Assembly: GCA_958295845.1 (NCBI GenBank) | Contig: OY282376.1 | Span: 1,253,022-1,317,021 of the forward strand | Length of the DNA: 64,000 bases | Source: Caldilineaceae bacterium | GTDB lineage: Bacteria; Chloroflexota; Anaerolineae; Caldilineales; Caldilineaceae | Reading direction: 5' to 3' | Shown here: positions 1 through 64,000 of the stretch, one piece after another | How the letters are laid out: the number at the start of each line of letters is the position of its first letter | Position numbering within the stretch: position 1 is the first letter of the stretch | Translations under genes and position numbers: made by a program | Notes under the pieces: model-generated | Databases searched by the model: none | Seen by the model: the letters and a program-made list of their open reading frames with translations, nothing else | What the model was told of the DNA's origin: nothing

Positions 1-590
1 GCGGCAATCACGAAGTGATGATGCGGGGCACCTTCGCCAACATTCGTATCAAGAATCAGATGCTGGACGGCGTCGAAGGCGGTTACACGGCCTACATCCC
101 CGCCGCGGCCGGGCAGGTGACGGCGGCCTCCCCAGGTCTTGAAGAGATGGCTATCTGGGATGCGGCGGCCAAGTATGAGCAGGAGGGCACGCCGCTGATC
201 ATCCTCGCCGGCAAGGAGTACGGGACCGGCTCCAGCCGTGACTGGGCCGCGAAGGGGCCCTGGTTGCAGGGCGTCAGAGCCGTGATCGCCGAGAGCTTCG
301 AGCGCATCCATCGCTCCAATCTGGTCGGGATGGGGATCCTGCCACTGCAGTTCGCGGAAGGTCAGAACATGCAGTCTCTCGACCTCAGCGGCTTCGAAAC
401 CTATGACATTCTCGGCCTGACCGAGGAGATGAGGCCCAACCAGGCGTATACCGTGCGCGTGACCCGCGACCGCGGCACCGTCGGTGAATTCCAGGTCACC
501 AGCCGGCTGGATACGCCTGTGGAAGTGAACTACTATAAGAATGGCGGGATTTTGCACACCGTTTTGCGGCGTCTCGTCAAGGAAGAATGA
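1..590 (+). CDS. acnA: Aconitate hydratase, C-terminal part (gene truncated by window edge)
   Basis: The reading frame is already open at base 3 and runs to a stop at 590, so only the last ~196 residues are present. They begin with the [15 protein letters not shown] stretch and contain [14 protein letters not shown] and [16 protein letters not shown]. These are landmarks of the C-terminal swivel domain of AcnA/IRP-type aconitases, which interconvert citrate and isocitrate in the TCA cycle using a [4Fe-4S] cluster. The cluster-binding cysteines lie in the missing N-terminal part. The stop codon overlaps the next possible start (ATGA at 587-590), suggesting translational coupling to the downstream peptidase. 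Family assignment is firm; the choice of AcnA over AcnB rests on the domain order. Confidence 0.93.
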
Positions 591-2446
591 GAAGGGAATA
601 TCGCTCTATGGCTGTACGTACAGAAGAAAATCGGGAACGTTATCAGATGTCGGGTTGGGATCTCACAAGGCTCGTGCCGGCCGATCCCGAGGCAAACGGG
701 TCGATGGCGCTTGCGCCCTCGTCTGCGGCTGTCGAAGAGCTGCTGGCGCAGGTGGAAGAGAGCGTCGCCGCGTTCGAATCGCTGCGCGAGGAACTCTCTG
801 CGCAGATGGATCCGGCCAAACTGATCGGCGCCTTGCAACAGTACGAAGAGATAAGCACGCAGGTCTACCGGCTCCTGGCTTACGGCAGCCTCTGGTTCTC
901 GTCGGACACCCAGTCTCCGGACGCGCTTACCTACACCAACCGCATGAACCAGCTCTATGCGGAGATCGAGAATCGAACGCTTTTCTTCAGCCTCTGGTGG
1001 AAGGGGCTGGACGATGAACAGGCCGAAGCCCTGCTGCCGGATGCCGCTGTCCACGGGGACTTCCGGCACTTTTTGCAGGATATGCGGCTTTCCAAGCCAT
1101 TCATGTTGGAAGAGGACTCAGAACGCATAATCAACCTGAAGAATATCAATGGCCCCAACGCGCTCGTCACCATCTATTCGATGTTGACGAACCGGCTGGA
1201 ATTTGAGCTGGAGGTGGACGGCGAGGTGAAGCGGCTGACCCGCGAAGAGGTGATGGCGCACGCCTACTCATCCGATCCTGACATGCGCGCTGCCGCCTAC
1301 CAGTGCCTGTACAAGGTGTATAAGGAAGAAGCGCCGATTCTGGCACAGATCTATATCAACCTGGTACGCGACTACTATAATGAGAACGTCACCCTGCGCA
1401 GCTACGATGCCCCTATCGCGGTGCGCAATCTGAGCAATGACATTCCCTACGACGCGGTCAGGGCCCTGCTGGATGTCGCCCGCCGCAACGCCCCTCTCTT
1501 CCAGCGTTACTTCTCGCTCAAGGCAAAGTGGCTGGGCGTGGAAAAGCTGCGCCGCTACGACATCTACGCGCCCCTGATGGAGTCGTCACGGGACGTTGCC
1601 TATGACGATGCGGTCGAGCTTGTCCTGGATACCTTTACTCGCTTCGATCTTGATTTCGCCAGCAAGGCCCAGCGCGTCTTCGACGATAATCACGTCGACA
1701 GCGAGGTGCGCAAAGGGAAGCGCGCCGGCGCCTTCTGCGCTACGGTGATGCCGAGCATCACCCCCTACGTGCTGCTGAACTATACCAACAAGGTGCGCGA
1801 CGTCGCCACCATCGCCCATGAACTGGGTCACGCCGTGCATAGCATGATGGCCGAGGACCACTCCATCCTGACACAGCACTCCTCTCTGCCGCTGGCGGAA
1901 ACTGCGTCGGTATTCGCCGAGATGGTCATGAACGAGCAGCTGCTGGCCGAGGAGGATGATCCGCTGGTGCGGCGCGAGATCCTGGCCTCCAGCGTCGACG
2001 ACATCTATGCGACGGTGATGCGCCAGGCATTCTTCGTGATATTCGAAGAGGACGCCCATCGGGCAATCCAGGAGAACGCCTCCCCACTGGAGTTGGACCG
2101 CCTTTACCAGGAGAATCTGCAGGAGCAGTTCGGCGACAGTGTTGAGGTGTCGGACGAATTCCAGTATGAATGGGTCAGCATCCCCCACATCTATCACACG
2201 CCCTTCTACTGTTACGCCTACAGTTTCGGCCAGCTGCTGGTTCTCTCTCTTTACCGGCGCTACCAGCAGGAGGGCGATGCCTTCAAGCCGGGCTATCTGA
2301 AAATGCTGGCGCGCGGCGGTTCGGCGCGGCCGCAGGAGATCCTGGAAGAGGCCGGCATCGATATGACCGATCCCGAATTCTGGCAGGCGGGCTTCGATGT
2401 GATCCGGGATATGATCGATGAGCTGGAAGCGATGACGGTTTCCTGA
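587..2446 (+). CDS. pepF: Oligoendopeptidase F-type M3 metallopeptidase
   Basis: A 619-residue cytoplasmic M3-family zinc peptidase that cleaves short peptides. The zinc site is visible as HELGH at residues 411-415, inside [14 protein letters not shown], with the family's further acidic ligand expected in the following helix ([13 protein letters not shown]). Length and overall pattern match PepF (about 600 residues). No signal peptide or membrane segment is seen. Two starts are possible. The ATG at 587 overlaps the acnA stop and has a short-spaced AAGGA. The ATG at 608 is preceded by AAGGGA about 10 nt upstream and is equally likely. A good hairpin terminator follows the gene, so acnA and pepF probably end one transcript. 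Confidence 0.93.
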
Positions 2447-2493
2447 GGCGAGTTCTTCTCAAAACCAAGAGAGACAGGCAGAAGACACGATAT

Positions 2494-2527
2494 GGGGCGC
2501 CCTCCAATCTGGAGAGCGCCCCTTTTT
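2494..2527 (+). terminator. Rho-independent terminator after pepF
   Basis: A 12-bp stem with one mismatch (GGGGCGCCCTCC paired with GGAGAGCGCCCC) and a 5-nt loop is followed directly by five T. It lies 48 bp after the pepF stop. The remaining 2528-2745 holds no convincing gene and ends at the relA stop on the opposite strand. Confidence 0.85.
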
Positions 2528-2745
2528 ACATCTCTGCTTTCATACAGACCTCACGGACGGCGCGCGCGCGAATATCAGCCGGGCCTCGCCGCGGCTCAAC
2601 GCCTTCAAAGTGAAGTGTTCACTTACTTGGACTTAGCTTTGGGTCCGGTAATTCGAGAACAGGGCGAGTTGGAGACTGTGCGGGGTTGGCGTAACCGGCT
2701 AAATGCTGGGGACAGTTGTTCCTGCCCCTTGCTCTTTGCCCTTGC

Positions 2746-5100
2746 CTACCCAACCAAACGCCTAACCTCCAACACATTAGGCAGACGCTCGATCCGGGTC
2801 ATGATGCGGGTCAGTTGCGAGATATTGGAAAGCTCCAAGGTGGCGTTGATCAGCGCCATGTTGTTCTTCATGCCGGTCACAGCCTCTGCCGAGCGCATGT
2901 TGATCTTCTCATCGGCCACAAGCCCGGTCACGTCGCGCAGCAGACCGGCGCGGTCATAGGCTTTGACCTGAATGCTGACCGGGTACATCTCCTCGCTCTT
3001 GGCCCCCCACTGCACCTCGACCAGGCGGGCGTGGTCCGCGCGCCGGATCAGAGAGGCGATATTGGGACAGTTGGTCTTGTGGATGGAAACGCCGCGACCT
3101 TTGGTCACGTAGCCGACGATCGGGTCGCCGGGGACTGGGTTGCAGCAGCGCGCCGGGTGTGCGAGTACGCCGTCCAGTCCCGCCACCTGTACGCCGTCGA
3201 TTGAGACGGTACGGTGGGGCGTCGGCTTGAGAAGCTGCTCCGTTTCTTCTTCTTCGGTCTCCTGGCTGCGTTCGTATTCGATCACCCGCTGGGCAATCGT
3301 CTGGCTCGTTACATCACCGTAGCCAATGGCAGCCAGAAAGTCGTCCAGCTCCTCAAAGCCGCAGATGCGGGCGACAAGCTCGTAAGGCTGGTCAACGCTC
3401 AGCCGCTTCAGGTCCTTTTCCAGAATCTGGCGACCCTGGGCGACGTTTTCTTCTCTGGCCTGTTTGCGGAACCAGGTGCGGATCTTGCCGCGCGCCCGCG
3501 TGGTCGCGACATAACCCATATTGGGGTTGATCCAGTCCCTGCTGGGTCCGCCCCGCTTGGCCGATATCACCTCGACCTGGTCGCCGTTGTGCAGCTGGAA
3601 GTCCAGCGGTACGAGGCGGCCATTCACCTTCGCGCCGCGGCAGCGGTGCCCCAGCTCCGTGTGAACCCGGTAGGCGAAGTCGATCGCCGTTGAGCTGTGC
3701 GGCAGGTCGATCACGTCCCCGCGCGGGGTAAAGACGTAGACCCGGTCCTGGAACACGTCCGTCTTCATCCCGCTGACGAACTCCTGGGCGTCGGTCACGT
3801 CCTGGCGCCACTCCATCAGCTGGCGAATCCAGGCGATCTTGTTGTCCAGATACTGATTGGCCTGCCTGCCCTCCTTATAGCGCCAGTGCGCGGCGATGCC
3901 GTACTCAGCTACCTGGTGCATCTCATTCGTGCGGATCTGCACCTCCATCGGCTTGCCGTTCGAGCCGACCACGGCGGTATGCAGACTGCGGTACATATTG
4001 TCCTTGGGGCTGGCGATGTAGTCGTCAAATTCGCCGGGAATCGGGCGCCAGTGGCTGTGGACAACGCCCAATGTCGCGTAGCAGTCGGCAATCGAATCGA
4101 CGATAATGCGGAAGCCGTGGATATCGTATATCTGGTCGAACGGCACGTCCTTGCGCCGCATCTTTCGATATATGCCGTAGATATGTTTGGGGCGCCCGTT
4201 GATCTCCGCCTTGATGCCGGACTCGTGCAGCGCCTTGGCGAGGGTTTCGCGCGTCTCATCCATCCAGCTGACCCGCTCGGCCCGCTTCTGGTCCATGGCC
4301 CGCGACAGATTTCGATAGGTGACCGGTTCAAGGTAGCGGAAACTGAGGTCCTCGAGCTCCCACTTGATCTGCCAGATCCCGAGCCGGTTTGCCAGCGGGG
4401 CAAAGATCTCCAACGTCTCGCGGGCAATGCGGCGGCGTTTGTGTTCCTGGTGGCCCTCCAGCGTGCGCATGTTGTGGACGCGATCAGCCAGCTTGATCAG
4501 CACCACGCGGATGTCCTCGACCATGGCCAGGAACATCTTGCGCAGGCTTTCGGCCTTCTCATCGGCGACGCTGTGGCGCATGTTGCTCAACTCTTTGATG
4601 CGGTTGAGCTTTGTCACGCCGTCCACCAGCTCGGCAATCTCGTGGTTAAAGTTCTTTTCGAGGTAGTCGATCGTGTAGACCGAGTCCTCGACCACGTCGT
4701 GCAGCAGTGCTGCCGCCAGTGTGTCCGCGTCCAGCAGCAGCTCGGCCAGTATGTTGGTTACGTCGATCGGGTGCAGTATGAAGGGCTCGCCCGTCATGCG
4801 CGTCTGCTCGCGGTGGGCGTCGCTGGCGACCAGATAGGCGCGCAGAATCAGTAACCTCTCATCGGCGCTGAAATAGTCGGGCAGCTTCTTATACAGCTCT
4901 TCGAGCGCTTTAATTTCGTGCAGGTTCAGGAGCGGCTGAAGGAACAACTTGCCGCCGCTCACTGGGGGTATGGCCTCAAGAGGAATGCTTCGTAGAAGCG
5001 GACTGTCCGTAGGAAGTCCGTTTTGCTCTGAGTTTGACAGGTCTGGCTGGTCGCTGGAATCCGCAGCGGTGAGGTCCGGCGCCAGTTCGGTGCCAGCCAT
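2746..5100 (-). CDS. relA: Bifunctional (p)ppGpp synthetase/hydrolase (RelA/SpoT homologue)
   Basis: A 784-residue Rsh enzyme that makes and degrades the alarmone (p)ppGpp in the stringent response. Domain order is standard after a Ser/Pro-rich N-terminal extension of about 55 residues. The HD hydrolase domain has ALLHDVVEDS at 131-140. The synthetase domain spans about 290-420 with YDIHGFRIIVDS, and a TGS domain lies at about 452-515. A helical region and a C-terminal ACT domain occupy about 705-784. The RRKD stretch at 315-318 matches the RXKD charge motif of bifunctional enzymes rather than the EXDD of synthesis-only RelA, and the HD residues are intact. Both activities are therefore expected. 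The gene has its own upstream promoter and is transcribed away from pepF. Confidence 0.95.
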   Translation of the reverse strand: MAGTELAPDLTAADSSDQPDLSNSEQNGLPTDSPLLRSIPLEAIPPVSGGKLFLQPLLNLHEIKALEELYKKLPDYFSADERLLILRAYLVASDAHREQTRMTGEPFILHPIDVTNILAELLLDADTLAAALLHDVVEDSVYTIDYLEKNFNHEIAELVDGVTKLNRIKELSNMRHSVADEKAESLRKMFLAMVEDIRVVLIKLADRVHNMRTLEGHQEHKRRRIARETLEIFAPLANRLGIWQIKWELEDLSFRYLEPVTYRNLSRAMDQKRAERVSWMDETRETLAKALHESGIKAEINGRPKHIYGIYRKMRRKDVPFDQIYDIHGFRIIVDSIADCYATLGVVHSHWRPIPGEFDDYIASPKDNMYRSLHTAVVGSNGKPMEVQIRTNEMHQVAEYGIAAHWRYKEGRQANQYLDNKIAWIRQLMEWRQDVTDAQEFVSGMKTDVFQDRVYVFTPRGDVIDLPHSSTAIDFAYRVHTELGHRCRGAKVNGRLVPLDFQLHNGDQVEVISAKRGGPSRDWINPNMGYVATTRARGKIRTWFRKQAREENVAQGRQILEKDLKRLSVDQPYELVARICGFEELDDFLAAIGYGDVTSQTIAQRVIEYERSQETEEEETEQLLKPTPHRTVSIDGVQVAGLDGVLAHPARCCNPVPGDPIVGYVTKGRGVSIHKTNCPNIASLIRRADHARLVEVQWGAKSEEMYPVSIQVKAYDRAGLLRDVTGLVADEKINMRSAEAVTGMKNNMALINATLELSNISQLTRIMTRIERLPNVLEVRRLVG

Positions 5101-5445
5101 GGCTATGTCTTCTCTCTCCGTCCTTTCGTGGTATTCACAACGGCACAGGTCCCATGTCTGCCTTCTTTCTCATCTGGGCCCGAATTATAGCAGGGATCGG
5201 GCCGGCGCTGCAATGCCCCAGAATAGGGCCAGTCAATGTCGCTGACCGACCCCCTTTTGTGACCGATTTCGGGAATTTACACTGGAAACTGGGCGTTCAG
5301 GCCTCTATTTTGGGTGATTATGGGTCTAAGGGTAGGGCTAAAACCGATGTGAGACGAAATCCGTTCAAACCATCTACGACCCGTCAATGAACTGACGCGC
5401 TTCGACGGAATGGCAACAGCCAATCGATTGGGAGGGCGGGGGCCG
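5101..5445. other. Intergenic region between miaA and relA
   Basis: This 345-bp stretch separates the miaA stop from the relA start, both on the minus strand. It holds the relA promoter near 5184-5192. No reading frame with recognisable features, no tRNA and no hairpin with a T-run was seen in the rest. Confidence 0.6.
5184..5192 (-). promoter_or_regulatory. Extended -10 promoter for relA
   Basis: On the minus strand the sequence reads TGCTATAAT, a perfect -10 hexamer with the TGn extension. It lies about 84 bp before the relA start. The -35 candidates (TTGCAG at 19 nt spacing) are weak, as expected for an extended -10 promoter. Predicted from sequence only. Confidence 0.6.
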
Positions 5446-6450
5446 CTATCGCGGGGCGGACTGCTGGTTCTCGGGATCAGGCAGCGGCGCATCATGCTGA
5501 TCGCTGTTCCCTTGCAGGAACTGGGCCACCAGATTACGGATGGCCGGCTGCGGATCTTCAGCTGTGTCAAACCAGTGGATGTCGGGGATGCGTCGAAACC
5601 AGGTGTACTGGTGGCGCACGAAGCGGTGGGTTTCAATCTGAATGCGCTCGACAGCCGCGGCCAGGGTGGTCTCGCCGCGCAGATGTGCCGCTATTTCCCG
5701 GTAACCCAGGCTGGAGAAGGACGGCAGCTCAGGCGAGTAGCCGGCAGCCAGCAGCGACGCCATCTCCTCCACCAGGCCGGCTTCCATCATTTCATGAACG
5801 CGGCGGTCGATGCGCTCATGCAGGCGCGGCCGCGGCAGGTCCAGGCCGATTTTGAGGATCCGAAAGGGGGGCGGTGTCGCGGTTTCCAGTTCGCTCTTTC
5901 TGCGGCCGGTTGTCTGCACGATCTCCAGGGCGCGAATGACCCGGCGTAGATTGTTGGGGTGAATTTGTTCGGCGGCTTCGGGGTCCGAGGCCTGCAGCCG
6001 CGCGTGCAGCGCGGCGCGTCCGTTTTCCTGCGCGAACGCCTCCAGATCGGCCCGCAGCGCCGGGTTGGGCGCGACCTCAGGTATCTGCAGCCCTTCAGTC
6101 ACCGCCCGCAGATACAGGGCCGAACCGCCCACGAGAAAGGGCACGCGCTCTCGCAGGTGGATGTCGTCTATGACGCTGAAGGCCAACTGTTGATAGGTTG
6201 CCAGTGCCATCTGCTTGTCAGGCGGCTGGATGTCAACGAGGTGATGGGGGACGCGCGCCTGCTCCTTTGCGCTCGGCTTGGCGGTGCCGATGTCCATGCC
6301 AGTGTAGATCTGCCGGCTGTCGGCGCCGACTATCTCTCCGTCGAAGCGCGCGGCAAGGTCGAGGCTGAGAGAGGTCTTGCCGACAGCCGTCGGGCCAAGA
6401 ATTACGATCAGGGGCGGCCATGCCTTCTCCGTTTCATCCGGTGACGGCAT
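5446..6450 (-). CDS. miaA: tRNA dimethylallyltransferase
   Basis: A 334-residue enzyme that transfers dimethylallyl from DMAPP to N6 of A37 in tRNAs reading codons that begin with U. The P-loop GPTAVGKTS sits at residues 19-27, followed by DSRQIYTGMDIGTAKPS, the family's hallmark, and later RRVIRALEI and FSSLGYREI. The length is normal apart from a short Gln/Ser-rich tail of about 20 residues. Its start overlaps the end of the YraN-family gene upstream by 17 bp, so the two are probably one operon. The relA gene downstream has its own promoter. Confidence 0.95.
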   Translation of the reverse strand: MPSPDETEKAWPPLIVILGPTAVGKTSLSLDLAARFDGEIVGADSRQIYTGMDIGTAKPSAKEQARVPHHLVDIQPPDKQMALATYQQLAFSVIDDIHLRERVPFLVGGSALYLRAVTEGLQIPEVAPNPALRADLEAFAQENGRAALHARLQASDPEAAEQIHPNNLRRVIRALEIVQTTGRRKSELETATPPPFRILKIGLDLPRPRLHERIDRRVHEMMEAGLVEEMASLLAAGYSPELPSFSSLGYREIAAHLRGETTLAAAVERIQIETHRFVRHQYTWFRRIPDIHWFDTAEDPQPAIRNLVAQFLQGNSDQHDAPLPDPENQQSAPR

Positions 6451-6832
6451 GGCGGATATGCTCCACGCTGATCAACTTGCCGGTCCTGTCCATCTGCACC
6501 GCTACGGCGTCAATGCGCCAGGGGCCCGGCCAGTTGGTTTCCTGTACGTACATCGACGCCAGCTCCCGCAGCTTCTCCTGCTTTCGGGGCGTAAACGACT
6601 GCAGAGCGGAACCGTAGCTGTGGCCCCGCCGGGTGCGCACCTCGACCACGACCAACCATCGTGAATCGGGCGCGCCCCGGCTTAAGTCCGGGCCGCATTC
6701 CTCGGCGATGATGTCCAGCTCACCGGCCCGGCAGCGCCAGTTGCGCTCCATTATGCGCAGGCCGGCCTCCTGCAGGGCGCGAACCGCGAGCAGTTCCCCC
6801 CTTTTTCCCAGAGATTGACGCCCATCTCGCAC
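6434..6832 (-). CDS. YraN/UPF0102 family protein
   Basis: A 132-residue protein of the UPF0102 (YraN) family, a restriction-endonuclease-like fold of uncertain cellular role. The sequence shows the family start [16 protein letters not shown], then [14 protein letters not shown], and [10 protein letters not shown], which gives the D...(E)VK-like core with Arg in place of the usual Lys. About 20 residues ([11 protein letters not shown] region) are inserted between the Asp and Glu strands. It overlaps miaA by 17 bp. Members are often found near rnhB and DNA-uptake genes, which are not present here. Confidence 0.85.
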
Positions 6833-6857
6833 GCAACTTGACTCCTCTACAGCGTGG

Positions 6858-8030
6858 TTATTGGGGCGCTGTCTCCACTGTCGGCACGATGCCGGGGCCC
6901 GGCAGCACCAAGGTCGGCGTCATGCCTTCGGCCGTAAAGATCACCTTGTCGGTGTTCCTGAGCGCACTCGCGTTTGCCTGGGCAATGAGCAGCTGCACAT
7001 ATTCCGGCCGCCCCGCGTAAAGCTCAGCCAGTGCGGTTTCCACTGCGATTTGCGCTTTGGCCTGTTCGATGGCGGCGATGGCCAGCGACTGTGCAATCTC
7101 AATGTCGCGCTGCGCCGCTAGCAACTCAGTCTCTTTCTCCGCTTCAATGACCAACCTTTGCGCTTCGACGCGGGCAAGCTCGTTGGCACGCTCCGCCTCG
7201 ATCACAGCCCTTTGCGCGGCTACTTTCTGCTCCTCCAACTCGGCCAGGGCTGTCTGCTGGCGGGCCTCCTCCTGGATCCGGGACTGCGCGATGCGGATTT
7301 CGCCTTCCTGTAACGCCTGTTCGGCATCGGCTTGCGCATCCGCCCGCAGCTTATCCTGCGCCGCCTTTTCCGTCTCCAACCGGCTCTGCACGATGGCGTC
7401 CAGCGCGGTCTGCACAGCCCCGGACAGGATTACATCCGGCACCACCAGGTTCTCGACTCGGAGGCCGAAGTTCGCTGCTCGTGCATTCAACTCATCGTCG
7501 ATGCACTGCCGCAACACATCCCGCGCTGTACCGACGACGGCGTCGTCAAATGTGCGATCACCGACACATACCTTCATCGCCTGACGCGCCTGGTCCTGCA
7601 TACGGTTGCGGGCCAGTTCGTCCTGCAGGTAGATGCTTCTGTACTGTGCCCACAGCGCCTGGATTGTGTCCGCCTGGCTGATGTTCGGGCGGAAGATATC
7701 GCCGCTCACCAACAGGCCAATCCGCTGCTTGTCCTGCGTGATGATCTCTTCATCCTGGACGGTGAAGGGGATCGCCTGGCTGGAGACGCGTACGATCTGG
7801 ACAAAGAGGCCGACATCGGTGTAGACACCGGGCCCAACCACATTCTTGATCCTACCTCCCTGGAACTGCACACCTACCTCTTGCTCATCTACACGCTCGA
7901 ACGCATAAAAGAAGTTGCGCGCAAAAACCATGAGTAAGAAAGCGACCACAATGATCACGACCACCACCACAAGTGGTGACCCGGACGGCATCCTTCTCGG
8001 AACTCTGGGGACATTTCCTAAACTATTCAT
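6858..8030 (-). CDS. SPFH/prohibitin (band 7) family membrane protein
   Basis: A 390-residue protein with one N-terminal membrane helix at about residues 18-42, rich in Val and Ile. An SPFH/PHB domain follows, from VDEQEVGVQFQGGRIKNVV to about residue 205. A long Ala/Glu/Gln-rich coiled coil occupies about 215-335, and the tail is Pro-rich. Proteins of this family assemble into membrane-associated rings or microdomains and often regulate membrane proteases, although none is encoded next to it. The start codon has an AGGAG 7 nt upstream. It has its own A/T-rich promoter and an unusual leader with repeated complementary arms. It most likely faces outward or inward as a membrane scaffold; its exact partner is unknown. 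Confidence 0.85.
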   Translation of the reverse strand: MNSLGNVPRVPRRMPSGSPLVVVVVIIVVAFLLMVFARNFFYAFERVDEQEVGVQFQGGRIKNVVGPGVYTDVGLFVQIVRVSSQAIPFTVQDEEIITQDKQRIGLLVSGDIFRPNISQADTIQALWAQYRSIYLQDELARNRMQDQARQAMKVCVGDRTFDDAVVGTARDVLRQCIDDELNARAANFGLRVENLVVPDVILSGAVQTALDAIVQSRLETEKAAQDKLRADAQADAEQALQEGEIRIAQSRIQEEARQQTALAELEEQKVAAQRAVIEAERANELARVEAQRLVIEAEKETELLAAQRDIEIAQSLAIAAIEQAKAQIAVETALAELYAGRPEYVQLLIAQANASALRNTDKVIFTAEGMTPTLVLPGPGIVPTVETAPQ

Positions 8031-8074
8031 TTGCCACTCCTTTCGAGTGAACTTTCGGCGCGCTCTTTTCAGCG

Positions 8075-8123
8075 GCCGTTATTAACGGACAAGCCGTTAC
8101 TGGCTATACCATATCATATTATA
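8075..8123 (-). promoter_or_regulatory. Promoter and structured leader of the SPFH gene
   Basis: On the minus strand a TATAAT hexamer lies at 8123-8118. Its transcript would then contain arms AACGG, CCGTT and AACGG close together (forward-strand 8075-8098, including the perfect hairpin AACGGACAAGCCGTT at 8084-8098). The middle arm can pair with either flank, giving two mutually exclusive small hairpins. No strong -35 was found. Confidence 0.4.
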
Positions 8124-8273
8124 TCTTCCACTCTCCCTGCCCTAACTGACAGGAGCCGGACAGATTGCAGACAAAGCGGCGCACTACTGTGTCAGGCGTG
8201 TTCCCAACCGCTAATAGTCCCACGAAAAGTCCCTGTTTTGGGCTCCGCGACGTGATGCGATCGGTCAACTGAT

Positions 8274-8303
8274 TTGACACTGGGCCGATTCCTGGATTAC
8301 CAT
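8274..8303 (+). promoter_or_regulatory. Promoter of the metB leader transcript
   Basis: A consensus -35 TTGACA (8274-8279), an 18-nt spacer and a -10-like TACCAT (8298-8303) lie about 85 bp upstream of the riboswitch aptamer. This position suits initiation near 8310. The -10 matches four of six consensus bases. Confidence 0.5.
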
Positions 8304-8389
8304 AGCCGCTAACAAATGAATCGAGCCTTTTGGCAGGATTTCCCATTTTCGGTCCAACGGCAGTCCAGTACGTTGAAATCCTGTCGAAA

Positions 8390-8516
8390 CTCTTATCGAG
8401 AGAGGTGGAGGGGCCGGCCCTTTGAAGCCTCGGCAACCGGCGCTGTAGAAGTCATATCCCGCAGCGTGGCAGGTGCCAATTCCGGCGGTGCGGATGCACC
8501 GGCAGATGAGACGCTC
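8390..8516 (+). ncRNA. SAM-I (S-box) riboswitch aptamer
   Basis: The conserved S-box elements appear in order. The 5' P1 strand CTTATC is followed by GAGAGAGGTGGAGGG, then GGCCCTTTGAAGCC and CGGCAACC, then GGTGCCAATTCC. The closing strand GATGAG pairs with CTTATC to form P1 (one G-U). S-box riboswitches bind S-adenosylmethionine and turn off methionine and sulfur genes. Here the aptamer is followed by a terminator and a transsulfuration gene, exactly the expected arrangement. Confidence 0.95.
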
Positions 8517-8534
8517 TGGACAGAAATGTGCAGC

Positions 8535-8568
8535 CCTCTTCCGTGTATCCGCAGGAAGAGGTTTTTTT
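8535..8568 (+). terminator. Riboswitch-controlled intrinsic terminator
   Basis: An 8-bp perfect stem, CCTCTTCC with GGAAGAGG, encloses an 11-nt loop and is followed by seven T. It sits 18 nt after the S-box aptamer and 70 bp before metB. High SAM is expected to let this hairpin form and stop transcription. Confidence 0.9.
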
Positions 8569-8638
8569 ATTCCCAGACCAGCCCTGAGGGCGGTGGCGAC
8601 GCAGTGGACGATATGGGCCGCGTCGCGAAGGAGAGATC

Positions 8639-9916
8639 ATGGCAACACCCGATACGACCATAACCCAGAACACCGACGGCGCGTCAGGAGCGGCCGCCCC
8701 CAACGGGAAGGGCCCCGACGGGGAGACTCCCAGCCTGTCCAGCCAGACGCAGGCCGTCCACGCCGGGGAGAAGCGTTACATTTCCCATGACAGCGTGACC
8801 GTGCCCATTGTTCAGACCAGCACGTATACCTTCGAGGACACCGCCAGTCTGATCAACTACATGGAAGAGCACATGTTCTGGGATGTGCCGGAAAGGGAAG
8901 AGTACGGACGCTACGGTAACCCGACCGTGCGCGCGGCTGAGTCAAAGCTGGCCGCGCTCGACGGGGCCGAAGACGCCCTCCTGCTCTCCAGCGGCATGGC
9001 CGCCATCACCACTACCCTGTTTATTCTGCTCAGCCAGGGCGACCATTTCGTCATGACCGAAGACTGCTATCGCCGTACGCGCGGCTTTTGCAATACCTTT
9101 CTCACCCGCTTCGGCATCACATGTACCACCGTCGCCCCCGGTGACTACGATGCCATCGAAGCCGCTATCGGGCCGGCGACCAAACTGATATTCTCCGAGT
9201 CACCCACCAATCCATTTCTGCGTTGCGTGGACTATGCCCGTCTCGTCGACATCGCCAAGCGCCACGGTCTGCGCACCATCATCGACACCACCTTCGCCAC
9301 GCCCTGCAACGTCCGCCCCCTTGAGTACGGCGTCGATCTCGCGATCCACAGCGTGACCAAATACCTGGCCGGCCACAACGACTTGCTCGCAGGCTGCGTC
9401 ACCGGTAGTTTTAGTATCACCACCGCCCTGCGCCAGTCCCAGGGCATATTGGGCGCCATCGTCGACCCCCACTGCGCCTACCTGATTCTGCGCGGTCTCA
9501 AGACGCTCGGGCTACGAATGCGCCAGCACAACGAGAGCGCACTGCGTATCGCCCGCTACCTGGAAGACCATCCGATGATACGGCGCGTCTGGTATCCCGG
9601 CCTTGAGAGCCATCCTGATCACGATGTCGCGACCCGCACCATGTCCGGCTATGGCGGGGTCATCAGCTTCGAGGTCGAAGCCGACGGACCGACGACGAGC
9701 CGGTTCATTGACGCGTGTAACATCGCGCGCATCGGCCCCAGCCTCGGCGGGGTTGAGAGCCTCATAGAACAGCCAGGACTCGTCAGCTACTTCGACACCG
9801 CGCCCGAAGACCGGCTGGCGCTGGGTATCACGGACGAGCTGGTGCGCCTGAGCGTAGGCATCGAGGATACAGACGATCTGCTGGCAGACTTTGAACAGGC
9901 GCTGTCAAAGATGTAA
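8639..9916 (+). CDS. metB: Cystathionine gamma-synthase-like PLP enzyme
   Basis: A 425-residue member of the Cys/Met metabolism PLP family. Such enzymes join an activated homoserine to cysteine or sulfide on the way to methionine. The cofactor lysine is K241 in [10 protein letters not shown], the phosphate-binding YGRYGNPT lies at 89-96, and SSGMAAI and the PLP-ring Asp in IIDTTFATP are present. A Gly/Ala/Pro-rich extension of about 35 residues precedes the fold. GGAGA stands 6 nt before the ATG. Control by the upstream S-box riboswitch ties it to methionine supply and argues against methionine gamma-lyase. O-acylhomoserine sulfhydrylase remains possible, since motifs alone do not separate the two. 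Confidence 0.88.
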
Positions 9917-10037
9917 CGCCCCGGGCACGCCGAGGACAACTCGAGTGCGCTCAGAGCTCCGACAGAAGCGACAGTTGGACACAAACCTGACTAATATTTT
10001 GCTAAGACAGACCATCACGACAAGTGCATTTAAGACG

Positions 10038-11249
10038 GTGGCCAGGCGCCTTCCACCGCTGCATCGAACACCTGAGAATCGACTGTGTCTTCCGGGACTG
10101 ATAGCGCAGACGCTGTCGCTCCTCATCACTCTACTTCTGATCGGCGCGTGCGCACCCTCGCGGCCCTCCCTGGCCTCGGCCGACGTCGTCGATGTCCTCA
10201 GCCGGCCTGTCGACGATCGCTTCGCCCGCGCCCTCGAGCCGCTGGCATTCCAGTTTCCACGCGACCACGGCCCCCACAACGAATACGCCACCGAATGGTG
10301 GTACTACACCGGCAACCTGACCGGCGAGGACGGCGGTGACTACGGCTTCCAGCTCACTTTTTTCCGCAGTGCGCTGGCGCCGGGTGAATCCAATCGCCCG
10401 TCCGACTTTGCGGCGCAGCAAATTTACATGGCCCACTTCGCCGTCACCAGCGCACCGGCCGGCCGCCACGTCAGCTTCGACCGCTTCAGCCGCGGCGCCG
10501 GCGGCGTTGCCGGTGCGACGGGTACGCCCGGCTACGAAGTCTGGCTCGACGACTGGCGCGCGCTGGAGGTAGGGCCAGGCCAAATGCGCTTGCAGGCCGC
10601 AGCCGAAGCCGACAGCGGTCCCGTTTCGATCGATCTCACCCTCACCGAGACGCGCCCGGCCCTGCTCCACGGTGAGGCCGGCTACAGCCGCAAAGGGCCG
10701 GAGCCCGGAAACGCCAACCATTACTACAGTCTTGTCCACCTGGAAACTGCCGGCAACATCGTTTTCGGTGGCGCACGAGTCGCCGTCACGGGTCTCAGCT
10801 GGATGGACCACGAGTTCGGGACTTCCGCCCTCAGCGAGGATGCCGTCGGCTGGGACTGGTTCGCCGTCACCCTCGACAACGACGTCGTCCTGATGTTTGC
10901 CGAAATCCGGACCAGCTCCGGCCCGGCGCAGGCGATTTTCGAAGGCACTCTCAGCTTCCCGGATGGCCGGCAGGTCGCCATCCTACCTGACGACTTTTCT
11001 CTGACGCCAACGGGACAGTGGACCAGCCCGGACACTGGAACCGTCTATCCCAGCGGCTGGCGGGTCTCCTTTCCGCAGCATGAAATCGACCTGACGATCG
11101 AACCGCTGATCGATGATCAGGAGATGGACGTCGCCTTTTCCTACTATGAAGGCGCTACAATTGTGCGCGGTACGATGAACGGCGAACCCGTCACCGGTCG
11201 CGGCTATGTAGAGCTGACCGGCTACGGCGAAGGCGGATTTCAGCGATAG
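10038..11249 (+). CDS. Lipoprotein of the CrtC/AttH lipocalin-like family
   Basis: The protein has a lipoprotein-type signal: a Leu/Ile-rich helix ends in LLIGAC, so the Cys is the predicted lipid-modified residue. The mature part resembles the AttH/CrtC family (hydroxyneurosporene synthase-like): EWWYYTGNL, GFQLTFFRS, YYSLVHLETAG, and GLSWMDHEFGTSAL with WDWFAVTLDN. The family includes carotenoid 1,2-hydratases and many lipocalin-fold proteins of unknown substrate; no carotenoid gene is nearby. The open frame reaches back to a TTG at 9891 inside metB. The GTG at 10038 was chosen because it gives a normal-length signal peptide; the true start is uncertain. An exported lipocalin-like enzyme or binder is the safest reading. 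Confidence 0.8.
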   Translation: MARRLPPLHRTPENRLCLPGLIAQTLSLLITLLLIGACAPSRPSLASADVVDVLSRPVDDRFARALEPLAFQFPRDHGPHNEYATEWWYYTGNLTGEDGGDYGFQLTFFRSALAPGESNRPSDFAAQQIYMAHFAVTSAPAGRHVSFDRFSRGAGGVAGATGTPGYEVWLDDWRALEVGPGQMRLQAAAEADSGPVSIDLTLTETRPALLHGEAGYSRKGPEPGNANHYYSLVHLETAGNIVFGGARVAVTGLSWMDHEFGTSALSEDAVGWDWFAVTLDNDVVLMFAEIRTSSGPAQAIFEGTLSFPDGRQVAILPDDFSLTPTGQWTSPDTGTVYPSGWRVSFPQHEIDLTIEPLIDDQEMDVAFSYYEGATIVRGTMNGEPVTGRGYVELTGYGEGGFQR

Positions 11250-11380
11250 CCGCACGTCAAACCACAGTTTTGCCAAACTCCCCAAATAGGTCCAGAATGG
11301 ATAGGAGAGATACTGCGAAGTGCGCGGTCGAAATGTTCGGCCACTTATTTTCATCCCTATGGGATGGGGGAGCCAGACCG

Positions 11381-12301
11381 ATGAAGCTGCACACCTCAAG
11401 AGCGGAATCATACCCGGTCGCTGCCAATCCGCGCCCTGCCTTGCATAAACCAAGCGTTCCTTACCTGAAACTGATCGTCCTTGTACTGCTGGCGGCGCTC
11501 CTGTTGGCGGCGTGCGGCGGGTCGGACGAGCCTGCCTCGGAAGCGGAGGAGGCCCCAGCCGCGGCCGACACTGCGACGCCGGTGCCCCAGCCTGACCCAA
11601 CCGACACACCCGTGCCAGTACCGACCGATACGCCGATGCCGGATCCCACGGATACGCCAGTGCCGGAACCGGAACCGGAACCGACTGACACACCTGAACC
11701 CGAAGCCGAAGCCCCGCCCACGGCTGCGCCGCAAGAGGAAACCGAGAGCGCGGAAGCCCCCGGCATGGGCCAGACCTTTGTAATCGTGCCCGAAGCGTCG
11801 GAGGCGCGCTTCATCATCGATGAACTGCTGTTCGGCCAGCCCAAGACCGTCATTGGCATTACCAACGCGATCTCGGGTGAACTGAAGGTGGACGCGGCCA
11901 ACCCTGCCGCCAGCACCATCGGACCGATCCAGGTTGATGCCGGCACCTTTGTCACCGATAACGACCGCCGCAACGGCGCAATCCGCCGCTTCATCCTGCA
12001 ATCCAACCAGTTCCAGTACGTTACATTCAGTTCGACAGCGTTTTCAGGCATGCCGGAGTCGGTCGCCGTAGGTGACGATATCGAGTTTGAAGTAATGGGA
12101 GATCTGACAGTTCGCAATGTGACTAATTCTTTGCTCTTCATCGTGACTCTGCAGGTCGTTTCAGAAAGTGAACTGAGGGGAACCGCCGCCACGATAGTTG
12201 TCCGAGACGACTTCAACCTCACGATCCCGCAGGTTCCGAATGTCGCCAACGTCGGCGAGGAGTTCATCGTCGAGTTCGAGTTCGTGGCGCGAGCGCAGTA
12301 A
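11381..12301 (+). CDS. YceI-domain lipoprotein with Pro/Thr/Glu-rich stalk
   Basis: About 306 residues. The signal helix ends in LLLAAC, a clear lipobox. A low-complexity stalk of about 80 residues (DTPVPVPTDTP-type repeats with Glu) separates the lipid anchor from the folded domain. The C-terminal ~170 residues match YceI: EARFIIDELLFG, GIT.AISGELKVD, IDA-like segments with NDRRNGAIRRFIL, and VGDLTVRNVT-type strands. YceI proteins are lipocalin-like barrels that bind isoprenoid lipids or amphiphiles. The ATG at 11381 was chosen because GGGGGAG stands 9 nt upstream and it gives a normal signal; the frame opens earlier at 11270. It lies beside another lipocalin-type lipoprotein, which suggests a shared envelope or lipid role. 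Confidence 0.87.
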   Translation: MKLHTSRAESYPVAANPRPALHKPSVPYLKLIVLVLLAALLLAACGGSDEPASEAEEAPAAADTATPVPQPDPTDTPVPVPTDTPMPDPTDTPVPEPEPEPTDTPEPEAEAPPTAAPQEETESAEAPGMGQTFVIVPEASEARFIIDELLFGQPKTVIGITNAISGELKVDAANPAASTIGPIQVDAGTFVTDNDRRNGAIRRFILQSNQFQYVTFSSTAFSGMPESVAVGDDIEFEVMGDLTVRNVTNSLLFIVTLQVVSESELRGTAATIVVRDDFNLTIPQVPNVANVGEEFIVEFEFVARAQ

Positions 12302-12369
12302 CTACGCAAACGGGTGTCAAGCTATCAATTCCTTAGAGCTGACCGCTGACTTTCTGAGGCCCTTCCGCA

Positions 12370-13308
12370 ATGCCTGAATCGCAACAACCAACCATCGTAA
12401 CCGGTTCCTCGGTTGAGGTCGAGGCCCTGCGCCAGGGCTTCAACCGCGGTTTCGCCGACTACCGGTACAATATGCACATGGATCCGTCTGGCATGCACGG
12501 GCATCTGAGCCGCTCCAGTATCTCGCCGGAAGACTGTGCAGTCCTGGTGGTGGAGGAAGAAGGGCGGTTGCAGGGTGTGGGCGCTGCTCTGCTGGCGGTG
12601 CGCGGTGAGGAAGGCTGGTGCGGCGGCCTGAGCATCGACCCGGCCTATCGCGGCGGCGGATGGGGCCGGCGCCTCATGGAGCACCTCAAGCGCAGCGCGG
12701 TCGAGCGCGGTGTCCGCCGCATTCTGCTGGAGGTTCTGGTCACCAACGACCACGCCCGCTCGGTATATCGCCAGATCGGCTTCAGGCGTCTGCGCGAACT
12801 GCTTCTGTGGGAACGCGACCCCCGTCAGGGCCCTTTGCCGCTGCCATTCGAGCGCCTGGAGGAGACCGACCCGGTCCGGATTCTGCGGGACTGCTACCGC
12901 TGGCACGAGTTGACCATGACCTGGCAGCGCCGCGCCCGCAGTCTGCTTAACAATGTGGAACAGCATGGTTGCGTTGGCCTTACCATTCCGGCTAAAGACG
13001 GCGCGCCTGTGGCGTATGTGCTGATTTCTCCGCCTTCGTCGTCCGGCGCGCCGGCCGAGGGCCAGCCACCAAGCCGTCTTCGAATCATTGACATCGCCGT
13101 CGATCCGGAGGCCAATCTCCATGACGCCGCCCGCCCGCTGTTGCAAGCGCTCCAGCTTCGCTACGTCGATGCCAGGTTGACGCTGATGGACCAGCCGGCC
13201 GACAGCCGTCTGAACCCGGTTTTCGCCTCGCTCGGATTCCGCGTTTTCGACCGCCAGTATGAACTGGCGGTGGACCTTATAGAGAGTCCACCCGAACCCG
13301 AACTATGA
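12370..13308 (+). CDS. Tandem GNAT-family N-acetyltransferase
   Basis: A 312-residue protein with two GNAT-like halves. The first (residues ~10-155) is complete, with LSIDPAYRGGGWGRRLMEHL forming the acetyl-CoA pyrophosphate loop and a typical NDHARSVYRQIGFR C-terminal strand. The second (~165-300) keeps the fold pattern (LRIIDIAVDPEAN, FASLGFRVFDRQYEL) but lacks a clean R-x-x-G-x-G loop, so it may be structural. The substrate cannot be told from sequence. It sits alone between yceI and mdh in the same direction, with a gap of about 40 bp to mdh. Confidence 0.82.
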   Translation: MPESQQPTIVTGSSVEVEALRQGFNRGFADYRYNMHMDPSGMHGHLSRSSISPEDCAVLVVEEEGRLQGVGAALLAVRGEEGWCGGLSIDPAYRGGGWGRRLMEHLKRSAVERGVRRILLEVLVTNDHARSVYRQIGFRRLRELLLWERDPRQGPLPLPFERLEETDPVRILRDCYRWHELTMTWQRRARSLLNNVEQHGCVGLTIPAKDGAPVAYVLISPPSSSGAPAEGQPPSRLRIIDIAVDPEANLHDAARPLLQALQLRYVDARLTLMDQPADSRLNPVFASLGFRVFDRQYELAVDLIESPPEPEL

Positions 13309-13350
13309 AGGCAGGAGGCCTTCGCCCCTGACGCCCCAGGAGACCCTAAC

Positions 13351-14337
13351 GTGATGAATGACCCGATTCGTGTAGCAGTGACCGGCGCCGCCGGCAATAT
13401 CGGCTATGCCCTAATCTTTCGCATCGCCAACGGCGATCTGTTCGGGCCCGATCAGCCGGTCATACTCCAGCTGTTGGAGATACCGCCCGCGATGGGCGCG
13501 CTCGAAGGCGTGGCAATGGAGCTGGACGACTGCGCCTTCCCGCTTCTCTCCGATACGATCCTGACCGACGAGCCGGACGTAGCCTTTTCCGGAGCCAACT
13601 GGTCCCTCCTGGTCGGCGCCCGCCCCCGCACCGCCGGCATGGAACGCAAAGACCTGCTCAGCGCCAATGGCCCCATTTTTGTGACCCAGGGTAAAGCGAT
13701 CAACGATAACGCCGCCTCCGACGTCCGCGTCGTGGTCGTCGGCAATCCGGCCAATACCAACTGCCTGATCGCCATGCACAACGCGCCCGACGTGCCTTCC
13801 GAGCGCTTCACCGCCATGACCCGGCTCGACCACAATCGCGCCCGGAGCATGCTTGCCAGGAAGGCCGGGCGGCCGCTCCACACGGTCAAGAATGTTGTCA
13901 TCTGGGGCAATCACAGCGCGACCCAGTATCCGGACGTTTTTCATGCCCGGATCGACGGCCAGCCGGCCGCGGCTGTCATCAACGATTTCACCTGGATCAG
14001 GCAGTCGTTTATCCCCGACGTCCAGCAGCGCGGCGCCGCCGTGATCGCGGCCCGGGGCGCCAGCAGCGCCGCCAGCGCGGCCAACGCCTGCATCAACCAT
14101 GTGCAGACCTGGTACGGGGGCGCCACTGAGGACGACTGGGCCAGCATGGGCATTCCCAGCACAGGGGCTTACGATTCGCCCAAAGGTGTTATATTCAGCT
14201 ATCCCGTGACTATCAAGGATGGCGTTTACCAGATCGTGGAGGGGCTGCCGCTGACCGATTTCGACCGCGCGGCCATCGACGCCAGCGCCCAGGAGCTTCT
14301 CGAGGAGCGCGAGGCTGTTACCGACTGGCTGTCATGA
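13351..14337 (+). CDS. mdh: Malate dehydrogenase
   Basis: A 328-residue NAD-dependent malate dehydrogenase that converts malate and oxaloacetate in the TCA cycle. The dinucleotide-binding [12 protein letters not shown] is at the N-terminus. Substrate arginines lie in [14 protein letters not shown] (~90-103), the NAD contact is GNPANTNCL, Asp160 is in TRLDHNRA, and the catalytic His188 is in [12 protein letters not shown]. This is the long MDH type (about 325 residues) seen in many bacteria and in cytosol. GTG at 13351 and ATG at 13354 are adjacent possible starts; AGGAGA stands upstream of both. The aconitase gene is on the same strand 13 kb away. Confidence 0.95.
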
Positions 14338-14471
14338 TCACTCCGCTGAAGGCGGCTGATGCAGCGGATTTTGCGTGCCTTGGTGTTCTTTAGTGGATCA
14401 TCTGGACGTCCGGCTATCCCAGATTCTTGGGCGTCTGGAATCCTTTTCCTCTGCCTACTCACCTTCCAAAG

Positions 14472-17400
14472 TCACGGCTTACAGTACGACGGAACTGTCG
14501 CATCGCCGAACACCTCCTCAATGAGCGTTGCGACTGCCGGATCGTATTCCTCCAAATTCGTATAGTCTCCCGCCAGCGTGACCGGCAGCGTTTCTCCAAA
14601 CCGGTACTTGACCGCTTCAGCCCAATATTGCAAATGATTGATTGACGCGTATGTACCCGCCCACATACCTGCGTTCACTGCAGCTTGGTAAGCTGCCAGA
14701 AGCCGCGATTTAAACACCGGCCCGCCTGGTTGCGTTTCAATTGCGAAGTGAATCAAGTGAGCAAACTCGTGCATAAATATCTCGCAGTGCACGTCTCTTT
14801 CCGGTACGCCTCCAATCCAACCGCTCAATGATTTCACAGAGGCCCCGAGCAAATCACTCTCGAGCGCCCTGAATTCTGGCAACTGAATGACCGCCCCGGC
14901 CTCATAACTGTACTTGTATACGGCGATCCGAGTACGACTTGCCCTCATGACCTCAAGCAGTTCGGGCCGGTCAACGGCAATACCGGAAATCATGCCGCTG
15001 ATGATCTCCCGCGCTTGAACCATTTTCTCGTCAGATACCTCACTGGGGGCAACGACTGCCACGCCGCCGGCGTCCACGTATTTCTGATAGAACATGCTAA
15101 GGCCCAGGTAATCGGGGGGACGTGGATACTGTTGCTGAACTACAACCGCGTACGCCCGCTCCGACCATGAGCCCGGGACTCCATTGGTATTCAGCGCCCG
15201 CACCTGGTAGTAGAAGTTCCTCCCGTCGGTCAGGACAGAGTGCGTGTGCGACGTGCTGGTCAAGGTGCCGCCAATGTTCTCCCACGTGCGGGCGATGCTG
15301 TCCCATGCCCGCAGCTCGTAACTGGCCGCGTTCGAAACCGAATCCCATGCTAGCGTAACCTGGCCTTCTTCGATAGTCGGCGTCAAGTTCTGCGGCACGT
15401 CCGGCGCCTGCATCGTTTCCGCCTCTGTGCAGACCGGCAGATTCAGGCTATCCAGATGGACAGTCACAACGGAATCCAGACCGGACAATCCGTCGTCGCG
15501 CAAGCAAAACTGATTGCCTCCAAGGGACAAATGTGTCAGGTTGACGAGAGCGCTCAGATCAGGGACTGGCCCGGTCAACTCGTTCAATTCAAGGTCGAGG
15601 TGTCTTAGATTTGACAGTGTGCTCAGATTAAGAATTGGTCCTGTCAACCGATTATTACTCAGATCCAGCCTTTCCAGGAGGATGAAAGGGCTCAGATCGG
15701 GCACCGGTCCTGACAACTGGTTCCGACTTAGAGTCAGCCAAGTCAGGTTGGTGAGTGCGCTCAGATCCGGGATTGACCCGGTCAACTGGTTGCCCGTAAG
15801 GTCCAGTGTTGTCAGTTTGGTCAGGGCGTTCAATTCTGGAATAGGCCCGGTCAACTGGTTGAAGTCGAGAGAGAATCTCGTCAGGTTTGTGAGGGCGCTC
15901 ACGTCCGGGACCTGTCCTGTCAACTGGTTGGTGCCGAAGTTCAGAATCCGCAGGTTGGTAAGCGCGCTCAAATCCGTTATCGACCCTGTTAACTGGTTGG
16001 AGCCGAGAAGCAGCCACGCCAGGTTTGTGAGCGCGCTAAGGTCCGGGATCGGCCCGGTCAACTGGTTACGGGAGAGGTTCAGACTCCACAAACTGGTAAG
16101 TGCGCTCAGATCCGGAATGTGGCCGGTCAACTGGTTGTTGCCGAGGCTCAGCGACGTCAGGCCGGTCAAAGCGCTCAAGTCCGGGATCGATCCTTTCAGC
16201 TGGTTGTCACTGAGATCCAGCCGCGTCAAACTGCTAAGGACGCCCAGATCTGGGAAAGGGCCGGTCAACTGGTTTTGGGAGAGGTCGAGAACAATGAGAT
16301 TGGTGAGGGCGCTCAGATCTGAGATTGACCCACTTAACTCGTTGTTCTCGAGAACCAGTCGTGTAACGCGACCGCTGTCGTCGGTGTATACACCATACCA
16401 GGTAGCAATCGGCGCACTACTTATCCAATTGCCGTTGTGCATCCAGTTGTCGCCGTTCGTTGCAAAGTAAAGTGCGCTCAATGCCGCCCTTTCCTCAGCC
16501 TCGCCCGGATTCGGCGCAATCGCCGGCGGCGCCGGCGTCGAACTGCTGGCACAGGAAGGCAGAAAGAGGCTCCTCAGATGAGCGGCAACGATTTCACTTA
16601 GCCCAGAAAGATCTGTGCCTTCACGAAGGCACAATTGATTCCCTGCGAAGTTCAATATTACCAATTCTGTGAGGGCGCCCATTTCCGGGACTGGCCCGGT
16701 CAACCGGTTGTCACTGAGGTCCAGGAAGTTCAGGTTTGTGAGAGAGTCCAGGTCCGGGATATGTCCCGTCAACTGGTTGTCACCGAGGTCCAGCCAATAC
16801 AGTTTTGTGAGTGCGCTCAAATTCGGTATTGGCCAAGTCAAACGGTTTGAGTGGAGAGTCAGAACCCATAGACTGGTGAGCGCGCTAAGATCCGGGATCG
16901 GCTCGGTCAACTGGTTGTTTTCGAGAGACAGGATTTGCAGGTTGGTGAGCGCGCTAAGATCCGGGATGGCCCCCGTCAACTGGTTGTCACCGAGATTCAA
17001 GAACGCTAGATTGGTTAGAGCCGTCAAATCTGGTATCGGCCCTGTCAACTGATTGTGATTAAGGTACAGTTCCCCCAGGCTGGCGAGACCACTCAGTTCG
17101 GGGATCGTCCCGGTCAACTGGTTGTGGCTAAGGTCCAGCCACGTCAGGCTGGTCAAACTGCTCAAGCCCGGGATCGGTCCTGTCAACTGGTTGTGGCCAA
17201 GGACCAGAGTTTCCAGACTGGTGAGGGAATCCAGGCCCGGTATCGGCCCTGCCAACTGGTTGGTGACGAGGGTCAGGCTCGTCAGGTTGGTGAGCGCGCT
17301 AAGATCCGGGATGGCCCCCGTCAACTGGTTGTCACCGAGATTCAAGAACGCTAGATTGGTTAGAGCCGTCAAATCTGGTATCGGCCCTGTCAACTGATTG

Positions 17401-20400
17401 TGATTAAGGTACAGTTCCCCCAGGCTGGCGAGACCACTCAGTTCGGGGATCGTCCCGGTCAACTGGTTGTGGCTAAGGTCCAGCCACGTCAGGCTGGTCA
17501 AATTGCTCAAGCCCGGGATCGGTCCTGTCAACTGGTTGTGGCCAAGGACCAGAGTTTCCAGACTGGTGAGGGAATCCAGGCCGGGTATTGGCCCGGTCAA
17601 TTGGTTGGAGGTGAGGTCCAGCGACTCCAGCTTGATGAGTGCACTCAGATCAGGGATAGTCCCGGTCAACCGGTTGTAATTGAGTGCCAGCTCTGTCAGC
17701 CCGGTAAGTGCGCTCAGATCAGGGATTGGACCTGTCAACTCGTTGCTACTGAGGTACAGGTATTCCAGCTTGGCGAGTGGGCCCAGAGCGGGAATCGTCC
17801 CTGTCAGCTTGTTACCACCGAGGGAAACTGTCGAAAGGCTGGAGAGCGTGCTCAGGTCTGGAATCGTCCCGCTCAACTGGTTGTTATTGAGTGCCAGCAC
17901 TTTCAGGACGGTAAGTGCGCTCAGATCAGGAATCGGGCCGGTCAACTCGTTGTAACTGAGGACCAGGCGTTCCAGCTTGGTGAGTGCATTCAGATCGGGA
18001 ATCGGCCCGCTCAGCTTGTTGGCACCGAAGGAAATTTTCGAAAGGTTGGAGAGCGTGCTCAGGTCTGGGATCGTCCCGCTCAACTGGTTCTCACCTAGGT
18101 CCAGCCGCGTCAGCTTGGGGACCGCGCTCAGATCAGGGATCGTCCCGTTCAGCTGGTTGTCATTGACTTCCAGCCACTCGAGGTTGGAGAGGCCGCTCAG
18201 ATCCGGGATTGACCCAGTCAACTGGTTGAAACTAAAGTCTATCCTGGTAAGGTTAGTGAGTGCGCTCAGATCCGGAAACGGCCCACTCAACCCATTTTCC
18301 TCGAGAAACAATCCGGCAACTCGACCGCTCTCATCCGTTATGACGCCGTACCAGGTCCAGGTCGGCTCGTCGCTCAGCCAATTGTCGCTGCGCTTCCAGT
18401 TCGCGCCGTTCGTTGACTCGTAAAACGCGACCAAAACGGCCCTATCTTCCGTCGTTGGGTCGGGGCAGGCAGGAAGATTGAGGCTTCTGACGTGAGCGGC
18501 CGCGACTTCATTCACACCGGACAGGACTGAACTCCCAGGCAGACATAACTCGTTTTCCGAAAGGTCCAGAGTCGTCAGGTTGGGCAGCGCGCTCAGATTG
18601 GGAATCGGCCCGGTCAACTGGTTAGAACCGAGCAACAGTTGAGTAAGCCCAGAGAGCGCACGCAGGTCCGGAATCTGCCCAGACAACTGGTTGGACTCCA
18701 AAGACAACACTGACAGGTTGGGCAGCGCGCTCAGATTGGGAATCGGCCCGGTCAACTGGTTAGAACCGAGCAACAGTTGAGTAAGCCCAGAGAGCGCACG
18801 CAGGTCCGGAATCTGCCCAGACAACTGGTTGGACTCCAAAGACAACACTGACAGGTTGGACAGCGCGCTCAGGTTGGGAATCGGCCCGGTCAACTGGTTA
18901 GAACCGAGCAACAGTTCAGTAAGCCCAGAGAGTGCACGCAGGTCCGGAATCTGCCCAGACAACTGGTTGGAATCCAAAGACAACACTGACAGGTTGGAAA
19001 GTGCGCTCAGATTGGGAATCGGCCCGGTCAACCGATTTGACCCGAAGGACAGCCATGTCAGATTGGAAAGTGTATTCAACTCCGGTATCGCCCCTGTCAA
19101 CTGATTTGACCCTAAGGACAGTACTTCCAAACTGTCCAGAGCGCTTAGATCAGGGATTGGCCCGGTCAACTGATTCGAGGCGAGATTCAGCCATGTCAGA
19201 TTGGTGAGAGCGCTAAGATCGGGAATTGGCCCGGTCAAATCGTTGGATTCGAGTTGCAGGGTACTCAGGCCGTTAAGAGCACTTAGATCAGGGACCGGCC
19301 CGGTCAGCTGATTCGAGGCGAGATTCAGCCATGTCAGACTTGCAAGTGCCCCCAGTTCAGGGACTGGCCCACTCAACCGGTTGTCATTGAGTTCCAGAGT
19401 CGTCAGGTTTGTAAGTGCATCCAGGTCCGGTATTGCCCCGCTCAGCTGATTGGACTCGAGGTCCATCCATATCATGTTGGAGAGCGCGCTTAAATCCGGG
19501 ATTGGCCCGCTCAACTGGTTTCTGCGAAGCGACAAGACCTCCAGTTCTGTGAGTGCGCTCAAGTCCGGGATTGACCCACTCAACTGGTTGCTCCCAAGGT
19601 ACAGCCGCGTCAGTTTGGTGAGTGCACTCAATTCCGGGATAGTCCCGCTCAACTGGTTGTTGCCGAAGGTCAACAATCTCAGGTTGGTGAGTGGACTCAG
19701 GTCAGGGATTGGCCCGCTCAACTTGTTGGAACTGAGGTATATGAAGGTCAGGTTGGTGAGCGCACCCAGATCCGGGATCGTTCCGCTCAGCTTGTTACGA
19801 CTAAGCTCCAACCACGTCAGGTTAGGCAGAACGCTCAGGTCTGGAATTGACCCGTTCAACTCGTTGTCATTGAGGGAAAGATGCGTCAGGTTGGGGAGCG
19901 CGTCCAAGTTCTGGATTGGCCCGCTCAGCTTGTTATAACTGAACCTTACCCGCCTCAAGTTGGCGAGAGCGCTCAGATCTGGAATTGGCCCGCTCAACTC
20001 GTTGTTTCCGAGGGAAAGTTGCGTGAGGCTGGTGAACGCGCCCAGGTCCGGTAACTGCCCACGCAACCCATTTCCCTGGAGGCTAATCCTTTCAACGCGA
20101 CCGCTACTATCTGTAGAGACCCCGTACCAGCTACCGACCGGTTCGTCACTCAGCCAATTGGCACTGCGCTCCCAGTTGGCGCCGTCCGCTGCCTCGTAGA
20201 GGGCCACCAGCGCGGCCCTCTCCTCCGGTTCTACCGGAATAGACGAGGACTCGCGTACGGTCGCGGACGGCCGATTCGACCATTCGCTCCGTGCGCCGTC
20301 CGCGCCCACGGCACGAACTGCATAGTAATGGGTCGTGCCTGCGGTAAGTCCTCTGTGCGTGTACGACGTGCCGGTCAAATCGTCTTCGACAAGGCGGCGC

Positions 20401-21437
20401 CAAGTTCCCGCCCCACTGTCCCAGATTAACAGTTGATAGCTCACGGCGTTCGTTACCGCCTCCCACCTGAGCGCAATCAAGCCCGCGCCGGCCTCCGCCA
20501 CAAGCGTAGGCGCAGACAGCGGAGATGCTGTAGGCGTCGCCGTTGGCGTCACTGTCGCAGTCACTGTCACTGTCGCAGTCACTGTCGCAGTCACTGTCGC
20601 AGTCACAGCTGCCGTCGCCGTAACCGTAACTTCTGGTGATTCTGTGGCCGTAGGCGTTGCCGAAGCCGCAGGCGTAAGCGTTGACGTCGCAGTGAGCAGC
20701 AGAGTCGGTGTAGAAGTCGGCGTCGCGGTCAGCTCGTCCGAAACCGGCTGAGACAACTGATGCTCCAGTTGCGTCCAGCTGCTAAACTCCCCCTCGGCGT
20801 CCACGGCACGGACTATGTAGTGGTATGTCCTGCCGGGCGTAAGCCCAATATGGGGATGAGATGTGCCGGTTAAGTTTCCGTCGTCAAGGGGCTGCCAGTC
20901 GGTGAGGCCGTCCCACCACACTCTCAAATCGTACCTGACAGCGCCGGGGACCGCATCCCAGCTTAAGTCAATCGTTGTTGTCGATGTGGACGTTGCCATG
21001 AGTGTCGGCGCAGTCAATGTCTCCGAAGATTCGGGTACGATCACGTAGAGCTTTTCAGACCACGCGCCCCGTTTCCCGTCGCTGTCCAGCGCGGCGACAA
21101 TGTAGTGGTATTTCCTCCCCACGGTCACGTCTTCGTGGTTAAACGACGTGTCCTTCAAGTCGCCGTCGTCAATCCGCTGCCAGCCGTCGGCGCCCTCCCA
21201 CCATGCCCGGAGGTCGTACCTTTCAGCGCCTGAGACCTCCGTCCAACCAAGCTCTACCGCTTCGGGGCTGGCGGACACACTCAAAAAACTTGGCGCGTCC
21301 AAATCTGTTGAAGATTCGGTCTGTGCAGAAATGACACTATCTCTGTGGATGGAAAGAGGAGTTAACGCGGCCAAAACAGCGGCCAGAAGAAGGATTCTCA
21401 AGGAATTTTCGGTGAGCCTGCCCGAACGGTTTTTCAC
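14472..21437 (-). CDS. Giant secreted LRR/FN3 protein with C-terminal HExxH metallopeptidase-like domain
   Basis: 2321 residues. The signal peptide covers about residues 1-39. FN3-type domains lie near 47-137, 143-233 and 310-398, with a Thr/Val/Ala linker at about 235-310. Three blocks follow, each with a ~55-residue cap (RAALVALYEAADGANW...SWYGV type), plant-like 23-residue LRRs (LTxLxLxxNQLTGPIPDLSA) and a C-cap with two Cys (LCLP...LNLPAC). They span about 403-966, 996-1616 and 1650-1983. A fourth FN3 (2010-2103) precedes the final domain (2112-2320). That domain carries HEFAH at 2223-2227 and a downstream Glu at 2274 in QYWAEAV, a gluzincin-like pattern reminiscent of anthrax-lethal-factor-like domains. 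The start is GTG. No sortase signal or C-terminal membrane helix was seen. Function is inferred: surface adhesion with a protease tail. Confidence 0.88.
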   Translation of the reverse strand: MKNRSGRLTENSLRILLLAAVLAALTPLSIHRDSVISAQTESSTDLDAPSFLSVSASPEAVELGWTEVSGAERYDLRAWWEGADGWQRIDDGDLKDTSFNHEDVTVGRKYHYIVAALDSDGKRGAWSEKLYVIVPESSETLTAPTLMATSTSTTTIDLSWDAVPGAVRYDLRVWWDGLTDWQPLDDGNLTGTSHPHIGLTPGRTYHYIVRAVDAEGEFSSWTQLEHQLSQPVSDELTATPTSTPTLLLTATSTLTPAASATPTATESPEVTVTATAAVTATVTATVTATVTVTATVTPTATPTASPLSAPTLVAEAGAGLIALRWEAVTNAVSYQLLIWDSGAGTWRRLVEDDLTGTSYTHRGLTAGTTHYYAVRAVGADGARSEWSNRPSATVRESSSIPVEPEERAALVALYEAADGANWERSANWLSDEPVGSWYGVSTDSSGRVERISLQGNGLRGQLPDLGAFTSLTQLSLGNNELSGPIPDLSALANLRRVRFSYNKLSGPIQNLDALPNLTHLSLNDNELNGSIPDLSVLPNLTWLELSRNKLSGTIPDLGALTNLTFIYLSSNKLSGPIPDLSPLTNLRLLTFGNNQLSGTIPELSALTKLTRLYLGSNQLSGSIPDLSALTELEVLSLRRNQLSGPIPDLSALSNMIWMDLESNQLSGAIPDLDALTNLTTLELNDNRLSGPVPELGALASLTWLNLASNQLTGPVPDLSALNGLSTLQLESNDLTGPIPDLSALTNLTWLNLASNQLTGPIPDLSALDSLEVLSLGSNQLTGAIPELNTLSNLTWLSFGSNRLTGPIPNLSALSNLSVLSLDSNQLSGQIPDLRALSGLTELLLGSNQLTGPIPNLSALSNLSVLSLESNQLSGQIPDLRALSGLTQLLLGSNQLTGPIPNLSALPNLSVLSLESNQLSGQIPDLRALSGLTQLLLGSNQLTGPIPNLSALPNLTTLDLSENELCLPGSSVLSGVNEVAAAHVRSLNLPACPDPTTEDRAVLVAFYESTNGANWKRSDNWLSDEPTWTWYGVITDESGRVAGLFLEENGLSGPFPDLSALTNLTRIDFSFNQLTGSIPDLSGLSNLEWLEVNDNQLNGTIPDLSAVPKLTRLDLGENQLSGTIPDLSTLSNLSKISFGANKLSGPIPDLNALTKLERLVLSYNELTGPIPDLSALTVLKVLALNNNQLSGTIPDLSTLSSLSTVSLGGNKLTGTIPALGPLAKLEYLYLSSNELTGPIPDLSALTGLTELALNYNRLTGTIPDLSALIKLESLDLTSNQLTGPIPGLDSLTSLETLVLGHNQLTGPIPGLSNLTSLTWLDLSHNQLTGTIPELSGLASLGELYLNHNQLTGPIPDLTALTNLAFLNLGDNQLTGAIPDLSALTNLTSLTLVTNQLAGPIPGLDSLTSLETLVLGHNQLTGPIPGLSSLTSLTWLDLSHNQLTGTIPELSGLASLGELYLNHNQLTGPIPDLTALTNLAFLNLGDNQLTGAIPDLSALTNLQILSLENNQLTEPIPDLSALTSLWVLTLHSNRLTWPIPNLSALTKLYWLDLGDNQLTGHIPDLDSLTNLNFLDLSDNRLTGPVPEMGALTELVILNFAGNQLCLREGTDLSGLSEIVAAHLRSLFLPSCASSSTPAPPAIAPNPGEAEERAALSALYFATNGDNWMHNGNWISSAPIATWYGVYTDDSGRVTRLVLENNELSGSISDLSALTNLIVLDLSQNQLTGPFPDLGVLSSLTRLDLSDNQLKGSIPDLSALTGLTSLSLGNNQLTGHIPDLSALTSLWSLNLSRNQLTGPIPDLSALTNLAWLLLGSNQLTGSITDLSALTNLRILNFGTNQLTGQVPDVSALTNLTRFSLDFNQLTGPIPELNALTKLTTLDLTGNQLTGSIPDLSALTNLTWLTLSRNQLSGPVPDLSPFILLERLDLSNNRLTGPILNLSTLSNLRHLDLELNELTGPVPDLSALVNLTHLSLGGNQFCLRDDGLSGLDSVVTVHLDSLNLPVCTEAETMQAPDVPQNLTPTIEEGQVTLAWDSVSNAASYELRAWDSIARTWENIGGTLTSTSHTHSVLTDGRNFYYQVRALNTNGVPGSWSERAYAVVVQQQYPRPPDYLGLSMFYQKYVDAGGVAVVAPSEVSDEKMVQAREIISGMISGIAVDRPELLEVMRASRTRIAVYKYSYEAGAVIQLPEFRALESDLLGASVKSLSGWIGGVPERDVHCEIFMHEFAHLIHFAIETQPGGPVFKSRLLAAYQAAVNAGMWAGTYASINHLQYWAEAVKYRFGETLPVTLAGDYTNLEEYDPAVATLIEEVFGDATVPSYCKP
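16943..17635 (-). repeat. 345-bp (five-LRR) direct duplication inside the LRR gene
   Basis: The segment from about 16943 to 17237 recurs at 17288 to 17582, offset by exactly 345 bp (5 x 69 bp). Over roughly 295 bp I saw one difference, which changes Asn to Ser in GLSNLTS/GLSSLTS. The reading frame is preserved. Confidence 0.85.
18583..18996 (-). repeat. Three near-identical 138-bp units (two LRRs each)
   Basis: Units begin at 18583, 18721 and 18859, each 138 bp (46 residues), differing at only a few bases. A partial fourth unit starts at 18997. They encode alternating SNQLTGPIPNLSAL and SNQLSGQIPDLRAL repeats. Confidence 0.88.
20547..20607 (-). repeat. 12-bp tandem repeat coding a Thr/Val/Ala linker
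   Basis: ACTGTCGCAGTC-type units recur about five times, with one shortened unit. They encode the TATVTATV part of the linker between FN3 domains 2 and 3. Confidence 0.75.
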
Positions 21438-21913
21438 AGCCGTAATGTCCTTTACTAATCTGGGAGAACGTCTGAATTCAGGCCGGCGGCGCCAATTCTA
21501 TTGTCATAGCAAATGCATACTGAAGACCGCATTACTGCATCGTGCGGGGTCGGGCAGCATCCCTGTTCTGTCCAATCAAGTCGGGAGGCAAATGGTCATA
21601 GTCGCCATTCGGTGGCGACGGCCCTCCGAAGCTCGGTTACGCCGTGAGCTTCCAGTTGCCCAACTCGGAACAGAAGATGGTTATCGGCTCCGGCATCTAT
21701 ATCGAAACAGACGGCGAGTGACCCTCGGCGCTAGGGACCCGGCGCCCCCGATGCCGGGGCCTCTCTTGCGGCAGGTGCGGTCACTTTGGCACGACCGGCG
21801 CTCGACATAGTGGGGATGAGGTCAATTCACTGCAGCGAGCCGCCACCACTGCGGGCCTCCGCATTGCGCAGTTCCTACGACTCTTTGCAGCTTCTAACGG
21901 TTATAGTCTGCTC
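21438..21913. other. Upstream region of the first LRR gene
   Basis: This 476-bp stretch lies between the GTG start of the LRR gene and the MazG-like gene stop, both on the minus strand. AAAGGA precedes the GTG. The plus strand holds a short stretch of possible decayed coding sequence at 21602-21721. No clear promoter hexamers or hairpins were identified. Confidence 0.5.
21602..21721 (+). pseudogene. Possible C-terminal remnant of an unidentified gene
   Basis: One plus-strand frame, opening just after a stop, reads like ordinary protein: SPFGGDGPPKLGYAVSF, then QLPNSEQKMVIGSGIY and IETDGE before TGA. It has no start codon of its own, and no family was recognised. It may be the tail of a deleted gene or chance. 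Confidence 0.25.
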
Positions 21914-22264
21914 TCAGCCTTTTCCGCCCCTGCCTTCCAGCTCCTCTGGCAGCGGATCGACTATACCTTCGATGACTATCTCCTGATAGGACCGGTCGAC
22001 CGAAGCCTCCAGTTCCGACTCAAGCTCATAGTGGATCGCCAGTTGCACCACCGCCCGCACTGCGTCCTGCAGCTCCTTCGCGAACGCGGCCCGGTCAGGC
22101 GCTCCCAGTATCAGCGCCTTTACACCATTGCGCTCGAAATGGCTCACCTGGCTGGCCACTTCGCCGCACTCCTCGGCCAGCCGCGTGACAATATAGAAGG
22201 GATCGTCCCAGTCCTGGAAGCGGTTGTTCAATCCTTCGGCGATCTTATAGAGCTTGTCGATCAT
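21914..22264 (-). CDS. MazG-like nucleotide pyrophosphohydrolase
   Basis: A 116-residue all-alpha NTP pyrophosphatase-like protein. The metal-binding motif is visible as LAEECGEVASQV (EExxE at about 30-34), followed by KELQDAVRAVVQLA, the E-L-x-D second half. MazG-like enzymes hydrolyse (d)NTPs to monophosphates, often clearing damaged nucleotides. It starts 6 bp after the rluD-like stop, so lspA, rluD and this gene look like one operon. The substrate is unknown. The start ATG at 22264 is the only one that keeps the first helix. Confidence 0.8.
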   Translation of the reverse strand: MIDKLYKIAEGLNNRFQDWDDPFYIVTRLAEECGEVASQVSHFERNGVKALILGAPDRAAFAKELQDAVRAVVQLAIHYELESELEASVDRSYQEIVIEGIVDPLPEELEGRGGKG

Positions 22265-22270
22265 CTATAG

Positions 22271-23272
22271 TCACTCCCCCAGCCGGTCCAGAATGTGCTG
22301 CAGCTCGGCAGGCAGCGGCGACTCGAACACGCGTTGCTCTTCCGTCCCTGGCAGGCGGAGGCCCAGCCGGTGCGCGTGCAGGAATGGCCGCTTCAGCGAC
22401 AGGCGCGGCCGCTTATACCCGTACTCCGTGTCACCGGCCACGGGATGTTTGCGCCAGGCGAAATGGACCCGTATCTGGTGTGTGCGTCCCGTGTGCAAAA
22501 CGGCGCGCACCAGTGAAAAACGGGCCGTCTGCCCGCTTGACTGGTCCTCGTAGACCTGCAGGCACTCGTACTCGGTCACGGCTTCGCGCGCGCCCGCCGC
22601 TTGCCTGCCACGACCTGCCGTGCCTCCTGGTCCGGCAGGAGCCGGCAACACCGCCATGCGCTGCCGCCGCGTCGGATGGCGGCCGACCGGCGCGTCGATT
22701 CGGCCACGCGGCGGCTCGACTCTGCCCTCCAGCAGCGCCAGATACTCTTTGTACACGGTGCGGTCGGCGAACTGTTCCTGCAAAAGGCGCATCGACGCGT
22801 CATTCTTGGCCACGACGATCAAGCCGGACGTGCCTCTGTCCAGCCTGTGAACGATGCCCGGCCGCTTCTCTCCGCCGATCCCTTCTAACTCTGAACAATG
22901 GTGCAGAACCGCGTTTGCGAGGGTGCCTGTTGGGTGGCCCGGCCCAGGATGAACCACCAGTCCGGCCGGCTTGTCGATGACGAGCAGGTTGTTATCTTCA
23001 AATATGATGTTGAGAGGGATGTCTTCAGGCCGCAGTGCTGTTTCCACCGGTGCCGGTGGTTCTACGACCTCGATAACTGCTGCGGCTTCCAGGGGTATTC
23101 CGGCTTTTCCGGGATGCTTCCCGTCGACGGTGACCAGCCCTTCGGAAATCCAGCGCTGGATTGCGCTGCGGCTTTCCTCCTCGAACTGGTCGGTCAGCCA
23201 GCGATCAAGGCGCTGGCCGGCTGCAGACGGGGGAACGGTGAATTGGCGCACCTCTTGGCTCTCGTTGTCCAC
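22271..23272 (-). CDS. rluD: RluA/RluD-family 23S rRNA pseudouridine synthase
   Basis: Converts specific uridines to pseudouridine, in 23S rRNA for RluD. An S4 RNA-binding domain (AGQRLDRWLTDQF) opens the protein. The catalytic domain follows with IVHRLDRGTSGLIVVAKN, where the Asp of HRLD is the nucleophile, and HTGRTHQIRVHF. A Gly/Arg/Ala-rich insertion of about 25 residues (PAGPGGTAGRGRQAAG) is unusual. The frame can begin at GTG 23311, overlapping lspA by 26 bp. GTG 23272 was chosen because AAGGGAG stands just upstream and it leaves a 13-bp gap. The lspA-rluD order is common in many bacteria. The exact target uridine is not settled. Confidence 0.9.
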   Translation of the reverse strand: MDNESQEVRQFTVPPSAAGQRLDRWLTDQFEEESRSAIQRWISEGLVTVDGKHPGKAGIPLEAAAVIEVVEPPAPVETALRPEDIPLNIIFEDNNLLVIDKPAGLVVHPGPGHPTGTLANAVLHHCSELEGIGGEKRPGIVHRLDRGTSGLIVVAKNDASMRLLQEQFADRTVYKEYLALLEGRVEPPRGRIDAPVGRHPTRRQRMAVLPAPAGPGGTAGRGRQAAGAREAVTEYECLQVYEDQSSGQTARFSLVRAVLHTGRTHQIRVHFAWRKHPVAGDTEYGYKRPRLSLKRPFLHAHRLGLRLPGTEEQRVFESPLPAELQHILDRLGE

Positions 23273-23285
23273 CCGCTCCCTTTGG

Positions 23286-23855
23286 CTACGCCTCCGATGA
23301 ACCGGCTGCACCGATTTCGATGCTCTCTTCTTTACCCTGCCTGGCGATCTGGGCGTCCTGATAGAGGATGACGACCACCAATGCGATTACGCTGCAAACG
23401 ATGGAGGAATCGGCGATGTTGAAGTTTGGCCAGTAGTAGACACCGGGCACACCGACCTTGACAAAGTCGGTTACGTACCCCTGCATGATGCGGTCGATTA
23501 CGTTGCCCAGCGCACCGCCAACCTGGAACCCGAGCAGGACCCGAATCAGCGTCTGATTGTCGGGCAGATGCCAAATTGCGTAGTAGAAGACGCCAACCGT
23601 CACCACCGCTGCAATGACGATGAAGACACTGCCCGCGCCCTGCAATATGCCAAACGCCGCGCCGTAATTGTCCACATGCTCGAAGACAAAATACTCGCCC
23701 AGCGCCGGAATCGGAATGATATAGTCGAACTTCGCGATATTCTGACGGACCAGCTCCTTCGTCCACTGGTCCAGCGGAATCACGACAGCCGCCACCAGCA
23801 GAATGATCCATGTTCGCCCAGTGATCCGTCTGAAAATCGAACTGTTTTCAGGCAT
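23286..23855 (-). CDS. lspA: Lipoprotein signal peptidase (signal peptidase II)
   Basis: A 189-residue membrane protease that removes the signal peptide of prolipoproteins after lipid attachment. Four membrane segments are predicted (about 17-28, 56-75, 78-95, 145-165). The catalytic aspartates are D121 in GGALGNVIDRI and D149 in FNIADSSI, and NYGAAFGI is also present. AGGAG lies 8 nt before the ATG. At least two lipoproteins are encoded in this window (10.0 and 11.4 kb), which fits. It is the first gene of the lspA-rluD-MazG-like operon. Confidence 0.95.
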   Translation of the reverse strand: MPENSSIFRRITGRTWIILLVAAVVIPLDQWTKELVRQNIAKFDYIIPIPALGEYFVFEHVDNYGAAFGILQGAGSVFIVIAAVVTVGVFYYAIWHLPDNQTLIRVLLGFQVGGALGNVIDRIMQGYVTDFVKVGVPGVYYWPNFNIADSSIVCSVIALVVVILYQDAQIARQGKEESIEIGAAGSSEA

Positions 23856-23925
23856 TTAAGTTCTCCTTTCTGCCTTGCGGTGAAATTCTAACACAGCACG
23901 CGAAAGATGGGGAAAGGAGTCAACC

Positions 23926-23935
23926 GTGCTATACT
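23926..23935 (+). promoter_or_regulatory. Extended -10 promoter for the nitrilase-fold gene
   Basis: GTGCTATACT gives a TGn-extended -10 (TATACT at 23930-23935) about 50 bp before the start codon at 23986. No good -35 accompanies it. The opposite strand of the same gap serves lspA. Confidence 0.5.
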
Positions 23936-23985
23936 GGTCTGGTTTCGTTCCAGGAGATCTGTCTCAGCCCCACCGGAGTTTCTGA

Positions 23986-24801
23986 ATGGCTCGTGAAATC
24001 ACTGTTGCCCTCGTGCAAATGGCCCCCGGGCTCAATAGCGCCGAGGAAAATCTGCGCAAAATGGGGGAGTTTGTCGAGCGTATCTGCTCGACACAGCAGA
24101 CAGACCTGATCGTCTTTCCGGAGCTGAGCTATACAGGGACCGAGCTGGGACTGCGCGCCACGACACTGGCGGAGCGGGTGCCGGGCCACGCCACAAACTA
24201 CCTGGCCAAAAGGGCCGATGACTTCAGCACGCATATCGTCTTCGGACTGGTGATCAAAGAGAAGGTCGAGAGCATACTCTACAACGGCCTGGCCTGTCTG
24301 GGCCCGGACGGCGACCTCATGTCCTCCTACCATAAGGTGCATCTTCTGGGTGAGGAGCGCCAGGTCTACCGTTCCGGCTTCCGATTCATCAACGTCGATG
24401 CCGATTGGGGGCGCTTCGGCCTCATGGCCGGCTCCGACCTGATCTTTCCCGAAGCGGCCCGCAGTCTGACCCTTGACGGCGCTGAACTGATCGTCCTGCC
24501 CGCGAACTGGGAAATTGGGCACCATGAACAGTGGCGGGCGCATATCGTCAGCCGCGCCACCGAGAACGCCCTGTTCGTCGCCGCAGCAAACCGTGTCGGC
24601 GAGGAGCCAACGATGCAGTTCGCCGGCGACTCCATTCTCGCGGGGCCGGACGGAGAGCTCTACACGGTCCTGGAAGAGCCGATGGAAGGCTATGCGGTCG
24701 CGACCATTGATCTGGATCGCGTGCGAGCCATCCGCGAAGAGCGTCAACTGATCCAGTTTCGCGAGCCCAACGCCTACCGCACTATCGTCAGGAAATACTG
24801 A
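23986..24801 (+). CDS. Nitrilase-superfamily protein lacking the catalytic cysteine
   Basis: 271 residues with the complete nitrilase/carbon-nitrogen hydrolase fold pattern. The active Glu is E46 in VFPELSYTG, and the Lys is K117 in YHKVHLLGEE. At the nucleophile position the usual ICYD-x-x-FPE reads MAGSDLIFPE (residues 147-156), so Gly149 replaces the catalytic Cys. Hydrolysis by the known thioester mechanism therefore looks impossible. The rest of the domain is well kept, including NWEIGHHEQWRAHIVSRATENALFVAAANR. A binding or regulatory role, or an unusual chemistry, is more likely. It has its own extended -10 promoter and precedes the DUF402-like gene and hisH. Confidence 0.85.
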   Translation: MAREITVALVQMAPGLNSAEENLRKMGEFVERICSTQQTDLIVFPELSYTGTELGLRATTLAERVPGHATNYLAKRADDFSTHIVFGLVIKEKVESILYNGLACLGPDGDLMSSYHKVHLLGEERQVYRSGFRFINVDADWGRFGLMAGSDLIFPEAARSLTLDGAELIVLPANWEIGHHEQWRAHIVSRATENALFVAAANRVGEEPTMQFAGDSILAGPDGELYTVLEEPMEGYAVATIDLDRVRAIREERQLIQFREPNAYRTIVRKY

Positions 24802-24848
24802 CGTAACTTCACTGGCTGTCCCTTAATCGGACTGCAGCTGAAAGTGAA

Positions 24849-25403
24849 ATGATGACCGAGACAGCCGAGTCGTCCCAACGAATGTTCAAATCGTTTATCA
24901 GCGGAGACTGGAACCACCAGGCCGCGATGACCGACTATCGAGCCGAGTGGTTCAACTCGCTGCTGGTCGAACGCGCCGCCTGGACTGAAAACGCGCCCAC
25001 CCTCGAACTGCTCGATACCGTTATCGGCGCGCCGGGCTACGTCTGGTTTCGCTTCTGGCTCCCCGACCTGGATCAAATGGTCGAGAAGTACTTTGACGCC
25101 GAAGGCACCGCCATTGGCCTCTACCTCCCTGTCTGCAGGCCGCTGCAACGCGAAGACAAAGCCTACCGCACTTCGGATCTGATCCTCGCGATTTGGTATA
25201 ATGCCGACAAACGGGTCTTCGTACTGCGCGAGGAGGAGTTCGACAACGTCGTGCGCGACGAGCGGCTCAGCAGCCAGGAGGCTGAACGAGCCGAGACCCG
25301 GATTCGTGAACTGACAGCCGCCATCTTTCGTGAGGAGTTTCCACCGCCGCTGGTGCGCAACTTTGCCATCGCTATGGAAAAGAGTTTGTCCCGTTCGCAA
25401 TGA
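24849..25403 (+). CDS. DUF402-like protein
   Basis: A 184-residue soluble protein. The middle part (APGYVWFRFWLPD, GTAIGLYLPVCRPL, SDLILAIWYNADKRVFVLREEEFDNVV) resembles DUF402 proteins. These include nucleoside di- and triphosphate phosphatases and an RNase of the FAU-1 type, with a pattern of acidic residues before and after a short beta barrel. Its stop overlaps the hisH start by 4 bp (ATGA), so it is translationally coupled to hisH. The match is by pattern only and the activity is unproven. Adjacent ATGs at 24849 and 24852 are both possible starts. Confidence 0.6.
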   Translation: MMTETAESSQRMFKSFISGDWNHQAAMTDYRAEWFNSLLVERAAWTENAPTLELLDTVIGAPGYVWFRFWLPDLDQMVEKYFDAEGTAIGLYLPVCRPLQREDKAYRTSDLILAIWYNADKRVFVLREEEFDNVVRDERLSSQEAERAETRIRELTAAIFREEFPPPLVRNFAIAMEKSLSRSQ

Positions 25404-26068
25404 TCGCTATTGTCGACTATGGCGTTGGAAACCTGCGCAGTGTCTACAAATCCTTCGAGACCGTAGCCGCCCCCCTTGGGATCCAGGTCGATATCGTCGA
25501 CCACCCCGTCGATTTCAGCCGCTGGCGGGCTCTTGTCCTGCCGGGCCAGGGCGCCTTCGGAGATAGCGTCAACAATCTGCGACGCCAGGGATTCGAAGCG
25601 CCTCTTCTGGACAGCGTGGCCGCAGGTCTGCCTCTCCTGGGTATCTGCGTTGGAATGCAGATGCTCTTCGACGAGAGTGAGGAGATGGGCATTCACGAGG
25701 GGCTCCATCTGATCCCCGGCCGCGTTCGCCGCTTCCCCGACAAAATGCCGGACCCACACCGCAACGGCCGCAGTCTGCGCATTCCTCAAATTGGCTGGAA
25801 CCAGTTACACCAGCAGCGCCCCGATCCGCTGCTGGAAGGCGTTCCCGATGGCGCCTACGGATATTTTGCTCACAGCTATTTCTGCGATGCCGCCGAGACG
25901 GATGCCGTCCTCACACTCACCGATTACGGTGTAGATTATCCGTCCATCGTCCGCCACCGCAATGCCTGGGGTATCCAATGTCACCCGGAGAAAAGCCATA
26001 CAGTCGGTTTGCATATCCTCAGCAATTTTATTAAGACGGTGGAGGGCCAGCCGGATGTCGGCAGCTGA
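25400..26068 (+). CDS. hisH: Imidazole glycerol phosphate synthase, glutaminase subunit
   Basis: A 222-residue class I glutamine amidotransferase. It supplies ammonia to HisF for making imidazole-glycerol phosphate and AICAR in histidine synthesis. The catalytic triad is intact: Cys83 in LGICVGMQML, His195 and Glu197 in IQCHPEKSH. The oxyanion region PGQGAFGD is present. The start ATG overlaps the previous stop. Unlike the usual arrangement, hisA and hisF are not adjacent but lie about 2.5 and 3.9 kb downstream, past a phosphatase-fold gene and an antiporter. Confidence 0.95.
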   Translation: MIAIVDYGVGNLRSVYKSFETVAAPLGIQVDIVDHPVDFSRWRALVLPGQGAFGDSVNNLRRQGFEAPLLDSVAAGLPLLGICVGMQMLFDESEEMGIHEGLHLIPGRVRRFPDKMPDPHRNGRSLRIPQIGWNQLHQQRPDPLLEGVPDGAYGYFAHSYFCDAAETDAVLTLTDYGVDYPSIVRHRNAWGIQCHPEKSHTVGLHILSNFIKTVEGQPDVGS

Positions 26069-26107
26069 CGCACGAGTGCAAGAATCTGTATCCGTCTGTT
26101 TGGCACT

Positions 26108-26869
26108 GTGCGAACTGTGCTTGGGAGAAAGCCACGGGGATCCAAGGCAGACGTTGCGCTGGAACTGTCAGGTACTTCTTTGACTGCGACCGAAAACCAT
26201 AAGCCACGCAAACTCTATCTCATCGCCCACGCCTGCACGCGGCAGGTTCCAGACACTGACGCCGCCCTATGGCAGCTGGATGAGCTCGGCGTTAAGCAGG
26301 CCGAAACGCTCGCCTGCCAGCCGTTCTGGGACGATGTCGATCGGCTGCTGTTAAGCAGCGAACCGAAGACCCGTCTGACCGTTGCACCGCTCTTACAGAA
26401 AAGAGAGCTGCCGGTGGAGGAGGATGCTCGCTTTAATGAGCTGCACCGCACCCCCGAGTGGACAGACGACTATACAGGCCGGGTCGCAGAAGTGTTCTGC
26501 CGCCCTCGCGAATCCGTCGCCGGCTGGGAAACGGCCTCAGACGCTCTAACCCGGTTCCGCAACGGGATCGACGAGTGGGCCTCTCTCTATCCCCAGGAGA
26601 CCTTGGCGCTCGTCGGCCACGGTCTGACTCTCAGCCTCTACCGGGCGCACCTGCTGGGCCTGCCCACCGTTCCTCTGCAGGACTGGCAGCAGCTCTCGTT
26701 TGCCGCTGTCGCCTGTGTGCAGTACGGGCAGTTCGTTGAAGATTTCGCCGTCCCTCCTGGTGTGCCGCACATTCCCAGGGGCGCGGCTTCGCCTGATCTA
26801 AGCCAGGCGGACGATCAACCTGATGGCGGGCCAATGAAGACAGGCCGCCCCTTTGCAGCAGTGGAGTAG
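26108..26869 (+). CDS. Histidine-phosphatase-fold protein with altered RHG motif
   Basis: Up to 253 residues. The fold of the phosphoglycerate-mutase-like superfamily is recognisable: LYLIAHACTR at the N-terminal strand, SSEPKTRLTV, FNELHR, and LALVGHGLTLSLY with the second histidine. The catalytic signature RHG reads AHA here (about residues 40-42). The first His is therefore kept, but the phosphate-gripping Arg and the Gly are lost. The C-terminal 35 residues are Pro/Gly/Asp-rich. Starts are uncertain: GTG 26108 gives the full frame and TTG 26180 gives a start just before the fold. It lies between hisH and an antiporter gene 3 bp downstream. Activity is doubtful. Confidence 0.65.
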   Translation: MRTVLGRKPRGSKADVALELSGTSLTATENHKPRKLYLIAHACTRQVPDTDAALWQLDELGVKQAETLACQPFWDDVDRLLLSSEPKTRLTVAPLLQKRELPVEEDARFNELHRTPEWTDDYTGRVAEVFCRPRESVAGWETASDALTRFRNGIDEWASLYPQETLALVGHGLTLSLYRAHLLGLPTVPLQDWQQLSFAAVACVQYGQFVEDFAVPPGVPHIPRGAASPDLSQADDQPDGGPMKTGRPFAAVE

Positions 26870-26872
26870 GTC

Positions 26873-28420
26873 GTGGAAACTTTTTTTGAGCTGGAATTTG
26901 AAATCGTCCAGGTCCTGGCAGTCGTGCTGCTTGTGGCAATGGCCGTGCGCCGCATACGGCTGCCCTACACTGTGGCGCTGGTCGTCGCCGGGCTGGTTCT
27001 GGCATTTCGCGGCGGCTTGCACCTGGAGCTGACGCCGGGACTGGTGCTCGGCCTCTTCGTTCCGCCGCTCATCTTTGAAGCCGCTTTCCACCTGCAGCTG
27101 AAAGATCTGAAAGTCGACCTGACGCCGATCGTGGCTATGGCCGTGCCAGGCGTTCTCCTCAGCACCGGTATCATCGCCGCCGTCCTGGTAATCGCCGGCG
27201 TGCTGCCCCTGCCTGCCGCCCTCATCTTCGGCGCGCTGATCTCCGCTACCGACCCTGTGGCCGTCGTCGCCACCTTCCGCTCCGTCGGCGCGCCCAAACG
27301 GCTGATGACGCTCGTGGAAGGCGAGAGTCTTTTCAATGACGGCACCGCCGTAGTCATCTTCCACATCATGCTTGCCCTGGCCTTGGAAGGCACGCTCAAT
27401 CCGCTTGAGGGCGTGGTGGATTTTCTGAGGGTGTCGGTCGGCGGTCTCGCCATCGGCGGAATCCTCGGCTACGCCGTCGCCAAGTTAATCGAGCATATCG
27501 ACGACCATCTGATCGAGGTAACGCTGACGACCATTCTCGCCTACGGCAGCTTCATCCTGGCGGAACAGTTCCACTTCAGCGGTGTCCTGGCTGTCGTGGT
27601 GGCAGGCCTGGTCAACGGCAATATAGGCCCCCGCGGCATGACCCCTTCCACCAAGATGGTGCTCTTCACCGTCTGGGAATACATCGCATTTCTCGCCAAC
27701 TCCTTTATCTTCATCCTGCTCGGGATCAGCGTGGAGTGGGAGCAGCTGCTCAAATATCTCGTACCCTCGCTGATCGCAGTCGTTGCTGTCTTGGGGGCGC
27801 GCTTCCTCGTTGTCTATCTGTTGGGCGGCGCGGCTCGTCTCTTCCGTCGTAGTCTTCCTGCCCCCTTCCTCCTGGTCATGTCGTGGGGAGGACTGCGCGG
27901 CGCCATCAGCGTGGCGCTTGCCCTGAGTCTGCCCGCCGCGATCGACGACCGGCCGCAGCTTTTGGCGATGACATTTGCCGTCGTTCTTTTTACGATCCTG
28001 GTGCAGGCCATCTCCATTTCAGGGCTGCTTTCCCGGCTGGGTCTGACACAGGAAGCCAAGCAGCCCGCCGAATATGAACGCATCCAGGGCCAGCTGCTTG
28101 CCATCCGTTCCGCCATCGGCTATATTGACCGGCTCTACCGCGATGGCGCGCTCATCCCCACGGCTTATACAACAGTCAAGGCAGAGCTGACCGCGCGCGA
28201 AGAACACGTTAGCAGCCAGATTGACGAGCTTCTGGCCAGTCAGCCCGACTTGCGCGAACAGATCGTTTCGCTGGCTCGGATAGAGGCCCTGCGCGCCGAG
28301 CGAATTGCTCTCGACGACTTGTCACGCGAAGGGATCCTGGGCGAGGAGGCCCTGATCGAACTGCAGGCCGAACTCGATGAAGCGATTTACCAGGCCACAA
28401 CCGTTGAGAGTCACGCCTGA
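26873..28420 (+). CDS. Na+/H+ antiporter, CPA1 family
   Basis: 515 residues with about 12 membrane helices followed by a soluble C-terminal region (about 390-515), Glu/Ala/Leu-rich and helical. CPA1/NhaP hallmarks include PPLIFEAAFHL, SATDPVAVVATF with the ion-binding Asp, GESLFNDGTAVVIF, and MSWGGLRGAISVALALSLP. It exchanges Na+ (or K+) for H+ across the cytoplasmic membrane, serving pH and salt homeostasis. The GTG start lies 3 bp after the preceding stop, implying coupled translation. The membrane part is well matched; ion specificity cannot be read from sequence. Confidence 0.92.
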   Translation: METFFELEFEIVQVLAVVLLVAMAVRRIRLPYTVALVVAGLVLAFRGGLHLELTPGLVLGLFVPPLIFEAAFHLQLKDLKVDLTPIVAMAVPGVLLSTGIIAAVLVIAGVLPLPAALIFGALISATDPVAVVATFRSVGAPKRLMTLVEGESLFNDGTAVVIFHIMLALALEGTLNPLEGVVDFLRVSVGGLAIGGILGYAVAKLIEHIDDHLIEVTLTTILAYGSFILAEQFHFSGVLAVVVAGLVNGNIGPRGMTPSTKMVLFTVWEYIAFLANSFIFILLGISVEWEQLLKYLVPSLIAVVAVLGARFLVVYLLGGAARLFRRSLPAPFLLVMSWGGLRGAISVALALSLPAAIDDRPQLLAMTFAVVLFTILVQAISISGLLSRLGLTQEAKQPAEYERIQGQLLAIRSAIGYIDRLYRDGALIPTAYTTVKAELTAREEHVSSQIDELLASQPDLREQIVSLARIEALRAERIALDDLSREGILGEEALIELQAELDEAIYQATTVESHA

Positions 28421-28514
28421 GAATCCCGGACTTTGAAGATACGTCAAACCTTTCCCGTAAATGCGACACTGACGGCCTGCCGCCGTTCAACTACGGAATG
28501 AAATAGACAGCACC

Positions 28515-29843
28515 ATGCGCATCTATCCCGCAATCGACTTGAGAAAAGGACGCTGTGTACGCCTGCGCCGCGGCGACCCAAACGCTGAGACAGTTTTCAG
28601 CGAAAACCCGGCCCAGATGGCCCGCCACTGGGAGAACCTCGGCGCGGAATGGCTGCATGTCGTCAACCTGGACGGCGCCTTCGGCGGCGAAACCGACTTC
28701 CATCCCAAAGTTCAGCGCCTTTCTCCCGACGCGCTTGAGGCCGGGGGAGCCACCGGCGAATTTGATCAGGGCCTTGAACCCGGCGAAGATCCTGAAGAGT
28801 CGGTTACTGACAGGAAACTTCCCATAAACCTTCAGCGCCTCATACAGATCAGGCAGGCGGTCGATATTCCGATTCAGTTTACCGGCGGGCTGCGCAGCGT
28901 CGAGGACATCGAACTGGCCTTTTCCCTGGGGGCTGACCGAATCATATTGGGCACCGCGGCCGTGCGCGACCCGGAGCTGGTGCGTATCGCTCTCGAGCAT
29001 TGGGGCGTTTCCCGGGTCGTGGTTGGGCTTGATGCTAAGGATGGCATGGTCGCGACGCACGGCTGGCAGCAGGTCAGTAAGGTGAGCGCGGTCGAACTGG
29101 GGCACCGCATGGCCGCTCTGGGCGTGGAGCTGGCGTTGTTCACCGACATCAGCCGCGATGGCCTGCTCAGCGGCGTCAACGTGCAGTCGACAGCGACACT
29201 GGCCGACCTGACCGGTATGCAAGTCATTGCCAGCGGCGGCGTCGCCGGGCTCGACGACATCCGCGCCCTCAAGCGGCATGAACATTATGGCATTGACGGC
29301 GTGATTATCGGCCAGGCCCTCTACACCAACGCCCTTGAACTGCCGGACGCCATCGAAATTGGCAATGCGGCCCGTGTGCGCCGCAGCGCCGGGATTATCC
29401 CGTTGCGTTGTGGCCCCGGCGAATCAACCGCCGCCAAGGACGAGGTCCAGTTGCTTCTGCTCTATAACCACTTTTTTGAGGAATGGCAGTTCCCGCGCGG
29501 GGGCGTTGAACAGGGGGAAAACGACCTCGACTGCGCTCGCCGCGAATTCGCCGAAGAAACTGGGCTGCCGATTTTGAAGGTTTTCGAAAACTGTCCGACC
29601 GTCCTCGATTTTACCGTCCACATTCGCGGCTACGATGTCCAGCGCTCGATCACCTATTTCCTGGCCGAGATCGGGGACGGGGACGTGCGGCTCGGCCATC
29701 ATAACCACAGCGAGTGCCGCTGGTGCAGCCTGGAGGAGGCGAAAGCCCTCCTGCTCGAAACTTCGCCGGAGCAGATCCCCGCCTGGCGCGCCGCCGCCCG
29801 CCTGATCGACGCCGGTATGCGAGGAATTGAAAGAGACGGGTAA
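28515..29843 (+). CDS. hisA: HisA-NUDIX fusion protein
   Basis: A 442-residue protein in one continuous frame. Residues 1-285 are HisA, the ProFAR isomerase of histidine synthesis: [15 protein letters not shown] (catalytic Asp8), [26 protein letters not shown] and [12 protein letters not shown]. About 45 acidic, Gly-rich residues (about 58-104) are inserted after the first phosphate loop. After [13 protein letters not shown] comes a complete NUDIX hydrolase domain (about 290-435). Its box fits GX5EX7REUXEEXGU exactly, starting at G329 with E335 and REFAEETGL. The domain looks most like diadenosine-tetraphosphatase-type NUDIX enzymes. hisF follows. The joint role is unknown; one idea is removal of a damaged or excess nucleotide intermediate. 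Confidence 0.92.
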
Positions 29844-29906
29844 CCAGTACAAACTGTCGAACCGGTCGCGAGCGGCTGTTGGCGCCGCGCGGCGCCGGCC
29901 GCCATC

Positions 29907-29911
29907 GGAGG
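29907..29911 (+). promoter_or_regulatory. Ribosome-binding site fixing the hisF start
   Basis: GGAGG stands 5 nt before the TTG at 29917. This makes TTG-CTG-GCC the likely hisF start in place of the longer frame, which would overlap the hisA-NUDIX gene. Confidence 0.8.
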
Positions 29912-29916
29912 TAACC

Positions 29917-30696
<780 letters not shown>

Positions 30697-30819
30697 CCGG
30701 TCCGCAATTCGAGAAGGCTACGTCTGCCCTGGCAGCGGCCTGCTCGGAGGACTGCTTCCCTCAAAGGAGTTCTGGCAGAATCGGATTGCCGGCGCGTCCG
30801 AAGAATTTAGGGTGTAGAG

Positions 30820-32826
30820 ATGGACAGTGTAGAGCTGGCTATGACCCGCTCCTTCAACCGGCAAATCGGCCACACCAGGCGGCTGACCCCGCAGGACCAG
30901 TCGCGTTTCGTCACCGCTGTGTCCCAGTTCGCCGAGGATCCGGCAACCCCTGGACTCAATTTCGAGAAGCTCGGCGGCGGTACCAAGAGCAACCTCTGGT
31001 CAATAAGGGCTTCACAGGAACTTCGCATTCTCCTGGCAGTAGACAACGGCCAATTCGTCTTTGTCAATGCAGGGCACCACGATGCCATGTATGACTGGGC
31101 CGATAGACGAAATCATTATGTCGATCTGGCTTCTGAAGATCTTGCCGATCTACAGGTTTCAGTGCCTGACATTCCGCTGTCCTTGAAGCGCGCTTCCAAT
31201 GGAGACCCGCATCAACCCACGCTGGCTGACCTGACAGGGGAAGAACTGGGCAGTCCGCCCCAATCGCCTCTGGCATCAGAATCTGCCCCACCCGACCCAC
31301 GCCTCGTCCAGGATCTGATTCGGCGCGTGTTCAGCGGCGACTTTGAGGAATGGCAGCTCTTCCTCCATCCTGACCAGAAACCTCTAGTCAGTCGCCACTG
31401 GTCGGGGGCCGCCCGCATTCGCGGCGCGGCCGGCACGGGCAAAACGGTGATTGGGCTCCATCGACTGGCGGAGCTGGCCCGTCGATATCCCGATGAAAAA
31501 GTGCTCTTCACCGCGAACAGCAGATCGCTTGCCGAACTACTCGAAAGGCGCTTTCATCAACTCCCAATGGCCCCCACGAATGTCGAGTTCGCCAACATCG
31601 ACAGGATTGCTTACAAATACGACAGTTGGTCTCCGGCACATTTCTCTCTGGTTGACCAGACATTCGAAGCCGCTTGCCGGGAACTCGTTGCCGGCTCCCC
31701 TTTGGAGAGAATTAGCCAGGACTACCTGAAAGAAGAGATTGAGAGAGTGATCAAGGGGAACGGGCTGCAGAGCCTTGACGACTATCTTTCCGTCGAACGC
31801 ATAGGGCGCAAGCGCTCGCTATCTCAAAACCTGCGCAAGCTGGTATGGGAACTGTATGAACTCTGGGCAGGGAAACTGAGTGAACGCAACGCGGTTCCCT
31901 TCGCTGACAAGAGGATTCGAGCCAGAGACGCCGTCCAAAGACTCTCACAAGCCCCCTACCGCTGCGTCGTTGTGGATGAAGCGCAGGATGTGACCTTGGT
32001 CGAGTTGCAGCTAGTCCGCGCCCTCGTCGCGGGGGACCCCGAAAACCCTGTTCCCAAAGATGGAATTCTCATATTGGATGACCCGGCCCAGCGTATCTAT
32101 GCCGGCGGTTACCGGCTCGGCTGGACCGGCCTTGATATTGCCGGAAGGGCGCAAGTTCTCAGTAAGAATTACCGAAATGTGCCCGCCGTCTATCGCGCCG
32201 CCAAACGAGTACGGGGCCGCGAAATGGTTGCATTGGACCATGAAGGCGACAAGTACATTCTTGACGCCGAACTGGGCTTTGATGAAGGTGAAGACGAGAA
32301 ACCGAATTTTGCCCTTGTTGACAGCAATTGCGAAGTAACCTTTCTGTGCGAGAGGATTCGCGAAATCATTGCAGCCGAAAAATACAATGCAAATGAGATC
32401 GCGGTCTTCCTGAAGCACAACAACCAGGTCGACGCCATCATCAGATTCCTACAGAGTCAAGGCATCGCCTGCGCCCGACTCACTCGTGATGGCTTTGCGG
32501 GTGATGGAATCAGAGTGGGCACCTATGACCGGGCCAGAGGATTGGAGTTTCGGGCTGTCTTCCTTCCCCGTCTGGGCTCAACTCAGTTTCCTGAAGACAG
32601 CGGTGGCACTGCCGACGAGCAGCAGGATTCCGACGCGAATCAAGACCTGGAGTCGCGTCAACTGGAGCTGGATCGACTCTACGTTGCCATGACACGCGCC
32701 AGGGAACTTCTGCTGTTGATCGCCGACGAAGAGCCGTGCGAAGAGATTCGCCGAGCCCTGGGCGAAGAAATTGTCTTGAGAGACATGCGAGGCCAGTCAT
32801 TTACAGGCAGGACCTTTACTCACTAA
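30820..32826 (+). CDS. UvrD/Rep-like helicase with N-terminal RelE-fold domain
   Basis: 668 residues. Residues 1-95 resemble RelE/ParE toxins (FNRQIGHTRRL, LNFEKLGGG, WSIRASQELRILLAV, VNAGHHDAMYDWADRR). The remainder is a superfamily 1 helicase. Walker A is GAAGTGKTV near 202-210, Walker B is VVVDEAQD near 384-391, and motifs YRNVPAVYRAAKRV, GTYDRARGLEFRAV and LYVAMTRARELL are present. The whole is compact, without the long 1B/2B insertions of UvrD. Such helicases unwind DNA in repair, or act in phage-defence or conflict systems. The RelE-fold part could be an RNA- or ribosome-binding module. It splits hisF from hisE. Confidence 0.85.
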   Translation: MDSVELAMTRSFNRQIGHTRRLTPQDQSRFVTAVSQFAEDPATPGLNFEKLGGGTKSNLWSIRASQELRILLAVDNGQFVFVNAGHHDAMYDWADRRNHYVDLASEDLADLQVSVPDIPLSLKRASNGDPHQPTLADLTGEELGSPPQSPLASESAPPDPRLVQDLIRRVFSGDFEEWQLFLHPDQKPLVSRHWSGAARIRGAAGTGKTVIGLHRLAELARRYPDEKVLFTANSRSLAELLERRFHQLPMAPTNVEFANIDRIAYKYDSWSPAHFSLVDQTFEAACRELVAGSPLERISQDYLKEEIERVIKGNGLQSLDDYLSVERIGRKRSLSQNLRKLVWELYELWAGKLSERNAVPFADKRIRARDAVQRLSQAPYRCVVVDEAQDVTLVELQLVRALVAGDPENPVPKDGILILDDPAQRIYAGGYRLGWTGLDIAGRAQVLSKNYRNVPAVYRAAKRVRGREMVALDHEGDKYILDAELGFDEGEDEKPNFALVDSNCEVTFLCERIREIIAAEKYNANEIAVFLKHNNQVDAIIRFLQSQGIACARLTRDGFAGDGIRVGTYDRARGLEFRAVFLPRLGSTQFPEDSGGTADEQQDSDANQDLESRQLELDRLYVAMTRARELLLLIADEEPCEEIRRALGEEIVLRDMRGQSFTGRTFTH

Positions 32827-32888
32827 TTGCGCACTGAAGGCGCCGGTTCCTCACCGTAAACAAACCTGATTACTCCCAATCGAACATA

Positions 32889-33182
32889 ATGGATCGCCAA
32901 ATGTCCGAACCTGTCAACGCCCTTTCCGCCACCATCGCCGACCGCAAAGCCAACCCTACGAAGGAATCATATACAGCCCGGCTCTTTGCCGCCGGGACAG
33001 GTAAAATCGCCCAAAAGGTCGGCGAAGAGGCGGTCGAAGTCGTCGTCGCTGCCCTCGACGAGGACAAAGAGCGGCTGGTATCGGAAATGGCCGATCTGGT
33101 CTACCACAGTTTGGTCCTCCTGGAGCACAAGGGGCTTTCCTGGGCGGACGTTGAAGATGAACTGGCCCGCCGCTTCAAATAG
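32889..33182 (+). CDS. hisE: Phosphoribosyl-ATP pyrophosphatase
   Basis: A 97-residue HisE that removes pyrophosphate from PR-ATP in the second step of histidine synthesis. Visible are LFAAGTGKIAQKVGEEAVE, the family signature with the metal-binding Glu residues, and EMADLVYHSLVLL. HisE belongs to the MazG-like all-alpha group. It is free-standing here, not fused to HisI, and no hisI was found in the window. ATG 32889 and ATG 32901 are both possible starts. Confidence 0.95.
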   Translation: MDRQMSEPVNALSATIADRKANPTKESYTARLFAAGTGKIAQKVGEEAVEVVVAALDEDKERLVSEMADLVYHSLVLLEHKGLSWADVEDELARRFK

Positions 33183-33376
33183 GCACATGCTGTAGCCATT
33201 CGGAAACTTTCGATTCGGAACCCTTCAGAAAACTCACAATTTTGCTTCGCTGAGATCCTTTTTCCAACCGGCATCAGCCCCCGCGAAAACCAAGAAGCGA
33301 GTCTCCCACTCCTGATCCCACGCCTCTGATCCCTTGCCGTCAAACCCCTTCCAATTCGCCCCCCCTTCCCCGCCGA

Positions 33377-33385
33377 TGGTACAAT
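33377..33385 (+). promoter_or_regulatory. Extended -10 promoter for guaB
   Basis: TGGTACAAT (TGn plus TACAAT, five of six consensus bases) lies about 105 bp before the guaB start. It resembles the relA and 23.9-kb promoters in lacking a good -35. Confidence 0.5.
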
Positions 33386-33477
33386 GCATTAAGGCAGTTC
33401 ACGCTGTTCTATCTTGTGCCAGGAGCGGACGATTATCGCGACATCAGACGAAACGCAAGCAGAAACCAACAAGCTCC

Positions 33478-33483
33478 GGGAGG
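33478..33483 (+). promoter_or_regulatory. Ribosome-binding site fixing the guaB start
   Basis: GGGAGG with 7-nt spacing precedes ATG 33491. The in-frame upstream start at 33416 has no comparable signal. Confidence 0.75.
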
Positions 33484-33490
33484 AAATCTG

Positions 33491-35098
33491 ATGACTGTTC
33501 CTGTGATTGAGAGTTCACGCAACGGATCTCCCTACGCCCCTAAGTCCGAATCGGAAGACACGCCCCAAGCCACTGACTCACTGTCCACAGCAGGTCAATC
33601 CGTCGCCGACGGCATGTTCGCTCAGAACGCCATGACCTTCGACGACGTGCTGCTCGTGCCCGGTTTTGCCGACGTACTGCCCGCCGAAGTCGACATCAGC
33701 ACGCAACTCCATCCCAAGCTCGCACTCAATATTCCTCTTATCAGCGCTGCCATGGATACCGTCACCGAGGCGGAGCTGGCAGTTGCCCTCGCCAGGCAAG
33801 GCGGTCTGGGCGTCATTCACCGCAATCTTTCAGTGACGCAGCAGGCGGAAGAGGTCGACAAGGTCAAACGCAGCGAGAGCGGCATGATCGTCGATCCCAT
33901 CACGCTGCGGGCCGATAACAGCCTGGCCGACGCCGAAGCCGTCATGAGCCGCTACCATATCAGCGGCGTACCGATCACCGACGACGACAATCTGTTGTTG
34001 GGCATCCTCACCAACCGCGATGTCCGCTTCGCCACCGATCACGACCGCCCGATCTCCGAATTCATGGTTTCAGAGAACCTGATCACCGCCCAGCTCGGCA
34101 CAACGCTGGAAGAGGCGCAGGAGATCCTGCATCGTTACCGTATCGAGAAACTGCCCCTGGTCGACGCAGACGGCTTCCTCAAAGGGCTGATTACCTATAA
34201 GGACATTCTCAAGCGGCAGGACTTCCCCCACTCCGCCAAGGACGACCGCGGCCGCCTGCTGGTGGCCGGCGCAATCGGCGTCGGCGCCCAGGGTCTGCAG
34301 CGCGCCGAAACCCTCGTCAACGCCGGCGTGGACGCGATCGCTGTCGACACCGCGCACGGCCATACGCAAGGCGTCATCGACGCTGTGAAGGCCGTACGCG
34401 CACGCTTCCCGGAACTGCCTATCCTGGCCGGCAATGTCGTCACCACCGAGGGCGTGCAGATGCTGACAGAGGCCGGAGCCGACGTGGTCAAAGTCGGCGT
34501 CGGGGCAGGCTCGATCTGTACTACTCGCATCGTCTCCGGCGCCGGTATGCCCCAGCTCACCGCCATCGCCGCCTGCTCCGAAGCCGCCCAATCCTGCGGC
34601 GTTTCCTTGATCGCCGACGGCGGAATCCGCTACAGCGGCGATATCACCAAGGCTCTCGCTTGCGGCGCCTCTGCAGTGATGCTCGGCAGTCTTCTCGCCG
34701 GCCTGCACGAATCTCCCGGTGAAGTCGTCATCCGCGAGGGACGCTCCTTCAAGGAGTACCGCGGTATGGGCAGCATCGGCGCCATGAAAGGCCGCGCCGC
34801 AGACCGCTATGCCAGCGCTCAGCCGCTCAACGGCGCTTCACCCGATATCGGCGGCAAGACCGTACCTGAGGGCATCGAAGGGCAGGTGCCTTACAAGGGC
34901 TTTCTTAACGAGTTCGTCTTCCAGCTTCTGGGCGGCCTTCGCTCAGGGATGGGCTACGTCGGCGCGCAGAGTCTGCCCGACCTGTGGCGCAAGGCCCGCT
35001 TCGTGCGCATCAGCCCGGCAGGCTACCTCGAGAGCCACCCGCACAGCGTCGTCATTACCAAAGAAGCGCCAAACTACCAAGTGAATCCAGGGAACTAG
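33491..35098 (+). CDS. guaB: Inosine-5'-monophosphate dehydrogenase
   Basis: A 535-residue IMP dehydrogenase that oxidises IMP to XMP, the committed step to GMP. The catalytic Cys343 lies in [15 protein letters not shown], and [16 protein letters not shown] opens the barrel. Two CBS domains (about 128-245) interrupt the barrel, as usual for the allosteric family. [17 protein letters not shown] marks the mobile flap region. An N-terminal Ser/Pro-rich tail of about 45 residues precedes the barrel. purA follows after 1 bp, so the two branches from IMP are made from one transcript. Confidence 0.96.
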
Positions 35099-35099
35099 A

Positions 35100-36377
<1,278 letters not shown>

Positions 36378-36537
36378 CCGACCTGAGGTGGCGACGCCGC
36401 CGACAACGCGGCAACGCCTTCCGAATCCTGGCCAGAGTCAGCAAAGACCCCGACTCAAGGCGCAACAACTGAATTCATGTTCCCCTTTTTGGCACCAGGC
36501 ACGCTGAATCCTTCGCCCTGCTGTGGGAGCGTCCTTG

Positions 36538-38454
36538 ATGTCGGATTCTGCTGATTTCAAGCCGACCCTGCTGCAAATCCAAGAGACCGCCCGAATCCTC
36601 AGGCTGGCCGTACGTCTTGTATGGCGATCCAGTTCACGCCTGCTGGTTGGATTCATTATGTTGCTGGTGCTGCAGGCGCTTCTGGTTCCTCTGCGACTCG
36701 CGCTGACACGGGTCGTGATCGACCGCGCCGCGTTCGACTTGGGTCTGCTCGAAAACCTGGATACAGCTGCGGCGCTGCTTCCACTGTTAGTCTGGATTGG
36801 ACTGGCTGCGGCAGTACTGGCTCTGGGCCAACTCATCCAACCCTTTTCTTCAACATTTCAGGGCCTGGCTGCTGATCGGCTCACCGGCTTTGTAACGGAG
36901 CAGATCATTCGCGCCGCCAACCGTATGCAAGGCTTGGCCCGCTTCGAAGATCCTGATTTCGCTGACGACCTCCAACGGGCCCGCAAACGCGCCCCGCGCG
37001 GCGCGTTGAATCTGATCATTTTGGTCGGGCGTTCGGCGATAGAGCTGTTCACTGCCATCGGCCTGGCACTGGTGTTGTTTGCGTTGCATCCCCTCATCCC
37101 CTTCCTGCTCATCCTGGCCGCGCTGCCGCAGATGAAGAGGCAATGGGAATACAGTGAGCGTACCAACAGCCATCTCTATATCCAGACTCCGGAATCGCGC
37201 CGTCTCGAATACAGTCGCGAGGTCCTACTGTCGCCGGACTCGGCCAAAGATGTACATCTGTACGCGATGGGACCGTTCTTCCGCCGTCGATACGATTCCA
37301 TTTTCGCCAGCACCACGGAGTCGCTCAACCAGATGCGCAGGCCTCTGGCCGTCAAAGTCTCGCTTGCTGCAATCCTGGCCACCCTCGCCTCATCCGCGGT
37401 TTACCTCTATGTCGTCTGGTTGATCTTGCAGGGTGAGCGCACTGTCGGCGATCTGGCGCTTTACGGCGGTGCAGCCACCGTTCTACAGGTGAACCTGATC
37501 GCCTTGGGCACCGAGATCGGACTCCTGCCGGTCGTGCTTGGCTTTCTGCCCAGTCTGTTTCGGATAATCGAGGCGCCCCCCGATCTGCCACAGAACGGCA
37601 TCTCTTTCGACGGAACAGGCGCGTCGCCCAAAAGGCCGCTGCCTACTGAGGCCGCAATGTCGGCCCTCCCCTTCCGGTTCCAGAGCATCGTCTTCGAGAA
37701 TGTCTCCTTTGCCTACCCGGGCAACGCCGACCAGGTGCTGCGCGACCTTTCATTTTCCATGGCTAGTGATGAGTGTGTGGCCCTGGTCGGTCGCAACGGC
37801 GCCGGCAAGACTACCATCGTTAAACTGCTTCTGCGGCTGTACGACCCGACCTCCGGGCGCATCCTGCTGAATGGCGTCGACTTGAAAGATTACGATCTGA
37901 GCGGGTTGCGCCGTCAGATGGGTGTCATCTTTCAGGACTTCGTTCGTTATGAGCTGACCGCCGCCGAAAACATCGGCATGGGCCAGATCGACCTCCTGCA
38001 TGATGCGACGCGGCTCGCCGCCGCAGCTGAACGCGCCGGCGCCGCTGAACTGTTGCACCGGCTTCCGGACGGTCTGGACACGCAGCTGGGCCGTGCGTTT
38101 GGCGGCCGCGAACTCTCTGACGGTGAATGGCAGAAGCTGGCCCTCTCCAGAGCTTACCTGCGTGACGCCCGACTCCTGGTCCTCGACGAACCCACGGCTT
38201 CGCTGGACGTGCAGACCGAGTACGAAATCTACACACGCTTTCACGAACTCACCCGTGACCGCATTACGCTCCTGATCAGCCACCGCTTCTCCACTGTGCG
38301 CATGGCCGACCGCATCCTCTACCTGGCAGACGGACGCATTCAGGAAGCCGGCAACCATGTCGAACTGATAGACCTCGGTGGCGAGTACGCCCGGCTCTTC
38401 CGGCTCCAGGCCGCCCAATACCTGGGCCGGAATTCAGTGGGTCCAAGCCCATGA
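36538..38454 (+). CDS. ABC exporter subunit 1 (membrane plus ATPase half)
   Basis: About 638 residues. An N-terminal membrane domain (five to six helices, about 20-330) is followed by an ATPase domain. Walker A is GRNGAGKTT near 417, the Q-loop is VIFQDFVRYELTAAENI, Walker B is LLVLDEPTASLD and the H-loop is LISHRFSTVRMADRI. The signature reads LSDGEWQK instead of LSGGE, so one composite ATP site may be weak. The start ATG 36538 has GGGAG 8 nt upstream. Its stop overlaps the next subunit by 4 bp, so the two form a heterodimeric exporter. Cargo is unknown; the closest types export peptides or lipids. Confidence 0.88.
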   Translation: MSDSADFKPTLLQIQETARILRLAVRLVWRSSSRLLVGFIMLLVLQALLVPLRLALTRVVIDRAAFDLGLLENLDTAAALLPLLVWIGLAAAVLALGQLIQPFSSTFQGLAADRLTGFVTEQIIRAANRMQGLARFEDPDFADDLQRARKRAPRGALNLIILVGRSAIELFTAIGLALVLFALHPLIPFLLILAALPQMKRQWEYSERTNSHLYIQTPESRRLEYSREVLLSPDSAKDVHLYAMGPFFRRRYDSIFASTTESLNQMRRPLAVKVSLAAILATLASSAVYLYVVWLILQGERTVGDLALYGGAATVLQVNLIALGTEIGLLPVVLGFLPSLFRIIEAPPDLPQNGISFDGTGASPKRPLPTEAAMSALPFRFQSIVFENVSFAYPGNADQVLRDLSFSMASDECVALVGRNGAGKTTIVKLLLRLYDPTSGRILLNGVDLKDYDLSGLRRQMGVIFQDFVRYELTAAENIGMGQIDLLHDATRLAAAAERAGAAELLHRLPDGLDTQLGRAFGGRELSDGEWQKLALSRAYLRDARLLVLDEPTASLDVQTEYEIYTRFHELTRDRITLLISHRFSTVRMADRILYLADGRIQEAGNHVELIDLGGEYARLFRLQAAQYLGRNSVGPSP

Positions 38455-40316
38455 CACTGTTCACGAGAGCCGGCGAAGCTGTGAAAAACCTGTGGCAACG
38501 CGTCGCCAACTTTGCGCGCGGCTTCTCATCCACCCTGGGCGCGTGGAGGCGCGGCCTGGCCCTGGTGACTGCGGCCGCGCCGCGTATGGTAGCCGTCTAT
38601 TTTGCGTTCGTGATCGTCATCAGTCTCGTGCCAGTCTTGCAGGTATGGCTATTGAGGCTGGTGGTTGACAGTCTGGCCGTCGCCGTGAGCGGCGCGGCCT
38701 ACAGCGTCTCCGCGCTGCTGGCGCTTGCCGTTCTCTACGCCCTGACCTATGTCATACCGGCCGGCCTTGAACCTATCCAGCAGACACTCAATGCCTGGTT
38801 GGAAGATCGCGCGGTCGCCGAAATGGATCGGCGCCTGATGGATGCCGGCATCCGACTGACAGACCTTGTGCGCATAGAGCGCCCCGCCTTCCAGGATCAG
38901 TTGCGGCTGGTTCAGGATGCTATCTTATTTCTACCCCGGCTCGTCGCCTATTTGCAGCTTGGTCTTGGCACGGCGCTCACCCTGGGAGGCATGCTCCTCC
39001 TCCTGGCTCGCCTCCACCCACTATTGCCTGTGATATTGGCAGTGCTGAGCGTGCCGCACCTCATCGGAGAGAAGCGCCTGCAGGAGACCAGGTTCCAGGC
39101 GATGAATGACCGCTCTCGCGCAGCGCGGGAAATGAACTACTGCGCTCGCGTCACGACTGATCCGGCCGCTGCCAAAGAGATTCGTGTCTTCGGGCTGGGC
39201 GATTTCTTCCTGCGCCGCTTTCGCTCGCGGTTCGCTACGGCCTATGAGGAGATGAGTCGGATCCGCAAGTCGCATCTGCGCGTGTCCGCGTGGTTCACTG
39301 CCCTGCATGCGTTGGCGCTGGCAGGCGGCTTCTGGTACGTGGCAGTCCAGGCCGCTGCCGGCCAGCTCACCCTGGGCGATATCGCGCTCTACTTCAGCGT
39401 CGTGATTCAAACCCAAGGTCGCCTTCAGAACCTGGTGTTTTGGTTTGGCTTTCAGTATGAGATTCTTCTGCACTTGCGCGGGCTGTTTTCCTTCCTGGAT
39501 CAAGCAGGACCGGCGGTCGAGCTCCCGCCGCCCTCGCAGGGCAAGCAGGCGCCCACTGACCTGATTCAGGGGATCGAGCTGCGCGGCATCCATTTTCGCT
39601 ACCCTGAAAGCGACCTGCCCGTATTGGAAGACGCAAATGCCCGGCTACCTCGTGGCGCAGTGACGGCCTTAGTCGGGGCAAACGGCGCCGGCAAGAGCAC
39701 CTTCGTCAAGTTGCTGACGCGTATGTACGATCCTGACGATGGCGAGATCCTGTTCGACGGGATTCCCCTGGCAATGTATGACCTGAAATCGTTGCGGGGT
39801 CGGATCGCCGTACTCTACCAGGACTTCGCCCGTTTTGCACTGACCATGCGGGAAAACATCGAGATGGGGGCCCTGGAGGAAAATGGGTCCGGCGTGAATG
39901 TGGAACACGCCGCGCGCTGGGCGGGCGCAGACGACGTGGCCGCTGCGCTCCCAAACGGATATGATACGCCCCTAACTCGTCGTTTTGAAGGCGGCGTCGA
40001 ACTGTCCGGCGGGGAATGGCAGAAGATCGCCCTGGCGCGGGCATTCGTGCGCGATGCCGCGCTGGTTATCCTGGATGAGCCGACCGCAGCGCTGGACGCA
40101 GAAGCGGAGTACCGCCTGTTCGAGCGCTTCCGACAGCTTGTTGCCGGCAAAACTGCGCTGATAATCAGCCACCGCTTCTCCACAGTGCGCATGGCGGACC
40201 ATATCCTGGTGCTCGAAGAGGGGCGTATTGCTGAAGCCGGCAGCCATGGTGAACTGATCTCTCTGGGCGGCCGCTATGCCGAGCTGTTCGAGATGCAGGC
40301 TGGGCGGTACAGGTGA
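38451..40316 (+). CDS. ABC exporter subunit 2 (membrane plus ATPase half)
   Basis: 621 residues with the same architecture as its upstream partner. The membrane domain covers about 40-350. The ATPase has Walker A GANGAGKST near 409, VLYQDFARFALTMRENIEMG, a canonical LSGGEWQK signature, LVILDEPTAALD and LIISHRFSTVRMADH. The ATG overlaps the stop of subunit 1 (ATGA). The canonical signature here against the LSDGE in the partner suggests one strong and one degenerate ATP site, as in known heterodimeric exporters. It sits between purA and purB without an obvious metabolic link. Confidence 0.88.
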   Translation: MTLFTRAGEAVKNLWQRVANFARGFSSTLGAWRRGLALVTAAAPRMVAVYFAFVIVISLVPVLQVWLLRLVVDSLAVAVSGAAYSVSALLALAVLYALTYVIPAGLEPIQQTLNAWLEDRAVAEMDRRLMDAGIRLTDLVRIERPAFQDQLRLVQDAILFLPRLVAYLQLGLGTALTLGGMLLLLARLHPLLPVILAVLSVPHLIGEKRLQETRFQAMNDRSRAAREMNYCARVTTDPAAAKEIRVFGLGDFFLRRFRSRFATAYEEMSRIRKSHLRVSAWFTALHALALAGGFWYVAVQAAAGQLTLGDIALYFSVVIQTQGRLQNLVFWFGFQYEILLHLRGLFSFLDQAGPAVELPPPSQGKQAPTDLIQGIELRGIHFRYPESDLPVLEDANARLPRGAVTALVGANGAGKSTFVKLLTRMYDPDDGEILFDGIPLAMYDLKSLRGRIAVLYQDFARFALTMRENIEMGALEENGSGVNVEHAARWAGADDVAAALPNGYDTPLTRRFEGGVELSGGEWQKIALARAFVRDAALVILDEPTAALDAEAEYRLFERFRQLVAGKTALIISHRFSTVRMADHILVLEEGRIAEAGSHGELISLGGRYAELFEMQAGRYR

Positions 40317-40736
40317 AGCGCATCTATTGAGAAGGGTCGGGTCTTGCGTAGCGTTTCTTTAGCTTGCCCACGAACGCAAGTATACATGGGTTTCCCGGCG
40401 TCGATGTTCTTCTTCGCTCCGATGTGGAAAGAGCGGATCAGTTTCGCCCCTCTTTTACCCACTGACTAGCTTCCGCAGACATTTGGAAAGGGCCTTTCAA
40501 GAGGCGATAATAGCGGGTGGTGCTGGCGTTCATGCCGACACCAACGGGAGATGACGAACTCCTCTGTATCTTGAGGGTCGTCCCCTTGACCGCTCTTGCC
40601 CGTGCCGCGTGGACGCAGTCTTGTACCGTCTAGGATCCGATCAAATGTTTCTTGATACCAGCGTTCTGGACGAGGCCATCGACTTGCCATCCTCTCGTTT
40701 TTCACTCTTCACCACTCTCTCCTGGTGTTTCTCCCC
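40317..40736 (-). other. Gap before purB, possibly holding a decayed gene
   Basis: This 420-bp gap is mostly noncoding. On the minus strand two short frames read like protein. One contains YYRLLKGPFQMSAEASQWV and stops. The other, offset by a frame change, continues GAKLIRSFHIGAKKNIDAG and PMYTCVRGQAK. Together they could be one frameshifted relic, of a mobile element or otherwise. I could not name the family. No promoter for purB was identified. Confidence 0.3.
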
Positions 40737-42137
40737 ATGACCACATTCACTCACGAGTCCTACCTCTCCCCACTGACCTGGCGCTACGGCAGCGAACAGA
40801 TGCGCCGGATCTGGAGCGAGGTCGAAAAGCGAAAACTCATGCGCCGCGTCTGGGTAGCGCTCGCAGAAGCCCAATACGAGGCCGGGCTGGTCACAGCCAT
40901 GCAAGTGGCCGATCTGCGCGCACGCCAGGACCACATCGACATCCAGCGCGCCCAGCAGATCGAAGAAGAAATCAGCCACGACCTCATGGCGGAGATCCGC
41001 ACCTACGCCGAACAGTGCCCTGTCGGCGGCCCTGTTATCCATCTAGGCGCCACGTCGATGGATATACTCGACAACGTAGACGCCCTGCGTCTGCGCACGG
41101 CCCTGGACCAGATCATCGAAAGATTGCGGCGCGCGCTGGCCACATTGGCCGCACGAATCGCTGAAGAAGCCGACACGCCCGCCATCGCCTTTACGCACAT
41201 CCAGCCCGCCGAACCGACCACTGTCGGCTACCGCTTTGCCCAGCACGGCCAGGACCTGCTCGGCGACCTCGAAGAGCTACAGCGCGTCCGCAACAATATC
41301 CGCGGCAAAGGAGTCAAAGGCGCGGTCGGGACCAGCGCCAGCTACAGTCAGCTTCTCTCCGACAGCGAGTTCACCCCCCGCCAGCTCGAAGAACGGGTGA
41401 TGTCAAAACTGGACCTGCAAGCCTTCGAAGCCGCCACCCAGACCTACCCTCGCAAGCAGGACTGGCTTGTCGTCAATGCCCTCGCCGGACTGTGCGCAAG
41501 CCTCCACAAGTTCGCCTTCGACCTGCGCATCCTCCAGTCGCCCCCCTTCGGCGAATGGAGCGAACCCTTCGGTTCCAAGCAGGTCGGATCCAGCGCCATG
41601 CCGTTCAAGCGCAATCCCATCGCCGCCGAAAACATCGACAGCCTCACGCGCCAAGTCGCGGCCCTGCCCCGCATCGCCTGGGACAACAGCGCCCTCAATC
41701 TGCTCGAGCGCACTCTCGACGACTCCGCCAACCGGCGCCTCTACCTGCCTGAAGCTTTCCTCCTGACCGACGAGGTCCTGATTCGCTGCCAGCGTCTCTT
41801 TGAAGGCGTGACAGTATGGCCTGGACCCACCGCCCGCAACCTGCGCGACTACGGCGTCTTCGCCGCCACCGAACGTCTGCTCATGGAAGCGGTCAAAGCC
41901 GGCGGCGACCGCCAGCACCTGCATGAACTGATCCGGGAACAGAGCCTGGTGGCCTGGAAGGCCCTGCAGGAAGGACAACCCAACCCCTTGGTAGACAACC
42001 TGATCACCGATCCGCGTATAACCGCCTTGATACCGCCGGAGCGCGCCCATAGCCTGCTGCAAGCATCCGCCTATGTGGGCGACGCACCCAGTCGCGCCCG
42101 AAATATCGCCTCAGCGATCCGCGCCGCGGTAGGCTGA
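40737..42137 (+). CDS. purB: Adenylosuccinate lyase
   Basis: About 466 residues of the fumarase/aspartase superfamily. It cleaves SAICAR to AICAR and adenylosuccinate to AMP. The superfamily signature GSSAMPFKRNPIAAENI (from residue 284) carries the catalytic Ser loop. HLGATSMDILDN and THIQPAEPTTVGYR supply the substrate-binding and general-acid histidines. ATG 40737 is preferred to GTG 40725. AICAR is also a by-product of HisH/HisF, so the window holds both sources. The downstream methyltransferase begins 1 bp after its stop. Confidence 0.95.
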   Translation: MTTFTHESYLSPLTWRYGSEQMRRIWSEVEKRKLMRRVWVALAEAQYEAGLVTAMQVADLRARQDHIDIQRAQQIEEEISHDLMAEIRTYAEQCPVGGPVIHLGATSMDILDNVDALRLRTALDQIIERLRRALATLAARIAEEADTPAIAFTHIQPAEPTTVGYRFAQHGQDLLGDLEELQRVRNNIRGKGVKGAVGTSASYSQLLSDSEFTPRQLEERVMSKLDLQAFEAATQTYPRKQDWLVVNALAGLCASLHKFAFDLRILQSPPFGEWSEPFGSKQVGSSAMPFKRNPIAAENIDSLTRQVAALPRIAWDNSALNLLERTLDDSANRRLYLPEAFLLTDEVLIRCQRLFEGVTVWPGPTARNLRDYGVFAATERLLMEAVKAGGDRQHLHELIREQSLVAWKALQEGQPNPLVDNLITDPRITALIPPERAHSLLQASAYVGDAPSRARNIASAIRAAVG

Positions 42138-42138
42138 G

Positions 42139-43209
42139 ATGACGCAGCTAATTCTCTCCGCCGACCCCGGCTTCGTTCACCTCGCCCTTGAGGAGTTCGG
42201 CCGCGACAGCCACAATGGTCAACCCCTGGACGAGCTCGCGCCCGGCGTCAGTCTCGTCGACTGCGACGAAGGCTTCTGGGGCCTGGCCGAAACCTGGATC
42301 GATGATCCCCCCGTCTTCACCCGTCATATCTGCCCCGTCGACCTCACCATTCCCCTACTAGCCACGCCAAGAGACCTCTCCCGCCTCAGCGATGCGGCCG
42401 TAGCCGAATATGCCGACCTGCTCGACCCCGAAGTCAGCTTTTCCGTCCAGAGCCGTGTCCTCCTCGATCTTCCCTACAAGCCCTTCGACGTCAACCGCGC
42501 CGTGGCCACCGCCCTCTCCAGCGCCGCAAGCTCGCCGTTGGACGTACGTCAGCCATTTCAGATCCTTTCAGTCGTCTGCGCAGCCGTGGACCGCCCGCCA
42601 GGATCAGAAAAGCCAGCCGCCGAAAGCCACCAGCAGCTGGCCTTCATGGGCCTCTCTCTTGCCTCCCACAACATCTCCGACTGGGCCGGCGGCGTGCGCC
42701 GCTTCCGCCGTGAAAAGGATCGGATCAGCCGCGCCGAGTTCAAAATGCTCGAGGCGCTCGAAGCCTTTCGTATCGATCTGCCTGCCGGCGGCGTCGCCCT
42801 CGATTTAGGCGCGGCGCCCGGAGGATGGACCCGCGTTCTCCGCCAGAAAGGGCAATTCGTTACCGCCGTCGACCCCGCTGAGATGCACCCCCGCCTTGCC
42901 GCCGACCGCGGCGTGCGCCATAAGCGCATGTCCGCTGAGGCATATCTGCGCGAAGGGCCCGATGCCTTCGACCTCCTCGTCAACGACATGCGCATGGATG
43001 CGCGCGCATCGGCCCGAATGATGAACGCCTTCGCCGACTTCCTCTACCCCCACGCTGAAGCGATCATGACGCTCAAACTGGGAAAGACCGCTGCGGCTCT
43101 CGGCCCTGCCTGCGCCATCCTGCAGGAGCAGTACACCATCCTCCACATGCGCCAACTGTTCCACAACCGCAACGAGGTGACCATTCACCTCAAACTGAAC
43201 GACCTCTGA
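42139..43209 (+). CDS. RlmM-like (FtsJ-fold) RNA 2'-O-methyltransferase
   Basis: 356 residues. The C-terminal half is a Rossmann methyltransferase with LDLGAAPGGWTRVL (SAM site, about 220-233). A complete K-D-K-E tetrad typical of ribose 2'-O-methyltransferases is visible: Lys in RAEFKMLEAL, Asp in VNDMRMD, Lys in MTLKLGK, Glu in NEVTIHLK. The N-terminal ~180 residues resemble the THUMP-containing part of RlmM, which methylates C2498 of 23S rRNA. The order of domains supports an RlmM-like role, but the target nucleotide is not certain. It starts 1 bp after purB. Confidence 0.85.
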   Translation: MTQLILSADPGFVHLALEEFGRDSHNGQPLDELAPGVSLVDCDEGFWGLAETWIDDPPVFTRHICPVDLTIPLLATPRDLSRLSDAAVAEYADLLDPEVSFSVQSRVLLDLPYKPFDVNRAVATALSSAASSPLDVRQPFQILSVVCAAVDRPPGSEKPAAESHQQLAFMGLSLASHNISDWAGGVRRFRREKDRISRAEFKMLEALEAFRIDLPAGGVALDLGAAPGGWTRVLRQKGQFVTAVDPAEMHPRLAADRGVRHKRMSAEAYLREGPDAFDLLVNDMRMDARASARMMNAFADFLYPHAEAIMTLKLGKTAAALGPACAILQEQYTILHMRQLFHNRNEVTIHLKLNDL

Positions 43210-43246
43210 GGCTTCTGCCGCGAAACCAACTAATTTCTGTCTGGTC

Positions 43247-43870
43247 CTATGGATTCGGACCGGCCGGCAACCCGTATAGATACCAGTACTCGTCGCGCGG
43301 GTAGACGTGCGCCACCGATCCTTCCCAAACGAAATCTCCACGTCCCAACATCGCTTGCAAGCCCTGGTCTACACCGGCCAGTTGGGTCGCCAGAGCATCT
43401 GCGCTGGCCGCGTCCAACGCCTTGCCGATTTCCGCAATCCTCTGGCGGTTGCGTATCTCAAACGGGTATTGCACGCGGCACTCACGCCGGTTTTCGCTGC
43501 AGTCATCGAGGAACCAGTTCAGACTATTCAGCCGCGCCCTCGCCTCCCGCAACAACAGAGCCTGGTAATGGGAAGGCAGCCGGCCGGTCGCCTTGTCAAT
43601 TTGGGCTCTGGCCTCTGTCAGCGTCTGCTTCTGCTCTGGCGACAACGAGTCCGACTGCGCCGCCAGTTTGTGCAACCGCGCCAGGACATCCCCACAACTA
43701 CTCTGGACGGGACGCTCACCGGCCCCGCTATCCGCATCCACCGGCAAAACGACAGTCCGGTACACCTCGCCCCGCAGAATGTAGCTTTCGAACTGGGTCG
43801 CCATCGTCACTACGACCGCCAAGTCGGTCTCCGGGGCCGCAGCAACCACCGTGCTCAGTCTGCTCGCCAT
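43247..43870 (-). CDS. Uncharacterised 207-residue protein
   Basis: Not recognised. It is a soluble, mostly helical protein: Ala/Leu/Arg-rich helices run from about residue 60 to 180, with SLSPEQKQTLTEARAQIDKA and RARLNSLNWFLDDCSEN. It begins with a Val/Ala-rich strand region and ends in an aromatic stretch, EYWYLYGLPAG. Three Cys are present (near 59, 124, 131), two of them spaced six residues apart. It lies 20 bp downstream of dtd on the same strand and probably shares its transcript. No signal peptide or catalytic motif was seen. Confidence 0.6.
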   Translation of the reverse strand: MASRLSTVVAAAPETDLAVVVTMATQFESYILRGEVYRTVVLPVDADSGAGERPVQSSCGDVLARLHKLAAQSDSLSPEQKQTLTEARAQIDKATGRLPSHYQALLLREARARLNSLNWFLDDCSENRRECRVQYPFEIRNRQRIAEIGKALDAASADALATQLAGVDQGLQAMLGRGDFVWEGSVAHVYPRDEYWYLYGLPAGPNP

Positions 43871-43889
43871 ACTCTCACCTCCCTCGCCC

Positions 43890-44336
43890 TTAGTCGCTGT
43901 CCTGCTCCAGCCACAGCGTTACCGGACCATCGTTGACCAGCGAGACCTCCATATGGGCTTGGAAAACGCCCTTCTCCACCGGTACCCCTTCCCCCGCCAG
44001 TATCGTGCAGAACCTGTCGTAGAGTGCCTGCGCCTCCTTCGGTGGCGCCGCCCGCGTGAAACTGGGTCTCCGCCCCTTGCGCGCATCCCCGTACAGCGTA
44101 AACTGGCTGACTGCCAGCACCGCGCCGCCAACATCCGCCAGCCCCAGGTTCATCTTGCCGGCATCGTCCTCGAACAGCCGCAAACCGGCAATCTTGCGCG
44201 CCAGCCACGCCGCCTCCGCCTCACCATCCCCTCCGGCGACCCCCAGCAGCACCAGAAATCCCTGGCCGATGCTGGCGACCTCCTTGCCTTCCACGTGTAC
44301 GCTTGCCTGACTGACTCGCTGAATAAGTGCGCGCAT
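43890..44336 (-). CDS. dtd: D-aminoacyl-tRNA deacylase
   Basis: A 148-residue DTD that removes D-amino acids (and glycine from tRNA-Ala) from mischarged tRNAs. The hallmark [17 protein letters not shown] and the Gly-cisPro motif in [10 protein letters not shown] are both present, along with the start [16 protein letters not shown] 44336, with GGAGAG just upstream, gives the exact family length. The frame is open further upstream to 44408 but without homology. Confidence 0.95.
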
Positions 44337-44441
44337 TTTCTCTCCGGGTGCATCCCAATCTCGGTGTGAACTCTCGTTTACCCCTTGCTGCCACCAAGCC
44401 GCCTTCAATTCTCACATCCATCCCTGGCTATTCGCCTATTC

Positions 44442-44480
44442 ACTGACCACTGACCACTGATCCCTGATCCCTGACCCCTG
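44442..44480. repeat. Degenerate 7-bp tandem repeat
   Basis: Five units of the type CTGACCA/CTGATCC/CTGACCC follow one another between dtd and the radical SAM gene. No function is evident. Confidence 0.7.
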
Positions 44481-44703
44481 CCGTTCCGCGCCCCCGCAAC
44501 GCCCCGCCCTGGCTAGCCACCGTGTTCATTCTTCCCCAGCAAGGTGTCTAGAGCAAAGTGTCTAGCCAACAGTATATCCCCCAAACGCGCCGATATGCGC
44601 AGGTCCTGTGCCTGCCCTGTACTCCCCAAAATCATCGGATGCCCCGGTAGGGCCAGGCTGTTCCCACACGAAATCAGGGATACATCCCTTCTCAATTGAC
44701 CTC

Positions 44704-44732
44704 TTGACAAACCGAACGTTTGTTCGTATACT
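44704..44732 (+). promoter_or_regulatory. Strong promoter with LexA-type box in the spacer
   Basis: TTGACA (44704-44709), exactly 17 nt, then TATACT (44727-44732). The spacer contains the palindrome CGAACGTTTGTTCG at 44713-44726, which fits the Gram-positive SOS box CGAAC-RNRY-GTTCG at all but one position. Repressor bound there would block RNA polymerase. The expected start of transcription falls at or next to the ATG at 44739, suggesting a leaderless mRNA. Confidence 0.85.
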
Positions 44733-44738
44733 GCATCA

Positions 44739-45944
44739 ATGAACTTCAAAATCGAGCTTGAACCCATGGCAAAGCTCGCCCGCATCGGCGAGATCAACGG
44801 CTATGAAGCGGCCGGGGACGCACCCCATGCCGAGCCCACCCGCCCAGGCTGCTTCACCCCCTCGACGGCCAAGCCCACCCGTCGCGAACGCAATGCCGCC
44901 TCCCTGCGCCGCTCCATCATGAAAGTGGTGACCCCGCGCGGCCCTAAGCCGGTTCTGCGCACGATGATGACCACCGCCTGCGAGCGCAACTGCTTCTACT
45001 GCCCCTTCCGCGCGGGTCGCAGCAGCGCCGAACGCCTAACCCTGCAGCCAGATGAACTGGCCGACGGCTTCATGCGTATGCAGAAGGTCGGCCTTGTCGA
45101 CGGCCTCTTCCTCTCCTCCGGCATCATCGGCGGCGGGGTCAGAGCCCAGGACAAAATTATCGACACTGCCGAGATTCTGCGCAAGAAACAGAACTACCCC
45201 GGCTACATCCACCTTAAGATCATGCCCGGCTCCGAGTATGAACAGGTGCGCAGGTCCATGCAACTGGCCGACCGCGTCTCGATCAATCTCGAGGGCGCCA
45301 CGCCGGGCAGGCTGGCCAGCCTGGCGCCACAAAAGGAGTTCTGGGACGATCTGATGCAACGCCTGCTCTGGACCGAGCAGATTCGCAGCCGCGAACGCGT
45401 GCGCGCCTCTGCAGTCACCCAATTTGTCGTCGGCGCTGTCGGCGATACCGACCTGGAGCTGGTATCGTTGAGCGAGAAACTCTACCGTCAGGCCCGTCTC
45501 GGACGCGTCTACTATTCCAGCTTCTATCCCGTTCCCGACACACCCTTCGACAACCTGCCGCCGGCTTCCCTAAAGCGGCAGCACCGTCTCTACCAGGCCA
45601 GCTTCCTGCTGCGCGATTACAACTGGGACACCGAGGACATCGGCTTCGGCGCCGACCAGAACCTCCGCCTCGATGTCGACCCCAAGCAGGCCTGGGCCGA
45701 CATCCACCTGCGCGCCGCGCCCATCGAGCTAAACCACGCCGACAGACCGACCCTACTGCGCGTGCCCGGCATCGGCCCCAAGAGCGCCGACCGCATCCTG
45801 CGCGCCCGCGGCCAAGGCAGCCTCACCGACCTGCAGCATCTGCGCGCCCTCGGCGTCCCTTCCCCGCAAAAAGCAGCACCCTACGTCCTCCTCAACGGCC
45901 GCCAGCCCGCACACCAGATGTCGCTCTTCCCTGTTCCCGAGTAG
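44739..45944 (+). CDS. Radical SAM protein of the putative DNA modification/repair family
   Basis: 401 residues. The [4Fe-4S]/SAM motif is CERNCFYC (C81, C85, C88), preceded by VLRTMMTTA. A helix-hairpin-helix DNA-binding motif lies near 340-362 (LLRVPGIGPKSADRIL). The protein matches the radical SAM family annotated as a putative DNA modification/repair protein, which usually has a partner containing a uracil-DNA-glycosylase-like domain. No partner is adjacent here. A LexA-type box in its promoter supports a DNA-damage role. ATG 44739 would be leaderless; ATG 44766 (internal Met10) is the alternative. The reaction is unknown. Confidence 0.87.
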   Translation: MNFKIELEPMAKLARIGEINGYEAAGDAPHAEPTRPGCFTPSTAKPTRRERNAASLRRSIMKVVTPRGPKPVLRTMMTTACERNCFYCPFRAGRSSAERLTLQPDELADGFMRMQKVGLVDGLFLSSGIIGGGVRAQDKIIDTAEILRKKQNYPGYIHLKIMPGSEYEQVRRSMQLADRVSINLEGATPGRLASLAPQKEFWDDLMQRLLWTEQIRSRERVRASAVTQFVVGAVGDTDLELVSLSEKLYRQARLGRVYYSSFYPVPDTPFDNLPPASLKRQHRLYQASFLLRDYNWDTEDIGFGADQNLRLDVDPKQAWADIHLRAAPIELNHADRPTLLRVPGIGPKSADRILRARGQGSLTDLQHLRALGVPSPQKAAPYVLLNGRQPAHQMSLFPVPE

Positions 45945-46251
45945 AGGTATCCACTCTTGCGGGGCTTCTTTCCAGCATGCAAAAAGAGGACAAAGCAGGT
46001 GCAACTGTTGGCGCTGTCAACGGTGAAACCTAAACAACCCTATCGAGAAAAGCTCGCATAGGACAAATCTACACCGGGTAGTTGGCTCTGTCGGTTTCAG
46101 CTTGGCATCTCCAAGTAGAAAATTACCGCGTTTGAGCGGCACTGTCCCGTTGGTGTAAAGTGTTGAATGGACGAAAACCCCACCATTTTGCAGAATATCC
46201 CTGCTTCCCAGAATTCGGGGTTCGGGTTCAAGAAAAGGCCGTAGTGCCAAA
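45945..46251. other. Gap upstream of the second LRR gene
   Basis: 307 bp without a recognisable gene. A weak candidate promoter (TTGAGC 46132-46137, 18-nt spacer, TAAAGT 46156-46161) would fit the LRR gene. Nothing else was seen. Confidence 0.4.
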
Positions 46252-49200
46252 TTGAAAAATAAAGTACCATCGCTATCGAAGAATCTCCCGCGTATCCTGG
46301 TTCTGGTTGTTTTACTAGCCTCGCTGACATCTCTTTCCCTATCAATTGCCAGTGTGACGAATGCGCAAATCGAATCGGCGACTTCTGTGCCTTGGCGTGG
46401 AGGTGACCCGGTCGGGTTGGAGGCGCCTTGGCTTGCCGCGGCGGTCGGTCCCGGCTGGAGTACCTCTAAGACGGAGCAAGCCGCGGGGGCTGAGATGTCC
46501 TCTTTCTGGCGGCAGGAAGACGTCAGCGGCGCACGGGGACGCGCTAACTCAAGCCGGATTGGGACAGAGGCATATCGTGCTGTCGAGCTTGGCTACGGGA
46601 AAATTTCGTTCTTTCCGGTCCGCAATTCGGGTGTGGACATCATGGTGAGCCCGTGGTCGGATCCGGCTATGTCAACTGTCTTCTCTGGCCCACTTCCAAC
46701 TCACTCTCACGCTCTGAGAAGTACCGGAAGACTCCCTGCGCCGACGATTTCCGCGACATTTACCGGGGAAAACACAGTCGTGATCAGTTGGACGGCGATC
46801 ACCGGCGCCGACCACTATCGCCTCGAGGTTTGGAACAACAGCGATCCCGGCTGGAAACATATTGAAGAAGAAGAGTATACAGGCAGGTCTTACACCGACG
46901 ATACGGTCACAGCCGGGAAGGCCGACCACTACTACACAGTCGCGGCAGTGGACGCTAACGATGTTATAGGCGATTATGCGGATCAAGTGCGAGTGATCGC
47001 ACCAGACATACTTCCTGCGCCTGAGCTGACCGTGAGCGGGCCCGTAACGACTACTGTCGAGCTGAGTTGGACGGAGGTCACCGGCGCTGACCGATACGAA
47101 CTCTCGGCGTGGTGGGACTTCGAACCCGGTTGGCAGACAGTTGACGAAAACCTGACAGGCACCATTTACAGGCATGGCAGTCTGACGCCCGGCCGCACCT
47201 ACTACTTTGCAGTCCGTGCAATCGACACCAACAACGTTCCAGGTGAGTGGTCGAATCAACCGGAAGTGATTGTTCCCGGTGGGCCAGCGCAGACAGCAAC
47301 CTCAACGCCGACGCCAGCTCCGTTTGCAGTGCCAACTCGTACACCAACATCGACGCTGACAGCTGGGCCTACGCACACGCCGACGCCAACGCTGACAGTC
47401 GTGCCAACTCGTACACCAACATCGACGCTGACAGCTGGGCCTACGCACACGCCGACGCCAACGCTGACAGTCGTGCCAACTCGTACACCAACATCGACGC
47501 TGACAGCTGGGCCTACGCACACGCCGACGCCAACGCTGACAGTCGTGCCAACTCGTACACCAACATCGACGCTGACAGCTGGGCCTACGCACACGCCGAC
47601 GCCAACGCTGACAGTCGTGCCAACTCGTACACCAACATCGACGCTGACAGCTGGGCCTACGCACACGCCGACGCCAACGCTGACAGTCGTGCCAACTCGT
47701 ACACCAACATCAACACTGACAGCAGGGCCTATGCCAACGCACACGCCAACACCAACGCCGACAGTCGGGCCAACTCATACACCAACATCAACACTGACAG
47801 CAGGGCCTACGCCAACGCCAACACTGACTGTTGGGCCAACTCGTACACCAACATCAACACTGACAGCTGGGCCAACGCATACGCTGACGCCAACACCGAC
47901 GGCAGTCCTAACTTATACACCAACGTTGACGCCGACTTTGACCCCTGATGTAAAACTACCTGCATCGACGATCACCGTGAGTGGGACAGAAACGACCACG
48001 ATCGAGATCAGTTGGACGGAAGTCGCAGGTGCTGACAGTTACGCGCTCTGGGAGTTTTGGGACTTCCATCCCGGTTGGCAGCTCGTAAAAGGCGACTTGC
48101 AAAGCACGTCCTACTCCAGACATGGGCTTACGCCCGGCAGGACCTACCATTACGCAGTTCGCGCAGTCGCCGCCAACGGCGTCGTGGGTGCGTGGTCAAA
48201 CTACCCGTTCGCAACCGTGCCGGAAGTGCCAACGCCAACGCCAACGTCTGGACCAACCCCTACGCCAACGTCAACGCCAACCCCTAACGGATTACTGCCC
48301 GCGCCATCGATCACTGTTAGTGGGACAGCGACGACCTCAATTGAGATCACTTGGACGGAAGTCACCGGCGCTGACAGATACGAACTCTGGGAGTGGTGGG
48401 ACTTTGAACTGGATTGGCAGCGCATTGAAGACAGCCTGCCAGGTACGTCCTACACAAGTCAAGGACTTACGCCCGGCAGGACCTACTATTACGCAGTTCG
48501 CGCAGTCGACGCCAATGGTGTAGCCGGAGAGTGGTCAGACTACCCGCACGCGACCGTTCCTATGGACGCGGCATCGAATGGGGAAAGGGAGAAAGCCGCC
48601 CTGATCGCTCTATATGAAGCAACCGGCGGCGCAAACTGGACGAATAATGGTAACTGGCTCTCCGACGAGCCGCTCTCAACCTGGCACGGCGTCACCACCG
48701 ACACGAACGGAAGTGTGACTGACCTTCGCCTCTCAACCAACGGGCTCCGCGGGTCTATCCCGAATTTGAGCGCGCTCACCAATCTTTCCGTGCTAGACCT
48801 CAGTACCAACCAGTTGACCGGCCAAATCCCTAACCTGGATGCCTTTACCAACCTGACGATCCTGTTCCTCGGAACCAACCAACTGAGCGGGTCGATCCCA
48901 AGTCTGGCCACTCTCACCAACCTGACGACTCTGGACCTCTACGAAAATGAGCTGACCGGGACAATACCCGATTTGAGCGCCCTGACCAACTTGACCTGGT
49001 TGATCCTCGCGGACAATCAGTTGGAAGGGCTGATTCCAGATCTGAGCGCCCTCACCGAACTGACAATACTGGGCCTCAGTGAGAACCTGTTGGAAGGGCA
49101 GATTCCAGACCTGAGCGCTCTCACCAAACTGACAACCATCAACTTGGGTGACAATCGGTTGGAAGGCCAGATTCCAGCCCTGGGCGCGCTTTCTGACCTG

Positions 49201-49920
49201 GAAAGCCTGAATCTCGGAAACAATCAGCTGGTGGGCCCGGTCCCCGATTTGAGCGCACTCACCAGCCTGACGTGGCTTTCTCTATCTGGCAATCCGCTTT
49301 GCTTGCCCGCCGGCACAGACCTGTCCACGTTGCATTCCGATGTTTCCGCTCATGTACAAGGCCTTAATCTACCTGAGTGCATAGCTTACTTTGAAAGGGC
49401 CGCTTTAGCCGCGCTTTACGAGACATCTGACGGCGCCAGTTGGGCACAAAACAACAACTGGCTGACCGACGAGCCGCTATCTACCTGGTACGGTGTCACC
49501 ACAGACAGTAATGCACGCGTGACTGAACTGCGCCTTCCCAGCAACGAGTTGACTGGGACGATACCTGATCTCAGTGCCCTCACCGAACTAACCACCCTCG
49601 ACCTCAATACCAACCCGTTGAGCGGGTCGATCCCGGACTTGAGCGCCCTCACCAACCTGACAGGCTTGGATCTCAGTTTCGGCCTGTTTGACGGGACGAT
49701 TCCGGATCTGAGCGCACTCACAAACCTGACGAGCCTGAACCTGAGTTCAAACGACCTGACCGGGTCGATCCCCGACCTGGGCGCCCTGACCGAACTGGCC
49801 AGTATTGATCTCTCTGAAAATGATTTGTGCCTCCCGACCAGCACTGATCTCTCCCAGTTGATCACAGTTGTTGCCGATCATCTGCGCAGTCTCAATCTGT
49901 CTGCCTGCACAGACCCCTAG
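46252..49920 (+). CDS. Secreted FN3/LRR protein with Thr/Pro repeat stalk, no peptidase domain
   Basis: 1222 residues from a TTG start; MKNK matches the start of the 14-kb paralogue. The signal peptide (about 1-41) ends near VTNAQ. A segment of about 100 residues (42-145) is unique to this copy. FN3-type domains lie near 149-232, 240-332, 566-655 and 682-770. Between the second and third is a 220-residue Thr/Pro linker made largely of a 24-residue repeat (VPTRTPTSTLTAGPTHTPTP type). Two cap-plus-LRR blocks (from about 779 and 1046) end the protein with the Cys C-cap LNLSAC. Unlike its three relatives it stops there, without the C-terminal peptidase-like domain. Probably exported and extended on the cell surface; ligand unknown. 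Confidence 0.85.
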   Translation: MKNKVPSLSKNLPRILVLVVLLASLTSLSLSIASVTNAQIESATSVPWRGGDPVGLEAPWLAAAVGPGWSTSKTEQAAGAEMSSFWRQEDVSGARGRANSSRIGTEAYRAVELGYGKISFFPVRNSGVDIMVSPWSDPAMSTVFSGPLPTHSHALRSTGRLPAPTISATFTGENTVVISWTAITGADHYRLEVWNNSDPGWKHIEEEEYTGRSYTDDTVTAGKADHYYTVAAVDANDVIGDYADQVRVIAPDILPAPELTVSGPVTTTVELSWTEVTGADRYELSAWWDFEPGWQTVDENLTGTIYRHGSLTPGRTYYFAVRAIDTNNVPGEWSNQPEVIVPGGPAQTATSTPTPAPFAVPTRTPTSTLTAGPTHTPTPTLTVVPTRTPTSTLTAGPTHTPTPTLTVVPTRTPTSTLTAGPTHTPTPTLTVVPTRTPTSTLTAGPTHTPTPTLTVVPTRTPTSTLTAGPTHTPTPTLTVVPTRTPTSTLTAGPMPTHTPTPTPTVGPTHTPTSTLTAGPTPTPTLTVGPTRTPTSTLTAGPTHTLTPTPTAVLTYTPTLTPTLTPDVKLPASTITVSGTETTTIEISWTEVAGADSYALWEFWDFHPGWQLVKGDLQSTSYSRHGLTPGRTYHYAVRAVAANGVVGAWSNYPFATVPEVPTPTPTSGPTPTPTSTPTPNGLLPAPSITVSGTATTSIEITWTEVTGADRYELWEWWDFELDWQRIEDSLPGTSYTSQGLTPGRTYYYAVRAVDANGVAGEWSDYPHATVPMDAASNGEREKAALIALYEATGGANWTNNGNWLSDEPLSTWHGVTTDTNGSVTDLRLSTNGLRGSIPNLSALTNLSVLDLSTNQLTGQIPNLDAFTNLTILFLGTNQLSGSIPSLATLTNLTTLDLYENELTGTIPDLSALTNLTWLILADNQLEGLIPDLSALTELTILGLSENLLEGQIPDLSALTKLTTINLGDNRLEGQIPALGALSDLESLNLGNNQLVGPVPDLSALTSLTWLSLSGNPLCLPAGTDLSTLHSDVSAHVQGLNLPECIAYFERAALAALYETSDGASWAQNNNWLTDEPLSTWYGVTTDSNARVTELRLPSNELTGTIPDLSALTELTTLDLNTNPLSGSIPDLSALTNLTGLDLSFGLFDGTIPDLSALTNLTSLNLSSNDLTGSIPDLGALTELASIDLSENDLCLPTSTDLSQLITVVADHLRSLNLSACTDP
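47329..47760 (+). repeat. 72-bp minisatellite coding the Thr/Pro stalk
   Basis: Units start at 47329, 47401, 47473, 47545 and 47617, essentially identical, with a diverging sixth at 47689 and looser copies to about 47940. The unit is 24 codons, so copy-number change keeps the frame. The repeat is also open in other frames on both strands. Confidence 0.92.
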
Positions 49921-50542
49921 AACATAAATACGGGCAATGCCAGAGTCGCCATCGTCGCCCCTTCATCGCATCCGGCGTCCATGCATCAGAAAATGGCGGC
50001 GACAGGCAGCGCTGGCCGGGCAGCCTTCTATTGGCGCTTCGTGCCGTGTGCCACCGGCTACGAGTTGTGCACCTGGGACAGTATCGACCGCCAGCTTGCC
50101 CGCAGCCTGCACGCCCTGGGCAAAGAACCGGAAGTCTTATCGATCTGATCCCCAATGTGTCTTGATTCGCTAGCTCATTTGCTCTTGCCACTTTTCCCGG
50201 TTCTCGGGGTAGGTGAGATGTCATCACAAGGCCCCATGGAAAGCCGTACGATTGCCGCCAGTCCGCAACCGCCTTGGACAGGATATCCGCGCCCCGCTCG
50301 ACTGCGTTACCGGGAGATCCCAACACTCTCCTGAACGAACATGGACTGCAAATGGCATCGGTTCGGCGGGCGTCTCTGAATGCCCCACAGGTTCAACGCG
50401 GTGCAGCAATTCGCGGCGTTTGGTCAGTGTAGTCCCCTAAGAGTAGGATTTCAATGTCATATCAGATGTCTACATTAATTCCCACGTCCTCCGCCGACCC
50501 GAATGCAGTGGCTCGCGTCTACGACAGCCTACAGGCACCCCA
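49921..50542. other. Gap between LRR genes with a decayed FN3 fragment
   Basis: This 622-bp gap contains a short remnant related to the FN3 domains of the neighbouring genes (about 50000-50148). The rest, to 50542, shows no gene, promoter consensus or terminator that I could support. Confidence 0.5.
50000..50148 (+). pseudogene. Remnant of an FN3 domain from the LRR family
   Basis: One frame reads ATGYELCTWDSIDRQLARS (from 50050). This closely matches NAATYELRVWNSLDRQWGS of the downstream LRR protein in protein and DNA. There is no start, no flanking LRRs, and a stop soon follows. It looks like debris of a former fifth family member or of a recombination event. Confidence 0.5.
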
Positions 50543-53500
50543 ATGAGAGACAGAAGGCGTACCATGACTGCAAGGTCTCCCCTACTTCTGCTCCTGGTCG
50601 CCCTCTTCGTCACTGCACTTTCCCTTCACCCAGAAAGGGAAACTTTCGCCCAAACCGGTTCCGCAGACACGCTGCCAGCGCCACAACTGTCCGCAACCCC
50701 GGAGGGAACCAACGCAATCGAGCTGCGTTGGAACGCCATTTCCGGTGCCGTTCGTTATGAACTGCACGTCTGGTGGAACGGCCTTTCCAGCTGGCAACGC
50801 ATAGACGACGGCAGCCAGACGGACCTTTCTTTCAAACAAGAGGGTCTGACAACAGGAAGAACCTACTTTTTCATCGTCGCGGGTGTCGACAGTAATGGCG
50901 ACCGCGGCGACTGGTCGAAGGAGGTCTCCGCCGTACTGCCCGCATCGGCAACCCATACGGCAACGCCAACGGCAACATCAACAGCAACACCAACCTCAGC
51001 CGCGCTCTCCGCGCCCTCAATGCATGCGCAGCCCGGCCCTGGTCTGGTCACTCTCACCTGGCAAACCGCGGCGAACGCAGTCAGCTACGAGCTGATTTTC
51101 TATGACAGAGCGATCAGCGACTGGCGCCGGATCGGCGGCGTACTGACTGGCACTTCCTTCATTCACGACGGCCTTACCGCCGGCACGACCTACCATTACC
51201 TGATCCGCTTGGTCGACGCCAACGGCGCAACCAGCGCGTGGTCAGAGTACGCGGTCGCCACCGTAACGGAATCCTCGCTTCCCCCAGACAGAGCCGCGGA
51301 GCAGGCCGCTTTGATCGCCCTCTACCAGGCAACAGACGGCCCAAACTGGCCACGCAATCACAACTGGCTGACCAACCAGCCGCTATCAACCTGGGACGGC
51401 GTCACCACCGACGCGAACGGACACGTAATCGGTCTGAATCTAGGGTCGAATAGAATGCAGGGCGCGATCCCGGATCTGAGCGCCCTCACCAAGCTGACGA
51501 GTCTGAACCTGGCTATCAACCAGTTGAGCGGACCGATTCCGGACCTGGGCGCCCTCACCAACTTGACGAATCTGAACCTGGAGCTCAACCAGCTAAGCGG
51601 ACCGATTCCGGACCTGAGCGCCCTCACCAACTTGAACAGCTTGGATCTCGACTCCAATCAACTGAGCGGACCGATCCCGGACCTGAGCGCTATCAGCAAC
51701 CTGAGAGAACTGCACCTTTGCTGCAACCAGTTGAACGGGTCGATCCCGGACCTGAACGCCCTCATCAACCTGAGACAACTGCAACTCTATGGCAACCGGT
51801 TGAGTGGACAAATCCCGGACCTGGGCGCTCTTGCAAACCTGGAAGTCCTGCACCTCGGCGACAATCAGTTAAGCGGGCAGATCCCTGCCCTGAATGCATT
51901 GCAGGATCTGCGAGAGTTGTACCTTTGGGGCAACCAGCTGACAGGGTCGATTCCCGAGCTGAGCGCCCTCACCAATCTGACTCTTCTGATCCTCAACAAC
52001 AATCAGCTGTCCGGGCCGATCCCGGACCTGAGCGCTCTCAAAGAACTCGTGCAACTGTATCTGAATAACAACCGGTTGACCGGGCCTATACCCGACCTGA
52101 GAGGGCATACCAAGCTGGCGAGTATGGGCCTGTCTGACAATCAGCTGTGTCTCCCTGCTGGCCTGAGCTTGTCCCATCCGAACACCGCAGTCGCCTCCAG
52201 CCTGCAGAGCCTGAACCTGGCTTCCTGCCCGGACTCGGTTACGCAGGCGCCAACGCCTACGCCCACGGCAGGACCAACGCAGACGCCAACGCCTACGCCT
52301 ACAGCAGGACCAACGCCAACCCCAACGCCAACCCCAACGTCGACCGCAGCCTCATTGTCAGCCCCGGCCCTACGGGCAACGGCCAACCCCGGTCAGATCA
52401 CACTCACATGGGACCCGGTGGCGAACGCCGAAAGTTACCAACTGGTCGTATGGGACCGGGCAATCAACGATTGGCGGCGTATAGGCGGCGTTCTCACTAG
52501 CAGGTCCTACACACATCTTGGGCTTACCGCGGGTACCACATACTACTTCCATGTCTGCGCAGTGGCCGCTGGCGGCGCAAAGGGCGCCTGGTCGCAACAA
52601 GTGTCCGCAGTCGTGCCCGCAACGGCGTCCGGGACGCCAACGCCTACGCCAACCCCGACTTCGACACCAACGCAATCGTCCATTGCGCTGGCAACGGCCA
52701 CCCCCACGCCGACCTCATCTGCACTGTCAGCGCCGGTACTGACAGCCAATGCCGGCGCCGGCCAGATTACGCTGACCTGGGAGGCGGTCACGAACGCTGT
52801 CAGCTACCGCCTGATCATTTGGGACGCCGCACTTTTCAATTGGCGCGACATTGGTGGTGTCCTGACCGGTACCTCCTACACACATCGCGGGCTTGCGGCC
52901 GGCGCGAAATACTATTTCCTTATCCGCGCAGTGGACGCCGGCGGCGCGTCCAGCACGTGGTCCCAACAAGCCTCCGCCACCGTAACCCAATCCGCCACAA
53001 CGCCCCAGCCGTCCGCGGAAAGAGCCGCGTTGGTTGCCCTCTACCAGGCAACCGACGGCCCCAACTGGACGAACAACCACAACTGGTTGACCAGCCAGCC
53101 GGTCTCAACCTGGTACGGCGTCTCCGCCGATGCAAACGGCCACGTAACAAGCTTGTCTCTCGATCGTAATCGATTGAGAGGGCAACTCCCGAACCTGAAC
53201 GCCCTCGTCAAACTGGAGGTGTTGAACCTCAGTTACAACATGCTGACCGGGACGATCCCGGATCTGAACCCACTCACTAACCTGAAAATCCTTAACCTCA
53301 GTTTCAATGACTTGAACGGGCCGATGTCGAATCTGAGCGCCCTCTCCAATTTGAGGATCCTTGCCCTGGGGTACAACGACTTTAGCGGCCAAATACCGGA
53401 CTTGAGCGCTCTCACCTCCTTGACAACCCTGAGTCTTGATAACAACCAGTTCGGGGCCCAATTTCCAGACCTCAGCGCCCTCACCAACCTGACTTCCCTG

Positions 53501-56185
53501 AGTGTCAGTTTCAACCAGTTTTCCGGGCCGTTTCCAGACCTGAGCGCCCTCACCAACCTGACTTTGCTTAACCTGGGGGCCAATCAGTTTCCCGGGCCGT
53601 TTCCAGATCTGAGCGCCCTCACCAACCTGAGCTGGCTGGCCCTGAACAACAGCCAGCTGACCGGACCGTTTCCGGATCTGAGCGCCTTAACCAAACTGAG
53701 GTGGCTGTACCTCTATGGGAATCAGTTGACCGGTCCGATTCCAGATCTGAGCGCGCTCGCCAACCTGACTACACTACACCTCAGTAACAACCAGTTTACA
53801 GGTCCGTTCCCAGATTTAAGCGCGCTCGCCAACCTGACAGAACTTTACCTCGGCATCAACAATTTGACCGGGCCGGTTCCAGACTTGAGTGCTCTCACGA
53901 AACTGACGCTCCTCGACCTCGCAGGCACGCAACTTTGCCTGCCGGATGGCACCAGTCTGTCCCATCCGAACAGCGCAGTGATGTCCTACCTGCAGCGTCT
54001 CAGTCTGCCTTCCTGTACACCCGCCGGCCCCGAACAAAGAGCCGCGCTTGTTGCCATATACAATGCAACCGACGGTGCAAACTGGGCGCGCAACGACAAC
54101 TGGCTGTCGGACGAGCCAATCGGTACCTGGCATGGTGTCTTTACCAACCAATACGGTCATGTCATTCGACTGTCTCTGGGCCACAACAAGATGAGTGGCC
54201 CGCTCCCCGACCTGAGCGCCCTCACCAACCTGACGACGGCTTTCCTGGCTGGCAATCAGTTAAGCGGCTCGGTACCCAACCTGAGTGCCCTGACCAGGTT
54301 GGTTGACCTGGTCCTTGAATCCAATCAGTTGAGCGGCTCGATCCCCGATCTCAGCGCCAACACCAGACTGCTGAGACTGTCCCTCTCCCACAACGAACTG
54401 ACCGGCCCGTTCCCCGATCTGAGCGCGCTCACCAACCTCGAATCCTTGTCACTCGGTGGCAACGAACTGACTGGGCCGTTTCCCGACCTGAGCGCGCTTA
54501 CCAATCTGGTATCTGTCCATCTTGGTCCCAACCGGTCGACCGGCTCGTTCCCCGATCTGAGTGCGCTCACCAACTTGAGAGAACTGTATCTCAGCTCCAG
54601 TCAGCTGACCGGCTCGTTCCCCGACCTGAGTGCGCATACCAACTTGGCCGCGCTGTACCTCAGTGACAACCAGCTGTCTGGAGAGATCCCTGATTTGAGC
54701 GCTTTCGCCAATCTGCGAACGCTGTTCTTGAACGACAACCTGCTAAGCGGCGAGATTCCCGACCTAAGCGGGCTCACCAACTTGCAGCGGCTGCACCTCA
54801 ATGACAACCAGCTGACAGGGGAAATTCCGGACCTGAGTGCACTCACCAACCTGGCAGAGCTCAATCTCGAAGACAACCAGTTAACCGGAGGAATCCCGGA
54901 CCTGAGCGCACTCAAAAACCTGACGTGGCTGGACTTGAGCAACAACCAATTGACGGAACAATTCCCGGATGTGAGCCTCCTCGCTAAACTGATCTGGCTG
55001 CTCCTCAACGATAACGATCTGACCGGGCCTATCCTCGATCTGAACCATCTCGCCAACCTGCGGTGGTTGAATCTTGAGAACAATGACTTGACCGGCCCTG
55101 TTCCGGATCTGAGCCGCCTCACCAACCTGACGGGGCTCAACCTCAATGGCAACCGGTTGTGCCTGCCCGCTGGCGCCGGCCTGTCCCATCCCAACAGCGC
55201 GGTGTCCAACCATCTTAACAGCCTGAATCTTCCAACCTGCACAAGCACCGACACCATGCTGGCGCCCGCGGTGCCCCAGAACCTTACACTGACCGTCAAT
55301 GGCGGTCAGGTCACGCTAACCTGGGACGCGGCCGCGAACGCCGCCACCTATGAGTTGCGCGTCTGGAACAGCCTCGACCGCCAATGGGGCTCGATCGGCG
55401 GTGTCCTGACCACCAGATCTTACACACACTCTGTCCTGACTGATGGCCGCAACTACTACTATCAGGTCCGCGCCCGCAACGCCAACGGCGTGCGCGGCGC
55501 CTGGTCGGATCGCGTCTACGCGGCCATTGTCACTCCGCAGTTTCCGCCGCCGCCCTCTTCTCTCGGCCTCGACATCTTCTACCAGAAATATCTGGACGTT
55601 GACGGCGTGGTCGTGATCGCGCCCACAGAGGTCTCCGATGAAAAGATGGTGCAAGCGCGGGAAGTCATCTCCGGCATGTTCTCAACCAGGCCCGACCTGC
55701 TTGCCGCCATGGCCGCCGACAGCGCACGCGTCGCCATTTACAAGTACAGTGAAGAGAACGGGGGGATTTCCCAATTGCCTGAACTGCGTTTCCTCAGTGA
55801 TGCTGCCCTGGGATATGTTCACAATAGCCCGTCCCTGTTTGTGGCAGGCATGCCTGCAGACGACCTCCACTGTGGAACTTTCATCCACGAGGTTGGACAC
55901 ATGGCCCATTACGTAATTGAAGAGCTGCCAGGCGGCGCCGAGATTGACGCACGGATGCAAGCCCTGTACCAGGTTGCCCTGAACGAAGGTCGCTGGACGG
56001 ACCTGTACGCCTCCACAAATTACAGTGAATACTGGGCCGAAATGGTCCGATTCTGGTTCTGGGAATCCATGCCTCTCTCGCTAAGGACGACCTATGCGAC
56101 CTTGGAAGATTACGATCCGGAAGCCGCGAAGCTCGTCAAAGAAGTGTTCGATGGCGCCACGGTGCCCGCAGAATGTAAGCCCTGA
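50543..56185 (+). CDS. Giant secreted LRR/FN3 protein with C-terminal HExxH metallopeptidase-like domain
   Basis: 1880 residues. The signal peptide is about 1-36, starting at ATG 50543 or 50564. FN3 domains lie near 43-133, 155-245, 608-700 and 733-820, with another near 1570-1660. Thr/Pro linkers occupy about 135-155, 565-610 and 695-730. Three cap-plus-LRR blocks (about 252-562, 825-1160, 1163-1566) carry 23-residue repeats and the LCLP...LNLPxC C-cap. The last domain (about 1665-1880) holds HEVGH at 1782-1786 and Glu1833 in EYWAEMV, the same spacing as in the 14-kb paralogue. Conserved Cys residues before HExxH (DDLHCGTF) and at the end (PAECKP) may form a disulfide. Probably an exported, active zinc peptidase with large recognition arrays. 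Confidence 0.88.
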   Translation: MRDRRRTMTARSPLLLLLVALFVTALSLHPERETFAQTGSADTLPAPQLSATPEGTNAIELRWNAISGAVRYELHVWWNGLSSWQRIDDGSQTDLSFKQEGLTTGRTYFFIVAGVDSNGDRGDWSKEVSAVLPASATHTATPTATSTATPTSAALSAPSMHAQPGPGLVTLTWQTAANAVSYELIFYDRAISDWRRIGGVLTGTSFIHDGLTAGTTYHYLIRLVDANGATSAWSEYAVATVTESSLPPDRAAEQAALIALYQATDGPNWPRNHNWLTNQPLSTWDGVTTDANGHVIGLNLGSNRMQGAIPDLSALTKLTSLNLAINQLSGPIPDLGALTNLTNLNLELNQLSGPIPDLSALTNLNSLDLDSNQLSGPIPDLSAISNLRELHLCCNQLNGSIPDLNALINLRQLQLYGNRLSGQIPDLGALANLEVLHLGDNQLSGQIPALNALQDLRELYLWGNQLTGSIPELSALTNLTLLILNNNQLSGPIPDLSALKELVQLYLNNNRLTGPIPDLRGHTKLASMGLSDNQLCLPAGLSLSHPNTAVASSLQSLNLASCPDSVTQAPTPTPTAGPTQTPTPTPTAGPTPTPTPTPTSTAASLSAPALRATANPGQITLTWDPVANAESYQLVVWDRAINDWRRIGGVLTSRSYTHLGLTAGTTYYFHVCAVAAGGAKGAWSQQVSAVVPATASGTPTPTPTPTSTPTQSSIALATATPTPTSSALSAPVLTANAGAGQITLTWEAVTNAVSYRLIIWDAALFNWRDIGGVLTGTSYTHRGLAAGAKYYFLIRAVDAGGASSTWSQQASATVTQSATTPQPSAERAALVALYQATDGPNWTNNHNWLTSQPVSTWYGVSADANGHVTSLSLDRNRLRGQLPNLNALVKLEVLNLSYNMLTGTIPDLNPLTNLKILNLSFNDLNGPMSNLSALSNLRILALGYNDFSGQIPDLSALTSLTTLSLDNNQFGAQFPDLSALTNLTSLSVSFNQFSGPFPDLSALTNLTLLNLGANQFPGPFPDLSALTNLSWLALNNSQLTGPFPDLSALTKLRWLYLYGNQLTGPIPDLSALANLTTLHLSNNQFTGPFPDLSALANLTELYLGINNLTGPVPDLSALTKLTLLDLAGTQLCLPDGTSLSHPNSAVMSYLQRLSLPSCTPAGPEQRAALVAIYNATDGANWARNDNWLSDEPIGTWHGVFTNQYGHVIRLSLGHNKMSGPLPDLSALTNLTTAFLAGNQLSGSVPNLSALTRLVDLVLESNQLSGSIPDLSANTRLLRLSLSHNELTGPFPDLSALTNLESLSLGGNELTGPFPDLSALTNLVSVHLGPNRSTGSFPDLSALTNLRELYLSSSQLTGSFPDLSAHTNLAALYLSDNQLSGEIPDLSAFANLRTLFLNDNLLSGEIPDLSGLTNLQRLHLNDNQLTGEIPDLSALTNLAELNLEDNQLTGGIPDLSALKNLTWLDLSNNQLTEQFPDVSLLAKLIWLLLNDNDLTGPILDLNHLANLRWLNLENNDLTGPVPDLSRLTNLTGLNLNGNRLCLPAGAGLSHPNSAVSNHLNSLNLPTCTSTDTMLAPAVPQNLTLTVNGGQVTLTWDAAANAATYELRVWNSLDRQWGSIGGVLTTRSYTHSVLTDGRNYYYQVRARNANGVRGAWSDRVYAAIVTPQFPPPPSSLGLDIFYQKYLDVDGVVVIAPTEVSDEKMVQAREVISGMFSTRPDLLAAMAADSARVAIYKYSEENGGISQLPELRFLSDAALGYVHNSPSLFVAGMPADDLHCGTFIHEVGHMAHYVIEELPGGAEIDARMQALYQVALNEGRWTDLYASTNYSEYWAEMVRFWFWESMPLSLRTTYATLEDYDPEAAKLVKEVFDGATVPAECKP

Positions 56186-56511
56186 AAGCCGAAGTGCGGC
56201 AGTTTCGCTTCCTGGAAGACGACCAGCCTTTCCCTACGAGACCATGCGCATCGCAGAGCACGGCCTGTCATGGTCATGCCCGCGATGAGACCGATCTTAC
56301 GCGCGCCGACTCAATCCCCAATTGAAAGCAAGCCCAAAAAGCACGACAATCGTTTCGCCCGCAGCAACGCGACGCATCAATTCGAGCGGCTTGGCCAGGA
56401 CCGGCGCCCACTGTAAAATATCCCCGCTAAGAGGCAATTTACTTGGCGTGAAATGTCAACAACCCCCTTGAATGCGCCGGACTACATCGCGGTTGACTTG
56501 GCGTCACTTGT
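56186..56511. other. Gap between the third and fourth LRR genes
   Basis: 326 bp with no supported gene. TTGACT occurs shortly before the next start but without a matching -10. No terminator hairpin with a T-run was found, so read-through from the preceding gene is possible. Confidence 0.4.

Positions 56512-64000: not shown

What the first reader, a model, noticed from the sequence alone, without database searches (positions are those of the whole stretch)
44704..45944. LexA-boxed, apparently leaderless promoter for a radical SAM DNA-repair-type gene
TTGACA-17-TATACT is near perfect, and its spacer is filled by CGAACGTTTGTTCG, the Gram-positive SOS palindrome. The expected transcription start coincides with the ATG. 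This links a poorly understood radical SAM family directly to DNA damage.
Basis: partly seen in the sequence, partly recalled or inferred. Interest (0 to 1): 0.66.

Follow-up and report, generated by a model that had tools for sequence, protein, structure and literature searches.

The report
LexA-controlled leaderless radical SAM repair gene
In a Chloroflexota bacterium and its whole class, a DNA-damage (SOS) switch sits exactly on the promoter of a radical SAM enzyme gene whose message seems to start at the start codon and whose protein ends in a sliding-clamp docking motif; the SOS link of this enzyme family was already known elsewhere, but this partner-less, clamp-tagged, leaderless form was not found described.

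Summary
It is not chance. In 79 named Anaerolineae orthologues, 46 have a perfect GAACN4GTTC and 70 one within one mismatch in the 60 bp upstream (mirror pattern 0 and 4; shuffles 0 and 1.8), and in 60 of those 70 the gap from -10 to ATG is exactly 6 nt. The genome (Caldilineaceae) has lexA. The same box lies inside the promoter of recA and upstream of imuB-dnaE2, and degenerate boxes conserved across genera lie in the lexA promoter. So this is an SOS promoter, and very probably leaderless. The gene belongs to the TIGR03916/COG4277 radical SAM-HHH family as a divergent branch below the curated cut-off. Elsewhere that family is paired with a UDG/TIGR03915 protein and already reported as SOS-regulated. 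Here it is stand-alone: TIGR03915 is absent from 249 of 249 class genomes. A new point is a C-terminal Q[LM]xLF motif, family-wide and typical of sliding-clamp binders. Best reading: a LexA-repressed, clamp-recruited radical SAM DNA-repair enzyme; its lesion is unknown. All evidence is comparative; nothing was measured.

The parts
44704..44709 (+). -35 element TTGACA
   Evidence: a TTG element precedes the box in 69 named orthologues
44713..44726 (+). LexA operator CGAACGTTTGTTCG (core GAACGTTTGTTC 44714-44725) filling the -35/-10 spacer
   Evidence: same box in recA-1 and imuB-dnaE2 promoters, degenerate in lexA
44727..44732 (+). -10 element TATACT
   Evidence: TATAAT or TATACT in 41 of the named orthologues
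44739..44739 (+). predicted transcription start = A of the ATG (leaderless)
   Evidence: 6 nt between -10 and ATG in 60 of 70 orthologues with a box, SD-like sequence in only 8 of 79; not measured
44739..45944 (+). radical SAM-HHH protein, 401 aa, divergent member of TIGR03916 / COG4277
44979..45002 (+). CxxxCxxC cluster motif (C81, C85, C88), the only invariant cysteines
   Evidence: alignments
45720..45845 (+). helix-hairpin-helix DNA-binding domain, ComEA-like (residues 328-369)
   Evidence: PF12836; ComEA structures 2duy, 8dss
45915..45929 (+). C-terminal QMSLF (residues 393-397), candidate sliding-clamp-binding motif; Q393 invariant
   Evidence: pLDDT falls over the last ten residues

Best explanation
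The locus is an SOS gene. LexA dimers bind GAACGTTTGTTC in the spacer and cover -35 and -10 at once, shutting off an otherwise near-consensus sigma-70 promoter (inferred from box, position and conservation). RecA-promoted LexA self-cleavage after DNA damage opens it, giving an mRNA that begins at the AUG (geometry shown, transcript inferred). The product is a stand-alone member of the TIGR03916/COG4277 radical SAM family: a partial TIM barrel with one 4Fe-4S cluster, an HHH domain that grips DNA, and a C-terminal Q[LM]xLF peptide that most likely docks on the DnaN sliding clamp, bringing the radical chemistry to damaged DNA at replication or repair-synthesis sites, beside the ImuB-DnaE2 mutasome under the same LexA. 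Most likely it repairs or chemically remodels a base lesion; the substrate is unknown. Shown: promoter architecture, its class-wide conservation, shared box with recA and imuB-dnaE2, domains, tail motif, absence of the TIGR03915 partner. Inferred: LexA binding, leaderless mRNA, clamp binding, enzyme activity.
For: Promoter conserved in 70 of 79 named Anaerolineae orthologues and in the family set, down to about 55% protein identity, including genomes where the further upstream DNA differs. Where a leader with an SD-like sequence appears (L065, L066) the box persists. lexA found and it scores as LexA (174 bits, cut-off 111). Same box in the recA-1 promoter and upstream of imuB-dnaE2 (matrix scores 18.6 and 20.3 against 18.7 here). 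Degenerate boxes in lexA promoters conserved over genera. Other phyla carry their own LexA boxes upstream of this family: GAACN7GAAC in Paracoccus, Azospirillum, Agrobacterium, Sulfitobacter, Neokomagataea and Rhizobium, CTGTATAAACATACAG in Caballeronia. HHH similar to ComEA. Only C81/C85/C88 are invariant cysteines. Tail Q[LM].[LI][FLW] in 60 of 79 orthologues, and QLSLF, QLSLL, QLALL, QLSLW, QLKLF, QLTLF or QLEMF in all but one (Acinetobacter) of the copies inspected from four other phyla; ImuB of this genome carries QMGLF.
Against: No transcript, binding or induction data. The bare palindrome is not enriched genome-wide. The boxes in front of lexA are degenerate, not identical. Six MAGs that hold the gene gave no lexA hit (G007, G010, G013, G015, G033, G035); missing assembly is likelier, since the boxes of those inspected are mostly intact, but this was not shown. 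One genus has QMALA/QMALG tails without the aromatic residue, so clamp binding may be lost there. The lesion and reaction are unknown.
Confidence: 0.8

Rival explanations
1. The palindrome is the operator of another repressor, not LexA, that happens to bind GAACN4GTTC.
For: No binding data; the lexA promoter itself carries only degenerate boxes; six MAGs with the gene gave no lexA hit.
Against: The same box sits in the promoter of recA-1 and upstream of imuB-dnaE2, the classical LexA targets; lexA promoters carry conserved one-mismatch copies; GAACN4GTTC is the Gram-positive LexA operator core (established knowledge); other phyla use their own LexA boxes at this family.
Confidence: 0.05
2. SOS control is real but the enzyme acts on RNA, protein or a small molecule (for example cofactor or sulfur chemistry as in HydE, BioB or lipoyl synthase), not on DNA.
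For: The closest solved folds are lipoyl synthase, HydE, BioB and MqnE; weak LipS2 profile hits in 57 of 59 members.
Against: No invariant cysteines beyond C81/C85/C88, so no auxiliary cluster as in BioB or LipA; C-terminal ComEA-like HHH; clamp-type tail; canonical members are next to UdgX/TIGR03915 repair proteins.
Confidence: 0.12
3. The conserved C-terminal Q[LM]xLF is a structural tail rather than a clamp-binding peptide.
For: Short motif; one genus lacks the aromatic residue; no complex could be modelled here.
Against: It lies at the extreme C-terminus, recurs at different distances from the HHH in other phyla, the model's confidence drops to 42 at the last residue, and the sequence matches the known QL[SD]LF consensus (established knowledge).
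Confidence: 0.25
4. The message is not leaderless: transcription starts further upstream, or translation starts at M10.
For: No mapped 5' end; two family orthologues have leaders with SD-like sequence.
Against: Exact 6-nt -10/ATG gap in 60 of 70 orthologues, SD-like sequence in only 8 of 79; M1 is present in at least 90% of aligned proteins.
Confidence: 0.08

Closest known systems
TIGR03916 rSAM_link_UDG / COG4277, 'putative DNA modification/repair radical SAM protein'
   Same: Radical SAM core plus HHH; SOS control of the paired operon reported in Bacteroidetes, Verrucomicrobia and Alphaproteobacteria (PMC8565304); C-terminal QLSLF-type tail found here in both branches.
   Different: Scores 238 bits, below the curated 343.5; no TIGR03915 partner in 249 class genomes; no conserved repair-gene neighbour; leaderless promoter with a Gram-positive-type box.
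SplB spore photoproduct lyase (COG1533) and SOS-regulated SplB-like proteins
   Same: Radical SAM DNA-repair protein under LexA in several phyla (PMC8565304; a radical SAM protein in PMC7739468).
   Different: No SplB model matched; no invariant cysteine outside the cluster motif; has HHH and clamp-type tail.
LexA regulon of Gram-positive bacteria (GAACN4GTTC boxes)
   Same: Same operator core, overlapping the core promoter, at recA-1 and here.
   Different: Occurs here in a Chloroflexota class; no published description of a Chloroflexota LexA motif found in the library searched.
M. tuberculosis lexA (leaderless mRNA)
   Same: SOS gene whose start codon coincides with the transcription start (PMC2897130).
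   Different: Different gene; here the leaderless geometry is conserved across a class.

Membership tests
LexA/SOS regulon | lexA in the genome | tested here: met
   TIGR00498 174 bits, cut-off 111; position
LexA/SOS regulon | same operator at recA and other classical SOS genes | tested here: met
   recA-1 and imuB-dnaE2 perfect, lexA degenerate; second recA copy without such a box; uvr genes not examined
LexA/SOS regulon | operator overlaps the core promoter and is conserved | tested here: met
LexA/SOS regulon | LexA binding and damage induction | not testable with these tools
   needs EMSA and mitomycin C experiments
TIGR03916 / COG4277 | profile score over the curated cut-off | tested here: not met
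   238.3 against 343.5 bits, but E 1.6e-70; all 59 aligned orthologues hit; 13 of 249 class genomes do pass
TIGR03916 / COG4277 | radical SAM core plus C-terminal HHH | tested here: met
   PF04055 and PF12836 over gathering
TIGR03916 / COG4277 | paired with TIGR03915 / UDG-like protein | tested here: not met
   TIGR03915 0 of 249 class genomes, controls ring; no conserved repair-gene neighbour; the genome's one UDG is about 3.8 Mb away and no GAACN4GTTC appears in the DNA printed upstream of it
SplB (COG1533) | SplB profile match and catalytic cysteine outside the cluster | tested here: not met
   no SplB hit; only C81, C85, C88 invariant
Sliding-clamp-binding proteins | QL[SD]LF-type peptide in a flexible segment | tested here: met
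   QMSLF at the C-terminus, 60 of 79 orthologues fit Q[LM].[LI][FLW]; low pLDDT
Sliding-clamp-binding proteins | physical binding to DnaN | not testable with these tools
   needs a binding assay or complex model

The most novel reading that the evidence does not exclude
A class-wide SOS effector in which a radical SAM enzyme, tethered to the sliding clamp and needing no glycosylase partner, directly reverses or remodels a replication-blocking base lesion, made from a leaderless message so that it can be translated without a Shine-Dalgarno step straight after damage.
Probability: 0.3. Interest if true: 0.82.

Novelty: new variant of a known kind. Interest (0 to 1): 0.56.

Why it matters
Radical SAM enzymes with a plausible DNA-repair role are few, and this family has no assigned reaction. 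The evidence gives three handles: it is SOS-controlled under at least three different LexA motifs in different phyla, so damage control of it is repeatedly maintained; it has a version that works without the UDG-like partner, so its own chemistry can be studied alone; and its conserved tail predicts a direct contact with the replication clamp. The promoter is also a compact natural case of operator, core promoter and start codon packed into 38 bp and held to the nucleotide over a whole bacterial class.

Tried and rejected
The bare palindrome as evidence: not enriched genome-wide, set aside in favour of promoter context. A second box in the window (8866, score 14.8): inside a gene, treated as chance. 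Sites at 808 kb and 1060 kb: no -35/-10 context or inside a reverse-transcriptase-like ORF. An unlinked SOS-controlled UDG as replacement partner: the genome's one UDG shows no GAACN4GTTC in the upstream DNA printed and perfect boxes were not found in the relatives' loci that could be scanned (three loci, L217 among them, could not be scored by the script). A conserved operon partner: only subclade neighbours such as dtd. Solved close relatives by sequence: only the HHH part matched. Fold search gives general radical SAM relatives (lipoyl synthase, HydE, BioB, MqnE, viperin) and does not identify a substrate; SplB did not appear among the rows shown, which is not taken as exclusion. PHROGs: no hit. 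The Verrucomicrobia LexA paper was not held.

Full report
Observation. The window carries TTGACA (44704-44709), a 17-nt spacer containing CGAACGTTTGTTCG (44713-44726), TATACT (44727-44732), six bases, and the ATG of a 401-codon gene at 44739. It is the only perfect CGAACN4GTTCG in the window. The bare GAACN4GTTC palindrome is not over-represented in the genome, 61 sites against 67 for the mirrored control, so by itself it would prove little.

Conservation. Orthologues occur in 37 of 46 genomes of the family. Their upstream regions repeat TTGACA, box, TATAMT, six bases, ATG, even where the DNA further upstream differs. A wider set of 80 named loci places the organism in the Caldilineaceae (Chloroflexota, Anaerolineae). 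Of the 79 that could be scored, 46 have a perfect box and 70 a box within one mismatch in the 60 bp before the start; the mirror pattern gives 0 and 4, dinucleotide shuffles average 0 and 1.8. The -10 to ATG gap is six bases in 60 of the 70, and SD-like sequences are seen in 8 of 79. In two divergent family members with an SD-like leader the box is kept, as expected if the operator rather than the leaderless state is the main constraint.

Is it LexA's box? The genome has lexA (TIGR00498, 174 bits). The recA-1 promoter reads TTGACA-GAAACT-GAACGTATGTTC-TATAAT and the DNA upstream of imuB-dnaE2 reads TTGACA-ATATA-GAACAAACGTTC-TATATT (recA and the error-prone polymerase named by profile; ImuB is my reading of a Y-family-like protein directly before it). 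With a matrix built from the orthologues these score 18.6 and 20.3, the window box 18.7, the lexA spacer box 15.5. lexA promoters in 30 relatives carry conserved one-mismatch boxes: GAACATTCGTGC before the -35, GCACAGATGTTC in the spacer and, in many, AAACAAACGTTC after the -10, the picture expected of autoregulation. Six MAGs holding the gene gave no lexA hit; I take this as missing assembly but could not test it.

The protein. It hits TIGR03916 (rSAM_link_UDG) at 238 bits, E 1.6e-70, below the curated 343.5, with Radical_SAM and HHH_3 over Pfam's cut-offs. All 59 aligned orthologues hit TIGR03916. The only invariant cysteines are C81, C85 and C88, so one 4Fe-4S cluster and no auxiliary one. 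The HHH resembles ComEA. The second AlphaFold model (mean pLDDT 84, pTM 0.83) aligns with lipoyl synthase (Z 17.9), HydE, BioB and MqnE over residues 7-294: a radical SAM core, no guide to substrate.

Stand-alone state. TIGR03916-type genes are in 188 of 249 class genomes at E <= 0.001 (some of these hits are weak and may be other radical SAM proteins), while the TIGR03915 partner is in none of 249, with positive controls ringing. No conserved repair-gene neighbour was found. In other phyla the annotated plasmid-borne copies inspected stand directly before a UdgX or TIGR03915 gene, or before a 'DNA metabolism protein' in Acinetobacter; for Neokomagataea the fetched stretch ends just after the gene, and two records bear no annotation.

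Cross-phylum control. Those copies have LexA-type boxes of their own phyla: GAACN7GAAC in Paracoccus, Azospirillum, Agrobacterium, Rhizobium, Sulfitobacter and Neokomagataea, CTGTATAAACATACAG in Caballeronia; none was seen with the patterns used in Pusillibacter, Lachnospira, Fusobacterium, Acinetobacter and Gemmatirosa. This agrees with the published report that the UDG + COG4277 operon is SOS-regulated in Bacteroidetes, Verrucomicrobia and Alphaproteobacteria (PMC8565304). That COG4277 equals TIGR03916 is my reading of the shared description and operon partner.

Clamp motif. The protein ends HQMSLFPVPE. Q393 is invariant; 60 of 79 orthologues fit Q[LM].[LI][FLW] in the last 16 residues. Copies from other phyla end in QLSLF (Azospirillum, Pusillibacter, Lachnospira), QLSLL (Agrobacterium, Rhizobium, Caballeronia), QLALL, QLTLF, QLEMF, QLKLF (Fusobacterium) or QLSLW (Gemmatirosa); Acinetobacter departs (QLSLGF). 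This matches the established bacterial sliding-clamp consensus QL[SD]LF (own knowledge), as does QMGLF in ImuB of this genome. The model's confidence drops over these residues. Searches of the paper library found no mention of a clamp motif in radical SAM repair proteins; that library lacks most subscription journals.

Mechanism, shown and inferred. Shown by sequence: architecture, conservation, shared box, domains, tail, missing partner. Inferred: LexA occupancy of the spacer blocks RNA polymerase; RecA-driven cleavage of LexA induces a leaderless mRNA; the enzyme is recruited to DNA by its HHH and to the clamp by its tail; it acts on a base lesion. Known leaderless SOS genes exist (M. tuberculosis lexA, PMC2897130), so leaderlessness alone is not new.

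Verdict. A real, strongly conserved SOS promoter of a new variant of a known enzyme family. The surprise is moderate for regulation and higher for the partner-less, clamp-tagged state, which makes the reaction of this family testable with a single protein.

Noticed in passing
L008 1215-1265 (lexA upstream; G000:C1 about 1,073,200) and L067-L096: lexA promoters carry two or three degenerate LexA boxes about 30 and 35 bp apart, each with the same half-site consistently off (GAACATTCGTGC, GCACAGATGTTC, AAACAAACGTTC) and conserved over genera, as if weak sites were selected for autoregulation.
   Followed up: partly
L032, upstream of the recA copy at 718-1815 (-): The genome has two recA genes; only one has the LexA box. 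The other has a different palindrome-like stretch TGTACATACAGTACA in its promoter region.
   Followed up: no
L028 about 3150-3180: The promoter upstream of imuB-dnaE2 is an extended palindrome (CAATATAGAACGTTTGTTCTATATTG), so -35 side and -10 side mirror each other around the LexA box.
   Followed up: partly
G007, G010, G013, G015, G033, G035: MAGs that carry the radical SAM gene gave no lexA match; either assembly gaps or real loss.
   Followed up: no
L029 3190-3201 (G000:C1:747189): GAACAAAAGTTC lies 3' of a TATAAT and 5 nt before an ATG of a 76-codon ORF; score 17.2, a possible further LexA target.
   Followed up: partly
window 46252-49920 (+): Large ORF (1222 aa) with fn3 domains, LRRs and a long Pro/Thr repeat (THTPTPTLTVVPTRTPTSTLTAGP), next to the radical SAM gene; looks like a surface protein.
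   Followed up: no
window 44440-44490: Short imperfect tandem repeat (actgaccactgatccctgatccctgacccctgcc) between dtd and the promoter.
   Followed up: no
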